DNA from: Roseburia sp. | Lineage (GTDB): Bacteria; Bacillota; Clostridia; Lachnospirales; Lachnospiraceae | Reading direction: 5' to 3' | Length of the DNA: 49,273 nucleotides | Assembly: GCA_017549185.1 (NCBI GenBank) | Contig: JAFYVJ010000042.1 | Span: 1 to 49,273, forward strand | Shown: positions 1-49,273 of the stretch, piece after piece | How positions within the stretch are numbered: position 1 is the stretch's first letter | How the letters are laid out: each line of letters opens with the position of its first letter | Program-made: the position numbers and the translations under genes | The notes under the pieces: model-generated | Database searches by the model: none | Told to the model about the DNA's origin: nothing | Seen by the model: the letters and a program-made list of their open reading frames with translations, nothing else

Positions 1-115
1 GTAATCGACCTACAGCAGTTCTTTTGTGTGTTGTCAAGGGTGGCGGACGCCTACCTCAAACTGAAATATCTGCAATTTTCAAGGTTCATATGAGCCTTTT
101 TCTTTTTGCTCAGTT
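1..115. mobile_element. possible insertion-sequence end (IS66-like?)
   Basis: This is non-coding sequence at the very edge of the window. It begins with GTAA, the usual first bases of IS66-family terminal repeats, and holds a small GC-rich inverted repeat (GGCGGACGCC, near 42-51) that stands out from the A+T-rich surroundings. It abuts truncated restriction genes and lies where a contig could have broken at a repeat. The family name is a guess: no transposase is visible here and the outer flank is outside the window. Confidence 0.28.
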
Positions 116-124
116 TTTCATAGG

Positions 125-214
125 TCACTTGACACTACCTAAATATCCTGCTTTTGCATCTTTGCTAAGTATTTTTAATTCATTGAAATTTCCTATAGCA
201 TAACGAATAGGTTC
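125..214 (-). pseudogene. unassigned 3' coding fragment, 29 codons
   Basis: One minus-strand frame reads through as 29 sensible codons ([12 protein letters not shown]... to ...YLGSVK) ending in TGA at 125-127. It has no start codon and overlaps the last codons of the HsdR remnant in a different frame. The HsdR reading stops resembling its family at about the point where this one becomes plausible. I read it as the tail of another gene joined to hsdR by a deletion. I do not recognise the parent family. Confidence 0.3.
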
Positions 215-659
215 CTGTTTGTTCAAATTGTGTGATAACCTGTACTTTATTTTTCGCTATATCTTTTTCTTCTTTTTTTACAAGATATATATTTTTGATA
301 TGTCCATCATCAAATACAAAATCATAAACATGATTATTATGGATTTTTCGAGTTTTATCGATATGATTATCACCCGGTTTATCTAAATATTCCTCACAAA
401 ATCTCGTCCATTCTGAATCCGTAAATTCGACATCATTAAGAATCTGTAGCTGTACTCGTACATTCTCAAACATTGCCTCCGGCGTTTTCAAATCGGACAA
501 ATATTCATAGCCCTGATTGATTAAATCTTGTACAAACTCTCGTTCAAGGGATGCCTCTGTTTGATATGTAATTGTTTCACGTACACACGATGCATATTTT
601 TCATATTTATCTAAAACAATAAAATTGTTTGATTCTGCTATCGAATTATATTCATACAT
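180..659 (-). pseudogene. hsdR: truncated type I restriction endonuclease subunit R (HSDR_N only)
   Basis: HsdR is the ATP-dependent translocase and nuclease subunit of type I restriction systems and is normally about 1000 residues. Only some 160 residues are present. They match the HsdR N-terminus: a [16 protein letters not shown] segment, then [10 protein letters not shown], a TDSEWTRF segment, a [18 protein letters not shown] block and the [10 protein letters not shown] stretch that normally leads into the nuclease core. The PD-(D/E)XK residues and all helicase motifs are absent, so the product cannot restrict DNA. The preferred start is ATG 657-659, which overlaps the upstream stop (TGATG) and follows GGAAGGAG. 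An ATG at 677 would add six residues. The normal hsdM/hsdS neighbours are missing. Confidence 0.72.
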
Positions 660-1396
660 CAGTCTGACTCCTTCCAAAACTTTGCGTTATCAATTAGATG
701 ATTAAACAATACTTTCACAATCTGTTTTTCTGCTTCTGTCGGCTGTGCAACTTCTTCATTTAATAGTGTCCTATGACTATAAAAATTCATTACTCGTGCT
801 GCATACAATTCCTTATCATCAGGCAATAAATCTGACCACTGTCCATAACCAAGAAAATTTGCTGCCTTTTCATATAAATTACGCAACAAAGTAAAATGAT
901 ATTTTTCAATTTTATTTTCTTCAATTGCTTGTTTAATAATATCTATCAAATGACGATGATAAGAAAAGTTTTTATTTGAATCTCCATACCTTGTATCTAA
1001 ATCAAAACTTCCATCTTCATTCTTTTCCAACATATATCCGTTATTTTTAATTTTTAGTTCATTAAATAACACATTGTAAAACAACGGACTATGCGTGGTG
1101 ATAATAAATTTTAGTTGTGATTCACTCTTTCGAATTACTTCTGCAAGATTAACTGCCATCTGTATCAAATGATTATCATCAAGCGATGATACCGGATCAT
1201 CAATAAAAATATATTCTAATTTATTCAGTTTGTCTGTTTCTCTATCACTTTCTTCTGGTATATTTAAAACCTCTACAACTTGCTCCAGCAAGCTATAAAA
1301 AACGCTCCAGATAAAATTGCTTTCTTCCCCCTTGGATATCTTAATATTTTCAATATCTTGATCATTACCCCTTCTTAGTATTTTCCTGTTTCTACT
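659..1396 (-). pseudogene. RloC/PrrC-like AAA ATPase, 5'-truncated
   Basis: This is the C-terminal part of the large SMC/ABC-like ATPases (RloC/AAA_13 type) that accompany type I restriction loci; RloC members are anticodon nucleases acting when restriction is disturbed. The frame is open from 1396, just after a TAG at 1397-1399. It contains the ABC signature (ISKGEES), the Walker B motif (FIDDPVSSLDD) and the H-loop (TTHSP). The Walker A half is missing, and the unrelated gene upstream ends at 1407, only about ten bases away, so the 5' half has been deleted. A TTG at 1289-1291 could start translation but would lose the signature. The end couples to the hsdR remnant through TGATG. Confidence 0.68.
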
Positions 1397-1406
1397 CTAA
1401 GCACTT

Positions 1407-2837
1407 TTATTCAACGAACAAATCCTCTAAAGTAATCGTATTTGAAAACACACCACTATATTCATTATAGGTCAACCCGAAAGTTGTTATTAACGTGCTG
1501 TGAATTGTAATTTTCGGCGATATTTCTTCCGACAAAATCTCCAGTCGATGTAGCAACGTATGATAATAGTCCTTATTCACTACAAATTTATCTCCATAAT
1601 ATTTTATTTCACACATATTAATTACATTGTCATTCCGCACAATTAACAAATCAATCTGGGTTCCTTCTATATCATCACTTCGTTTAGACCAAGCTGATTG
1701 TGTCGTGACAACCCCACTAATACCAAGGACTTTCTTGATTTGTGTCACATGATTAAAACATACATTTTCATACGCAAACCCTCTCCAGCTTACGACATTT
1801 TGTGATGACACATTATGTTGCCAAAAATTTTCATCTATTTTGTTCTGTTTCTCTACAAAATGCAAATAAAACATACAAAATGGATCAACCAATTTGTAAT
1901 GTTCTTTTTTTCCTTTACCAAACGGTATATATTTAACAACAAAATCACTTGAAATTAGTGCATTGAGACTTTGCGACAAAGTCCCCCCATCATTAATGCC
2001 TACCTTTTCCACAATTTCACTTCTTGTATACCCTGCATTTCTTGTATATAACAATCCAACAATCTTTTTCATCAATTCAGGATTGCTAAAAATAGAACCA
2101 AATAATCTATCATACTCTTTTTTTAATTTTCCTTGCTTTGAAAAAAATAGATTATCTATGTTTTGAGCCAAACTCTTTCCACTTTGAAAGTATCCCATAT
2201 AATATGGAATTCCACCAAGTATCATATAACTTTGTGCAATATCGTATCTAGAGAGTTTTACATTTTTATCTATAAAAAATTGTTCACATTCATTCAGCGT
2301 AAATGGTGCCAATTTTATTTCATACGTAACTCTGTTATATAAACCTCCATGATTATTAATCAGATTGTCTAATATCCATGAATTTGCACTTCCACAAACC
2401 ACCACCATAAGATTATCTCTATGACATGCCCATGTGTTCCAGAAACCTTCAAACGCTGTCATGAATCCAGATCTAGGTGTGTCCAACCATGGCAGCTCAT
2501 CTAAAAAAATCAATTGTCTAGTACCGTTATCTGTTTCATCCAAAAACTTCTCAAGCATATAAAATGCTTCCAGCCAATTTCCTGGTTTCTTAGTCTTTTT
2601 CATACCTTGTAGCAGTAATGAATAATAAAAATGTTCAAGTTGAGCCTTTAGCATCCCTTTTTTGTTTTCTTCAACCGGCGAAAGTCCTGCATGTCTAAAT
2701 GTGATTCGTCCTTTAAAAGTTTCATCAACTAAATATGTTTTACCAATACGACGTCTTCCGTAGATTGCCACAAGTTCCGCTTTCTTGCTATCATATAGGT
2801 TATTTAATTCTTGTACCTCTTTTTTGCGTCCTATCAT
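1407..2837 (-). CDS. ATPase with C-terminal DUF234 nuclease-like domain
   Basis: A 476-residue protein of the archaeal-type ATPase plus DUF234 family, common in gut anaerobes and usually of unknown role. Near the N-terminus it has Walker A (GRRRIGKT, about residue 26) and around residue 110 Walker B (LIFLDELPWLD). A winged-helix-like segment follows near 270-300. The C-terminus shows the DUF234 fold with IDLLIV and CEIKYY, resembling the D...ExK core of PD-(D/E)XK nucleases. ATG at 2835-2837 follows GGGGAG. It is full length, unlike its restriction-island neighbours downstream, and sits just past the ribosomal terminator, so it probably arrived with the accessory block. Family assignment is firm; function is not known. 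Confidence 0.85.
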   Translation of the reverse strand: MIGRKKEVQELNNLYDSKKAELVAIYGRRRIGKTYLVDETFKGRITFRHAGLSPVEENKKGMLKAQLEHFYYSLLLQGMKKTKKPGNWLEAFYMLEKFLDETDNGTRQLIFLDELPWLDTPRSGFMTAFEGFWNTWACHRDNLMVVVCGSANSWILDNLINNHGGLYNRVTYEIKLAPFTLNECEQFFIDKNVKLSRYDIAQSYMILGGIPYYMGYFQSGKSLAQNIDNLFFSKQGKLKKEYDRLFGSIFSNPELMKKIVGLLYTRNAGYTRSEIVEKVGINDGGTLSQSLNALISSDFVVKYIPFGKGKKEHYKLVDPFCMFYLHFVEKQNKIDENFWQHNVSSQNVVSWRGFAYENVCFNHVTQIKKVLGISGVVTTQSAWSKRSDDIEGTQIDLLIVRNDNVINMCEIKYYGDKFVVNKDYYHTLLHRLEILSEEISPKITIHSTLITTFGLTYNEYSGVFSNTITLEDLFVE

Positions 2838-2951
2838 ATCTATCTCAAAGCTCCCCTCTTCTTTATTATTTATATAATAATATGGTTTTATTCAGCGGTC
2901 AAGCGTGGTTTTTTTCTCAAAAGCGCTAAACAAAACAACATTATTCTTTAC

Positions 2952-2988
2952 TAAAAAAACTCCCCAAGACTGTGACGTCCTGAGGAGT
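2952..2988 (-). terminator. rho-independent terminator of rplM-rpsI
   Basis: On the minus strand a 12-bp stem (ACTCCTCAGGAC with GTCTTGGGGAGT, two G-U pairs) closes a six-base loop and is followed at once by seven T's. It lies about 45 bases past the rpsI stop and separates the ribosomal genes from the accessory block. Confidence 0.88.
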
Positions 2989-3032
2989 ATTGAATCGTTT
3001 TGAGTTGTCCCGATACAAATCGGAGCATATTC

Positions 3033-3425
3033 CTAACGTTTGCTGAACTGTGGTGCTCTACGAGCAGCTTTAAGACCGTATTTCTTACGTTCTTTCATAC
3101 GTGGATCACGTGTTAAGAATCCTGCTTTCTTAAGAACTGGTCTGAAATCAGCATCTACGTTTAATAATGCACGAGAGATACCATGTCTGATAGCACCAGC
3201 CTGGCCTGTGTATCCGCCACCTTTAACGTTTACTAAAACATCATATTTATCTACTGTTTCTGTAGCTACTAATGGCTGACGAACGATAACTTTTAATGTT
3301 TCTAATCCAAGATATTCATCGATATCTCTTTTATTGATAGTAATCTTACCTGTACCTGGTACTAAATATACTCTGGCAACAGATGATTTTCTTCTTCCTG
3401 TTCCGTAATACTTTGTATTAGCCAA
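3033..3425 (-). CDS. rpsI: 30S ribosomal protein S9
   Basis: S9 sits in the head of the 30S subunit, and its C-terminal tail reaches the P-site tRNA. The 130-residue product has the family length. It starts [18 protein letters not shown], carries the GGG...[10 protein letters not shown] block and [11 protein letters not shown], and ends in the invariant SKR tail. It follows rplM after 17 bases, the usual L13-S9 pair, and is terminated by the hairpin just downstream. Codon use is noticeably more regular than in flanking genes, as expected for high expression. Confidence 0.98.
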
Positions 3426-3442
3426 TGTTCCTTACCTCCTAA

Positions 3443-3871
3443 TTAAAATGTTAAAACTTCTGGTTTCTGAGCTGCATGTTTGTGCTCTGGTCCAGCATAT
3501 ACAAATAATTTCTTGTACATTTCACGTCCTAAAGGTCCCTTTGGAAGCATACCTTTAACAGCATGTTCGATAACTCTTTCAGGATGTTTTGCTAACATTT
3601 CTTTTAATGTAGTTTCTTTCATACCACCTACATAATCGGAGTGGTTATAGTAAATTTTCTGGTTTAATTTCTTACCTGTAACTGTAATCTTCTCAGCGTT
3701 GATTACGATTACATAATCACCTGTATCGATGTGTGGTGTAAAGATTGCTTTATTTTTACCTCTTAATACTTTAGCAATTTCAGATGCTAAACGACCTAAT
3801 GTCTTACCTTCAGCGTCAACTACGTACCATTTTCTATCGATGGTAGCTGGACTAGCCATAAAAGTCTTCAT
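3443..3871 (-). CDS. rplM: 50S ribosomal protein L13
   Basis: L13 is an early-assembly protein of the 50S subunit. The 142-residue product is full length, with [20 protein letters not shown] at the N-terminus, TLGRLAS, the [12 protein letters not shown] strand, and the [10 protein letters not shown] signature near the C-terminus. The start at 3871 follows TAGGAGGA. In most Firmicutes rplM follows truA directly; here a nine-gene polysaccharide block lies between them, and rplM has a strong promoter of its own. Confidence 0.98.
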
Positions 3872-4013
3872 TGATTTTCCTCCTAAAAAATAATCCTATT
3901 TATGATTCTGCGATGCGAATGTCCGGACACATCACTTCCTCATATAATATTATTGTTTATAGTTAAAATGTCTCAGCGGGGCTTTGCTTTGACATAATCT
4001 CACTATCACAGAC
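3872..4013 (-). promoter_or_regulatory. rplM 5' leader with two hairpins (possible L13-type leader)
   Basis: The transcript from the promoter at 4020-4048 would carry about 140 untranslated bases. Two pairing elements are visible: TGTC...GACA with an inner AGC/GCT (around 3970-3995), and a near-palindrome centred on GTCCGGAC (around 3925-3940). Autoregulatory L13 leaders are known in Firmicutes, and position and length fit. I could not match the sequence to that consensus, so the label is tentative. Confidence 0.4.
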
Positions 4014-4019
4014 TTTTGT

Positions 4020-4048
4020 ATTATATTACACGATTCCTTGTGTGTCAA
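4020..4048 (-). promoter_or_regulatory. sigma-A promoter for rplM-rpsI
   Basis: On the minus strand TTGACA (4048-4043) and TATAAT (4025-4020) are both perfect consensus hexamers with a 17-base spacer. This lets the two ribosomal genes be transcribed independently of the polysaccharide operon upstream. Confidence 0.88.
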
Positions 4049-4114
4049 TCTTTTTTTACAGAATTTCCCCGCTTTTTCGACTGGTTATCCACAAGGTTTG
4101 ATTTTTTGTGCTTT

Positions 4115-5482
4115 TTATTCCACATTCAACAAATACAGCTTCTTTTCATTTGGTGTATCCATGTCTAAATACACCTCCGGCATGCCTGTTTCCGGATTCT
4201 CAATACCAATTGCAATTATTCCCATCGACTCTTTTAAGCATTCATCTTGGATCTTAACACGCACCTTCACTGCTCCACCACCCTTTAGCTTCGTCAAATC
4301 AACCTCTGTCTCATAACGATTTAGAACCTGCTTGCTCTCATCTAATACATACAGACACACCGGCCACTTAAAGTACATCGGTGCAACTCCATAATTTTTC
4401 AGCTCTAACGAAACGGTCGTTGTACCAAATATTTTATTATAAGAAATGGAAGACTTGGTAACCCCATAGCGATATCCAATATTCTTTAGAATTTCTGATA
4501 CTGCTTCCTTATACTGTACCTCCTCTTTATTCACAATCGGACACTTCGGTCCCGTAAACGTCATATGAGACGACTGCAACAATTCAATGGTTCGCTCCTG
4601 TTTTGTTACAAGCATCTCTTCCATCGTAAGTGAACTGGTAAATTCTCCTCCGATAGGTTCCATCTCCCATATATCCTCACACTCCACAAGCAGAATCGGT
4701 TTCTTTGCAGATGCATATACGCCACCATTATAAATCCACCCTAACCATTCCTCCGTATCATCTGGATCACCTGTCATATCATTAAAAACACCCATCCCAT
4801 ATTCCTTTACAAACGAAAATGGTCTGCGCATCATAAGCTTGACATTCGTGAATGCCTCTATATATGCCATTACATACTGACGGCAAACCTCTTCTGACGG
4901 AAACCTTGGAATACCAGCCTCATAGTTCACATGCCATTCCCCCCAATGTCCCAGACTTCCTAACTGTACATAACACAAAAAATGGTCTTTTCCAAAATAC
5001 TCTCCTAACGCCATAATTGCCTTCTTATGATATTCAATAAAGCTAGTATTCTCATAATTTGGGGAATACCCTTTTCCATAGGAGCAATCATAAAACGTGC
5101 CATCCCCCGTCTCTTCATACAGCCAGTCCGGAATATCTATATGCGCCTCTTCTTCCGGAACATCGCAAAGGAATCGAAATACGACTTTTTTACCTTCCTT
5201 GTGCCATTTCGCCAGATTATAAGTTTTTTCCATTTCCGAAAACGCAAAGACACCTTTCTCCGGCTCTAACTCACGCCATGTTAAGCCCACATAAACAAGG
5301 GTATTGTCACCAACTGCTTCCTCATAATCCGCAGAAGGAGCAAAGCCCATCATTGGGTTTTTATACACGCTACCACTTTGCTGATATACAAAAGTTTCTT
5401 TTTGTCCAAACATACTCATACACACAACTAACAATAACAAACCAGAACACAAAAGAATCCAACTTGTCCTCTTCTTAGCCAT
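4115..5482 (-). CDS. membrane-anchored DUF4832 protein, putative glycoside hydrolase
   Basis: A 455-residue extracytoplasmic protein. Residues 8-24 form an uncleaved anchor: the Cys after LLLVV lacks a small residue at -1, so it is probably not a lipoprotein. The body resembles TIM-barrel glycosidases with an N-terminal NPMMGF motif. GHWGEWH puts Glu182 where clan GH-A enzymes carry the acid/base, and LLVECED (Glu267/Glu269) is a possible nucleophile. The C-terminus matches DUF4832, a beta-sandwich. It is the last gene of the Pel-type operon and overlaps the DUF4956 gene by 8 bases. I infer that it trims or binds the exported polymer, perhaps replacing the hydrolase domain missing from PelA here. 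No activity is known to me for this family. Confidence 0.7.
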   Translation of the reverse strand: MAKKRTSWILLCSGLLLLVVCMSMFGQKETFVYQQSGSVYKNPMMGFAPSADYEEAVGDNTLVYVGLTWRELEPEKGVFAFSEMEKTYNLAKWHKEGKKVVFRFLCDVPEEEAHIDIPDWLYEETGDGTFYDCSYGKGYSPNYENTSFIEYHKKAIMALGEYFGKDHFLCYVQLGSLGHWGEWHVNYEAGIPRFPSEEVCRQYVMAYIEAFTNVKLMMRRPFSFVKEYGMGVFNDMTGDPDDTEEWLGWIYNGGVYASAKKPILLVECEDIWEMEPIGGEFTSSLTMEEMLVTKQERTIELLQSSHMTFTGPKCPIVNKEEVQYKEAVSEILKNIGYRYGVTKSSISYNKIFGTTTVSLELKNYGVAPMYFKWPVCLYVLDESKQVLNRYETEVDLTKLKGGGAVKVRVKIQDECLKESMGIIAIGIENPETGMPEVYLDMDTPNEKKLYLLNVE

Positions 5483-6158
5483 GATACTCCCCGTTAAATT
5501 CTAACAATGCAACGTCTTTTACACCCTTTAACAAACGCATCCTTTCTGCAAATACCAGATTATCCATCTTACAATTCACCTGTAACGTCATCTCAACATT
5601 GTCTTCGCGAAGAATCTTTGAACGAACTGAATATTTCAATTTACCAAGTGTTCGAAAAATCTCATCGCCCGTCTCATCGCCATCATAATTGACAACAACA
5701 ATATAGGCTTTTCTACGTCCTGTATTTTTACTAAAAATCAGAATGATTACTATCATAATTACAGTTGCCAGTACTGCTAAAATATACATACTAGCCCCCG
5801 TCGTAATACCCGTTGTAATCGCCCAAAACATATACATTAAGTCTAGCGGTTCTTTAATTGCTGTTCGATATCTTACAATTGAGAGGGCACCAACCATACC
5901 GAGCGAAATTACAATGTTGGTACTAATTGCCAATGTAACCATACATGTCAATACCGTCATTCCCACCAAAGTCATCGCAAAATTTTTACTATATACGACA
6001 CCCTTATAAAAGGTCTTATATATGTAGTAAATCAATAAACCCATTAATAATGCCACTGTCAGATCTATAACGATTGTTAAAATGGTACTTAACGAAATAG
6101 CCTGATTATACATCTCTGATTCTAAAATCGATTTCTTAATTACGTCCTGTACACTCAT
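5475..6158 (-). CDS. DUF4956 membrane protein
   Basis: A 227-residue protein with four predicted membrane helices in the first 140 residues, then a soluble C-terminal domain of about 85 residues with an alpha/beta, ACT-like look. The strongest family marker is the GMVGALSIVRYRTAIKEP segment between helices 3 and 4, typical of DUF4956. The family very often sits beside VTC-domain genes, as here (41 bases after it). The biochemical role is unknown; partnership with the VTC protein at the membrane is an inference from gene context. It overlaps the DUF4832 gene downstream by 8 bases. Confidence 0.85.
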   Translation of the reverse strand: MSVQDVIKKSILESEMYNQAISLSTILTIVIDLTVALLMGLLIYYIYKTFYKGVVYSKNFAMTLVGMTVLTCMVTLAISTNIVISLGMVGALSIVRYRTAIKEPLDLMYMFWAITTGITTGASMYILAVLATVIMIVIILIFSKNTGRRKAYIVVVNYDGDETGDEIFRTLGKLKYSVRSKILREDNVEMTLQVNCKMDNLVFAERMRLLKGVKDVALLEFNGEYHG

Positions 6159-6199
6159 TTCTTTTCTCCTTACTTTCTATGGGAAATACCTATTGTGCA

Positions 6200-6904
6200 T
6201 TAATCTCCTACATACTCTTTCCGTTTTTCCAAACAAAGTACATATTTAGACGCTGCCGTATAAATGCTTTCATCTACCTGCAAGAGATCTTTAATTACTG
6301 ATGGAAGATATTCTGTAAACTTCACTTCCATAATTAACTGCCCTGGTTCTAAGACCTCTATTACCGGAAGTCTTTTATCAAACAAACCCTCTTCAAACAT
6401 GCCCCCCCTGACGTGCATATCAAACGTAATTCGCACATCACCATATTCATATACATAGGGTTCTCTGTCATAATCTACTATGACTGCTGGTTTCATACCA
6501 TTTAGTACATATTCCAAATAGAAATCCTTGCAAACCTGTTCTTCCCTGTCCCTTAGAAAAGAAAAGTCCCCAGCAATGAGCTTGTCGGTTTCTTCTCTTG
6601 TCAGCATTGCTGATGTCTTATTAATATACTGACCTTCTTTCCGTTTGCATTCTAATCGGATAACGTTATCTTCCCCATTATAGATACGAATACGATATTT
6701 TTTTCGTTCATTGGTTCCTGCCATCTTTTCTTCATAGGCACTTGCTTTGCGGTCATCAAAATACAGACTCCGAATAAAATACGTTCCGTCCTTTACATGC
6801 ATATCTTTCTGCATAACGGCCGAAAGTCGTCTGGCAATCAGTTCTTTTTCAGCCTCGCTAACAAAGTATTTTAACTCATGACGAAAAATTGCTTTACTCT
6901 TCAT
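6200..6904 (-). CDS. VTC-domain protein (polyphosphate polymerase fold)
   Basis: This protein is homologous to the catalytic tunnel domain of yeast Vtc4, which makes polyphosphate from ATP; bacterial members lie mostly in surface-polymer operons. About 234 residues carry the expected order of basic motifs: RHELKYF at the start, RSLYFDD, KKYRIRIY, LECKRKEG, a KTSA segment, VDYDREPY, and LIMEVKF before a C-terminal helix. All point into the nucleotide/polymer tunnel in the family. I chose ATG 6902-6904 (MKSKAIF) over an ATG 24 bases upstream because it opens the conserved fold and has GGAG eight bases before it. It overlaps the end of the cotH-like gene by 11 bases. Whether the substrate is ATP or another nucleotide cannot be read from sequence. 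Confidence 0.87.
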   Translation of the reverse strand: MKSKAIFRHELKYFVSEAEKELIARRLSAVMQKDMHVKDGTYFIRSLYFDDRKASAYEEKMAGTNERKKYRIRIYNGEDNVIRLECKRKEGQYINKTSAMLTREETDKLIAGDFSFLRDREEQVCKDFYLEYVLNGMKPAVIVDYDREPYVYEYGDVRITFDMHVRGGMFEEGLFDKRLPVIEVLEPGQLIMEVKFTEYLPSVIKDLLQVDESIYTAASKYVLCLEKRKEYVGD

Positions 6905-8660
6905 TTTCCTGCACTCCAATGCTTCCATCTGACATCACATAAAAACACATAATTCCATATTTTTTCTCGCTTTGTTGTGTCACATAATAGTCAAACGCAT
7001 ACTGTTCTTTTCCAGATTCATTTACTGACTTTACACGCACAAAATATTGTCCTGGCTCTAAGCTTCCTTCATATGTATAACCTGGTACAAAAATCCCCTT
7101 CTCAGTAGCAAGCGGATTCTGAAATTCTAGATTATCGGCAAGCTCAAAGGAATAAAATATGTTTTCCTGTTCAAAATCATAAGAGCTGTCCCATGTAAAC
7201 TCAATAGCGTCTTCCTTTGCCTCTGGTACACCAATAAAAAATGGCATTGGAACCTCGTAGCTTTCTTTATAAAGCTGATAATTTTGCGCTATTTCCTCTG
7301 GTATCTGTTGGCAAACATAATCATAGTCGCTTTCTGTCACTCTCGCATAATATTTGTCCACTTCACCATATACGAAAGGTTTTACTACCTCTGCATAACT
7401 CTCTATCATTCCCTGTAATTTTTCTTCCGTAAGAAGTGCGTAAAACTCTTCTACCTTTTCATTTAGCAGCGTTCTGAAGCTTTCACTTTTGAATGCGCGT
7501 CGGAACAGCACATTGCCCCAATAATTACAGATACCATATTCCCATCCGATTTCACTTCTGCCACTTTTTACATATGTCTCTGTTCTATCCAATGAGCCAT
7601 CATTATCCCACGAAATAAAGTACCATTTATTCTCATTTAGTGGACTATACAGCAAAGTGTTTCGGGATTGGGTATCAATATTTCCAATAAGAATGTGAAA
7701 TGCCATCCATGAAGCAAAATTATCAACGTCAAACCACCGTTCTAAAACGTCATCTATCGATTGCGATTCGTCATTTACATCCTCTAACATACTTATTAAC
7801 TTACTATGATTATCATCACCCTTAATTTCAATACGTTCTTCAAACGCTTTCACATCATAATTTGCATCACTCTTTAGCATAATGACATCTGCATAACGGT
7901 AAAATTCAAAAAAGTTAATTTTATACAAATGACCGTTTTTATCCAGACCATGACGTTCCAAAAACCGCTTATTAGGCTGCTCCACTTGTGTATAAAGCCC
8001 ATAATCTTCAAACTTAGCATTTGCACCTTCTGTCTCATCCTTGACATATAAATGCACAAACTGTGTCTGAAGTGCCATCATACCTGGCAACTCTTCCAGC
8101 AAATCGTATGCTAGTTTATTTCTAAAACGCAATCCATCACTCTGATGTTTATTCAAATTGATAGTCCGTTGCTCATTCCATTCACCCACACCATCCATCA
8201 ACTTAATCTTATAATTCTTTTGAGAATACCTTGACGATGTCTGTCCTCTAATTGTTACCGTAGCATTTGGAATGTATCTGCCATAACCAAGCTCGCCTTC
8301 TAATGGTCCATTTTCATCACCAACCTGCAGCAATCCATTTACTGCATAACGCTCCACGCCCATTTCGTTATAATCATACACAGAATAGGTATTAATCTCT
8401 TCCCATGTATGATTTGTATTTTCCGAGGCGGTCCCCTTCGAGACCGTCAAATACATTGTAATTACAGACGTGTCATCATCATTTGCATACAATAAATCAT
8501 TATCTTCGAAATGATGGCTCTCTTTTTCTCCCCGTGACACTTCTGTACTTTTATTCTCAGGAGCAGAATTTTTAGGAGTTTCTAAATCAATTAATGCACA
8601 CGATGTCAGAGAAACTAACATTGCAACTACCACTATAAATGCTATAACACTCTTTTTCAT
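6894..8660 (-). CDS. CotH-family atypical protein kinase, lipoprotein
   Basis: CotH proteins are secreted or spore-coat kinases with a distant protein-kinase fold; Bacillus subtilis CotH phosphorylates coat proteins. This 588-residue product starts with a lipoprotein signal ending LTSC (Cys21). The glycine/arginine block IRGQTSSRYSQKNYKIKL (about 135-155) and the metal-binding-type block FISWDNDGSLDR (about 355-365) are the family signatures. The last 90 residues look like a fibronectin-type beta-sandwich. It starts one base after pelG ends, so it is translationally linked to the polysaccharide genes, and it is followed by the VTC gene. CotH plus VTC plus DUF4956 is a recurrent trio. The substrate is unknown; a surface protein or the polymer itself are both open. 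Confidence 0.85.
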   Translation of the reverse strand: MKKSVIAFIVVVAMLVSLTSCALIDLETPKNSAPENKSTEVSRGEKESHHFEDNDLLYANDDDTSVITMYLTVSKGTASENTNHTWEEINTYSVYDYNEMGVERYAVNGLLQVGDENGPLEGELGYGRYIPNATVTIRGQTSSRYSQKNYKIKLMDGVGEWNEQRTINLNKHQSDGLRFRNKLAYDLLEELPGMMALQTQFVHLYVKDETEGANAKFEDYGLYTQVEQPNKRFLERHGLDKNGHLYKINFFEFYRYADVIMLKSDANYDVKAFEERIEIKGDDNHSKLISMLEDVNDESQSIDDVLERWFDVDNFASWMAFHILIGNIDTQSRNTLLYSPLNENKWYFISWDNDGSLDRTETYVKSGRSEIGWEYGICNYWGNVLFRRAFKSESFRTLLNEKVEEFYALLTEEKLQGMIESYAEVVKPFVYGEVDKYYARVTESDYDYVCQQIPEEIAQNYQLYKESYEVPMPFFIGVPEAKEDAIEFTWDSSYDFEQENIFYSFELADNLEFQNPLATEKGIFVPGYTYEGSLEPGQYFVRVKSVNESGKEQYAFDYYVTQQSEKKYGIMCFYVMSDGSIGVQENEE

Positions 8661-10148
8661 CTACTCCTCCTCACTTTCTTCCATTATATCGATGTGATAT
8701 TTTTTACGATATTTCTGTTCAAAATATTCGCCCCACTCTGTCAGCTTTCCCCGCTTTTCTATCGCAACAATCGGTTGGCTGCATAACACATAAAAAACCA
8801 GCTTTTTCAAATACAAAAACAGTAACACCACAGCTGTCAGCGTAAATGCGATTCCACCAAGCATAAAGCCCACACCATAATATTTCACTTTTACATTTCT
8901 CAACAACAAAGTCGCCAAGCAGCTTATAATCGAAAATATCATAACACTGACAAGGGCACCTTTATTATCTGAAAAATAAAGCTGTATCAGCATCAGTGTA
9001 TTTCCAATGGCATAAAACGCATAGCCTACGCAGAGCACACGGAAAATGCCAAGCATATCCTCTGTCATTCCCAATGGTAATTGTGGCAGTACAACCGTTC
9101 CCACTACAATAAATACAATTGTGGCAAAAAATTGTTTACTAAAAGTATAAGCCAACTCCTGCACTAACATTGTCTTCATCTCACGTTCTGCCTGCTCAAT
9201 ATCTATATATGAGCCTCCATCATTAAACAAGTTAAAATATATCTTGTACTTTGCATAAAATTTCACCTCTACAGAAGAAATAAAATTAATTGTCGTAATC
9301 AATGTCGACATAAATGCAAGTAATGCAGGAATATCATACTCTGGTGCAACATACATCAAACCATATATCTGTTTTCCAATTGGCCACGTCCACATAATAA
9401 AAATGTGGCCATAAACGCCTATTGATAAAAATACTCCTAAAAAAGATAATTGTGGATATTTATCAAACCATTTTAAGAAATGTAGGGAGCTGCATCTTCC
9501 TTTTGGAAAATACTGTGCCATTAATACATAATACCACACCGCCATCACGCCATACGCCACATTCACCGCTATAAGCATCACAGCAACAACATCTAACGAT
9601 GTTTGAAACAAGATACTACCTGTTGCAAACGCAACAATAACTGCTACTAAGAAGGTCTTCATTATTGCTTCATAGTCCTTTATCGCGGTTAAAAAATGAA
9701 TCTCTGTCCACACCAAAATTAATTCGCCAAAAAGCCCAATACTAAAAATCAAATACAGAAGTGGCAACTTGGATGCTGACATAAAAAGAATATAACATGG
9801 TATACCTATTACAAGCATTAAAGACGTGCATCCCCAGAATGCAGGCATTACCCGTTCTGGCTTATTCATATAAAGCCAGTCTGACACATAACGCGTTGTA
9901 ACAAGAGTAAAGCCATTCGACAAAATCATAGAAAACAGCATCGTATACTGTACAATTGCGTTCAAAAACTCTATTTCGCCCTCTGTTGTGCCTGCAATGC
10001 GCGCCAAAAAACGTACCCCCAGCAACAAAAGGACACCCAAAATCATCGGTCCTGTACAAACAACTCCTGCATATCCATAGGCTCTGATAATCGAAAGCAG
10101 GCCACGTTTTTCAAACATTTTTTTTAATTCAAATCCAATACCTGCCAC
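8661..10148 (-). CDS. pelG: PelG, Pel polysaccharide export/flippase membrane subunit
   Basis: PelG is a polytopic membrane protein of the MOP superfamily thought to move the nascent Pel polymer across the membrane with PelD, PelE and PelF. The 495-residue product begins with the PelG signature MAGIGFELKKMF followed by RAYGYAGVVCTGPM. About 12 membrane helices run to residue 465, and the tail is charged and cytoplasmic (EWGEYFEQKYRKKY). It lies 9 bases after pelF and directly abuts cotH. Length and hydropathy agree with the family. Confidence 0.93.
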   Translation of the reverse strand: MAGIGFELKKMFEKRGLLSIIRAYGYAGVVCTGPMILGVLLLLGVRFLARIAGTTEGEIEFLNAIVQYTMLFSMILSNGFTLVTTRYVSDWLYMNKPERVMPAFWGCTSLMLVIGIPCYILFMSASKLPLLYLIFSIGLFGELILVWTEIHFLTAIKDYEAIMKTFLVAVIVAFATGSILFQTSLDVVAVMLIAVNVAYGVMAVWYYVLMAQYFPKGRCSSLHFLKWFDKYPQLSFLGVFLSIGVYGHIFIMWTWPIGKQIYGLMYVAPEYDIPALLAFMSTLITTINFISSVEVKFYAKYKIYFNLFNDGGSYIDIEQAEREMKTMLVQELAYTFSKQFFATIVFIVVGTVVLPQLPLGMTEDMLGIFRVLCVGYAFYAIGNTLMLIQLYFSDNKGALVSVMIFSIISCLATLLLRNVKVKYYGVGFMLGGIAFTLTAVVLLFLYLKKLVFYVLCSQPIVAIEKRGKLTEWGEYFEQKYRKKYHIDIMEESEEE

Positions 10149-10157
10149 AATCCATTC

Positions 10158-11555
10158 CTACCTTTCTAATACCTCTACATATAGGTCTTTATATTTTTTC
10201 ATACTTATTTCATGCGTAAATCTCGTTTCTGCTCGCTTGCGACCTATCATTCCCATATGCTCTCTTAATTCTGCATCTCTACATAACAAAACCATCGCCT
10301 GTGCCAATCGATCCTTATGCATTGGTGGCACACAAATTCCCGCTTCACCTAAGCCATCCTTGTTCTCTAACAGTTCTTTACAACATCCAACATCCGTTGT
10401 CACACATGCTCTTCCCGCCGCAAACGATTCCAGCACCGAAAGTGGCTGCCCTTCCGAAATACTAGTCAAAATCGTAAAATCAATTTTTTCCATATACTGC
10501 ACTACATTTACAACCCCTGTAAACAGAATATCCTTTACACCTAATTGCTCGATTAGCAACTTACACTCTTCAAAATATTCTCTGTCATCCACATCGCCCA
10601 TGATGTGCAGTCTTGCATTTGGCACATCCGCCTTTACCTCCGCAAAGGCATATATCATAGTTTTGATATCTTTAATTTTAGCAATTCGAACAACTGCCCC
10701 GATATCAATCCAACCGTCCGGCTGTTTTTGTGGGATATTAGCAAAACGCTCATATCGAATTCCGTTTCCAATCACACGCAGTTTTTCCTTCGAGCAACCT
10801 AACTCCTCCTGTATGTGGCTTGCACGCTCAAAAAGTGATGTGACATAATCTGCATGCTGATATGCACACTCCGAAAACATATAAAACAGATTAATCCATT
10901 GCTGTCGAAAATATGGCAACACCCACGATGCGCGCAATAGTTCTTCCTCACGTTCACGAGTATAAATACCGTGCTCCGTCAAAATCATTGGCTTCTTATA
11001 TTTCCACTTTCCCATACTAGCTAGCAAGCCACCATACCCCGTAGCAGTCGCATGATAAATATCCGCCTTAGGAATTTCCCCTGTCATCAGATACAATTCT
11101 GGCAACATCATCGAACGAACGGTATAGAAATAATCTGCAAAGGAAATGTATGGAAATTTCTCACGACAAATTTCTATCAGCATATCTAGAAATTCATTAC
11201 TCATCAAGATATTTACCGGATTCGCTTTTTCCTCGTGAAACAATTCAAAAAGAACATTCCAATCCGTATTTTCACATTGGAAAAGATGCTGCATGGCTTT
11301 CTTCTGTTGCTTGGTAATGTGAACTTTTTGCTTATCCATTTTCTGAGACATTGCATCATCTAAAAACACTTCGTGAATTTCGACCACATTCTTAGGAAGT
11401 TCAAACTTATACTTCCCACGCTGTATCGCCTTGGCACCTATACACAAAAGTACAAATTCTACATCCGGCATCGCCTGTATGTAATTATGCGTCCAACTGG
11501 AAACTCCACCATACACATATGGATAGCATCCCTCTAAAATCATACATACTCTCAA
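10158..11555 (-). CDS. pelF: PelF, cytoplasmic GT4 glycosyltransferase of Pel synthesis
   Basis: PelF polymerises the Pel chain from UDP-activated hexosamine. The 465-residue protein opens with MRVCMILEGCYPYVYGGVSS, the PelF/DUF3492 start in which the YGGVSSW stretch binds nucleotide sugar. The C-terminal Rossmann half has the GT4 EX7E motif (EGQPLSVLE, about 365-373) followed by ESFAAGRACVTTDVG. No membrane segment or signal is present, as expected for a cytoplasmic enzyme. It lies 30 bases after the pelA-like gene and 9 before pelG. Confidence 0.94.
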   Translation of the reverse strand: MRVCMILEGCYPYVYGGVSSWTHNYIQAMPDVEFVLLCIGAKAIQRGKYKFELPKNVVEIHEVFLDDAMSQKMDKQKVHITKQQKKAMQHLFQCENTDWNVLFELFHEEKANPVNILMSNEFLDMLIEICREKFPYISFADYFYTVRSMMLPELYLMTGEIPKADIYHATATGYGGLLASMGKWKYKKPMILTEHGIYTREREEELLRASWVLPYFRQQWINLFYMFSECAYQHADYVTSLFERASHIQEELGCSKEKLRVIGNGIRYERFANIPQKQPDGWIDIGAVVRIAKIKDIKTMIYAFAEVKADVPNARLHIMGDVDDREYFEECKLLIEQLGVKDILFTGVVNVVQYMEKIDFTILTSISEGQPLSVLESFAAGRACVTTDVGCCKELLENKDGLGEAGICVPPMHKDRLAQAMVLLCRDAELREHMGMIGRKRAETRFTHEISMKKYKDLYVEVLER

Positions 11556-11585
11556 GCGTACTTCCTTATCCTTTCCGAGTGTCCG

Positions 11586-13421
11586 CTACTCTTTTAAAAT
11601 AATCTCTAATTTGTCACTAGTTGCATGCACCGCATACAGATTGCCCGTTATCCGTTCGAAGCTACCGCCTTCTATACTCTCAACACAGCCTTCATTTACT
11701 CTTAGCAGGAATTCCGCGGAACCAGAGAAGCCCCCCAGCTTCACAGATAATGTATTTCCACTTCGTTCTCTACTTAATGTCAATTTATCGTATTTCAGTA
11801 CCGCAGTTCCCAGCTCACTTCCGGTAAGATTACGAATATTCGGTGCAGAAGTATATATCCATTCCAAATACTCTTCAAACATCTTGCTTAACACCGGGAA
11901 ACCGGTACGTGCACCTCTGTCCTCGTCAAGCAAATCATCCGGGTGCATAAAATGCGACTGTACATAATGATAATTCAACTCCGCAAGTGCAGCTATCTTT
12001 TGATATTCTGTCAATCCAAGACTTGACACTACACGAGGTGTATGAATAATCCCTTTTTCATCCACCTCAAACTCTTGTTCAAAAACCTTTGCTTCTGTGT
12101 CACTAAAATAGGTACTCGCTATCACATTGATATCTGGACATGCCTCAAGAAGAGTATTCAATCCTACCTCTGAAATAATATTAGAAGGTGGTATGTAAAC
12201 CATAAACTTCTCTCTTGGAAATAAGTTTGAAGAGAAATCATATAATTCTTCCATTGCGGCTTTCACATCCTCTGCTGATTCCCACAATTTATACTCGCCA
12301 TATTGCTGATTTTCATCAATTCCTTTTATGCATAGAGGCATATGATTATAGCCATGAAATCCTAACTCGCCTCCATCATTTAATAACATGTTTCCAAATG
12401 TTGTAAACTGTGCTTCTTCTTTATTTTTCGTAAAAGGTGCTGCTACATCATCCGAATATTCCTCTATAATTCCGCCTGTATATCGAATATGATAGTTTTC
12501 TCCCCATTCCAATATCTTTGGCCACCAGATAATCGAACAAAATGATGCAACACTTACTCCATAATCCCTTAACAAATAATTTCCATTTCCTTCTGGTACT
12601 GGTGCCGGGAAATCATCTAGGTAAAATGCCGAACCATTGATTACCGGATAAATACAAACATCTTCTAACTCACTATAAGCCAAACAGGCAAATCCTCTTT
12701 GGTATTTGTCCGTAATAACCTCATTAAAAATTACAAATGTCCCATCACCATACTTTACTTTCCAAAGAATCGGAACCGAGCCGTCTTCCGATGCGAGTAA
12801 CACCTCACAGTTGTCACTCAGATATAGATTTAACGATGTTTCCAGCATCTCTTCACCATCATCTGAATACCAAAAAACCTGACCTGTCTTACCACCAATC
12901 ATCTGTTCATTCACAACCTGAACACCTCTGATTTTTGTATACTCTAAGCCACCACTTTCCACGCCAAGCTTCCCTGCTACTGCATGAAACCCGGCATTTG
13001 GTAGCGGTGTGCATAGATTCATCATTGCTCCGCCAGCTTTCACCCAGTCACAAATCGTCAAAAGTTGATTCTCTATCACAGACCAATCCATAAATGTTAA
13101 CACCAATGTCTGGTAATTCGATAAACAATCCAAACTCGTATCTTCTGTAAGCGCTAAAACATCATATGAAATGCGCATGTCATCCAGCACAAATCTCATC
13201 ATTTCCTCATACGTCGCACTCACTGTGTCTTCCTGATTCGTCAGTATCAGACAGGTAGGCGTTTCCTCTACCGCTTCCGAAAATACCAAATTGATACTTT
13301 CCTCTTCATTCCATACAAATTCTTCCCTCGTCACACCATATCGTTCCAATAAAACAATTACACCACAAATCAACAATGCAATCAGGGGAATCAATACTTT
13401 TACACTATTTCTTCGTCTCAT
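11586..13421 (-). CDS. PelA-type polysaccharide deacetylase, lacking the hydrolase domain
   Basis: A 611-residue, membrane-anchored extracytoplasmic protein (helix 9-25). Residues 45-260 look like the Rossmann/GATase-like domain of PelA. Next comes a DUF2194-type deacetylase with YLDDFPAP (Asp269-Asp270) and FHGYNH (His356...His360), the metal-binding DD and HxxxH pattern. The last 110 residues are a beta-rich domain. Proteobacterial PelA has an additional N-terminal glycoside hydrolase domain that is absent here, matching the deacetylase-only PelA of the Gram-positive pelDEA(DA)FG operon described in Bacillus cereus. It overlaps pelE by 4 bases (ATGA). Likely role: partial deacetylation of the exported polymer, giving it positive charge. 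Confidence 0.86.
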   Translation of the reverse strand: MRRRNSVKVLIPLIALLICGVIVLLERYGVTREEFVWNEEESINLVFSEAVEETPTCLILTNQEDTVSATYEEMMRFVLDDMRISYDVLALTEDTSLDCLSNYQTLVLTFMDWSVIENQLLTICDWVKAGGAMMNLCTPLPNAGFHAVAGKLGVESGGLEYTKIRGVQVVNEQMIGGKTGQVFWYSDDGEEMLETSLNLYLSDNCEVLLASEDGSVPILWKVKYGDGTFVIFNEVITDKYQRGFACLAYSELEDVCIYPVINGSAFYLDDFPAPVPEGNGNYLLRDYGVSVASFCSIIWWPKILEWGENYHIRYTGGIIEEYSDDVAAPFTKNKEEAQFTTFGNMLLNDGGELGFHGYNHMPLCIKGIDENQQYGEYKLWESAEDVKAAMEELYDFSSNLFPREKFMVYIPPSNIISEVGLNTLLEACPDINVIASTYFSDTEAKVFEQEFEVDEKGIIHTPRVVSSLGLTEYQKIAALAELNYHYVQSHFMHPDDLLDEDRGARTGFPVLSKMFEEYLEWIYTSAPNIRNLTGSELGTAVLKYDKLTLSRERSGNTLSVKLGGFSGSAEFLLRVNEGCVESIEGGSFERITGNLYAVHATSDKLEIILKE

Positions 13422-14332
13422 TCATGCCTCTCCCCACGTTTCCAAAATGCAAACCACTTTTTTCCACCACTGGTGATGTAAACTTCTTTTTCGTCTATTT
13501 CTTTTAACACCTGCTGTATCTTTTGACCCTGATTGGTTGCTGCATAATAATTAATGAAGCTCTTATAAATCTGCTCATCTTCTGGCCATTTTTGTAACAA
13601 TGCACAAAGAGCTTCTTCCACACCAACAAACTCTGCTTGTGCAACTTTGTTCTCTAGTTTACTCAAATGATAGGTCTTATTATTAGGATCGAGTAGCAGA
13701 AGCTTATCTAAGACGTTGCCAAGTTTTTTCCGGTAAATATTTAAAATATTACCTGTAATCAAACCACTTTCTATATAGCTTTCCAGTTCTTTTCGAAGTT
13801 TCCTTAATACTTTGTCTAAGCCACTTTGATCTTGGAGATTCTCTATCTGCTGCACCCTTTTTTCCAATTCACGGATTCCCTGCTCATAACCACTTTGAAT
13901 TTCCATCATGGTTGTCGTCGCATAATGTGTAAGCTCTGTATCATCCGATAAACGTGCACGCTGAAGTAATTCGATGTGTTCTTCTGGATTCTTATGCAAA
14001 ATATTGAGCAATAGCTTCCTTCTCGTCTTTGCATCATTTACTGCGATTGCTTCCTCTAACGGAACCACCATCCCCGTGTTGTCTTCATTTTCAACATGAA
14101 TGTTCTTATACTTAACATCTGTTACGTTTTGCTTTTCTATAGCAAGGTCATAAATTCCCCGTCTACCTTTTTTATTCAGCAGCAACTCTGCATAAAAAAT
14201 ACAAGCTCCCACCACCGGAACACAGACAACCACTATATAAATTGGTGTACGCACCTTCACTTGCTTTGTATACAATTTATATCCGATTACACCACATATC
14301 AATATATGTATCGCAAGTAATAAAACGCTCAT
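13418..14332 (-). CDS. pelE: PelE-like membrane protein with helical repeats
   Basis: A 304-residue protein with two N-terminal membrane helices (about 2-18 and 30-50), then a long alpha-helical cytoplasmic domain with coiled-coil (about 160-200) and TPR-like helices to the end. PelE proteins have this plan, two helices plus TPRs, and bridge PelD and PelF. Sequence conservation in PelE is poor, so identity rests on architecture and its place between pelD and pelA: the gene starts 3 bases after pelD ends and overlaps pelA by 4. Confidence 0.75.
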   Translation of the reverse strand: MSVLLLAIHILICGVIGYKLYTKQVKVRTPIYIVVVCVPVVGACIFYAELLLNKKGRRGIYDLAIEKQNVTDVKYKNIHVENEDNTGMVVPLEEAIAVNDAKTRRKLLLNILHKNPEEHIELLQRARLSDDTELTHYATTTMMEIQSGYEQGIRELEKRVQQIENLQDQSGLDKVLRKLRKELESYIESGLITGNILNIYRKKLGNVLDKLLLLDPNNKTYHLSKLENKVAQAEFVGVEEALCALLQKWPEDEQIYKSFINYYAATNQGQKIQQVLKEIDEKEVYITSGGKKWFAFWKRGERHE

Positions 14333-14334
14333 TT

Positions 14335-16428
14335 CTATCCTTTCACAATCTTAAACGTAATATCATTCTTTCTCATTCGTTCTTCAATAATTGCTAAATC
14401 TGCACGTTTTGTCTGACTAAGAATCAGATATACTTCTCCGTCCTCACCCATTCCCAGTACATCATTATTACGTACCAAACGACAAACACGGTCACTTAAT
14501 TCCTTGATACCACCTTCGCCTTTTTCCAAACGCAAAAGTACATAGTCCAAATATTGTTTCTCCTGCATCTGCGTCTTTACGTTCAGAATTTCTTTGAATT
14601 TCTCTGCTTTTAAAATCTGTGTTCCTTCCACACAATTATTGGAAAACTGTTCAAATCCCATTGCACGCACCAGTGCATTGCAAACTAAATCTGAAATAAT
14701 ATTGAACTTATTTAAAAACTCCATATTCATCTGGTGATTCGAAGCATTCATTAAAAGTATCATTCCCATCAGTTCATTCCCCTTATAAATTGGGGCTGCA
14801 TAAGCTGGATAATTCTCTATACACTCTGTATTTACAAAACCCTGCAAGTCTCGTAAATAAAGCATCATATTGGGATAATCCGACATCTTCAACGACTTAT
14901 TCAATGCATTATTCATCGGCTTTGAGCATACATTTAAACGTGCAAAATCACTATATGGATTTATCGTATAAATGGCTACACTATAGTTTTCCAACAACTC
15001 TTCTAATACATTTACAGCTTCATAAAATACCTGTTCTGGTAAAACTGTATCTAGTTTTTTGACAACCGAATACACCTTACCAAAGCTATCCTTATATCCA
15101 ATAATCTGACTATTGAAGTTGTCCTTACTCTCTAATGCACGATTATATAATTCACTTAAGAATACATACTTCTTTTCTAACAGTTCATGTTCTTCCTTAA
15201 TATTAATCACCTTGTCATCGTGCATATCTCGCGTATAACCTGAAACCGCACCCAGCAGAAAATAGCAAGCAAATGGCAACCAGTTCTCTACATTATAAAA
15301 AAGTATCTGCCACTGATTCCAAACAGAGCCCAAAAGAACATACCCTACACACGCCAGAATGGCACTGATAACCCCCGCACTCAAACCATTCATGGTTCCC
15401 ATCATGACAACTGCAATCAAACGAAAATCCATGAAATTAACTAGTACATTTCCTCTCGTATAATGGTTTAATAACTCTGCTATCACAAACAGCACTATAA
15501 TTTCTAAAACTACACGAATCTTATCTTCGATTCTACGATAACGTCGTCTGCGCTCCTGTCTCTTAACCTTTGTCTTGCGTTCTTTCGCATTTTCTTCGAC
15601 AATACTTTCTATGTCATCTGCCAGAATATGTTTTGGTGTCCATCCATACTCTGCCCTTGCCGTTTTATCTTTCTTATAGCAAGGAATACATGTCGTCTGA
15701 TTTTCGTAGATTACTTCTACATCCTTAATCTTTTCTTGAATGATAGCTGCAATCCTTTCATACGAAATAGCATTTTCTCCAGACAAAAACATCTCTTCAT
15801 ATTCTATCTTAATTGGTTCATCTATAATGCGAATCAAAAGTTCACCCAAATCTTCTTCGCAAAGAAAATCCGTCTCTATGTACGGTAAACCTCTTAATTT
15901 CACCTTCTTTTGATGATTTCCATCATCAATCCATCTCATAAGCTGATTCTCTTTACTCTCCATACTGTAAAGATATGGAACCTTTAGAATCACAAATTTC
16001 ATATTTTGTTCTTCCGCATACACCTTACACAAATGCTCACAGGTTTCCAAAAGTGTTTCCCTACTTTTTCCAAATAATTGATTTCGTTCTGGTGTATACA
16101 AATCATTGGTCGTCACATAAATAAACTGTTTTACCCTATATTTACGACTCTCATGAATGGCACTCTCTAATTTTTCCAATTCATCAAAAACCCTTATCGC
16201 ACCATCTAGCGCACCTGAAAAAAAGATGACCGATTCAAAATCAAACGTTGCAAATAGCTTCGATAACTCTTCGTCATCTGCTTTCTCTTTCATATAATTG
16301 ATGACATTTTTTCCTTGCAGCTTACTAGCTTTCCTTTCATCATATACGACACATCTATAATCTTCCACGAAACGAGAAATCAATTTCATGGAAATCAATT
16401 TCAGATTTCCCATAAATAAGACATTCAT
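14335..16428 (-). CDS. pelD: SDR-PelD fusion: c-di-GMP receptor of the Pel complex
   Basis: A 697-residue fusion. Residues 1-270 are an NAD-dependent epimerase/SDR fold. A basic linker (KRQERRRRYRR) leads into about four membrane helices (300-395), a coiled segment, a GAF domain (about 430-590) and a degenerate GGDEF domain. At the end RNND (653-656) precedes EDGEV where GGDEF should be, so the active site is lost but the RxxD inhibitory site that binds c-di-GMP in PelD is kept at the right spacing. The SDR part looks inactive: the glycine loop reads MGNLKLIS instead of GxxGxxG, and the YxxxK pair is replaced (FGKSR). It starts 22 bases after truA, so transcription may run in from there. Core PelD is about 450 residues. 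Confidence 0.86.
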   Translation of the reverse strand: MNVLFMGNLKLISMKLISRFVEDYRCVVYDERKASKLQGKNVINYMKEKADDEELSKLFATFDFESVIFFSGALDGAIRVFDELEKLESAIHESRKYRVKQFIYVTTNDLYTPERNQLFGKSRETLLETCEHLCKVYAEEQNMKFVILKVPYLYSMESKENQLMRWIDDGNHQKKVKLRGLPYIETDFLCEEDLGELLIRIIDEPIKIEYEEMFLSGENAISYERIAAIIQEKIKDVEVIYENQTTCIPCYKKDKTARAEYGWTPKHILADDIESIVEENAKERKTKVKRQERRRRYRRIEDKIRVVLEIIVLFVIAELLNHYTRGNVLVNFMDFRLIAVVMMGTMNGLSAGVISAILACVGYVLLGSVWNQWQILFYNVENWLPFACYFLLGAVSGYTRDMHDDKVINIKEEHELLEKKYVFLSELYNRALESKDNFNSQIIGYKDSFGKVYSVVKKLDTVLPEQVFYEAVNVLEELLENYSVAIYTINPYSDFARLNVCSKPMNNALNKSLKMSDYPNMMLYLRDLQGFVNTECIENYPAYAAPIYKGNELMGMILLMNASNHQMNMEFLNKFNIISDLVCNALVRAMGFEQFSNNCVEGTQILKAEKFKEILNVKTQMQEKQYLDYVLLRLEKGEGGIKELSDRVCRLVRNNDVLGMGEDGEVYLILSQTKRADLAIIEERMRKNDITFKIVKG

Positions 16429-16450
16429 AATAATTCTCTTTTCTGTACTA

Positions 16451-17197
16451 TTATTCTACTTCCTCGTACTCAATTCCAATCATCGTAAGACCATGTGCCG
16501 GTGCTGTAGGACCTGCTATAGCCCGATCACACTTTTCTAAAATAATAGGAATCTCTTCTGGCACAATGTCACCTGCCCCAACCTTAATCAACGTTCCTGC
16601 TATGATACGCACCATGTTATACAAAAAACCATTTCCTGTCACTCTTATAGTAATCATATCATTTTCTTTGATTACTTTACAGTGATAAATAGTTCGTATT
16701 GTCGTTTTTACTTGTGCTCCTACCGCACAAAAGCTTTTAAAATCATGCTCTCCCTCTAAGTAAGTTGCTGCTTTTTGCATTTTTTCTATATCTAATGCAT
16801 GATAATAAAAATAACTATTCCATCGTCTCGTTGGGTCACGGAAAGTCCTATTTAAAATACGATATTCGTATGTTTTACGACCTTTCTGATACCTTGGGTG
16901 CCAATCTGACGGCACTTCACAGGAATCCTGTACTACAATATCCGCAGGCAGCTTCTGATTCAATGCAAACGAAATTTTATCCGCAGGCATTCTAGTATTA
17001 GTATCAAAAATCGCTACATTTCCTAAGGAATGTACACCGGAATCTGTGCGACTCGCACCAGTTACTACAATCTCTTCGCCAAGCAATGATGACAAATGTC
17101 TATTCAATACAGACTCAATTGTCTCGCCATTAGGCTGTACCTGCCATCCACAATAATTTGTGCCATCATATGCCACAACAAGTTTCACTCGTTTCAT
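16451..17197 (-). CDS. truA: tRNA pseudouridine(38-40) synthase TruA
   Basis: TruA modifies U38-U40 in the anticodon arm of many tRNAs. The 248-residue product has AYDGTNYCGWQVQP near the start, the catalytic aspartate in SRTDSGVHSLGN, and the GNGFLYNMVRIIAGT motif. I placed the start at ATG 17195-17197 (MKRVKLVVAYDG), preceded by GGAGAAG; an upstream ATG at 17239 would add an unrelated tail. In Firmicutes truA ends the ecfA1-ecfA2-ecfT-truA group and is followed by rplM; here it is followed by pelD. Confidence 0.96.
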   Translation of the reverse strand: MKRVKLVVAYDGTNYCGWQVQPNGETIESVLNRHLSSLLGEEIVVTGASRTDSGVHSLGNVAIFDTNTRMPADKISFALNQKLPADIVVQDSCEVPSDWHPRYQKGRKTYEYRILNRTFRDPTRRWNSYFYYHALDIEKMQKAATYLEGEHDFKSFCAVGAQVKTTIRTIYHCKVIKENDMITIRVTGNGFLYNMVRIIAGTLIKVGAGDIVPEEIPIILEKCDRAIAGPTAPAHGLTMIGIEYEEVE

Positions 17198-17281
17198 AAT
17201 TACTTCTCCACTCTTTTCTATCACTAGAGTTCTGGTCACCGAACTCGTGCTTCGTCACCCATGGAATTTTATACTTTAAAT

Positions 17282-17313
17282 ACAACAAAAGAGCCCGTAT
17301 GCATCGAACTCTT
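17282..17313 (-). terminator. putative weak terminator between ecfT and truA
   Basis: A minus-strand stem AAGAGTTCG/CGGGCTCTT (two G-U pairs) with a seven-base loop is followed by TTTTGTTGT, an interrupted U-tract. A second hairpin (GAGTTC/GAACTC) lies nearer truA, around 17225-17245. Partial readthrough into truA seems likely. Confidence 0.5.
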
Positions 17314-17357
17314 TCGTATAATTCTTTCCTGTCACTCTATTTTATCCTCAAGAATTT

Positions 17358-18155
17358 TTATATTCTTCCACACAATAAACTCAATAGTAAATATACTATA
17401 ATCACTGCATACGCAATATAATCTCTTTTTACATAGGTGAGAGGCTTCATCTTTGTGCGACCGGCTCCTCCACTATAACATCTTGCTTCCATCGCCATTG
17501 CCAGATCATCTGCTCTGCGGAATGCAGACACAAATAACGGCACTAAAAGAGGTATCATGTTCTTTATCCGCTTTAACATATTGCCATTCTCAAAATCTGC
17601 GCCTCGTGCCATCTGTGCTTTCATAATTTTATCCGTTTCTTCAATCAGTATCGGTATAAAACGCAATGCAATAGACATCATCATAGCGATTGCATGCACC
17701 GGAACTTTTATTTTATTTAATGGGCGAAGTGATTTTTCTAATCCATCCGTCAATTGATTCGGTGTTGTTGTTAAAGTCATTACAGAAGTTCCTAAGATTA
17801 AGTAAATCAACCGGATTGTCATTAAAACTGCATTCTGCACACCTTCCTTTGTAATCTCAAGTACCCAGAATGACACAAGAACATCACCCGGTGTTAAAAA
17901 CAGATTAAATAATGCTGTAATCAACATTAATATCATAATCGGCTTTAAGCCCTTCACCATGAACTTAAACGGTACTTTCGACAGTGCAATCATTCCTGCC
18001 ATAAAAAAAGTCGCAACCACAAAACCCACTACTCCCTTAATACAGAAGAGTGAAATCACATATATCAATGTTCCAAATAATTTTACTCTAGGATCCAATT
18101 TATGTATCACCGAATCTGCCGGATAATACTGCCCTATCGTGATATCTCTTAACAT
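17358..18155 (-). CDS. ecfT: ECF transporter transmembrane subunit EcfT
   Basis: EcfT is the shared membrane scaffold that couples the two ECF ATPases to interchangeable vitamin-binding S components. The 265-residue protein has the opening GQYYPADSVIHKLDPRVKL, about five or six helices, and the two coupling motifs: ARG in KAQMARGADF and a variant ARC in MEARCYSGGAGRT (Cys instead of the usual Gly). No S component is present in this window, consistent with a group II (shared) module. Confidence 0.95.
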   Translation of the reverse strand: MLRDITIGQYYPADSVIHKLDPRVKLFGTLIYVISLFCIKGVVGFVVATFFMAGMIALSKVPFKFMVKGLKPIMILMLITALFNLFLTPGDVLVSFWVLEITKEGVQNAVLMTIRLIYLILGTSVMTLTTTPNQLTDGLEKSLRPLNKIKVPVHAIAMMMSIALRFIPILIEETDKIMKAQMARGADFENGNMLKRIKNMIPLLVPLFVSAFRRADDLAMAMEARCYSGGAGRTKMKPLTYVKRDYIAYAVIIVYLLLSLLCGRI

Positions 18156-18194
18156 ATATGGCTGCCTTTCTAAATAATCTTATATTATTTATTT

Positions 18195-19052
18195 TTAATG
18201 TTTCCCGCCAAGCACTGCCTTCATAATAGCAGCTCTCGCTTCTGCAATAGTGGTTATATCTGTATCCACATTCAAACCGCGGTCTCTTAATTCATGCATC
18301 AGATAAGTCACCTGAGGTGCTGCTAGACCGACCGCTTCTAACTCTTTATAATGCTTAAATACTTCTTTCGGCACATCGTCGAACATGACTCTGCCCTGAT
18401 TCATCACAATAATGCGATTTACGTATTTCGCCACATCTTCCATACTATGTGACACTAAAATGACTGTCATCCCACGTTCTCTGTGCATTCTGGTAATCAA
18501 GTCTAATATCTCATCTCGTCCGCCTGGGTCTAATCCTGCTGTCGGCTCATCCAAAATCAATACTTCTGGCTTCATAGCTAATACTCCTGCAATTGCCACG
18601 CGACGCTTTTGTCCACCAGATAAATCAAATGGTGACTGATAAAAAAGATCTTCCGGTATCCCCACCTGACGCAATGCTTCAAATGCCCGAAGACCTGCTT
18701 CGTTTTTATCTAATCCCTGATTCATCGGGCCAAAACAAACGTCATCAAAAATTGTCGTCTCAAAAAGCTGATGTTCCGGATACTGAAACACTAAGCCAAC
18801 GCGGTTTCTTAGCTCTCTCAGGTCAAATTTCTTATCATAAATATCCTGACCATGAAAATATATCGAACCACTAGTCGCTTTTATCAATCCATTCAAATGT
18901 TGAATAAGCGTAGATTTTCCGGAACCGGTATGACCAATAATGCCGATAAATTCACCATCTTCAATTTTTAAGTTGATGTCATCTAATGCTTTTATCTCAT
19001 ATGCAGTTCCCGCACTATAAACATAATTCACTTTATCTACTATGATTGACAT
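18195..19052 (-). CDS. ecfA2: ECF transporter ATPase EcfA2
   Basis: The second ABC ATPase of the ECF energising module. The 285-residue product carries Walker A GHTGSGKST, a Q-loop in LVFQYPEHQLFE, signature LSGGQKRR, Walker B VLILDEPTAGLDP and the switch His in LVSHSMED. It lies between ecfA1 (74 bases upstream) and ecfT (39 bases downstream). The FQYPEHQLF loop is characteristic of EcfA2 rather than EcfA1. Confidence 0.95.
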   Translation of the reverse strand: MSIIVDKVNYVYSAGTAYEIKALDDINLKIEDGEFIGIIGHTGSGKSTLIQHLNGLIKATSGSIYFHGQDIYDKKFDLRELRNRVGLVFQYPEHQLFETTIFDDVCFGPMNQGLDKNEAGLRAFEALRQVGIPEDLFYQSPFDLSGGQKRRVAIAGVLAMKPEVLILDEPTAGLDPGGRDEILDLITRMHRERGMTVILVSHSMEDVAKYVNRIIVMNQGRVMFDDVPKEVFKHYKELEAVGLAAPQVTYLMHELRDRGLNVDTDITTIAEARAAIMKAVLGGKH

Positions 19053-19126
19053 GTTCTCTTTCCTTCTCTATACAGACCAATCTCCACTCATTCGCAATCG
19101 CATATAATCATTTTTCCTGTGAATTC

Positions 19127-19981
19127 TTAGCCTGCAATTCTCATAATCGCTTCCACTAGTTCTTCTCTTGTCAAAACACCCAATGGCACATTAATACCGG
19201 ACTGTCGTAATATATCTGCTAAAAGTGTTACTTGTGGGACATCCAAATGATGCTCTTTCAGTTTTCCCACCTGCGAAAAAATCTCTCTAGGAGTTCCTTT
19301 CATCACTACTTCACCTTTATCCATTACATAAACATAATCTGCATCAACTACCTCTTCCATATAATGTGTAATCAGGATAATCGTGATTCCCTTTTTTTGA
19401 TTCAACTCTCTTACTGCACGTAATACCTCTTTACGTCCATTCGGATCCAGCATGGCCGTTGGTTCATCCAAAACAATACACTTCGGCTCCATTGCCATAA
19501 CTCCTGCAATCGCCACACGCTGTTTCTGTCCACCGGAAAGCTTGTTCGGAGAATGATTACGATATTTTAACATCCCTACGGAACGCAAGCTATCCGCCAC
19601 TCTCGTCCAGATAGTTTCTGTCGGCACTCCGATATTTTCCGGTCCAAATCCAACATCCTCTTCTACCACACTTGCAATAATCTGATTATCCGGATTCTGA
19701 AAAACCATTCCTGCGGTCTGACGAACCGCCAATATATTTTCTTCATCAGCCACATCCTTACCATCTACCCAGAGACTCCCCTCTGTAGGCGAAAGCAATG
19801 CATTGATGTGCTTGGCAAACGTAGATTTGCCAGATCCATTATGTCCAAGTATAGCAATAAACTGCCCCTCTTTCACATCAATATCTACATGATTAAGGGC
19901 AGTTTGAATCGACTCTACATTACCTTCTTCATCTCTTCGAATGTATTCGTGCACTAATTGTCTTGCTTTTATGATATTCAT
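19127..19981 (-). CDS. ecfA1: ECF transporter ATPase EcfA1
   Basis: The first ABC ATPase of the ECF module, paired with EcfA2 as a heterodimer on EcfT. The 284-residue product has GHNGSGKST (Walker A), MVFQNPDNQIIA (Q-loop, the EcfA1 form), LSGGQKQR, CIVLDEPTAMLDP and LITHYMEE. In most Firmicutes rplQ lies upstream; here trmL does, so the ribosomal part of the usual superoperon is elsewhere. An imperfect hairpin region lies just 5' of the gene (20000-20042). Confidence 0.95.
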   Translation of the reverse strand: MNIIKARQLVHEYIRRDEEGNVESIQTALNHVDIDVKEGQFIAILGHNGSGKSTFAKHINALLSPTEGSLWVDGKDVADEENILAVRQTAGMVFQNPDNQIIASVVEEDVGFGPENIGVPTETIWTRVADSLRSVGMLKYRNHSPNKLSGGQKQRVAIAGVMAMEPKCIVLDEPTAMLDPNGRKEVLRAVRELNQKKGITIILITHYMEEVVDADYVYVMDKGEVVMKGTPREIFSQVGKLKEHHLDVPQVTLLADILRQSGINVPLGVLTREELVEAIMRIAG

Positions 19982-19999
19982 TCTTATTCCTCGTTACTG

Positions 20000-20042
20000 C
20001 ACATAATCTGTGCCTGCACAAATTCGCACCCCGTTTTCTTCC
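20000..20042. repeat. hairpin-containing intergenic sequence upstream of ecfA1
   Basis: The gap between trmL and ecfA1 contains TGTGC-CT-GCACA followed by AAATTCGCAC and a loose GTTTT/AAAAC pairing. The order (a GC-containing stem, AAATTYGC, then an A/T stem) resembles the elements at 22303-22352 and 29054-29111, but identity is low, so membership of one repeat family is uncertain. Confidence 0.3.
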
Positions 20043-20061
20043 TAAAACAAGGTAGCTATTC

Positions 20062-20565
20062 TTAATCCTCCCAACTCAAACGGTGTAGTTCACCCTCAAG
20101 CTTCATATGGTCAAACTGATTCTGACGCAATGCTTCATATAAAACAATTGCTACTGAATTAGATAAATTCAATGAACGAATCTCACCTACCATTGGAATA
20201 CGCACGCATGTCTCAGGATTATCTTTTAAAATTTCTTCTGGAATACCGGCACTTTCTTTTCCAAACATAATATAGCAATCCGGCTCGTATGACACATCAG
20301 AATACACATGTTTTGCCTTAGTTGTTGCCATATAAATCTTAGCATTTGGATTCTTTTCGCAAAAATCTTCCCAATTCACATATGTGGTAACATCTAAGTC
20401 TTTCCAATAATCCATACCTGCTCGTTTTAATGATTTTTCATCTAAGCGAAATCCTAGTGGTTCAATCAGATGTAGTCTGGTATCTGTCGCCACACAGGTT
20501 CTGCCTATATTTCCTGTATTTGCCGGAATTTCCGGCTCATATAATACAATATTCAATTTCGCCAT
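20062..20565 (-). CDS. trmL: tRNA (cytidine/uridine(34)-2'-O)-methyltransferase TrmL
   Basis: A SPOUT-fold methyltransferase that 2'-O-methylates the wobble base of tRNA-Leu. The 167-residue product has the TrmL start (LNIVLYEPEIPANTGNIGRT), the middle MFGKESAGIPEEIL, and the knot motif RIPMVGEIRSLNLSNSVAI that binds S-adenosylmethionine. Length matches the family exactly. It lies 80 bases upstream of ecfA1 and 56 after the aminotransferase gene. Confidence 0.95.
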   Translation of the reverse strand: MAKLNIVLYEPEIPANTGNIGRTCVATDTRLHLIEPLGFRLDEKSLKRAGMDYWKDLDVTTYVNWEDFCEKNPNAKIYMATTKAKHVYSDVSYEPDCYIMFGKESAGIPEEILKDNPETCVRIPMVGEIRSLNLSNSVAIVLYEALRQNQFDHMKLEGELHRLSWED

Positions 20566-20621
20566 AACTCTTCCTTTAATACTGCGATTTAAAAATTTTT
20601 GTAACCATCTATACGTTATCG

Positions 20622-21803
20622 TTACGAATTTCTCTCTTCTCGCAGTTTTGTAATAAATGTTTCAATTCTATCCAGTGCTTTTTTCAATACATCCAATGAA
20701 TATGCATATGAAATACGAATAAACCCTTCGCCGCAAGCTCCGAATGCTGTTCCCGGAACAACTGCAACCTTCTGTGCATTCAACAATGCCGTTGCAAATT
20801 CATCCGCTGTCATTCCAAATTCTTTGATACATGGAAACACATAAAACGCACCAAATGGTTCAAAACATTCTAATCCCATTTCCTTGAAACGATGCATTAA
20901 ATAGCGACGTCTTCCATTATATTCTTCTCGCATTTTGGCTACATCTTCATCACCATTTTTCAGTGCCTCAACTGCAGCATACTGACTAGTTGTTGGTGCA
21001 CACATAATAGCGAACTGATGAATCTTTGTCATCTGCTGAATAATTAATTTAGGTCCGCAGGCATAGCCAAGTCTCCAGCCTGTCATCGCATAAGCCTTTG
21101 AAAAACCGTTGATTAAAACGGTTCTCTCTTTCATGCCAGGCAGCGATGCAATCGAAACATGATTGGTGTCTTCTGTATATGTCAGTTCTGAATAAATCTC
21201 ATCACTGATAACATATAAATCATATCTTTCTATAACTTCTGCAATTGCCTCTAAATCCGCTTTCTCCATAATGGCTCCTGTCGGATTATTTGGAAATGGC
21301 AACACTAAAAGCTTTGTTTTTGGTGTAATAGCAGCCTCTAACTCTGCTGCAGTTAAACGGAACTGATTCTCTGCTTTTAATTCGATAATCACAGGCGTTC
21401 CATTTGCCAAAATACAGCATGGTTCGTAAGATACATAGCTTGGCTGAGGAATCAGAACCTCATCACCTGGATCTAACATAGCACGCATAGCAATATCTAT
21501 CGCCTCGCTACCACCCACTGTTACTAAAATCTCGTTATTATAGTCATAAGAAATGCCACATCTTCTAGTAAGATAACGGTCAATCTCCACTTTTAATTCT
21601 TTTAAACCTGCATTGGAAGTATAAAATGTTTTTCCCTTTTCTAAAGAATAAATACCTTCATCGCGAATATGCCATGGTGTATCGAAATCAGGTTCTCCTA
21701 CACCTAAAGTAATAGCATCTTTCATCTCACTTACGATATCAAAAAACTTACGAATACCTGATGGCTGAATGCTTACAATTGTTTGTGATAATGGGTTTCT
21801 CAT
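20622..21803 (-). CDS. PLP-dependent class I/II aminotransferase
   Basis: A 393-residue fold-type I aminotransferase. PFPNNPTGAI (about 170-178) and ISDEIYSELTY are cofactor-contact motifs, NGFSKAYAMTGWRLG contains the Schiff-base lysine, and a late FIRISYA arginine would bind the substrate carboxylate. The opening (PSGIRKFFDIVSEMKDAITLGVGEPDFDTP) is typical of clostridial AspC/PatA-like enzymes. It overlaps the AsnC gene by 4 bases, suggesting that an amino acid sensed by that regulator is the substrate. The exact substrate cannot be told. Confidence 0.92.
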   Translation of the reverse strand: MRNPLSQTIVSIQPSGIRKFFDIVSEMKDAITLGVGEPDFDTPWHIRDEGIYSLEKGKTFYTSNAGLKELKVEIDRYLTRRCGISYDYNNEILVTVGGSEAIDIAMRAMLDPGDEVLIPQPSYVSYEPCCILANGTPVIIELKAENQFRLTAAELEAAITPKTKLLVLPFPNNPTGAIMEKADLEAIAEVIERYDLYVISDEIYSELTYTEDTNHVSIASLPGMKERTVLINGFSKAYAMTGWRLGYACGPKLIIQQMTKIHQFAIMCAPTTSQYAAVEALKNGDEDVAKMREEYNGRRRYLMHRFKEMGLECFEPFGAFYVFPCIKEFGMTADEFATALLNAQKVAVVPGTAFGACGEGFIRISYAYSLDVLKKALDRIETFITKLREERNS

Positions 21804-22282
21804 GGTATCATCTGTATCCTTTCATCCTTCGGTCTTTCAGCAAGTATGGTTCCGTGGTCTTTATATTTTTTTAAAATAAAGTTGGTTTTTGTACTAAGTA
21901 CCGTATCTAATGTAGATAATTTCTCAGATACAAACTGTGCTACCTCTCTTAATGTTTTTCCCTCGATAGTCACCATAAAGTCAAAACCACCGGAAATTAA
22001 GTATACTGCATTTACTTCAGGATAATTGTAAATACGCTCAGCAACCTTATCAAATCCTAATCCTCTCTGTGGAGTTACTCGAACTTCTATCATTGCCATT
22101 ACTTTTTCCACACCTACTTTATCCCAATCAATCAGAGTATGGTAACCACAGATAACATGTTCCTCTTCCATTGCCTGTAACTCATTCACTACAATAGTTT
22201 CATCTACGCCAAGAATAATCGCTAATTCCTTTAAATCAATTCTACTATTTTTTTCTATAAAAGTTAAAATCTTTTCACGCAT
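21800..22282 (-). CDS. Lrp/AsnC-family transcriptional regulator
   Basis: A feast/famine regulator of about 160 residues: an N-terminal winged helix-turn-helix (IDLKELAIILGVDETIVV) followed by a RAM/AsnC ligand-binding domain (MIEVRVTPQRG ... NAVYLISGGFDFMVTIEGKTLREVAQFV). I use ATG 22280-22282 (MREKIL); ATG 22289-22291 is equally possible, with AAGAAGGG three bases before it. A perfect inverted repeat (AACTTTGG/CCAAAGTT) lies just upstream and could be an autoregulatory operator. The gene overlaps the aminotransferase and forms an operon with it and the AIR-synthase gene. Confidence 0.92.
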   Translation of the reverse strand: MREKILTFIEKNSRIDLKELAIILGVDETIVVNELQAMEEEHVICGYHTLIDWDKVGVEKVMAMIEVRVTPQRGLGFDKVAERIYNYPEVNAVYLISGGFDFMVTIEGKTLREVAQFVSEKLSTLDTVLSTKTNFILKKYKDHGTILAERPKDERIQMIP

Positions 22283-22302
22283 AATGCTCATTTCCCTTCT
22301 TA

Positions 22303-22352
22303 ACACACAAACTTTGGTAAGACCAAAGTTGCACATGAAAATTTATTTTCAT
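22303..22352. repeat. two-hairpin intergenic element
   Basis: Two adjacent perfect inverted repeats: AACTTTGG-TAAGA-CCAAAGTT (about 22310-22330) and CATGAAAAT-TT-ATTTTCATG (about 22333-22352). The layout matches the element at 29054-29111, and both lie immediately 5' of a gene start. It overlaps the end of the AIR-synthase gene and could act as operator, terminator-like structure or mobile repeat. Confidence 0.5.
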
Positions 22353-23338
22353 GTTAACACTTGATATAATTCGTCTGTCTTTGGTCTTTCCAAAAAGCTA
22401 TGTTCCTCTTCATCCTTACGAATCATGCGGTCCTTACCTTCTGTGGCTTTACCAATAACAACTGCATTTATACCCACTTTTTCCAATTCTCTCACCATCT
22501 TATTTCCATCTTCTGTAGCCATAAGCATACTTCCACTGGAAATTAATCTATATGGATTAATACCATAAAATTCGCAAATTTCTATGGTTTCCTGACGAAT
22601 CGGTATTTTCTTTACATCAATATCAAGTCCGATGCCGGATGCTTCTGCCATCTCCCAAAGCGCACCAAAAATGCCGCCTTCTGTGATGTCATGCATTGCA
22701 CTGACACCGGAGTTAACGGCGACTGCAGCCTCAGACAATACGGATAGATATACATCCAACTCTTTTGCTTTATCGATAAAAGACGCGGAAAATCGTGTCT
22801 TTAATTCTTCTTCTTTTTCTTTGGCAATAATCGATGTCCCCTCGATGCCAACCCACTTGGTTACTACGATATCCATACCCGGTCTGGCTCCCGAAGACAA
22901 TACCAGCTTGCCCTCTTTTACTTTACCAACTCCACATACTGTTACCACTGGCTGATTTACTACCGGTGTTACTTCTGTGTGTCCACCCATAATCTGCACC
23001 TTTGCCATAGCACAAGCTTCTTCCATCTGATTCATAATTTTTTTCAAATGGGATTCCTTTGCCTCCGGTGGTAATAAAATCGTAAGCAATACACCTATCG
23101 GTTCTGCACCTGAACTAGCCAAATCATTAACCGTAATCTGAATTGCCAACTTACCAATGTCCTTAGCCGTCCCAGTAATCGGATCCGTAGAAAGAACAAA
23201 GATTTCATCTTCTTCCAACTTAACTGCGGCACAATCTTCTCCGACTCCGGCACCTAAAAGAACCTCTGATCTTTTTGTATGAAGTTGTTTAAATACAGAA
23301 CGCTCTAATACGTTCTCTGGCACTTTTCCAATTTTCAT
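22349..23338 (-). CDS. AIR synthase-related (PurM/HypE-like) ATP-binding protein
   Basis: A 329-residue protein of the PurM superfamily (HypE, SelD, ThiL, PurM). VGEDCAAVKL and LSTDPITGTAKDIGKLAI in the N-terminal half and QIMGGHTEV after residue 115 form the ATP-binding site, while MHDITEGGIFGALWEMAE in the C-terminal half is the HypE-like motif. The C-terminal Cys that HypE uses for cyanide transfer is absent (it ends TDELYQVLT) and no hydrogenase genes are near, so it is not a classical HypE. Such proteins often sit with AsnC regulators in Lachnospiraceae. Substrate unknown. Confidence 0.85.
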   Translation of the reverse strand: MKIGKVPENVLERSVFKQLHTKRSEVLLGAGVGEDCAAVKLEEDEIFVLSTDPITGTAKDIGKLAIQITVNDLASSGAEPIGVLLTILLPPEAKESHLKKIMNQMEEACAMAKVQIMGGHTEVTPVVNQPVVTVCGVGKVKEGKLVLSSGARPGMDIVVTKWVGIEGTSIIAKEKEEELKTRFSASFIDKAKELDVYLSVLSEAAVAVNSGVSAMHDITEGGIFGALWEMAEASGIGLDIDVKKIPIRQETIEICEFYGINPYRLISSGSMLMATEDGNKMVRELEKVGINAVVIGKATEGKDRMIRKDEEEHSFLERPKTDELYQVLT

Positions 23339-23361
23339 AGTTCCTCACATTTATAGCAATA

Positions 23362-23387
23362 GGCTGTCTCTAAAAGCAGAGGCAGCC
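23362..23387 (-). terminator. hairpin after the VanW gene (weak terminator or attenuator)
   Basis: A 10-bp stem (GGCTGCCTCT/AGAGACAGCC on the minus strand, one mismatch) with a six-base loop follows the VanW stop. No clean U-tract follows it (CTATTGCTATAAA), so it may only partly separate VanW from the AIR-synthase gene. Confidence 0.45.
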
Positions 23388-23410
23388 TGTAATATATTCT
23401 TTTTCTTTTG

Positions 23411-24874
23411 TTACTGCATTACTGCCGCGGCAGCTTCTGGCGATACTGCATACAATGCACTGGAAATCGTTGCCGCATCTCCTGTTGCAATCGCATTATA
23501 AATCGCCCAACGAAGATTTTCATTATCTGTGGCAATACCAATTGCCAATACTTTTGGTGATGATTTATAACTACTAGTATTAAATAAATCCCTACTTACT
23601 ACTACACCATCTTCTTTTACAATCTTCCAAAGCTGGGTTTTATATCCAATATGTTTAGACTGAGTCTGAGTAACAGTTCCCACAGGAAGCTCTGCTGCAA
23701 CAAATGTTGTACCCGGATCTTGCGAAGAAATCACTACTGACTCAAACTCAATCGTTCGATTTGCTGGTCTAGTCTCCACTCCATAAATATTAAAATACAA
23801 ATCTTTTCCTTCTGTATATCCTTCCAGATAAATTGGATATTCTGTATTGTTTTTAAATTTAAAATCCTGAATACCATCCGCAATCATTGCATCCATTGAT
23901 AACGGCACATATGCAACAGTCATAGAGTGACTCCTACGGTCTGTAATCTCCAATTCAGATAAAATAACTGCATTATATAAAGTTGTTGATACCTGACACA
24001 CTCCTCCGCCATAGGTTTGAACAGTCTGACCGCCTTCGTAAGATCCCGCCTTTTCGTATCCATTTTCTTTGTTACGATACAAAATGGTCTCATTTACCGA
24101 AAACTCATCTCCTGGATACAATACAGTTCCATTGATTCGCGAAGTAGCTACATTAATATTAGTAATACGTGCTGCTACTGATGTCTTAAAGTTAGTATGA
24201 TATCCGCCAAGCAAATCTTTTACCTGTGCCAGTTCCGCCTCACTTCCCTTTGGTTCTACAATCTGGGCACTTAACTCGATGACTGCATCATCTCTATTCC
24301 ATTCATCTGAAATATATTCTTCAATTAATGCTACAGACGGTCCAACATTTACTGAAATACCAGTAGTACCTTCCACATAAATAAATTCACCATTTTCACG
24401 ACGTAAAGAATTATTTACCGCTTTTGTGTCAATTTTACTAATGTTATCATTTAACAATGAAGTTACCACCTCAGAATCAATTCTGATATCTAAATCCAGC
24501 ACTAAGTCACCATGTTTTAAATCTCTCAAATCTTTATAACGGGTTAATAAACTTCCTGTTTTCCCAACCGCCATGGCTTCTTTCACAATATCATTATTCG
24601 CAACAGAAATTCCCAATTCTGATGCCACAAAATCAAGCTGCCTGTCTCCGGCAGTAAATGTGATCTTTTTATTATTCAATTCTGAAATATACTCCGCCAA
24701 TGTAGCTTCTGCTTCTTCCTGCGACATTCCACCTATATAAATACTTTCAATGTAAATACCTTCTGAAATCTGCTTATCGTTGCTCTTAGCATTTACCTGA
24801 AAATACATTCCAAAAAACATACTAGCAGCCACAGCAAAACATGCCAGTGAAAGAATAACTCTTATTTTCCTCAT
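23411..24874 (-). CDS. VanW-family cell-wall protein
   Basis: A 487-residue extracytoplasmic protein anchored by an N-terminal helix (about 7-25). Residues 40-220 contain two putative peptidoglycan-binding (PG_binding_4) repeats, the first around IYIGGMSQEEAEATL. The VanW domain follows with LYPGDEFSVNE, YGGGVCQVSTTLYNA and RRSHSMTVAYVP. VanW occurs in some vancomycin clusters but is widespread in Clostridia and of unknown enzymology; no van genes are nearby. The Cys in GGGVCQVST is the most conserved residue and may be catalytic. The gene stands alone, with its own upstream region. Confidence 0.92.
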   Translation of the reverse strand: MRKIRVILSLACFAVAASMFFGMYFQVNAKSNDKQISEGIYIESIYIGGMSQEEAEATLAEYISELNNKKITFTAGDRQLDFVASELGISVANNDIVKEAMAVGKTGSLLTRYKDLRDLKHGDLVLDLDIRIDSEVVTSLLNDNISKIDTKAVNNSLRRENGEFIYVEGTTGISVNVGPSVALIEEYISDEWNRDDAVIELSAQIVEPKGSEAELAQVKDLLGGYHTNFKTSVAARITNINVATSRINGTVLYPGDEFSVNETILYRNKENGYEKAGSYEGGQTVQTYGGGVCQVSTTLYNAVILSELEITDRRSHSMTVAYVPLSMDAMIADGIQDFKFKNNTEYPIYLEGYTEGKDLYFNIYGVETRPANRTIEFESVVISSQDPGTTFVAAELPVGTVTQTQSKHIGYKTQLWKIVKEDGVVVSRDLFNTSSYKSSPKVLAIGIATDNENLRWAIYNAIATGDAATISSALYAVSPEAAAAVMQ

Positions 24875-24995
24875 ACTTTTCCCTCATTTATACTAATAAC
24901 TAGTTACTGAATGTAGTATACTGCCATCTTTCCCCTTTTTGCAAGATGCATAACTACGAATATATTTGACTCACAAACTAATTTTTAGTATATTT

Positions 24996-25100
24996 TTACA
25001 TGAGAGCGACTGCAACAGTAGATACTACCATTACTACTACCAATAGAATTACAACTGCAGACACCAATTTTTTGTGTTTATTACTTCCAAATTCAAACAT
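24996..25100 (-). CDS. 34-residue single-pass membrane protein
   Basis: A small gene in the gap between VanW and the plus-strand gene. ATG 25098-25100 follows GAGGAAAA; the product starts MFEFGSNKHKKLVSAV, continues with a single 20-residue hydrophobic helix and ends VALM before TAA. The charged N-terminus with two lysines and a His, then one helix, gives an N-in orientation. A good ribosome-binding site and clean membrane pattern support it. The downstream base-rich region 24880-24990 could hold the VanW promoter. Function unknown. Confidence 0.62.
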   Translation of the reverse strand: MFEFGSNKHKKLVSAVVILLVVVMVVSTVAVALM

Positions 25101-25149
25101 TATTTTTCCTCGCTTTCAAAAACAAAATTATTATAGAAAGGCTCATCTT

Positions 25150-25758
25150 ATGGCACTCTCATCATTAGGTTTATTTATTATATTTTTAGCTGTAGTCTCC
25201 TTTTACCGCAAACGTCACGATAGGCTCCAACAAGAAACCAGCGAAAACTTTTGGGAACGTGAACAAGAATCTAACTTTGTTCGCCGCAAAGACATCAGCG
25301 GACTTCCCTATATTAACATACCTTTTGAACATTTTTCAATAGGTGCATTTTCTGATTCACAATTATCCGAATTAGAATCTTCCATTATAGCATTAAAAGA
25401 CAAGAAAATTCTAAATCTGACTGGTCAAACTAATACTGACTTAAAACTTTTATATGGTCCTGCAAATCTGGCAACATTAACGGAATGTGATCAGAATTTT
25501 ACCGATATGCTACAATTATTCAGCGAATATGTCAACCTTTTAATTGAATTAAATCATTTAGATGCCGCCATTCCGGTATTAGAATTCTGTGTAGATGTCG
25601 GTTCTGACATTTCCTCACACTATACGACTCTGGCCGACTACTACAAAAACACGAATCAGCCAGAAAAGTTACAATCTTTGCACGAAAAAGCAACAGATTT
25701 ACATTCATTAATGAAGACACCTATTTTGGAAAAACTAGATCATCTCATCCATTCATAA
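25150..25758 (+). CDS. membrane-anchored TPR-like protein, only plus-strand gene
   Basis: A 202-residue protein. The start is placed at ATG 25150 (MALSSLGLFI), after GAAAGG, because the reading frame upstream is low-complexity and lies antisense to the 34-residue gene. One membrane helix (about 3-20) is followed by a charged linker and a conserved-looking block (GLPYINIPFEHFSIG). The C-terminal half is helical, with a TPR-like pair (LIELNHLDAAIPVLEFCV, then SHYTTLADYYKNTNQPEKL). No catalytic motif is visible. It is divergent from the small membrane gene (50 bases between starts) and convergent with the exonuclease gene. I do not recognise the family by name. Confidence 0.8.
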   Translation: MALSSLGLFIIFLAVVSFYRKRHDRLQQETSENFWEREQESNFVRRKDISGLPYINIPFEHFSIGAFSDSQLSELESSIIALKDKKILNLTGQTNTDLKLLYGPANLATLTECDQNFTDMLQLFSEYVNLLIELNHLDAAIPVLEFCVDVGSDISSHYTTLADYYKNTNQPEKLQSLHEKATDLHSLMKTPILEKLDHLIHS

Positions 25759-25804
25759 TCAGCTGTGCTGATGGGATTTGCTCATTCTTGACTCATTTTC
25801 TCAT

Positions 25805-25829
25805 GGTCTGTGCAGCAAGTGCACAGACC
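25805..25829. repeat. perfect hairpin between convergent genes
   Basis: GGTCTGTGCA-GCAAG-TGCACAGACC is a perfect 10-bp inverted repeat between the ends of two convergent genes. A smaller one (ATCAGC-TGT-GCTGAT, 25758-25772) overlaps the stop of the plus-strand gene. Neither has a U-tract, but the position suits a bidirectional transcription barrier. Confidence 0.55.
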
Positions 25830-25849
25830 TATTAAATAGTTATATACAC

Positions 25850-26569
25850 TCACTTTTTCTCCTTCATTTTTCCATACTTAGCAATTAATCGATCTGTCAG
25901 TCTGGATGCTTCACTCTTTGTCATCATCGGCGACATTTCCGGCAATTCAATCCCATGATACTGTGCAAAACGTTTTAAGTACTCTTTTTGATGTAATGTA
26001 GCCGGCGACTGCTTCTTCGCTTTATACTGGAGTGGTTTCGGTTCAAATAACTCCCCATTTCCTTCTCCGTACAACGCCTTCATTTTTTCAAAAATCTGTG
26101 CCGTTTCCCTGGCATCGTCCAAAGCTCTGTGTGCATTCACTCTTGGAATTTTAAAATAAACACACAAACTTTCTAAGTCCTTTTTCTGTTCCACCGGCAA
26201 AAAACTTCTCGCAAGTTTTAATGTATCCACCGCTTGCTTTTCTAATGTCAACTTATGATTTACTGCCCATTGTTTTAGAAACGAAAAGTCAAAGATTACA
26301 TTCTGTCCTACCAGAATATCCTCACCTATAAATGTCAAAAATTCTTGTAACGTTTCATCCATCACCCTTCCGTTCTCTGCCTGTTCCTGACTAATACCGG
26401 TTAACTCTATCACCTTATCACTCAAAGGAACTTCCGGATTAACGATAGCAGAAAAACATTCCACTTCTCTTCCATCCCGCATTCTAATTGCTGCGACCTC
26501 TAATATTTTATCATTTTTCGCATTTAACCCGGTCATTTCCAAGTCAATGACAACATAATCCTTCAGCAT
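25850..26569 (-). CDS. DnaQ-type 3'-5' exonuclease with C-terminal domain
   Basis: A 239-residue DEDDh exonuclease. Exo I VIDLEMTGL (Asp and Glu), Exo II LVGQNVIFDFSFL (Asp) and Exo III NAHRALDDARETAQIF (His and Asp) are complete, so it should be active on DNA or RNA ends. The fold ends near residue 170. A further 60 residues (HQKEYLKRF ... SEASRLTDRLIAKYG) resemble the small helical domain attached to many Firmicutes PolC-like exonucleases. It begins 6 bases after nth and probably forms a repair operon with it. Confidence 0.9.
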   Translation of the reverse strand: MLKDYVVIDLEMTGLNAKNDKILEVAAIRMRDGREVECFSAIVNPEVPLSDKVIELTGISQEQAENGRVMDETLQEFLTFIGEDILVGQNVIFDFSFLKQWAVNHKLTLEKQAVDTLKLARSFLPVEQKKDLESLCVYFKIPRVNAHRALDDARETAQIFEKMKALYGEGNGELFEPKPLQYKAKKQSPATLHQKEYLKRFAQYHGIELPEMSPMMTKSEASRLTDRLIAKYGKMKEKK

Positions 26570-26575
26570 AATTTC

Positions 26576-27226
26576 TCATTTCTTTTTCTTCTTATTATCC
26601 GACCTGTCTTCTGCCTTACACAAATCCTGCAAAAAACAGCTCTCACATTTAGGACTCCTTGCAAAACAAATATTCCTTCCAAATGAAATAATCTGAATAT
26701 TATACAAAATCCAGTGTTCCTTCGGCAACACTTTCATTAACTCGTATTCTATCTTTTCAGGATCCGTTTCTTTTGTGAAGCCAAGGCGTCTAGAAATTCT
26801 TTTCACATGTGTATCCACCACAATACTTGGTTCATTATAAATATTTCCTCTGATAACATTGGCTGTTTTTCTTCCTACACCTGCCAAAGAAGTCAAGTCC
26901 TCTAACGACGATGGCACCTCTCCACCAAATTCATATATCAAACGTTTGGCACAAGCAATAATATTTTTTGCCTTATTATGGTAAAACCCCGTCGGTTTGA
27001 TATCCTGTTCCAACTCTTCCAAATCAGCATTTGCAAACTTTTCCAACGAGTCATATTTCTGAAATAAATCCTTCGTCACGATATTCACTCTGGCATCTGT
27101 ACATTGTGCACTTAATATCACCGCTATCAACAATTGCCACGCATTCTCATGATTCAAGTAACAGATATACTCTGTTCCATACTCTTTGTCTAGTCTATCT
27201 AAAATTTCCTTTGTTCGCTTTGTCAC
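26576..27226 (-). CDS. nth: endonuclease III
   Basis: A base-excision repair glycosylase/AP lyase for oxidised pyrimidines. The 216-residue protein shows the helix-hairpin-helix with catalytic lysine (LAGVGRKTANVI), the catalytic aspartate in VVDTHVKRISRRLG, and four cysteines spaced C-x6-C-x2-C-x5-C (CFARSPKCESCFLQDLC) for the 4Fe-4S cluster. The lysine-rich tail DNKKKKK is typical of low-G+C relatives. It is 28 bases after the radical SAM gene. Confidence 0.97.
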   Translation of the reverse strand: MTKRTKEILDRLDKEYGTEYICYLNHENAWQLLIAVILSAQCTDARVNIVTKDLFQKYDSLEKFANADLEELEQDIKPTGFYHNKAKNIIACAKRLIYEFGGEVPSSLEDLTSLAGVGRKTANVIRGNIYNEPSIVVDTHVKRISRRLGFTKETDPEKIEYELMKVLPKEHWILYNIQIISFGRNICFARSPKCESCFLQDLCKAEDRSDNKKKKK

Positions 27227-27254
27227 AGAAATCTCCTCCCTGCATCCAAATCAT

Positions 27255-29030
27255 TTATTCGTATAACTCATCTGTCTCGTGCTCCAAAATCATCACTTCT
27301 GCCTGGTGATCTAACGCATCTCTATGTTCATAATCAAACAACACATAAAGCGGTTCCTCCAGATATTTCGGCAATGCCACAATTGTCCTCTCCTGCTTCT
27401 TCGGAAATCGATAATGAAATGGTTCCACATGAGAAAGAGAGCCCTTTTTACAATACTGTTTTGTTATCTGCTTAAATTCCGAAACATTCGGAGCCCAATT
27501 CGGTCTACTCTTGCAATTTTCTCGATAATATAAATCGAATGTAAGGCTCTCTTTAAGCATTCCGCAAATTTGCTCTTCCTCCCCCACATCGCAGCACAAA
27601 GCAGTTATCACATCTGCTCTCTTGCGTTGAAAACATGCTCTAATAAATTCAAGTAAAATTTCACAACGTCGGATTCTAGAATGGCTCATCACCAAATATC
27701 CCCGCTCTTCGTAAAACTCCCCAAACTCCTGAAACATATAAAACGGGCTATCAAACAATGCTTCCATTAATTTCATAGTTACTTCAAACTGACCACTATT
27801 ATAGTAAATCTCAAGCATCTCTTCCACCTGCTTGATTTTCAAGATCTCCTCGAAGCTGAGCCACTTCGTCTGCATCACCTCATATGGTGCCGTAGAATGA
27901 TATACCATTCCATACTCTGTTGCATGCTCAAACATATAAGATCCTTTCAACACTTTTAAAAATCCAAGCTGTAGCTGATTCGGTTTTAACTCATATATCT
28001 CATCAAACGACCTTCCAAATGTAGCATAATCCTCATACGGAAGCCCCGCAATTAAATCCAAGTGTTCATGAATATTTCCTGCTGCCTGTACCCGCTTTAC
28101 GATCTCCTTCAAACGTTTCAAATTCATGGTGCGGTGTATCTCCGTAATCGTTGCATCATTTGTAGACTGCACGCCTATTTCTAGCTGAATAAGTCCTGGT
28201 CGCATGGAAGTAATCAACTCTAATTCCGCCTCATTTATCAAGTCTGCTGATACTTCAAAATGAAAATTGGTAATACCATTATCCTGCTCTTTGATAAACT
28301 GCCATATCGCCATTGCATGTTTATGGTCACAATTAAACGTGCGATCCACAAATTTTACCTGTGGCACCTTATTTTCAATAAAAAATGCCAATTCTTTTTT
28401 TACCAATTCTAAATCCCGGAACCGTAATTTTTTATCCACAGAAGACAAACAATAACTGCAATGAAACGGACACCCTCTGCTAGATTCATAATAAATGATA
28501 CGATTTTTAAAATCTTCAATCTCATCATAACAAAATGGGATTTCGCTCATGTTCATTGGTAATTCCGGTGCAATCACATGCAATCCCCCAGTTTCTTGGT
28601 TCCAGAATGCAATACCTGATAAACTCTGCAAATCGCCTTTTCCATTTACATAATAACTACACAGATTATAAAAAGTCCTCTCACCTTCGCCCATCATAAC
28701 GCCTGTCACTTCCGGATGACTTTCCATAAACTGTTCAACCTCATATGAAACTTCCGGTCCTCCTAACCAAATAGGTACCTCAGGGCATATTTTATGAAAT
28801 TCCCGAATAATCTCTTCTACATAACTAATATTCCATATATAGCAGGACATACATAATACATCCGGCTTCTGTTTATATATCTGCTCTAAAATATAATCCG
28901 CCCGATTGTTAATCGTATATTCTCCAATAACAATGTGTTCTGCAAAATCCTTTGCATAAGCCTTTAAACTATACACTGCCAAATTAGAATGAATATATTT
29001 CGCATTCATGGCCGCTAATAATATCTTCAT
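27255..29030 (-). CDS. B12-binding-domain radical SAM protein (DUF4080 type)
   Basis: A protein of about 591 residues. Residues 1-140 form a cobalamin-binding-like Rossmann domain, starting MKILLAAMNAKYIHSNLAV. The radical SAM core has SRGCPFHCSYCLSS, whose CxxxCxxC cysteines bind the 4Fe-4S cluster. The last 150 residues match DUF4080. The start at 29028-29030 is preferred over in-frame ATGs up to 48 bases earlier because the family begins there; GGAAGGG lies 11 bases upstream. Proteins of this type are common in Clostridia, with unknown substrate; the neighbouring nth and exonuclease genes do not explain it. Confidence 0.9.
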   Translation of the reverse strand: MKILLAAMNAKYIHSNLAVYSLKAYAKDFAEHIVIGEYTINNRADYILEQIYKQKPDVLCMSCYIWNISYVEEIIREFHKICPEVPIWLGGPEVSYEVEQFMESHPEVTGVMMGEGERTFYNLCSYYVNGKGDLQSLSGIAFWNQETGGLHVIAPELPMNMSEIPFCYDEIEDFKNRIIYYESSRGCPFHCSYCLSSVDKKLRFRDLELVKKELAFFIENKVPQVKFVDRTFNCDHKHAMAIWQFIKEQDNGITNFHFEVSADLINEAELELITSMRPGLIQLEIGVQSTNDATITEIHRTMNLKRLKEIVKRVQAAGNIHEHLDLIAGLPYEDYATFGRSFDEIYELKPNQLQLGFLKVLKGSYMFEHATEYGMVYHSTAPYEVMQTKWLSFEEILKIKQVEEMLEIYYNSGQFEVTMKLMEALFDSPFYMFQEFGEFYEERGYLVMSHSRIRRCEILLEFIRACFQRKRADVITALCCDVGEEEQICGMLKESLTFDLYYRENCKSRPNWAPNVSEFKQITKQYCKKGSLSHVEPFHYRFPKKQERTIVALPKYLEEPLYVLFDYEHRDALDHQAEVMILEHETDELYE

Positions 29031-29053
29031 AATAACCATGCCCTTCCAATACC

Positions 29054-29111
29054 TGCAAACTTTGGGCCGCAGGCACAAATTTGCGTGTGAAAAATTTATT
29101 TTTCACACTAC
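29054..29111. repeat. two-hairpin intergenic element
   Basis: The first stem is GCAAA(c)TTTG-GCC with GGC-CAAATTTGC (one bulge, one mismatch); the second is GTGTGAAAAAT-TT-ATTTTTCACAC, perfect. The order and core sequences (CAAACTTTGG, TTGC, TGAAAA...TTTTCA) match the element at 22303-22352. It lies directly 5' of the radical SAM gene. Confidence 0.5.
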
Positions 29112-29118
29112 TTCCCGT

Positions 29119-29349
29119 CTATTCGTCAAACTCTACTGTTACAAAAAATCCTTTTTCCGTTTCCTTAATATCAACTACTTTTCCTTCCCCGGACTTAATA
29201 CGATTGCCCACTGGAAAATTGGCTGACATCGCATACGCCTTACCAAGGGTATAATAATAGGAACTCGGTAGTTTACCTTCTGTAATCGGAATCACCTGTC
29301 CAATTTCTACCAAACCGGTGCGTTCCATTTTAAATTCTTCCTGCCTCAT
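29119..29349 (-). CDS. conserved-looking small acidic protein, unknown
   Basis: A 76-residue soluble protein with no membrane segment or cysteine. The middle part (LPSSYYYTLGKAYAMSANFPVGNRIKSG) followed by EGKVVDIKETEKGFFVTVEFDE suggests a small beta-barrel of SH3-like type. ATG 29349 follows GGTAGGA at 7 bases; an in-frame ATG seven codons later (MERTGLVE) also has a fair site. It lies between the SseB-like gene and the radical SAM gene on the same strand. I do not recognise it. Confidence 0.7.
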   Translation of the reverse strand: MRQEEFKMERTGLVEIGQVIPITEGKLPSSYYYTLGKAYAMSANFPVGNRIKSGEGKVVDIKETEKGFFVTVEFDE

Positions 29350-29414
29350 TTCAAATCCTACCTTTCCGATACATATTGCAGAAAATCCATTCCTCCTACT
29401 ATACGTTGTTACGT

Positions 29415-30314
29415 TTAACTGGTAATGGCATCTACCGTTCTTGCCATCGTTATGATACGATCAATCTCTGCACCTTCTACAGGTGCTTCACCATAACTAA
29501 TATGAGCACCATCCTCACCAAATCCCCCCAGCAAACGTTTGCCCGGTTCTGCCATTTTTTCAATGGTATAATACCCTGCTTTTCTGGCAATTGGATCATA
29601 AGTAATATAAATACGGTAACACAGTGGTACTACTATACCATTCTCTGGAAAATCTACTCTGACTAATGTCAAATCCGGTGCAATCTCTAATGCCATAACC
29701 GAATAATCTGCCTCTGAATACGGATATAATTTAGCCTCTTTATAAGCCTCTGCAAAAATCCGATTAATAAATGCTTCTTTTTCTTCACACAGCTGATTCA
29801 CAAAACTTTCTTTTTCAGCAAACAAACGCTTTGGCAGAATCCCAAACTCTACCTGCTTCTTCACGAACACACCAAACTGCTCTGGTGTCATTTTCACTTG
29901 TTTCGTCTGTAATGCCTTCTGATCCGCCTCGTGAAGCTTTTCTACTAATTCTTTTTTCAATACCAAATTCTGCGAAAACGGATTTATAACCATACCAATC
30001 ACATTCTGCTCCGATTTTACCACAATATCATTGCAGGCAGGAAAAGGTACGCTAAGAATTGCCTGACTTTTAGGCTCAGTCGGAATATGTTCCTTACTAG
30101 TGTACGCCGCAAGGAAGGTCTCTCCATTCCCACTCTTTAAAAAGCATGGCATCGGCTGGTTTGGGGCCTTTAACATTGCCGGCACCAGCAATTTGGTTGG
30201 CCGCAACAAATTTAGAACAACTCCTAGATTTTCCTTCGTAGGTTCTGTAATATATCCTTTTATAGCCTCTTCTAATTTATCATTCGTAATCTCCATCGTT
30301 ACCCTATTATCCAT
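29415..30314 (-). CDS. SseB-like domain protein
   Basis: A protein of about 299 residues with two-part structure. The first 120 residues fit the SseB N-terminal domain (LLRPTKLLVPAML ... ETFLAAYTSKEHIP ... VIGMVINPFSQNLVLKKELVEKL). After a helical linker comes a second alpha/beta domain (ALEIAPDLTLVRVDFP, then YRIYITYDPIARKAGYYTIEK). The start MDNRVTME at 30312-30314 follows AAAGGG; an ATG 27 bases earlier is less likely. SseB-like proteins in Firmicutes are of unknown role. The gene starts 23 bases after the HK-DegV gene ends. Confidence 0.8.
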   Translation of the reverse strand: MDNRVTMEITNDKLEEAIKGYITEPTKENLGVVLNLLRPTKLLVPAMLKAPNQPMPCFLKSGNGETFLAAYTSKEHIPTEPKSQAILSVPFPACNDIVVKSEQNVIGMVINPFSQNLVLKKELVEKLHEADQKALQTKQVKMTPEQFGVFVKKQVEFGILPKRLFAEKESFVNQLCEEKEAFINRIFAEAYKEAKLYPYSEADYSVMALEIAPDLTLVRVDFPENGIVVPLCYRIYITYDPIARKAGYYTIEKMAEPGKRLLGGFGEDGAHISYGEAPVEGAEIDRIITMARTVDAITS

Positions 30315-30337
30315 ATAAATTCCCTTTCTAGCACTTA

Positions 30338-33022
30338 TCACTTCTCTATTTTAGGATTCACATAATATGCAATTCCCACCGTTTTAGCCCCCACACTACA
30401 AGCATTGGTAAAAGACGACTTTTGCATAATAATTCTCTTAAACGGCAAAAAACGTAACAATTCACTTCGCAAGAATTCCTGTTCTTTTACTGTACATCCG
30501 GTATGGGTTACTATGACTGCATCCGTATTAATTTTACTCTTGCGGTGTAAATGGAATCGAATGAAGCCTTTCCATGCCGTCTCGATATTTCCTGCAAAAA
30601 CTCCTATCAGACGTACCTTACTTTTTACCGGTGCAATCACAGGTCGTAACATAAACCATCTGCAAATATTCGCAACTGCCTGACTAGTGCGTCCCCGCTG
30701 AGCAAAAATATCTGCTGACGGCATAATATACTTCGACACAACTCTGTTTTTCATAGACTCTACCATGTCACAGATTTCCTGACTCTTATATCCTTCAGCT
30801 GCCAAAGAAGCTGCATATAGTACCACAAAGGCTTCTCCACATGAAATATGCCCTGCATCAATCACCTGCACATGGTCAAAACCTGCCGCTGCCGCTACTG
30901 CCACACTATAACTTCGACCTGTATTTTTTGCCATGGAAATATGTATCACCTGCTCTGCCTGAGTCAAAGCATCTGCAAAAAATTCCTCATATTCTTCTAC
31001 CGAAGAACTATCTCCATAAGCGTTAATCGCACCTTCAAAGATATACTGTGCCAAATGATCTGAGTTAATCTCTTTTGTATCCGCAAAACGTCCATTTTCT
31101 GTTTTAATATAAAGATACATTACCTTAATATCATATTTTTCAATCAATTCTACCGGCAAATCACTTACACAATCCGTAGTAATATATACAGTCTTACGTT
31201 TTCTACCGGATATTCTTTGAATCTCATTTTCTTTTTTATTCTCTGGAAGCACATTTTTCCGATATTCCACCAACTCATTCGGCAGGAATCGTAGAATAAT
31301 CTCCTCTAATTTCTTGCTATCAATTGGCTTTTCCAAATACCCATCGAAGCGGGCATCTTTCATTATACGCTGAGTTTCCTCTAGCGTATTTGCAGTCATA
31401 AGAATAACTGCTGTATCACGGCACAAGCCATTCTCTTGTGTCCTCAGACGTTTTAATGTCTCCTGTCCGTCCATCCCCGGCATCATATAATCCATCAATA
31501 TTACATGATATAATCTCTGTCTAGTCTTCTCTAAACACTCTTCACCGCTATTAGCTATATCTACTTCTACTTTTGTGGCCTGTAAAAGTTTTTTCACTAC
31601 CAGCACATTCAAATCATTATCATCCACAAGAAGAACTTTTGCTGTTGGTGCTTCGAATAATTGATGATAAACCTCTACCTCTTCCGGAGACGTTATTGTA
31701 AATTTAGTATCACCAATCGGCGTATCATCTACAATCTCCTGTTTTAATTCAATCGTAAATACCGTTCCTTTTGTATAAATACTGTCTACCGTAATTTCAC
31801 CACCCATTAAATCTAACAGCTGTTTTGCAATAGACAGACCCAAACCGGTACCTTCTACACGAAGATTATTTTTTTCATCCACACGGCTAAAATTTTTATA
31901 CAAATGAGGAATGTCTTCTTTTCGAATTCCTATCCCTGTATCTGCCACAGAGATTTTTAGTGACAATTGATTATCTTCTGTTCGTTTCCCATTTGCCGAT
32001 AAAGTGACGGACCCTTCGTTGGTGTATTTAACCGCATTTGCCAAGATATTAATCAAAATCTGTTTTATACGCTTTTCGTCCCCAATTAATTCCATTGGAA
32101 GATTATCATCTACTTCAGCGTAAAGTTCCAATCCTTTTTCCTGCACACTAACTCGAACCATATCAAGCAATTCTTCAATCATATTCTGTGTTTTATATGG
32201 TGCCGGGAAAATTTCCATCCGCTGACTTTCGATACGAGACAAATCCAAGAAATCATTTACCAGGCTAAGTAACATCTTACTGGCACTCTTAATATTCCGA
32301 GCATATTCAGCAGTAGTTCCTGTAGGATTTTCTCGCAGAATCATCTCATTCAAACCCACAATTGTATTGATTGGTGTACGAATTTCGTGACTAACTCTGG
32401 CAAAAGAAGCATTTTTTGAATTACTAGCTTCTTCTAATGCTTCGTTCTGTTTCAATACAGTTGCACGCTCTCCATCATACAAATACATAAAAAACAGAAT
32501 GATAAAACCGCCTGCCAAACCGGTTGCCAAAATCGCAAACAATGAATCTACATAAATAGCCTCTCTACTTTCCATTGGAACAACAAATTCCGGATATTTA
32601 TAGGCAACATAATACGTCGCCACATCTATCAGCACACTAATTATCAGAAAAAAAGCCAGCTTTTTTCCTTTAAACATCATAAAAAGATAAAAGATACCTA
32701 ACACAAACCAAACACTTGCCCCACTCTCTATCGCCCCGCAGAAAAAAAACATGGTCGGAAAAGCAACTCCATTAATAGCAATCGCCACGAGCACAGCTGC
32801 AGCATCCAACTTATTAAATTTAAATGTTAACAAAACACCTATCAAAATAGATACAAACATCACTAATAACGGCGGAAGTGTTTCAACAAGATTTGCAATA
32901 CCAAAGCTTACCGCAATAGCAATGATCGACAAAACAAATCCCACCATAATGATTAGACGGAAAATTCTCTCACGCAACGAATACTTTTCATTAAAAATAT
33001 GCTCTGTTATAAACTTTCTCAA
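30338..33022 (-). CDS. hybrid histidine kinase with REC and C-terminal DegV domain
   Basis: An 894-residue fusion. About seven membrane helices (20-185) with no large outer loop; HisKA with SHEIRTPIN (about 208); HATPase with NILANAVKYTNE, DTGIGI and GTGLGL; REC (about 465-585) with LLVDDND, the phosphoacceptor Asp in VILMDYMMPGMDG, and the Lys in LEKPID. From about 607 a complete DegV fold begins (TVYITTDCVSDLP) and runs to the end. DegV (FakB) proteins bind fatty acids. By eye two residues that contact the carboxylate are altered: the LSG loop reads TGR (KNTGRSYS) and the usual HxGPG reads SVGAK. The gene overlaps the upstream kinase gene by 4 bases, so both are probably co-translated. Confidence 0.9.
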   Translation of the reverse strand: MRKFITEHIFNEKYSLRERIFRLIIMVGFVLSIIAIAVSFGIANLVETLPPLLVMFVSILIGVLLTFKFNKLDAAAVLVAIAINGVAFPTMFFFCGAIESGASVWFVLGIFYLFMMFKGKKLAFFLIISVLIDVATYYVAYKYPEFVVPMESREAIYVDSLFAILATGLAGGFIILFFMYLYDGERATVLKQNEALEEASNSKNASFARVSHEIRTPINTIVGLNEMILRENPTGTTAEYARNIKSASKMLLSLVNDFLDLSRIESQRMEIFPAPYKTQNMIEELLDMVRVSVQEKGLELYAEVDDNLPMELIGDEKRIKQILINILANAVKYTNEGSVTLSANGKRTEDNQLSLKISVADTGIGIRKEDIPHLYKNFSRVDEKNNLRVEGTGLGLSIAKQLLDLMGGEITVDSIYTKGTVFTIELKQEIVDDTPIGDTKFTITSPEEVEVYHQLFEAPTAKVLLVDDNDLNVLVVKKLLQATKVEVDIANSGEECLEKTRQRLYHVILMDYMMPGMDGQETLKRLRTQENGLCRDTAVILMTANTLEETQRIMKDARFDGYLEKPIDSKKLEEIILRFLPNELVEYRKNVLPENKKENEIQRISGRKRKTVYITTDCVSDLPVELIEKYDIKVMYLYIKTENGRFADTKEINSDHLAQYIFEGAINAYGDSSSVEEYEEFFADALTQAEQVIHISMAKNTGRSYSVAVAAAAGFDHVQVIDAGHISCGEAFVVLYAASLAAEGYKSQEICDMVESMKNRVVSKYIMPSADIFAQRGRTSQAVANICRWFMLRPVIAPVKSKVRLIGVFAGNIETAWKGFIRFHLHRKSKINTDAVIVTHTGCTVKEQEFLRSELLRFLPFKRIIMQKSSFTNACSVGAKTVGIAYYVNPKIEK

Positions 33023-35769
33023 ACTTCGTTATCTCCCTTCTGGACATTCTCTTTCCATTTTACAATAACGTCATAGGCAGACATATAATCCGACATCTCC
33101 ACTTTCCGTCTAGCTGTATCTGCAATTTTTTTCATTGGCTGTCCCATATAGCTGCAACCTTCCATTTTATCAATGATAAGAATCATCTTTTCGCTGTCAA
33201 AATCAAACATAGCAGCATCTAAGTCTATGAGATAAGACTGTAATACTTCTTTTTCAATCTCCGTACATTCCGACACATCGATTTCTTCCTCCACTGGAAG
33301 ACCTAACGCTCCCCTTATCTCATTCAATACTCTTACATATTCTGTCACCATGCCACTATGGCTAACATTAATCCAGGCCACATCACCACGTTTACCAGCA
33401 AGTTCTAACTGCTTCGCCAGTTCTGATAGCGGCAACGCCCCTACACTCATCATCATACTCTTTAACGCATGCACTTCAATCGTATAATTCTTCCAGTCTT
33501 TCACCGCAAAAAGTTTTTCTATTTTCGCAATATGCTCATTCCCATTTCTACAATACTGTTCTAATATCTCCAGATAAGACTCTTTCCCACCACAATACAA
33601 AAGACCCTTTTCTACATCCAGACTACCTACCAGCAGCTTCTCTGATTTATCTTCTGAAATGGTCTTATCTTTCCCTACTTCTTCTTTTTTCTCACTATCT
33701 GATATATACTGAATTTTTTCTTTTGGTATATTTCTACGCAACAAACGGTCTAATACGGACACTTCTATCGGTTTCTCAATAAAATCATTAAACCCTTCCT
33801 GCATAAACATTTCACGGCTTCCTGCAATTGCGTTAGCTGTTACCGCAATAATTGGCACCTTCTTATAATAAGAACCTACCTTATTACGAATTCTATGGAA
33901 TGTCTCTACTCCATCCATTTCCGGCATCATGTGATCCATAAATACAAAATCAAATGTTTTGCTTTCAATTTTCTCCAAAGCTTCCGGTCCATTAACTGCA
34001 GTACACACCTTAATCTGATAACGTTCCAGCAATCCTTCAATTACCTTCAAATTCATCCAGTTATCATCCACTACCAGCACCTTTGTCTCCGGTGAAACGA
34101 ATCGCATTACTGTAGCATGACTACTTCCTGTTCCTTGTTTATACGCCTCATTCAAAACAGCTGCTACTGGTAATATATAAAATGGTTTTGGAATTAAAAC
34201 AATGTTTGGATTCATAACAGAATCCATGTCTACCGCATCTATAACAACCGCTACCTTAATCTTTTCGCTCAGTTCATCAAAATACTCCATTTCCTCTTTA
34301 TATTCCGTCAAACTGATAAAAATATGTGTAAACTGTTCCGCACCACAATGCCGTTTAAATGACGTCATGTCGGTACACATTCGACAACGAATCTGTAATT
34401 GTTCAACTATATGAGCAATCGTACCTATGTAATCATCTCTCATCCCTGCAATATCAAACTGCTCTACATTTAGATAAACCCCTACATTTAGTTTTTCCGG
34501 ATTTTTCACAGAAACAATCGGCTGTTCATCTACCACCTTCTGTGGAATTACAAACTGAATAGTAGTACCCTTTCCATACTTACTTTTTACAGTAATAATA
34601 CCACCCATTTTTTGAACAATCGTTTGAGAAAGGGCTAGCCCCAAACCAATACCACCTTCTTGTCTGGTACGCTTCGTATCCACTTGACTAAAACTGCTAA
34701 AAAGTTTTTCTAAGTTCTCTTCTTTAATACCAATACCAGTATCTGTCACTCTTACACAAAGATTCATTCCGTATGATTCTTTTCTACCCGAAACACTGAT
34801 TTTTACACTTCCCTCTGACGTAAATTTCAACGCATTACTTACAAAGTTCATGATAACACGACGTATTTTCTTCTCATCACCGTACAATCCTGACGGCAAA
34901 TTCGCATCACAATCCACCACAATCTCAATTGGCTTTTTATCTTTGATAGCCAGCGACATATTAATAACATCATTAATCGTAGAAGCAATATTATATACCT
35001 CATTTTCAATGATCATTTTGCCAGACTGCAATTCTGAAAAATCCAAAATGTCCACTACCACAGAAGTCAGATTCCGGCCTGCCATCTGGATAGCTCTTAA
35101 GCTACTTCTAATTCTCGCCGGGTCATCTTCCGTCAATGCCACCTCACTCATACCGCAGATGGTATTAATCGGTGTACGAATCTCGTGACTGACATTTGCC
35201 AAAAAATCGTCTTTGCTTCGTTCTGCTTCTTTTAATTCTGAAATCATCTCAGTGGCCCGTTCATCCACTTTATTCCTCTGTCTAACCCAAAAATGAATAA
35301 TAAATTCAATAATAACAATATTAGAAAATAACAGAAACGTCTGATAGCCTGCAATCATATCGTCTCCAAAAATCGCATCATGTCCCCATACACGATTCAG
35401 CACCAGTAGAACTAATGCAATATCCGTGATATACAACAACTCTACATCACTTAGCATCCCCGTAATAACAACCGTAGCAATTACAATCACTGTAAGCAAA
35501 GTAAGTTCTTCTGTCCAGAATCCATATACTACCACACATAGTGCTGTCAAAGAAACATATACCGCTTCCCTTCCTTTTAAACTCATTCTTTTCGTCAGAT
35601 ATACAAGCCAGTTTATGCCGACACTTGCAAACATGATAACTGCGATCCAATTACTCCAGTCATACATAATAAAAGAGCCTGCTGCCCCCATCTGATAAAT
35701 ACTGAACATACACAATATAAATATCTCTTTTATGCGTTCTACGTCTCTTGCCACACCCTGTTTTCCCAT
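33019..35769 (-). CDS. hybrid histidine kinase, HK-pseudoREC-REC-Hpt
   Basis: A membrane sensor kinase of about 916 residues. Six or seven N-terminal helices end near residue 165; HisKA has NVSHEIRTPIN, and HATPase has NFVSNALKFTSE, DTGIGI and GLGLALS. A first receiver-like domain lacks the phosphoacceptor (FISLTEY where D is expected). The second REC is intact (VLVVDDNWMN, FVFMDHMMPEMDG, FIEKPIE). The C-terminal Hpt keeps its histidine (VHALKSMMMSVGA). ATG 35767-35769 with GGAG upstream is preferred to a GTG at 35784. A terminator and a palindrome separate it from the REC gene upstream. With an Hpt it can pass phosphate to free REC proteins such as the one next door. Confidence 0.9.
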   Translation of the reverse strand: MGKQGVARDVERIKEIFILCMFSIYQMGAAGSFIMYDWSNWIAVIMFASVGINWLVYLTKRMSLKGREAVYVSLTALCVVVYGFWTEELTLLTVIVIATVVITGMLSDVELLYITDIALVLLVLNRVWGHDAIFGDDMIAGYQTFLLFSNIVIIEFIIHFWVRQRNKVDERATEMISELKEAERSKDDFLANVSHEIRTPINTICGMSEVALTEDDPARIRSSLRAIQMAGRNLTSVVVDILDFSELQSGKMIIENEVYNIASTINDVINMSLAIKDKKPIEIVVDCDANLPSGLYGDEKKIRRVIMNFVSNALKFTSEGSVKISVSGRKESYGMNLCVRVTDTGIGIKEENLEKLFSSFSQVDTKRTRQEGGIGLGLALSQTIVQKMGGIITVKSKYGKGTTIQFVIPQKVVDEQPIVSVKNPEKLNVGVYLNVEQFDIAGMRDDYIGTIAHIVEQLQIRCRMCTDMTSFKRHCGAEQFTHIFISLTEYKEEMEYFDELSEKIKVAVVIDAVDMDSVMNPNIVLIPKPFYILPVAAVLNEAYKQGTGSSHATVMRFVSPETKVLVVDDNWMNLKVIEGLLERYQIKVCTAVNGPEALEKIESKTFDFVFMDHMMPEMDGVETFHRIRNKVGSYYKKVPIIAVTANAIAGSREMFMQEGFNDFIEKPIEVSVLDRLLRRNIPKEKIQYISDSEKKEEVGKDKTISEDKSEKLLVGSLDVEKGLLYCGGKESYLEILEQYCRNGNEHIAKIEKLFAVKDWKNYTIEVHALKSMMMSVGALPLSELAKQLELAGKRGDVAWINVSHSGMVTEYVRVLNEIRGALGLPVEEEIDVSECTEIEKEVLQSYLIDLDAAMFDFDSEKMILIIDKMEGCSYMGQPMKKIADTARRKVEMSDYMSAYDVIVKWKENVQKGDNEV

Positions 35770-35802
35770 TGTTTCTCTCTCCACTTTCGGGTTTTTAATA
35801 CC

Positions 35803-35840
35803 AAAAAGAGCATACCTCCCCTCGGATGGTATACTCTTTT
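35803..35840 (-). terminator. rho-independent terminator in the signalling cluster
   Basis: On the minus strand AAAAGAGTATACC pairs with GGTATGCTCTTTT (one G-U) around a short loop, followed by TTGGTATT. It ends the MATE-to-REC transcript before the two membrane kinases. On the plus strand it also ends in a T-run, so it may work both ways. Confidence 0.78.
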
Positions 35841-35847
35841 CTCTAGC

Positions 35848-35863
35848 CGTTGAACATTCAACG
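35848..35863. repeat. 16-bp palindrome CGTTGAACATTCAACG
   Basis: A perfect 7-bp inverted repeat with a two-base centre, directly after the REC stop codon and before the terminator. It could be a protein-binding site for the downstream kinase operon or simply part of the termination region. Confidence 0.45.
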
Positions 35864-35876
35864 ACTTAGATATCTC

Positions 35877-36269
35877 TTAGATTAATCCCAGTTTTCTAAG
35901 TGCCTGATCAAATCGTTCCTGATCAATTGGCTTTCCGGAATAAATCGTACAGCCAAGTTCAAATGCCATTTTCACATTCTTCTCTTCATTCAACGCAGTT
36001 GTCATAATAACCTTTACTGCCTTCTCTTCTGGAATGTTATTTTCCTTTTCCAAATTACGAATGCCCACCAATGCCTGATAACCGTCCATTACGGGCATCA
36101 TAATATCAAGGCATACCAAATCATACGGTTCTCCATCCTCTAATGCCATCAAAAAAGCATCTACTGCTTCCATTCCATCTACTGTCACATCACATTCACC
36201 ATACTTAGATAAAAAATTGGACATATACTTTCTAGTGACAAAATCGTCCTCCGCCAATAAAATTTTCAT
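35877..36269 (-). CDS. single-domain response regulator (CheY-like)
   Basis: A 130-residue free-standing receiver. Acidic pocket EDD (residues 7-9), phosphoacceptor Asp in LVCLDIMMPVMDG (about 56), the switch Thr in VIMTTALNEE, and Lys in SGKPID. There is no output domain, so it passes signal by binding or as a phosphate shuttle. The loop NLEKENNIPEEKAVKV is longer than in CheY. It lies 18 bases after the REC-HD-GYP gene and before the terminator. Confidence 0.93.
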   Translation of the reverse strand: MKILLAEDDFVTRKYMSNFLSKYGECDVTVDGMEAVDAFLMALEDGEPYDLVCLDIMMPVMDGYQALVGIRNLEKENNIPEEKAVKVIMTTALNEEKNVKMAFELGCTIYSGKPIDQERFDQALRKLGLI

Positions 36270-36287
36270 AAGATTTCTCCTTCTCTC

Positions 36288-37274
36288 TTATTTCAATTGT
36301 CTATATATTTTTCTAAAAATTACAAAAATGTCCGGATTAAATTTTACTCCTGCTTCTTTCTGCATAATTTCAAAAATCTCTTCTACACTGTACTCCTTAT
36401 CCGAGCCATCCCGCATCGTCAATCCACAATATGTACTGGCAACTATCATAATCTGGGCACTAAGGGGTATCTCTTCCCCCCTTTTACCATTCGGCTGACC
36501 ACTGCCGTCCCAATTCTCTCTCTTAGATTCTACGATATCAATGGCCATCTGTATAAACTCATTATACTCTTCAATTTTAATTATGTCACTAAGAATAGCC
36601 AGATTTCCCCATTCATAAAGAGGTGCTGCCAGTTCCAATGTCTCGATATATTTATCCGAAATCAAATCCCCGTACTTTGGTGACAGTTGCATTGCCTCAG
36701 CCAAAATCCTGGCATTGTAACTTAAACGTTCCATTTGAGCTTTATCATAGCCATCACTTTCCTGCACTGCACGCAGTAATGTATAAAGCACATTTTTCTT
36801 TTCCTGCTCCATCTGCCTTAGTTGTTCGCTAATAGAAGTCTGTAATTTCCGATTCATATCTGCCAGATTCTTACTAGTCTCAGAAAGTTTTAAATGAATA
36901 CCTATTCGAGCCTTTACTACCTCTGGAATGAACGGCTTAGTTATGTAATCTTCTCCGCCCAAATTGAACCCTTTTACAACATCTGCAGGATCATCAAATG
37001 CCGAAATAAAAATAATCGGAATATCTCTGGTATTTACATTTTCTTTCATAATTTGGCAAAACTCATACCCATCCATTTCCGGCATTGCCACGTCTAAAAC
37101 TATTAATTGCGGCTTGTGCCGCTCCACAAGTTTCAATGCCTGCAAACCATTTTCCGTCAAAACCGGTCGATATCCCATCTCTGTAATAATGTCTCGCAAA
37201 ACAAATCGATTTGTCTCTACATCATCTACAACCAAAATGAGCGGTGTCACTTTATTTTTCTGTTCTTTTTCCAT
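36288..37274 (-). CDS. response regulator with degenerate HD-GYP-like output
   Basis: A 328-residue two-domain regulator. REC (1-125): LVVDDVETN, the Asp in LIVLDVAMPEMDG, and Lys in ITKPF. A helical linker leads into an HD-GYP-like domain (about 165-328). The GYP end is recognisable (ENWDGSGQPNGKRGEEIPLSAQIMIVAS) but reads GQP, and the metal-binding HD/K core is lost: APLYEWGNLAIL stands where AxLHDIGKIGIP is expected. It should therefore not hydrolyse c-di-GMP but may still bind it or act by protein contact. It overlaps the upstream kinase gene by 23 bases, so the two are a matched pair. Confidence 0.87.
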   Translation of the reverse strand: MEKEQKNKVTPLILVVDDVETNRFVLRDIITEMGYRPVLTENGLQALKLVERHKPQLIVLDVAMPEMDGYEFCQIMKENVNTRDIPIIFISAFDDPADVVKGFNLGGEDYITKPFIPEVVKARIGIHLKLSETSKNLADMNRKLQTSISEQLRQMEQEKKNVLYTLLRAVQESDGYDKAQMERLSYNARILAEAMQLSPKYGDLISDKYIETLELAAPLYEWGNLAILSDIIKIEEYNEFIQMAIDIVESKRENWDGSGQPNGKRGEEIPLSAQIMIVASTYCGLTMRDGSDKEYSVEEIFEIMQKEAGVKFNPDIFVIFRKIYRQLK

Positions 37275-38691
37275 ACCACAATTCCTTTTCTAATGTCTCA
37301 AAAGCTTTTGATGCCTTATTATAATCTCCCTTTTGTACGGCCATCTTCAGACGTAACACAGCACTTTTTATCTCCTGTGGAGCTGATCCTGTTAGTTGCT
37401 TGATAGATTCCATAAACATTTCTGCTTTTTCCCAATTCTCCATATCCAAACTCAGAATCAACTTCTGCATTTTCTTCTTCATTTCTTTTATGTTCTCTTC
37501 CGAACCAAATTCTCGCAAATGATCTTCTTCTAATACTGCTATCGAAGTTACCGCCGCAAAGCCTGCCTTCTGTGTATCTTCCATCTGCATAGCTTTTTTC
37601 TCACTCTGCAAAATATCCACCCAGATATAAAAAGAAAACATCGTTCCTTTTCCAGGTTCACTCTGCACATGAATATTGCCATCCATTAATTCGACAAGCT
37701 GCTTACTGATATTTAATCCCAAACCGGTTCCCCCATATTTTCTAGAGATAGATGCATCCACCTGCGAAAAACTTTTAAACAACTTATCCTGTCCTTTTTT
37801 ATCAATACCAATTCCAGTATCCAATACAATGAAAAACAACTCTATTCTATTATCCATCTGGGCTGTTTTCACTACTTCTACCGAAATTTTCCCTACAGAA
37901 GTAAACTTACAGGCATTGGACAATAAATTATTCATAATCTGTTCGATACGTAATTCGTCACCAATGATATATTCCGGAATCTCCGGAGATATCGTCATAA
38001 AAAAATCCAATCCCTTTTCTGTAATCTTACCAAGATGATTTGACTTTACATAATCCATCATTTCTCTAAAGCAGAACTTGCGTTTCTCAATAGTAAATTT
38101 CCCTGCTTCTAGTTTGGAAAAATCCAATATATTATTAATCAGAGCATGCATATCCTTACATCCACGCTCAATCAGCCTTAATTTCTGTAGACATTTCTCA
38201 TCTGTCTCTTGTTCCAATAATTCTAACGTATTTCCCAAAATTCCATTCACTGGTGTACGTAGTTCATGCGTAACATTTGCTACAAATTCTGTCTTAACCT
38301 GTTGTGCTGATTCTGCCTCCTGCTTAGCTTGCCCAACCCTTTTTTCGAGTACCTGTCGCTCACTGAGGTTATAGCCTTGACACAAATATTGAGCCGGATT
38401 ATCCTGCACCTTAGTAAACGCTACCTGAATTGGAAAACATGTCTGATTCTTTCGGTATGCCATAATCTCCTTGTTTTCGCGTGTGAAATTTTTCTTCATC
38501 AAAAAAGAACCTGTCATGGTCTGAAATTCGTTGGGAAAAATATCTTCGATATAATGATTTAAAATATCTGTACCAAATTCCAATTGTTCCATCGCTGCAT
38601 GATTTGCATATACAATTTTTCCATCATCTCCAAACACCAGCACAACTTCTAATGCATAGTCTAGTGCCAAATGAAATATCCGCTCTTCCAT
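37252..38691 (-). CDS. PAS histidine kinase with degenerate C-terminal Hpt-like tail
   Basis: A 479-residue soluble kinase. PAS (about 5-115) with FGDDGKIVYANHAAMEQL; HisKA with NVTHELRTPVN; HATPase with NLLSNACKFTSV, DTGIGI and GTGLGLNIS. The last 90 residues form a helical bundle of Hpt size in which the phospho-His segment reads SIKQLTGSAPQ in place of the HxxKG pattern, so it should not carry phosphate. No membrane segment is present, so the signal is probably cytoplasmic. Start at 38691, preceded by GAGGAAGAG. It follows the HAD phosphatase gene by 33 bases. Confidence 0.9.
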   Translation of the reverse strand: MEERIFHLALDYALEVVLVFGDDGKIVYANHAAMEQLEFGTDILNHYIEDIFPNEFQTMTGSFLMKKNFTRENKEIMAYRKNQTCFPIQVAFTKVQDNPAQYLCQGYNLSERQVLEKRVGQAKQEAESAQQVKTEFVANVTHELRTPVNGILGNTLELLEQETDEKCLQKLRLIERGCKDMHALINNILDFSKLEAGKFTIEKRKFCFREMMDYVKSNHLGKITEKGLDFFMTISPEIPEYIIGDELRIEQIMNNLLSNACKFTSVGKISVEVVKTAQMDNRIELFFIVLDTGIGIDKKGQDKLFKSFSQVDASISRKYGGTGLGLNISKQLVELMDGNIHVQSEPGKGTMFSFYIWVDILQSEKKAMQMEDTQKAGFAAVTSIAVLEEDHLREFGSEENIKEMKKKMQKLILSLDMENWEKAEMFMESIKQLTGSAPQEIKSAVLRLKMAVQKGDYNKASKAFETLEKELWYGKRTEK

Positions 38692-38724
38692 TTGCTCTTC
38701 CTCACGTTTCTCCTTCTAACAAAA

Positions 38725-39378
38725 CTATTCCACAACCAAAGCCTTTTTTAATTCACCAATATTATGAACCAATGTTTTCGCACCTTGTTCCTCTAAAAAC
38801 ACTGCATCCCGAAATCCCCAATCTACCAAAACAGCCGGCATCTTTGCATTTGCAGCAGTCTCAATGTCTACTTCCGAATCTCCCACATATACGGCTTTTT
38901 CTCTATCAATCTGCAACTCTTCTAAAACTGCATTCACCGCATCTGGAGCCGGTTTTTTTCTAACATTTTCTTTTTCACCAACTGTCATGTGGAAAATCCC
39001 GGCAAAATACTGTTCACACAAAATCTGAACTGCATAATCTGCTTTATTAGAGACTACTGCCAACTTATATCCTTCTTTTTTAAGCAATTTAAGCAACTCC
39101 ATAATACCTTCATATGGCCTGGTTTTGTCTGCACAATGCTCTTTATAATAAGCTTTCTGCTCTGTTAGAACCATCTGTATCACATTTTCGTCCGTCTCCG
39201 GTGCAATCGCTCTGCGAGTCAGCATTAACAACCCATTCCCAACAAAACTTCGCACTTCTTCTAGTGTCCTAGTTGGATAACCATGTTTTGCCAAAGCATA
39301 ATTCATACTATCCGCCAAATCTTCTAATGTATCTAAAATCGTTCCATCCAAGTCAAAAATTATCAGTTCATATTTCAT
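38725..39378 (-). CDS. HAD-family hydrolase, phosphoglycolate phosphatase-like
   Basis: About 217 residues of HAD subfamily IA. Motif I FDLDGTILDT, motif II VVSNKA, motif III Lys in RKKPAPD, motif IV VGDSEVDIETA, all intact, with a helical cap between I and II. Such proteins act as phosphoglycolate or nucleotide/pyrophosphate phosphatases; specificity is not readable. I start at ATG 39376-39378 (MKYELIIFDLDGT); an ATG 30 bases upstream adds only a basic stretch. AGAGGA is unusually far (about 14 bases). The gene starts 11 bases after the MATE gene ends. Confidence 0.9.
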   Translation of the reverse strand: MKYELIIFDLDGTILDTLEDLADSMNYALAKHGYPTRTLEEVRSFVGNGLLMLTRRAIAPETDENVIQMVLTEQKAYYKEHCADKTRPYEGIMELLKLLKKEGYKLAVVSNKADYAVQILCEQYFAGIFHMTVGEKENVRKKPAPDAVNAVLEELQIDREKAVYVGDSEVDIETAANAKMPAVLVDWGFRDAVFLEEQGAKTLVHNIGELKKALVVE

Positions 39379-39388
39379 ATTAGTTATT

Positions 39389-40771
39389 TTATTCCTCTTT
39401 ATTCTCAAGTCTCTTCAAAGTCTTTAAAAAACTGATTACAAACGGTACAGATACCATAAAAGTCAAAACATCTGCTACTGTCTGTGCAATTTCAATACCC
39501 GTAAGTCCAAGCGTTGCAGACAACACCAAAAGTGTCGGGATAAAAAATAGGCCACTTCTTAGCATTGCCAAAAATGTCGCTACGCCATTTTTCCCAACAC
39601 TCTGAAACATCATGTTAGCACACACTGACAACGGTTGGAAAAACAATGATATCATCTGGGCTGACAAAGCAACCGTTCCTATCGCAATTACCTCTGCATC
39701 ATCTCTAAAAAGGCTCATCAGAAATTCTGCATTCAAAAATCCAACAACTGCGAACATCCCAAGAAAAAGCTCTCCCATCCCCCAGGTTGCAAGGAAACCT
39801 TTCCTCACACGTCCATATTTTTTTGCACCATAATTAAATGCAGACACCGGTTGAAAGCCCTGACCTATTCCAAGGCCTACGGAGAATGCCAAAAAGCAGA
39901 CTCTGTTCACAATAGACATTGCAGCCACCGCTGCATCTCCATATGCACCAGCCTGTCCATTCAATACCATGGTTGAGATACTCGATAATCCCTGGCGCAT
40001 CATGCTTGGGAAGCCTGTTTTGCAAATCAACACCACATCTCCCAAACACATCTTTGTGGCTCGCTTTAGTTGCAATCGGCTCTCCGTCTTACCTCTTATA
40101 AACATAAATAACAAAATACAAAAACTTATTACCTGAGATATAGCCGTCGCAAGACCTGCACCTCTAACTCCCATACCAATGTTGCTTACAAGAAGCCAGT
40201 CACCAAAAATATTCAAAAGACCGCCTGATACCAGCCCTACCATCGCAAAGGCAGCCTGTCCCTCATAACGCAACACATTATTTAGTACGCAACTACTTGC
40301 CATAAATGGTGCCGCCAACAAAATATAAAATGCATAGGTTCTTGCATATGGTAAAATCGTTTCTGTACTTCCCAAAAGTCGCATCAGCGGGTCTAAAAAC
40401 AATATTCCCAGTACACTAATACCAATTCCCGACGCACCTGCACATACAAAACTTGTAGATGCTATCTGCGATGCACGTTCTGCATCTTTTGCTCCTAAAC
40501 TTCTCGACACAATACTTCCAGCACCATGTCCGAACATAAAACCAAATGCCTGAATAATCGCCATCAATCCAAATACCACACCCACAGCACCTGACGCACT
40601 TGTGCCAATCTGTCCTACAAAATAAGTATCTGCCATATTATAAATGCTGGTTACTAACATACTAATGGTTGTTGGTATTCCTAACATCAGAATCAGTTTT
40701 GCAACCGGCGTTTCGGTCATTTTTATATACTGTGCAGATGCTTTATCCGCAGACCTTTTTTCCTTTTCCAT
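39389..40771 (-). CDS. MATE-family efflux transporter
   Basis: A 460-residue, 12-helix multidrug/toxic compound extruder. It opens with TPVAKLILMLGIPTTISMLV, followed by YNMADTYFVGQIGTSASGAVGV, the family hallmark, and repeats this fold in the second half (GFPSMMRQGLSSISTMVLNGQAG; GLGIGQGFQPVSAFNYGA). It resembles the NorM/MepA-like group of Clostridia. The substrate is unknown. It heads the MATE-HAD-kinase run; an extended -10 (TGGTACAAT, about 40804-40812) lies upstream. Confidence 0.94.
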   Translation of the reverse strand: MEKEKRSADKASAQYIKMTETPVAKLILMLGIPTTISMLVTSIYNMADTYFVGQIGTSASGAVGVVFGLMAIIQAFGFMFGHGAGSIVSRSLGAKDAERASQIASTSFVCAGASGIGISVLGILFLDPLMRLLGSTETILPYARTYAFYILLAAPFMASSCVLNNVLRYEGQAAFAMVGLVSGGLLNIFGDWLLVSNIGMGVRGAGLATAISQVISFCILLFMFIRGKTESRLQLKRATKMCLGDVVLICKTGFPSMMRQGLSSISTMVLNGQAGAYGDAAVAAMSIVNRVCFLAFSVGLGIGQGFQPVSAFNYGAKKYGRVRKGFLATWGMGELFLGMFAVVGFLNAEFLMSLFRDDAEVIAIGTVALSAQMISLFFQPLSVCANMMFQSVGKNGVATFLAMLRSGLFFIPTLLVLSATLGLTGIEIAQTVADVLTFMVSVPFVISFLKTLKRLENKEE

Positions 40772-40850
40772 TACTTATCCACCTCATAAATTGTAACTGT
40801 TCTTATTGTACCACATTTTTATAAAAGAATGAAATGTCAAATTTCATAAC

Positions 40851-40895
40851 AAAAGTCCGTTTTACGAGTCATTTCACTCATAAAACGGACTTTTT
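40851..40895 (-). terminator. terminator downstream of the flavoprotein gene
   Basis: A perfect 14-bp stem (AAGTCCGTTTTA with TAAAACGGACTT at its core) encloses a 16-base loop and is followed by TTTTG on the minus strand. It isolates the flavoprotein gene from the MATE operon, and its plus-strand copy also ends in T's. Confidence 0.82.
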
Positions 40896-40937
40896 ATTAA
40901 AACATAAACCCTATTTCATTTTTAAACAAAACTATTT

Positions 40938-42221
40938 TTATTTTGCAAAGGAATCTGATAAAGTAAGTTTATTAATATTCTTAATCTTCTCATAAATCAC
41001 AGGCTGTTCCGCTTTAATCTGCTCTTCGTGAGTTAAAATTTCATCCCAAATAAGCTGAGGTGTCTTATACTGGCTATAAGTTCCTTCTAAACATTTGCCC
41101 TCTGTTAAAGCAAATAAGTAATCAAGCTCGTCGTCTGTATAAGTTGGTACTAAAGCATATCCCTGTGATACTCTAAGATGATCTGCACCATTAAACTCAA
41201 AAGATTCTCTCCACCACTTTGTGTATTCCTCAAATCCCGGTTTTCCGGCTAATTCGTCTACGATAGCAAGTGCTGCACGGTATCCACACATTAAAGCCCC
41301 CTGTACTTCAACTTCTACAAACGCAGCAGAGTCGCCAATCGCAATAACATTCTGTTTGTATGGAGTTTGCATAGAAGCATATCCCTTAACCGTACAACCA
41401 CTCTTCTTTACTAATTTAGCATCTCTTAACTGTCCGGATATAGGACTCTTCCCCTTTAATTTGGCAAACACATCGGTAGGACGAACATTTTTGTCACCAG
41501 TCAAAGTCATTTCAAATATATTGTCACCATATAAACTTGGTCCAATAATTGCCGGAGAATAGGTATGATATGCCATTCCATAGTAGAGATTCCAACTGTT
41601 TGGCTCAATCCCTTTCACTCCTTCAAGGAAATATTTCATAACATATGCAGTAGCATAATGAATTCTTCCTTCATTTAAACCAAAGATGCTACTAATGTTA
41701 GCATTTGCTCCTTCTGAGATAATGAGCTTCTTTCCGTACACTGTTTTTCGAACACTGTCTGCTACATACTCAAGCTCTACTTTCTCTCCATTATCGTTAC
41801 CATTTAATACTCTTGTCGAAAGCATGAAGCAAACACCTGCTTGTTTACATTCTTCATACAAATCTGCAAGAAGTCTCTGTTTATCGAATTTTAATGCAAA
41901 CGGTTTTTCTTCCGGAAGCGCAAAGTGAATTACATGATTCTTTGGCGAATGATAATATTTATTCTTCACCTCTACCAAACTTCCTTTATAGGTAACTTCA
42001 AACTGATTTCTTGTAAATACAAGCTTATCTCCTACTACCTGTAACCATTCACCTTCATAACCATCATCCAAGATAAATTGTGTTGAGCAAGCTCTTCTTA
42101 CCGTATCAAAATCCGCATTCTTCTCAAGTACCAATACATTAAGACCTTTTTCAGCCGCAGTCTTTGCAGCCATAAGTCCTGCCGGTCCCGCACCAACAAC
42201 CAACAAATCCCATTTCTTCAT
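40938..42221 (-). CDS. FAD-dependent oxidoreductase, geranylgeranyl reductase-like
   Basis: A 427-residue flavoprotein. The N-terminal VVGAGPAGLMAA is the dinucleotide-binding GxGxxG loop, LEKNADF ends the first Rossmann unit, and VIAIGDSAAFVEVEVQGALMCGYRAA is the second FAD motif of the GGR/FixC/PHBH superfamily. A Cys-containing RRACSTQF segment sits where the isoalloxazine ring binds. It may reduce a lipid or quinone-like substrate; I cannot tell which. The gene is alone between two terminators with its own promoter. Confidence 0.88.
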   Translation of the reverse strand: MKKWDLLVVGAGPAGLMAAKTAAEKGLNVLVLEKNADFDTVRRACSTQFILDDGYEGEWLQVVGDKLVFTRNQFEVTYKGSLVEVKNKYYHSPKNHVIHFALPEEKPFALKFDKQRLLADLYEECKQAGVCFMLSTRVLNGNDNGEKVELEYVADSVRKTVYGKKLIISEGANANISSIFGLNEGRIHYATAYVMKYFLEGVKGIEPNSWNLYYGMAYHTYSPAIIGPSLYGDNIFEMTLTGDKNVRPTDVFAKLKGKSPISGQLRDAKLVKKSGCTVKGYASMQTPYKQNVIAIGDSAAFVEVEVQGALMCGYRAALAIVDELAGKPGFEEYTKWWRESFEFNGADHLRVSQGYALVPTYTDDELDYLFALTEGKCLEGTYSQYKTPQLIWDEILTHEEQIKAEQPVIYEKIKNINKLTLSDSFAK

Positions 42222-42284
42222 TTCTGTAACTTCTCCTCTTTTGTCATTCTTTGTTATACTTCTATAGGTACCCTTTTAACACTG

Positions 42285-42313
42285 GTTATATAATAAAATA
42301 CCCTATACTCCAA
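42285..42313 (-). promoter_or_regulatory. candidate promoter for the flavoprotein gene
   Basis: TTGGAG (42313-42308) and TATAAC (42290-42285) with a 17-base spacer on the minus strand. GGGTA occurs twice around it in direct orientation (near 42300 and 42270), a possible regulator site. Confidence 0.5.
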
Positions 42314-42411
42314 CGCCTAGAGAATGGTAACACAGATTATAAAAACAATCAATCCTCTTTTCACCCAAAATCATTTTAATTTTCTGTTTTCATAAATTTA
42401 TAATAAAACAA

Positions 42412-42455
42412 AAAAATTAAGCCTGTATTTGACACTATATAAAATACAGGCTTAA
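42412..42455 (-). terminator. terminator of the MCP-PilZ gene
   Basis: Perfect 14-bp stem, TTAAGCCTGTATTT with AAATACAGGCTTAA, loop of about 11 bases, then a run of seven T's on the minus strand. It lies about 60 bases after the stop codon. Confidence 0.88.
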
Positions 42456-42513
42456 CCTCAAGAATTCAATAATCTACTTGACCTTGTCATTTTTAGATTC
42501 TCTCTTATTCTCT

Positions 42514-44622
42514 TTATTCACTATAATTTCTGCTTACATATTCTTTGATATCTTCACGATCCTGTGGCATTCTACATCCCACAATATACTCTCCATCATT
42601 ATTGGAAGAACGGATAATACAACCTTCTAATTCTTTTCCTTTTAATGCACTAAAATCTTTTACCTCTACATTAACATTCTTGCCCTTTGCATTTGCAAAT
42701 ACTTCATCCCGACTTGCAAATGCAAATCCATTCGCACTAATATTCACCATTCTGCCATGGCAAGTCTGACCGTCTTTTATCTTAATAACACAGACATTAC
42801 CAAGTGGCATTCTAGGATATTTTCTTCGGTTATACACTTTTGGATTTGTTTCTACAGTAAGTTTATATTTACCACTTTCACCGCTCTTTGCCATGGACAT
42901 TTTAACTGTATCCCAACAATATAATACATTATCCACTATTATACGTAACTGACATTCTGTATGTTTACTGTTTTTATCAATTACATCGCGCTTATCATCC
43001 TCAAGAGTTACATATACACGATTATCTACACGTTCTACTACCTCACCGATATATTCGTTCTTACTTACTCCGGCAAATGAAACTGCAACCTTCATGCCAA
43101 TTCTTACATCATGCACTCCCATGAAACCACCAACACCAAGTTCCTCCATCAGGTGTCCTACAACCGTTTCAATGTCGTTTGTACTCTTAGCACTCTCAGC
43201 ATACTTATTCAGCATCTCTTTGGTCGTGAGTTCCGCACGATTAATTCGCTCTGTCATCACTTCCATTAAGTCACATACCTCATGCATATTATTTGTAAGC
43301 GTTTTATTAGAGGTTTCTACTTCTTTTACTGCATTATCAACCGTCTTAATATTTACACCCAACATTTGTGCATCATTAGTAATATTCGTAACACTTCGTT
43401 CTACATTAGATACTTTTTCGATATTATCCTGAATCAATGCAACTGTCTCTAAAATTGCTGCTAACATCTTCTGAGATGTTTCCTCTAAGTTCGCTAACGC
43501 ACTCATAATTCTTCCCGAAGATGTCTTTGTACCATTACTCAATTCACGAATCTCATCTGCAACTACCGCAAAACCTTTTCCCGCTTCTCCGGCTCTTGCT
43601 GCTTCAATAGAAGCATTCAGTGCTAAAAGGTTTGTCTTAGATGAAATACCTACAATTGCACCGGTTTCTGTTTTCACATTTTCGAATTCTTCACGGAAAC
43701 CATTTAAAACTTTCTCAACTTCTGAGGAAAGCTCTGCCATCTTATTCGTAGTATCCACTACTGCTCCCAATTCTTCGGCACTAGTATTCGCATGCTCTAC
43801 AGACGCCTCAATAAGTGTTACCACTTCTTCCATCAACACAGCTACATTCGTCACCTGATTATCAATCGAATTGGTCATATCCATAGATGACATTGTTCTT
43901 GCATTTAATACACTATTTTCATTCGCAAGCTCCCGCATATCTGTTACCACATTTTCTGCTCCCATGCGGTTTTCATCTGCAAGTTCCCGAACAACAGTCA
44001 CACCATCTACCACTTCATTACTTGCACCTTTTACTTTTTCAACCGTCTGTACTACTCTCTCAAGATTTCCTTCAATAGAGCTTGTCAATGCGCCATCAGA
44101 TTCCAGCAAATGATTAATCGCCATAATCGTACATACATAACAGCATATAACAATCGCAAACTGCAATGCACAATCAGCACTAGAAACGAATTCCATCATT
44201 CCCTTTACTCGACCTTTGTATACGTTACTACTAATCAATACAAAAAGAGTAATCCACATCATAGCCTTGATAAGCTTCGGATTCTTGTACAAAATTAAGA
44301 TCGAAATCAATGGCAGAATAAACACATAGGATATTTCATCCAATGCCGTCCATGCAATAAAACCAAAGAACGTCAGATATCCCAATCCTAATACCCACTT
44401 ATACTCCGCAACCGCCATACCCTTTACTTTCAAAAGAATGGTACCAAACAAATACTCCAGCCAACCAACCACACTAAATATAACATAACTCTTCATGCTG
44501 ACACCGCCAGACATTGCCGTGATTCCATAATAGGCGGTTACAATGAACATCAACATCAGCCACGTCGTTCCTGCTCGCCGGTTTGCCTTCGCATCAAAAT
44601 ATTTTTGGTCATACGTCTTCAT
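42514..44622 (-). CDS. methyl-accepting chemotaxis protein with C-terminal PilZ domain
   Basis: About 702 residues. The N-terminus has six membrane helices (about 15-175) and no extracellular sensor loop. The MCP signalling hairpin follows, with its tip [28 protein letters not shown] cut here only by a few family-typical changes. After residue 490 comes a YcgR-N-like beta domain, then PilZ with RKYPR (RxxxR) and NISANG (D/NxSxxG), the c-di-GMP-binding residues. Start at ATG 44620-44622 with GGAG upstream, rather than TTG 44637. No cheA or cheW is in the window. It likely links c-di-GMP to the chemotaxis array or acts as a c-di-GMP receptor in its own right. Confidence 0.92.
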
Positions 44623-44660
44623 ACATTTTCTCTCCAACTTATTTTATACCGTTGGATAAT

Positions 44661-44689
44661 ATTATAGCACTTTTTTCCAAAAGTGACAA
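44661..44689 (-). promoter_or_regulatory. promoter of the MCP-PilZ gene with an internal palindrome
   Basis: TTGTCA (44689-44684), 17-base spacer, extended -10 TGCTATAAT (TATAAT at 44666-44661). The spacer is occupied by CACTTTT-GGAA-AAAAGTG, a perfect inverted repeat and so a likely repressor site. Confidence 0.75.
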
Positions 44690-44693
44690 AAAA

Positions 44694-44719
44694 CTGTTTC
44701 CTTCTACTGTTTCCTTCTA
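44694..44719. repeat. tandem 13-base direct repeat
   Basis: CTGTTTCCTTCTA occurs twice back to back, just upstream of the -35 of the MCP-PilZ promoter. It could be a slippage duplication or a pair of regulator sites. Confidence 0.6.
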
Positions 44720-44781
44720 CTTTTTCCGCATAGCATATAGTGTTATGTTTTTTAAATCTTTTGTATCAATACTCTCTATTT

Positions 44782-44960
44782 TCATCTTTCCTTTTTTAAC
44801 TCTGTTTCTGCCCCTGAAGCCTGCTCACTCTCTGGCTCCTGTTCAGATTCCGTTTCGCTTTCTAACTCTATTGCAGTATCAACTTCCATTTCTGTCTCCG
44901 ACACCGCTTCTGCTATTTCATTCTCTTGCATTGCTTCCGCTATTTCCATCTCTGAAATAA
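44782..44960 (-). other. acidic tail in alternate frame at the MFS 3' end
   Basis: Past the point where the MFS frame should end, the next frame stays open to a TGA at 44782-44784 and reads as a Glu-rich tail (ENVEVISEMEIAEAM, then ...ETESEQEPESEQ) with the GAA/GCA-rich codon use of real genes. The annotated MFS frame instead ends in an unnatural Cys/Gly/Ser stretch. The crossing point would lie near GAAAGAAAATG (about 44955-44965). A 22-codon ATG frame (MKIESIDTKDLKN) overlaps this TGA. Confidence 0.4.
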
Positions 44961-46153
44961 CTTCCACATTTTCTTTCCAGCACAGCTTTTGCTCCACAAG
45001 CTGATACCGCCAGTATTCCACATCCAATCACTGTAAACGTATAGATATTAACAGAGGCTGGCACTGCTGTCATAATCGCTGTTGATAAGGGCATAAAAAT
45101 AACTGCAACCGTAAAAATTGAGCTAAATACTCGCCCTAACATATGATTTGGCACCTTCTTTTGAACCATCGAAAAAAAGTGAATATTAAAAATCGTAAGA
45201 AAAAATTCAAATATAAGATTACCGGATACAATTACAATCACCGGCATATGGAGTGCTGCAAATACCGAAATCACAATCAATCCCACGCCACACAATGCCA
45301 AAGCAATTAATATACTGTTATACGAATTTTTAAATAACTTATTTGCCAATATCGCGCCTAGTATCGATCCTGCTGCTCCCATGGACAAAAGTGTTGCATA
45401 GCTCGACGGATCGCCAAACAATTGATTGGAGAATGGTGCCAGATAATTAAAAGCTGCAATAAAAAAATTTACCAGTGCTGCAATAACAAGTAAAAAGAAA
45501 ATCTCCTTTTCTCTTACCACAAAAATCAGTCCTTCTTTGATATCCTGCAAGATTGTCCTCACATCTGTCTTCTTTGCATTTACACTAACATGCTGCTCCT
45601 CCTCCCGAATCAAGAAAAGAAAAAGGAAGGAACTAAAAAATGTCGCACTATCTAACAACAACGTCGGCTTTAATCCAAATCTGTCCACATACAAAAATGC
45701 CAACAGCGGTGATGAAATACTAATCACCTGAGATATCACTTCCAGTCTCGAATTGAACGCCACCCGTCTCTCTTCTTCCACTATCGTTACCACATAAGAC
45801 TTAAAGGATGTCCCCGAAAACGCATGTAGCATCGCAAGAACTGCATTCACTGCAATAAGCCCATAAAGCATGATATGATCATTTCCAATCATGGCAAGTA
45901 CTGCACACATCACCCCGCCGATAAAATCTGTTGCCAATAATATTTTTCTTCTCTTAAACCGATCTGCAACCGCACCTCCAATTGGATTTAGAATAAGCGA
46001 AATAATATTCTCCGCTAGCTGATAATATCCCAAATATTTTTGTCCTACGCCTCCCATTGCTGCAATCCAAGTGCTGTTTCCATAGTCATACATCACATTT
46101 CCGATTTTATTAACCGCCCTGCTTAATAAAAGTTTTGTTTCATTTTTCTTCAT
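44918..46153 (-). CDS. MFS drug-type exporter
   Basis: A 411-residue, 12-helix major facilitator of the MFS_3 (EntS/macrolide exporter-like) group. GGAVADRFKRRKILLATD is the motif A loop between helices 2 and 3. The second half (NQLFGDPSSYATLLSMGAAGSILGAILANKLF) and LGRVFSSIFT are typical of the group. The last 20 residues look out of frame, see the acidic tail at 44782-44960. The SD (AAAGGAGGT) is nine bases before ATG 46153 and sits inside a long hairpin. It lies after an Rgg-like regulator gene, its probable controller. Substrate unknown. Confidence 0.9.
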   Translation of the reverse strand: MKKNETKLLLSRAVNKIGNVMYDYGNSTWIAAMGGVGQKYLGYYQLAENIISLILNPIGGAVADRFKRRKILLATDFIGGVMCAVLAMIGNDHIMLYGLIAVNAVLAMLHAFSGTSFKSYVVTIVEEERRVAFNSRLEVISQVISISSPLLAFLYVDRFGLKPTLLLDSATFFSSFLFLFLIREEEQHVSVNAKKTDVRTILQDIKEGLIFVVREKEIFFLLVIAALVNFFIAAFNYLAPFSNQLFGDPSSYATLLSMGAAGSILGAILANKLFKNSYNSILIALALCGVGLIVISVFAALHMPVIVIVSGNLIFEFFLTIFNIHFFSMVQKKVPNHMLGRVFSSIFTVAVIFMPLSTAIMTAVPASVNIYTFTVIGCGILAVSACGAKAVLERKCGSYFRDGNSGSNARE

Positions 46154-46160
46154 AATAAAA

Positions 46161-46209
46161 AACCTCCTTTTGAAATTAAATACATTGTAAATAACTTCAA
46201 AAGAAGGTT
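46161..46209 (-). promoter_or_regulatory. terminator-like hairpin that contains the MFS Shine-Dalgarno
   Basis: On the minus strand AACCTTCTTTTGAA pairs with TTCAAAAGGAGGTT over 14 bp (one G-U), and GTTA/TAAT plus TAC/GTA extend the stem towards the loop. The right arm holds AAAGGAGG, and six T's follow at once before the ATG. The element can therefore both terminate transcription and hide the ribosome-binding site, leaving the exporter silent unless the hairpin is opened. Confidence 0.72.
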
Positions 46210-46234
46210 TTCATTCTTTGCATATATTCAAAAA

Positions 46235-47104
46235 TTATCGAACGAATCGTTCAAAATCTTTTTTATAATTATTCGCCAGATTCTCACTTCCTACCCACTC
46301 AAATATCTGAATCGCCCGTTTCATCTCATCAATGCCCTCTAATACCAAACCACTTTTGTAATGTTGAAGTCCTTTCAAAAATAAGTAAATGGTTCTCTTA
46401 TAAAGGTCTGTCTCGTCCTCTATCAAGTCTTTTGTTTTTTCCATATAAAACGATGCAATTTCAAAATTATCACGATGCAGGCAAGTCTCCCAAATATTTA
46501 AAAGCGTGATGGCTACAAGATTCCTATGGGAACCAATCTCATCATAATAACTTTTTCTCTTAAGAATTTCCTGCCCCATTGTATGCAATAGCGGAATATC
46601 AATGAAAAGATACAAATTTCCAATCAAAATCAACTCATACATATTCCAGTCTTCTGTGATAAACAGATACTCCGCAACCTGATCTATATACTCCCTTGGA
46701 AATGGAATAGACGAATCGCATTTGCAGATAAAACTTTGCAACAATATCGTATTCAAATGATAACGATATACGTCGGGATTTTCCTTAAACTTCTGTTCCT
46801 CCTCATCCCGCATTTTCATAAATCCATTGACGTCTCTTTTATACTCCAGTGGAATTAAAGCACTCATAAAACGAATCTGCTCCGTCTGCTGATTATTATT
46901 AACAGCATCTATAAACTCACTGACTTCCACATTCATATTTTCCAAAGCGATCAGCAGTTTCCCTATGGATAAATCAGATTCCCCACGTTCAAAACGAGAA
47001 AGCTGCGAGACAGATACCGCCTCATTCGAAATCTGTTTGAGCGATATGCGTCTATTGGTTCGTAAGTTTTTAAATACTTGGCCTAAATTATCATATTTTT
47101 GCAT
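46235..47104 (-). CDS. Rgg/MutR-like XRE-family transcriptional regulator
   Basis: A 289-residue regulator with an N-terminal helix-turn-helix (FKNLRTNRRISLKQISNE, then VSQLSRFERGESDLSI) and an all-helical TPR-like C-terminal domain of about 220 residues, the plan of Rgg/GadR/MutR peptide-sensing regulators. The SQLSRFERG recognition-helix sequence is typical of that group. Rgg proteins usually answer to a short hydrophobic peptide; I found no such peptide gene in the flanks. It lies just upstream of the MFS gene, 82 bases from its ATG. Confidence 0.85.
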   Translation of the reverse strand: MQKYDNLGQVFKNLRTNRRISLKQISNEAVSVSQLSRFERGESDLSIGKLLIALENMNVEVSEFIDAVNNNQQTEQIRFMSALIPLEYKRDVNGFMKMRDEEEQKFKENPDVYRYHLNTILLQSFICKCDSSIPFPREYIDQVAEYLFITEDWNMYELILIGNLYLFIDIPLLHTMGQEILKRKSYYDEIGSHRNLVAITLLNIWETCLHRDNFEIASFYMEKTKDLIEDETDLYKRTIYLFLKGLQHYKSGLVLEGIDEMKRAIQIFEWVGSENLANNYKKDFERFVR

Positions 47105-47259
47105 ATATACATTCCTTAACCTTTATAAGTACTATTACTTCTTATCATAGACAATAATTCTTTTTGCAACTTCAAATTCTCATATATGCAAATTCAAGAT
47201 ATATTCTGAAGTTCTTTCATTATAGTTTTATATATTAACTATTAATGCAAATCACATGT

Positions 47260-47826
47260 TCACTTCAATATTAGTTGATTATTTTTAAGTAAATCTTTTA
47301 TCATCGAATCATATTTCGCTCTATCGGGATCCTCTAAAATAGATGTAATTCTGCCACCGGCATCTTTCGAAGAACCGCCACACAAATATATTTTTTCGTC
47401 ATCTGTATCATAATCCAGAATAATATATCTATCATGAAATATCCCACGCGAGTAAAACAATTGAATGCTCAAATTCGGAACAACATCTGCTCTAAAAGGA
47501 TTTCCATTCAGTACCAGATACCCGCACTTAATATGAGGCTCTCCAAATTCATTCATAACCTCTGATAATTCCGAGCGAGTAACAACATTACTAAGCTTAT
47601 CCATAACTTCTGCCATCTGGTCTTCTACATCATTTAAATCAGAGCGCAATTCCATAGTGGTATGTATGTTTTGGGATATCTGCATAGACAACTGCAAATA
47701 TCTGGAGCCGCCCCAACTTGAGGTGAATTTTTTGTACCTCAAATTTTCCCATTCATCTTTTGTAAGCTGAAACATGAAATCATCGCCTTCAAACTTCTCT
47801 TTATTATTCTTATTTTCATTTGCCAT
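47260..47826 (-). pseudogene. internally deleted ORF6N/PLD-like mobile-element protein
   Basis: This 188-codon frame carries pieces of a longer family in order. FMFQLTKDEWENLR and TSSWGGSRYL belong to the ORF6N DNA-binding domain, whose next block (PYAFTEQG in relatives) is missing. A coiled segment and GYLVLNGNPFRADV follow, then IFHDRYIILDYDTDDEKIYLCGGSSKDAG, the end of a PLD-like domain whose first HKD half is missing. Two in-frame deletions explain this. ATG at 47824-47826 follows GAGAGAGGTG; the gene starts just 4 bases after its upstream neighbour stops. The product, if made, is probably not functional. The family recall is mine and unverified. Confidence 0.62.
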
Positions 47827-47830
47827 ATGA

Positions 47831-48601
47831 TCACACCTCTCTCCGGCATATAACACCATTATTTGAAATAAAATCATATAGCAATTCTGACGTATGTATA
47901 TCTATATCTTGACCACTCTCATCTGTTATCATTCCCGCTTCATACTTACGCCCATAATCAAGTTCATAAATAAAATACTCGATGTAGTCATATTTGTCGT
48001 GCATCATTTTCTTTAAAAGAAACACAACTATACTTTCATGTGAGATTTGTAATGTAGCCGCATTACAAAAATCATTTTCTATGTTCTCTCTGCTATTACG
48101 AAATAATTTTTCTACTTGTTCTTTCAAATCGTATGCTTCTTGAAGTCGATCCAAGACATCGACAAATTCCTTCTTACTTAAAAATCCTAACTCTTCTAAG
48201 TCTTGCTTATTATTTTGAACCACTATACCAATCATCGCCTGATAATGTACAATTCCTAATGCATGTGGTGGCAATAGTTTTTCATTCTCTTTTGCTGTAA
48301 CAGTCCACTCAGCAAAAGAGTTATTTATAATATACAAGTAATCTGTCCAGTTATCTCTAATATCGATTCTTCGGTCACTATACCTGAAATAGGTTACAAT
48401 TAGTTCTTCATCATATCCAAAATACTTTCTGTTAAATTTTCCAATAAATTCATCGTAACTCTTATAGTCTTGAAACAATCCATTTTGGAAATGCTTCAAA
48501 ATATCTTCTCCATACCTATGCGGATGCATATCACCATTGAACTCGCAAGTAGTATAGACTTTAGAATCATCATTAATGTAAATTATCTTCCCTCTTGTCA
48601 T
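47831..48601 (-). CDS. hypothetical protein, accessory
   Basis: A 256-residue soluble, acidic protein with no recognised domain. Residues 1-125 (MTRGKIIYINDDSKVYTTCE, ...YNIINNSF-like SFAEWTV) look like one unit; residues 195-256 (VVFLLKKMMHDKYDYIEYFIYELDYGRK ... DESGQDIDIHTSELLYDFI) resemble a short protein I associate with integrative elements. It may thus be a fusion of two accessory proteins. ATG 48601 follows AGGAGG. It lies between an XRE regulator and the ORF6N remnant, so it probably belongs to a decayed mobile island. Confidence 0.6.
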   Translation of the reverse strand: MTRGKIIYINDDSKVYTTCEFNGDMHPHRYGEDILKHFQNGLFQDYKSYDEFIGKFNRKYFGYDEELIVTYFRYSDRRIDIRDNWTDYLYIINNSFAEWTVTAKENEKLLPPHALGIVHYQAMIGIVVQNNKQDLEELGFLSKKEFVDVLDRLQEAYDLKEQVEKLFRNSRENIENDFCNAATLQISHESIVVFLLKKMMHDKYDYIEYFIYELDYGRKYEAGMITDESGQDIDIHTSELLYDFISNNGVICRREV

Positions 48602-48661
48602 AATAAGTGCCTCCTACGTTTTTCTTTATTTATATAGTAAAACACTTATCAAATTATTTCA

Positions 48662-48678
48662 TTGGACGGATAGTCCAA
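48662..48678. promoter_or_regulatory. inverted repeat TTGGAC-GGATA-GTCCAA
   Basis: A perfect 6-bp inverted repeat with five-base centre in the 82-base gap between the XRE gene and the hypothetical gene. Its size suits a dimeric XRE-type operator or a small hairpin. Confidence 0.4.
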
Positions 48679-48683
48679 AATCC

Positions 48684-49002
48684 TTATGCCACCAATTTAA
48701 AGTAATATGCTCTGATACGTTCTTCAAAGTTAATCTTCTTCATCTTCTCAATATCATAATTTAATATATATCCGTTTTTAACTAGTAATTCCTCCATATG
48801 AACCTGATAGAGTTCACTTAACCTCAACAAATTATCTACTGATGGCAAAATATCGCCCTTATACCATCGATATACAGGCTGAGGACAAGATAAGTTCAAA
48901 TATTGTTGAATATCCTTTACACTATAGCCGCTTCTTTGAGCGAGTTTTTTTCAAATGTTTCCCTGTCTCTATCATATCAATTGTTGTTTTTGAGCTTATC
49001 AT
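48684..49002 (-). pseudogene. XRE-family regulator interrupted by a frameshift at A7
   Basis: The gene starts at ATG 49000-49002 (MISSKTTIDMIETGKHLKK, after GAGGTG) and runs into a run of seven A's at about 48951-48957, after which this frame stops within eight codons. The next frame continues as LAQRSGYSVKDIQQYLNLS and PVYRWYKGDILPSVDNLL, a classic helix-turn-helix, to TAA at 48684. With six A's the product would be one protein of 105 residues. Either a mutation, a sequencing error, or slippage on A7 explains it. Confidence 0.7.
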
Positions 49003-49180
49003 ACTTTGTCACCTCACAATTATCAATAACGACTTCCCTTTTTCCATCTTTCAATAAAACATTATCTTTTGCGGTTGTTATATAAGTATTATATCTCACT
49101 TCGCCAAACAGAATAAGTGTTCTTCGCTACTTCTGATATTGTCAATATTGGTTTACACTTTTTTCTCAAGGATGTTTGAC

Positions 49181-49273
49181 CTATGCTGCATCCTGTAATG
49201 AATCATAGTATCGTTGTCGCTTAACCATTGGTGGTAAACCACCATTAGCAGAACAGATCCTCCTGTTATTCCA
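49181..49273 (-). mobile_element. IS3-family transposase, C-terminal end (partial, continues beyond window)
   Basis: The minus-strand frame from the window edge reads WNNRRICSANGGLPPMVK and ends ...RYYDSLQDAA before TAG at 49181-49183. This is the C-terminus of the rve integrase (OrfB) of IS3 elements, where YWNNRRI...P is conserved. The rest of the element lies outside the window. The following TGTAAACCAATATTGACA (about 49142-49159) may belong to the terminal inverted repeat. Confidence 0.78.

Follow-up and report, generated by a model that had tools for sequence, protein, structure and literature searches.

A FakB-fold DegV domain in a hybrid histidine kinase paired with a second kinase: a candidate lipid-sensing phosphorelay

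The 49,273-nucleotide stretch of Roseburia sp. DNA analyzed here (the window) encodes a membrane hybrid histidine kinase which, judged from its sequence and a predicted structure, is a sensor kinase in which one domain resembles a known fatty-acid carrier in shape. Known DegV proteins carry fatty acids and deliver them to FakA. On the best reading of the gene arrangements, the DegV kinase would be half of a two-kinase, one-Hpt relay, a partnership absent from the preliminary description of this DNA. We consider it fairly probable that the fusion and its partner act as sensor kinases in one and the same phosphorelay and that DegV serves there as a FakB-derived sensory domain outside the fatty-acid-kinase (Fak) cycle; the DegV kinase is probably a lipid-type sensor. 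The fusion, its partner, and the adjoining signaling genes lie at the following positions.

30338..33022, minus strand: TM-HisKA-HATPase-REC-DegV hybrid kinase (the fusion), 894 amino acids
32486..32965, minus strand: membrane part of the fusion, residues 20-179, about six hydrophobic helices, from hydropathy only
32225..32413, minus strand: HisKA domain of the fusion, phospho-acceptor H212
31736..32083, minus strand: HATPase_c domain of the fusion
31295..31636, minus strand: receiver domain of the fusion, D511
30362..31189, minus strand: DegV (FakB-fold) domain of the fusion, residues 612-887
33019..35784, minus strand: partner hybrid kinase, HisKA-HATPase-REC-Hpt with a hydrophobic N-terminal part, 921 amino acids
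33385..33570, minus strand: Hpt domain of the partner, HALKS motif
35877..36269, minus strand: single-domain receiver, candidate relay target
36288..37274, minus strand: REC-HD response regulator, HD-GYP part degenerate by eye, candidate relay target
37252..38691, minus strand: PAS-HisKA-HATPase kinase, upstream end of the signaling cluster

The preliminary description had proposed a histidine kinase-REC-DegV fusion with intact H-box, ATP-binding, and receiver residues and a FakB-like DegV part, and these proposals hold. All domains were detected, including the HisKA phospho-His, the HATPase_c motifs, and the REC phospho-Asp that mark a hybrid histidine kinase; the DegV domain scores above the curated cutoff of its profile (PF02645), and its predicted model has the whole FakB fold. 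Across 48 full-length rows, the catalytic residues show no variation. The membrane part carries a family motif, FPxxFFxxGGxxGG..WF, and has no Pfam match. Domain search and an Hpt profile detected no C-terminal Hpt in the window fusion; the partner gene, which overlaps the fusion gene by 4 nt, has one, the sole Hpt of the two-gene pair. DegV had also been said to occupy a position where an Hpt can stand, and 10 loci encoding HK-REC-DegV-Hpt bear this out.

The DegV two-kinase module recurs in gut and rumen bacteria, from which 131 distinct phosphorelay-linked DegV domains were analyzed. In a family sample of 299 genomes, mostly one per genus, at least 46 genomes among the matches listed have a DegV match within an open frame of 700 amino acids or more. 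In the window's genus, DegV matches at E < 1e-90 were found in 26 of 60 genomes, and the 37 DegV matches of this survey lie in frames of 419 to 923 amino acids, the shorter ones including DegV-Hpt and contig-end pieces. In a class sample of 391 genomes, the listed matches above 310 bits come from the window's own family and from a single genus of another family, the latter represented by three genomes (L212 to L214) that share the gene order of the module and have a REC-GGDEF gene ahead of it. Furthermore, 478 stretches encoding a DegV relative of some kind were retrieved from a collection of 84,980 species genomes; the best 80 of the 478 were examined, so that the loci are biased toward close relatives. 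Isolate records among the 80 are those of Agathobacter ruminis JK623 and Bacterium D16-51. At 70% completeness, the draft genome of the window leaves room for an assembly artefact or a chance join of two genes, but the fusion is shared by many genomes, isolate records, and a genome listed with one contig, so the likelihood of such an origin is practically negligible.

Neighboring genes were annotated with phmmer, and removal of identical or contained DegV sequences left 139 distinct loci. A whole HK-REC-Hpt gene lies next upstream on the same strand (open frames of less than 130 amino acids without a hit being passed over) in 98 of the 114 HK-REC-DegV loci without an Hpt of their own. The others have a cut or split HK-REC-Hpt gene (6 loci), a contig end (5 loci), something else (2 loci), or an HK-REC gene called without Hpt (L075, L076, and L078). 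The 10 HK-REC-DegV-Hpt proteins follow an HK-REC gene without Hpt in nine cases and a contig end in one. An Hpt profile built from these loci was applied to the 118 pairs in which both genes are whole: Hpt is present upstream only in 105 pairs, in the DegV protein only in 10, in both in none, and in neither in 3. In one of the Hpt-less pairs (L047), a split has detached the DegV frame, with HK-REC-Hpt two genes further up; of the other two, L064 stands at a contig start and L072 is a fragment. The phospho-His is present in 122 of 124 Hpt domains inspected. Within the 105 pairs, the upstream Hpt-like domain lacks the phospho-His in L075 and L078, and in both the adjacent downstream gene, cut by the contig end in L078, encodes an Hpt with HALK. 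Fisher's test of this one-Hpt rule gives a P value of 3e-12 with relatedness ignored; on a tree of 66 scored rows, own-Hpt and upstream-Hpt undergo three changes each and thus few independent ones, and in an independent-pairs test the pairs are too few for significance to be attainable.

The association is also seen from the partner's side. With the C-terminal part of the partner as query, hits were obtained in 49 of the 60 genus genomes, and 24 of the 28 best hits (E values up to 1.6e-23, the window included) adjoin a DegV match when the lists are compared by eye, the exceptions being G708:C104, G681:C131, G702:C2, and G679:C257. Below the best 28, the hits are mostly other Hpt proteins with no adjoining DegV. 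The best hits that adjoin DegV kinases have in common a tail following the Hpt (residues ~830-921 of the partner). Between HATPase and REC, residues ~430-560 of the partner resemble, by eye, a degenerate receiver.

Several loci deviate from the common architecture. DegV stands alone behind HK-REC-Hpt in L054, L082, and L085. A genome of the window's genus (G292) encodes a DegV-Hpt protein behind HK-REC and before REC-GGDEF (L079:4090-5331, minus strand; 414 amino acids from the first start codon in an open frame of 419). In L076, whose gene runs to the contig end, DegV is N-terminal, preceding the membrane part and the kinase. In a DegV tree of 88 rows built by a quick method, the phosphorelay-linked domains form a clade of 77 rows (support, 100), within which L054, L082, and L085 diverge first and the remaining 74 rows, almost all of them fusions, are grouped together (support, 93). 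This branching order fits, with moderate support, an operon partnership that preceded the fusion. Separately, L095:4781-7375 and L103:4733-7360 encode DegV fused to a kinase-like protein with no H-box and no recognised receiver, and no kinase gene lies within two genes of either; they are possible pseudokinase receptors.

In FakB, the His of HxGPG and the Ser of LSG are carboxylate contacts. The window DegV has Ser876 at the His position, Gly702 at the Ser position, and Arg778 at the position of FakB1 Arg173, located via alignment to 6mh9. Both contacts are thus altered in the window, as previously noted, although neither loss is peculiar to it: at the His position, the 131 linked domains have Asn in 118 cases and His in 1, while the Ser-to-Gly change is frequent and not general (Gly in 68, Ser in 47). 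The window's Ser870 position, Gly in FakB, is Ser in 127 of the 131; Gly878 is invariant (131/131); and Arg occupies the Arg173 position in 51. For comparison, seven references (three own-genome DegV proteins and four solved structures) have His in six cases, Arg in all seven, and Gly at the 870 position in six, and five relatives without a seen kinase link have His in four cases and Asn in one (L177, cut by the contig). FakB R173A is reported to exchange fatty acid yet to be inactive in the kinase (Fak) assay (PMC9136124). The lost constraint on Arg173, taken with the conserved residue that replaces the His, argues that the binding site has been retained for another purpose. Because the window protein keeps the Arg (Arg778), it may itself have a role with FakA.

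Candidate outputs are found in front of the pair. In 116 loci, the gene before the partner encodes an HD and/or GGDEF domain (49 loci), an MCP (25 loci), a small REC (16 loci), another kinase (6 loci), a longer REC (1 locus), or none of these (19 loci); in 22 of the 131 linked loci, some of them near contig ends, no searched regulator type lies within four genes. By eye, the HD-GYP metal-binding motif seems partly lost in the REC-HD regulator L117:308-1378 and largely lost in that of the window (36288-37274, minus strand), which makes an active phosphodiesterase unlikely there and a c-di-GMP output weaker for the window. A 707-aa protein near the cluster (42514-44637, minus strand) combines an MCP signaling domain with a PilZ (c-di-GMP-binding) domain, a further chemotaxis/c-di-GMP link. 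Directly downstream of the fusion is an SseB-type gene (29415-30341, minus strand), which likely starts at ATG 30314 and not at the overlapping GTG; among the annotated loci, only the window has such a gene within two genes. A B12-binding radical SAM protein with DUF4080 is encoded at 27255-29078 (minus strand).

From these arrangements we infer the following course of signaling. The fusion kinase and its partner would each autophosphorylate and pass phosphate to their own receivers, and both would then use one Hpt, in the window that of the upstream partner. The Hpt would in turn phosphorylate stand-alone receivers, e.g., the neighboring REC and REC-HD proteins, with outputs of the c-di-GMP or motility type. 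DegV would act as a FakB-derived cytosolic ligand-binding domain that has departed from the Fak cycle, since many linked domains lack the residue for FakA phosphotransfer and nearly all have another residue, mostly Asn, in place of the headgroup His. Its ligand would most likely be a long-chain acyl lipid, and whether the domain is filled or empty may bias the kinase/phosphatase state or the REC-to-Hpt step.

The preliminary description had left two options for DegV, a sensor (of a different lipid or an acyl-phosphate) or an output controlled by REC. If it were an output, phosphorylation of the fused REC would control the loading or presentation of fatty acid by DegV and so feed lipid metabolism, as would suit the position of DegV directly after REC in the commonest form and the presence of FakA (TIGR03599) in 26 of 30 genus genomes, which indicates that an ordinary Fak system exists in the lineage. 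However, DegV also occurs without a fused REC, alone or as DegV-Hpt, and even before the kinase, and the Arg needed for FakA catalysis is found in fewer than half of the linked domains. We therefore favor the sensor and regard an output role as quite unlikely.

Two other explanations concern the ligand. DegV might now be ligand-free, its role being dimerisation or docking with the partner kinase or the Hpt; its constant companion is a kinase, and in the lineage of the window the polar residues of the headgroup site have drifted (Ser876 and Gly702). Yet the replaced site is itself conserved, with its prevailing Asn, the Ser at 870, and the invariant Gly878, as expected for a specific site that has been kept, and the predicted fold is whole; a docking role thus seems unlikely, though with an appreciable chance. 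Conversely, the fused DegV might still work as a normal FakB, presenting FakA with fatty acid while the kinase localises it to the membrane. The FakB fold and the window's Arg778 agree with this, whereas the Arg is lost in 80 and the His in 130 of the 131 linked domains and the R173A variant fails in the Fak assay, making this explanation very improbable.

Going beyond the sensory domain preferred here, we tentatively suggest, as possible though less likely than not, that Lachnospiraceae and a second family of the class have a family of phosphorelays that sense lipids. In this scenario, a carrier of the FakB type would have become a cytosolic lipid receptor through a single recruitment, encoded at first by its own gene behind HK-REC-Hpt and later fused to a second kinase; the relay would couple the acyl-lipid state to c-di-GMP/chemotaxis regulators, and the change from His to Asn would have adapted the headgroup site to a ligand different from the free fatty acid destined for FakA. 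If DegV binds lipid, it would directly link lipid state to motility- or c-di-GMP-type regulators in gut commensals, and the fusion and its partner are a concrete gene pair for testing a lipid-sensing relay.

The fusion shares the HisKA-HATPase-REC order with hybrid kinases of the BarA/ArcB/TorS type, and its best NCBIfam scores are to BarA, TorS, and ArcB, all far below the cutoffs. Unlike these, it has DegV in place of a C-terminal Hpt, and the two kinases have one Hpt between them, in the adjacent gene. Many-to-one relays such as LuxQ-LuxU offer a comparison for a shared Hpt. The window DegV shares its fold with FakB/DegV proteins (Staphylococcus aureus FakB1 and FakB2, Thermotoga maritima TM841, and Bacillus subtilis DegV) and differs from them in being, like its relatives, fused or operon-linked to a phosphorelay, in the replaced headgroup His, and in that the Arg for FakA catalysis is not generally conserved. 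It is clearly more distant from the FakA C-terminal domain (6w6b), which is reported to be without the tunnel-forming insertions (PMC9136124). Multidomain proteins can include a DegV domain, as another study notes (PMC12288450); among titles and abstract openings, no published description of a DegV domain in a histidine kinase was found. In S. aureus, SaeRS is reported to be a kinase system whose activity depends on fatty-acid kinase (PMC5539427); in that system, fatty-acid kinase and sensor kinase are separate, whereas here the FakB fold lies within the kinase chain.
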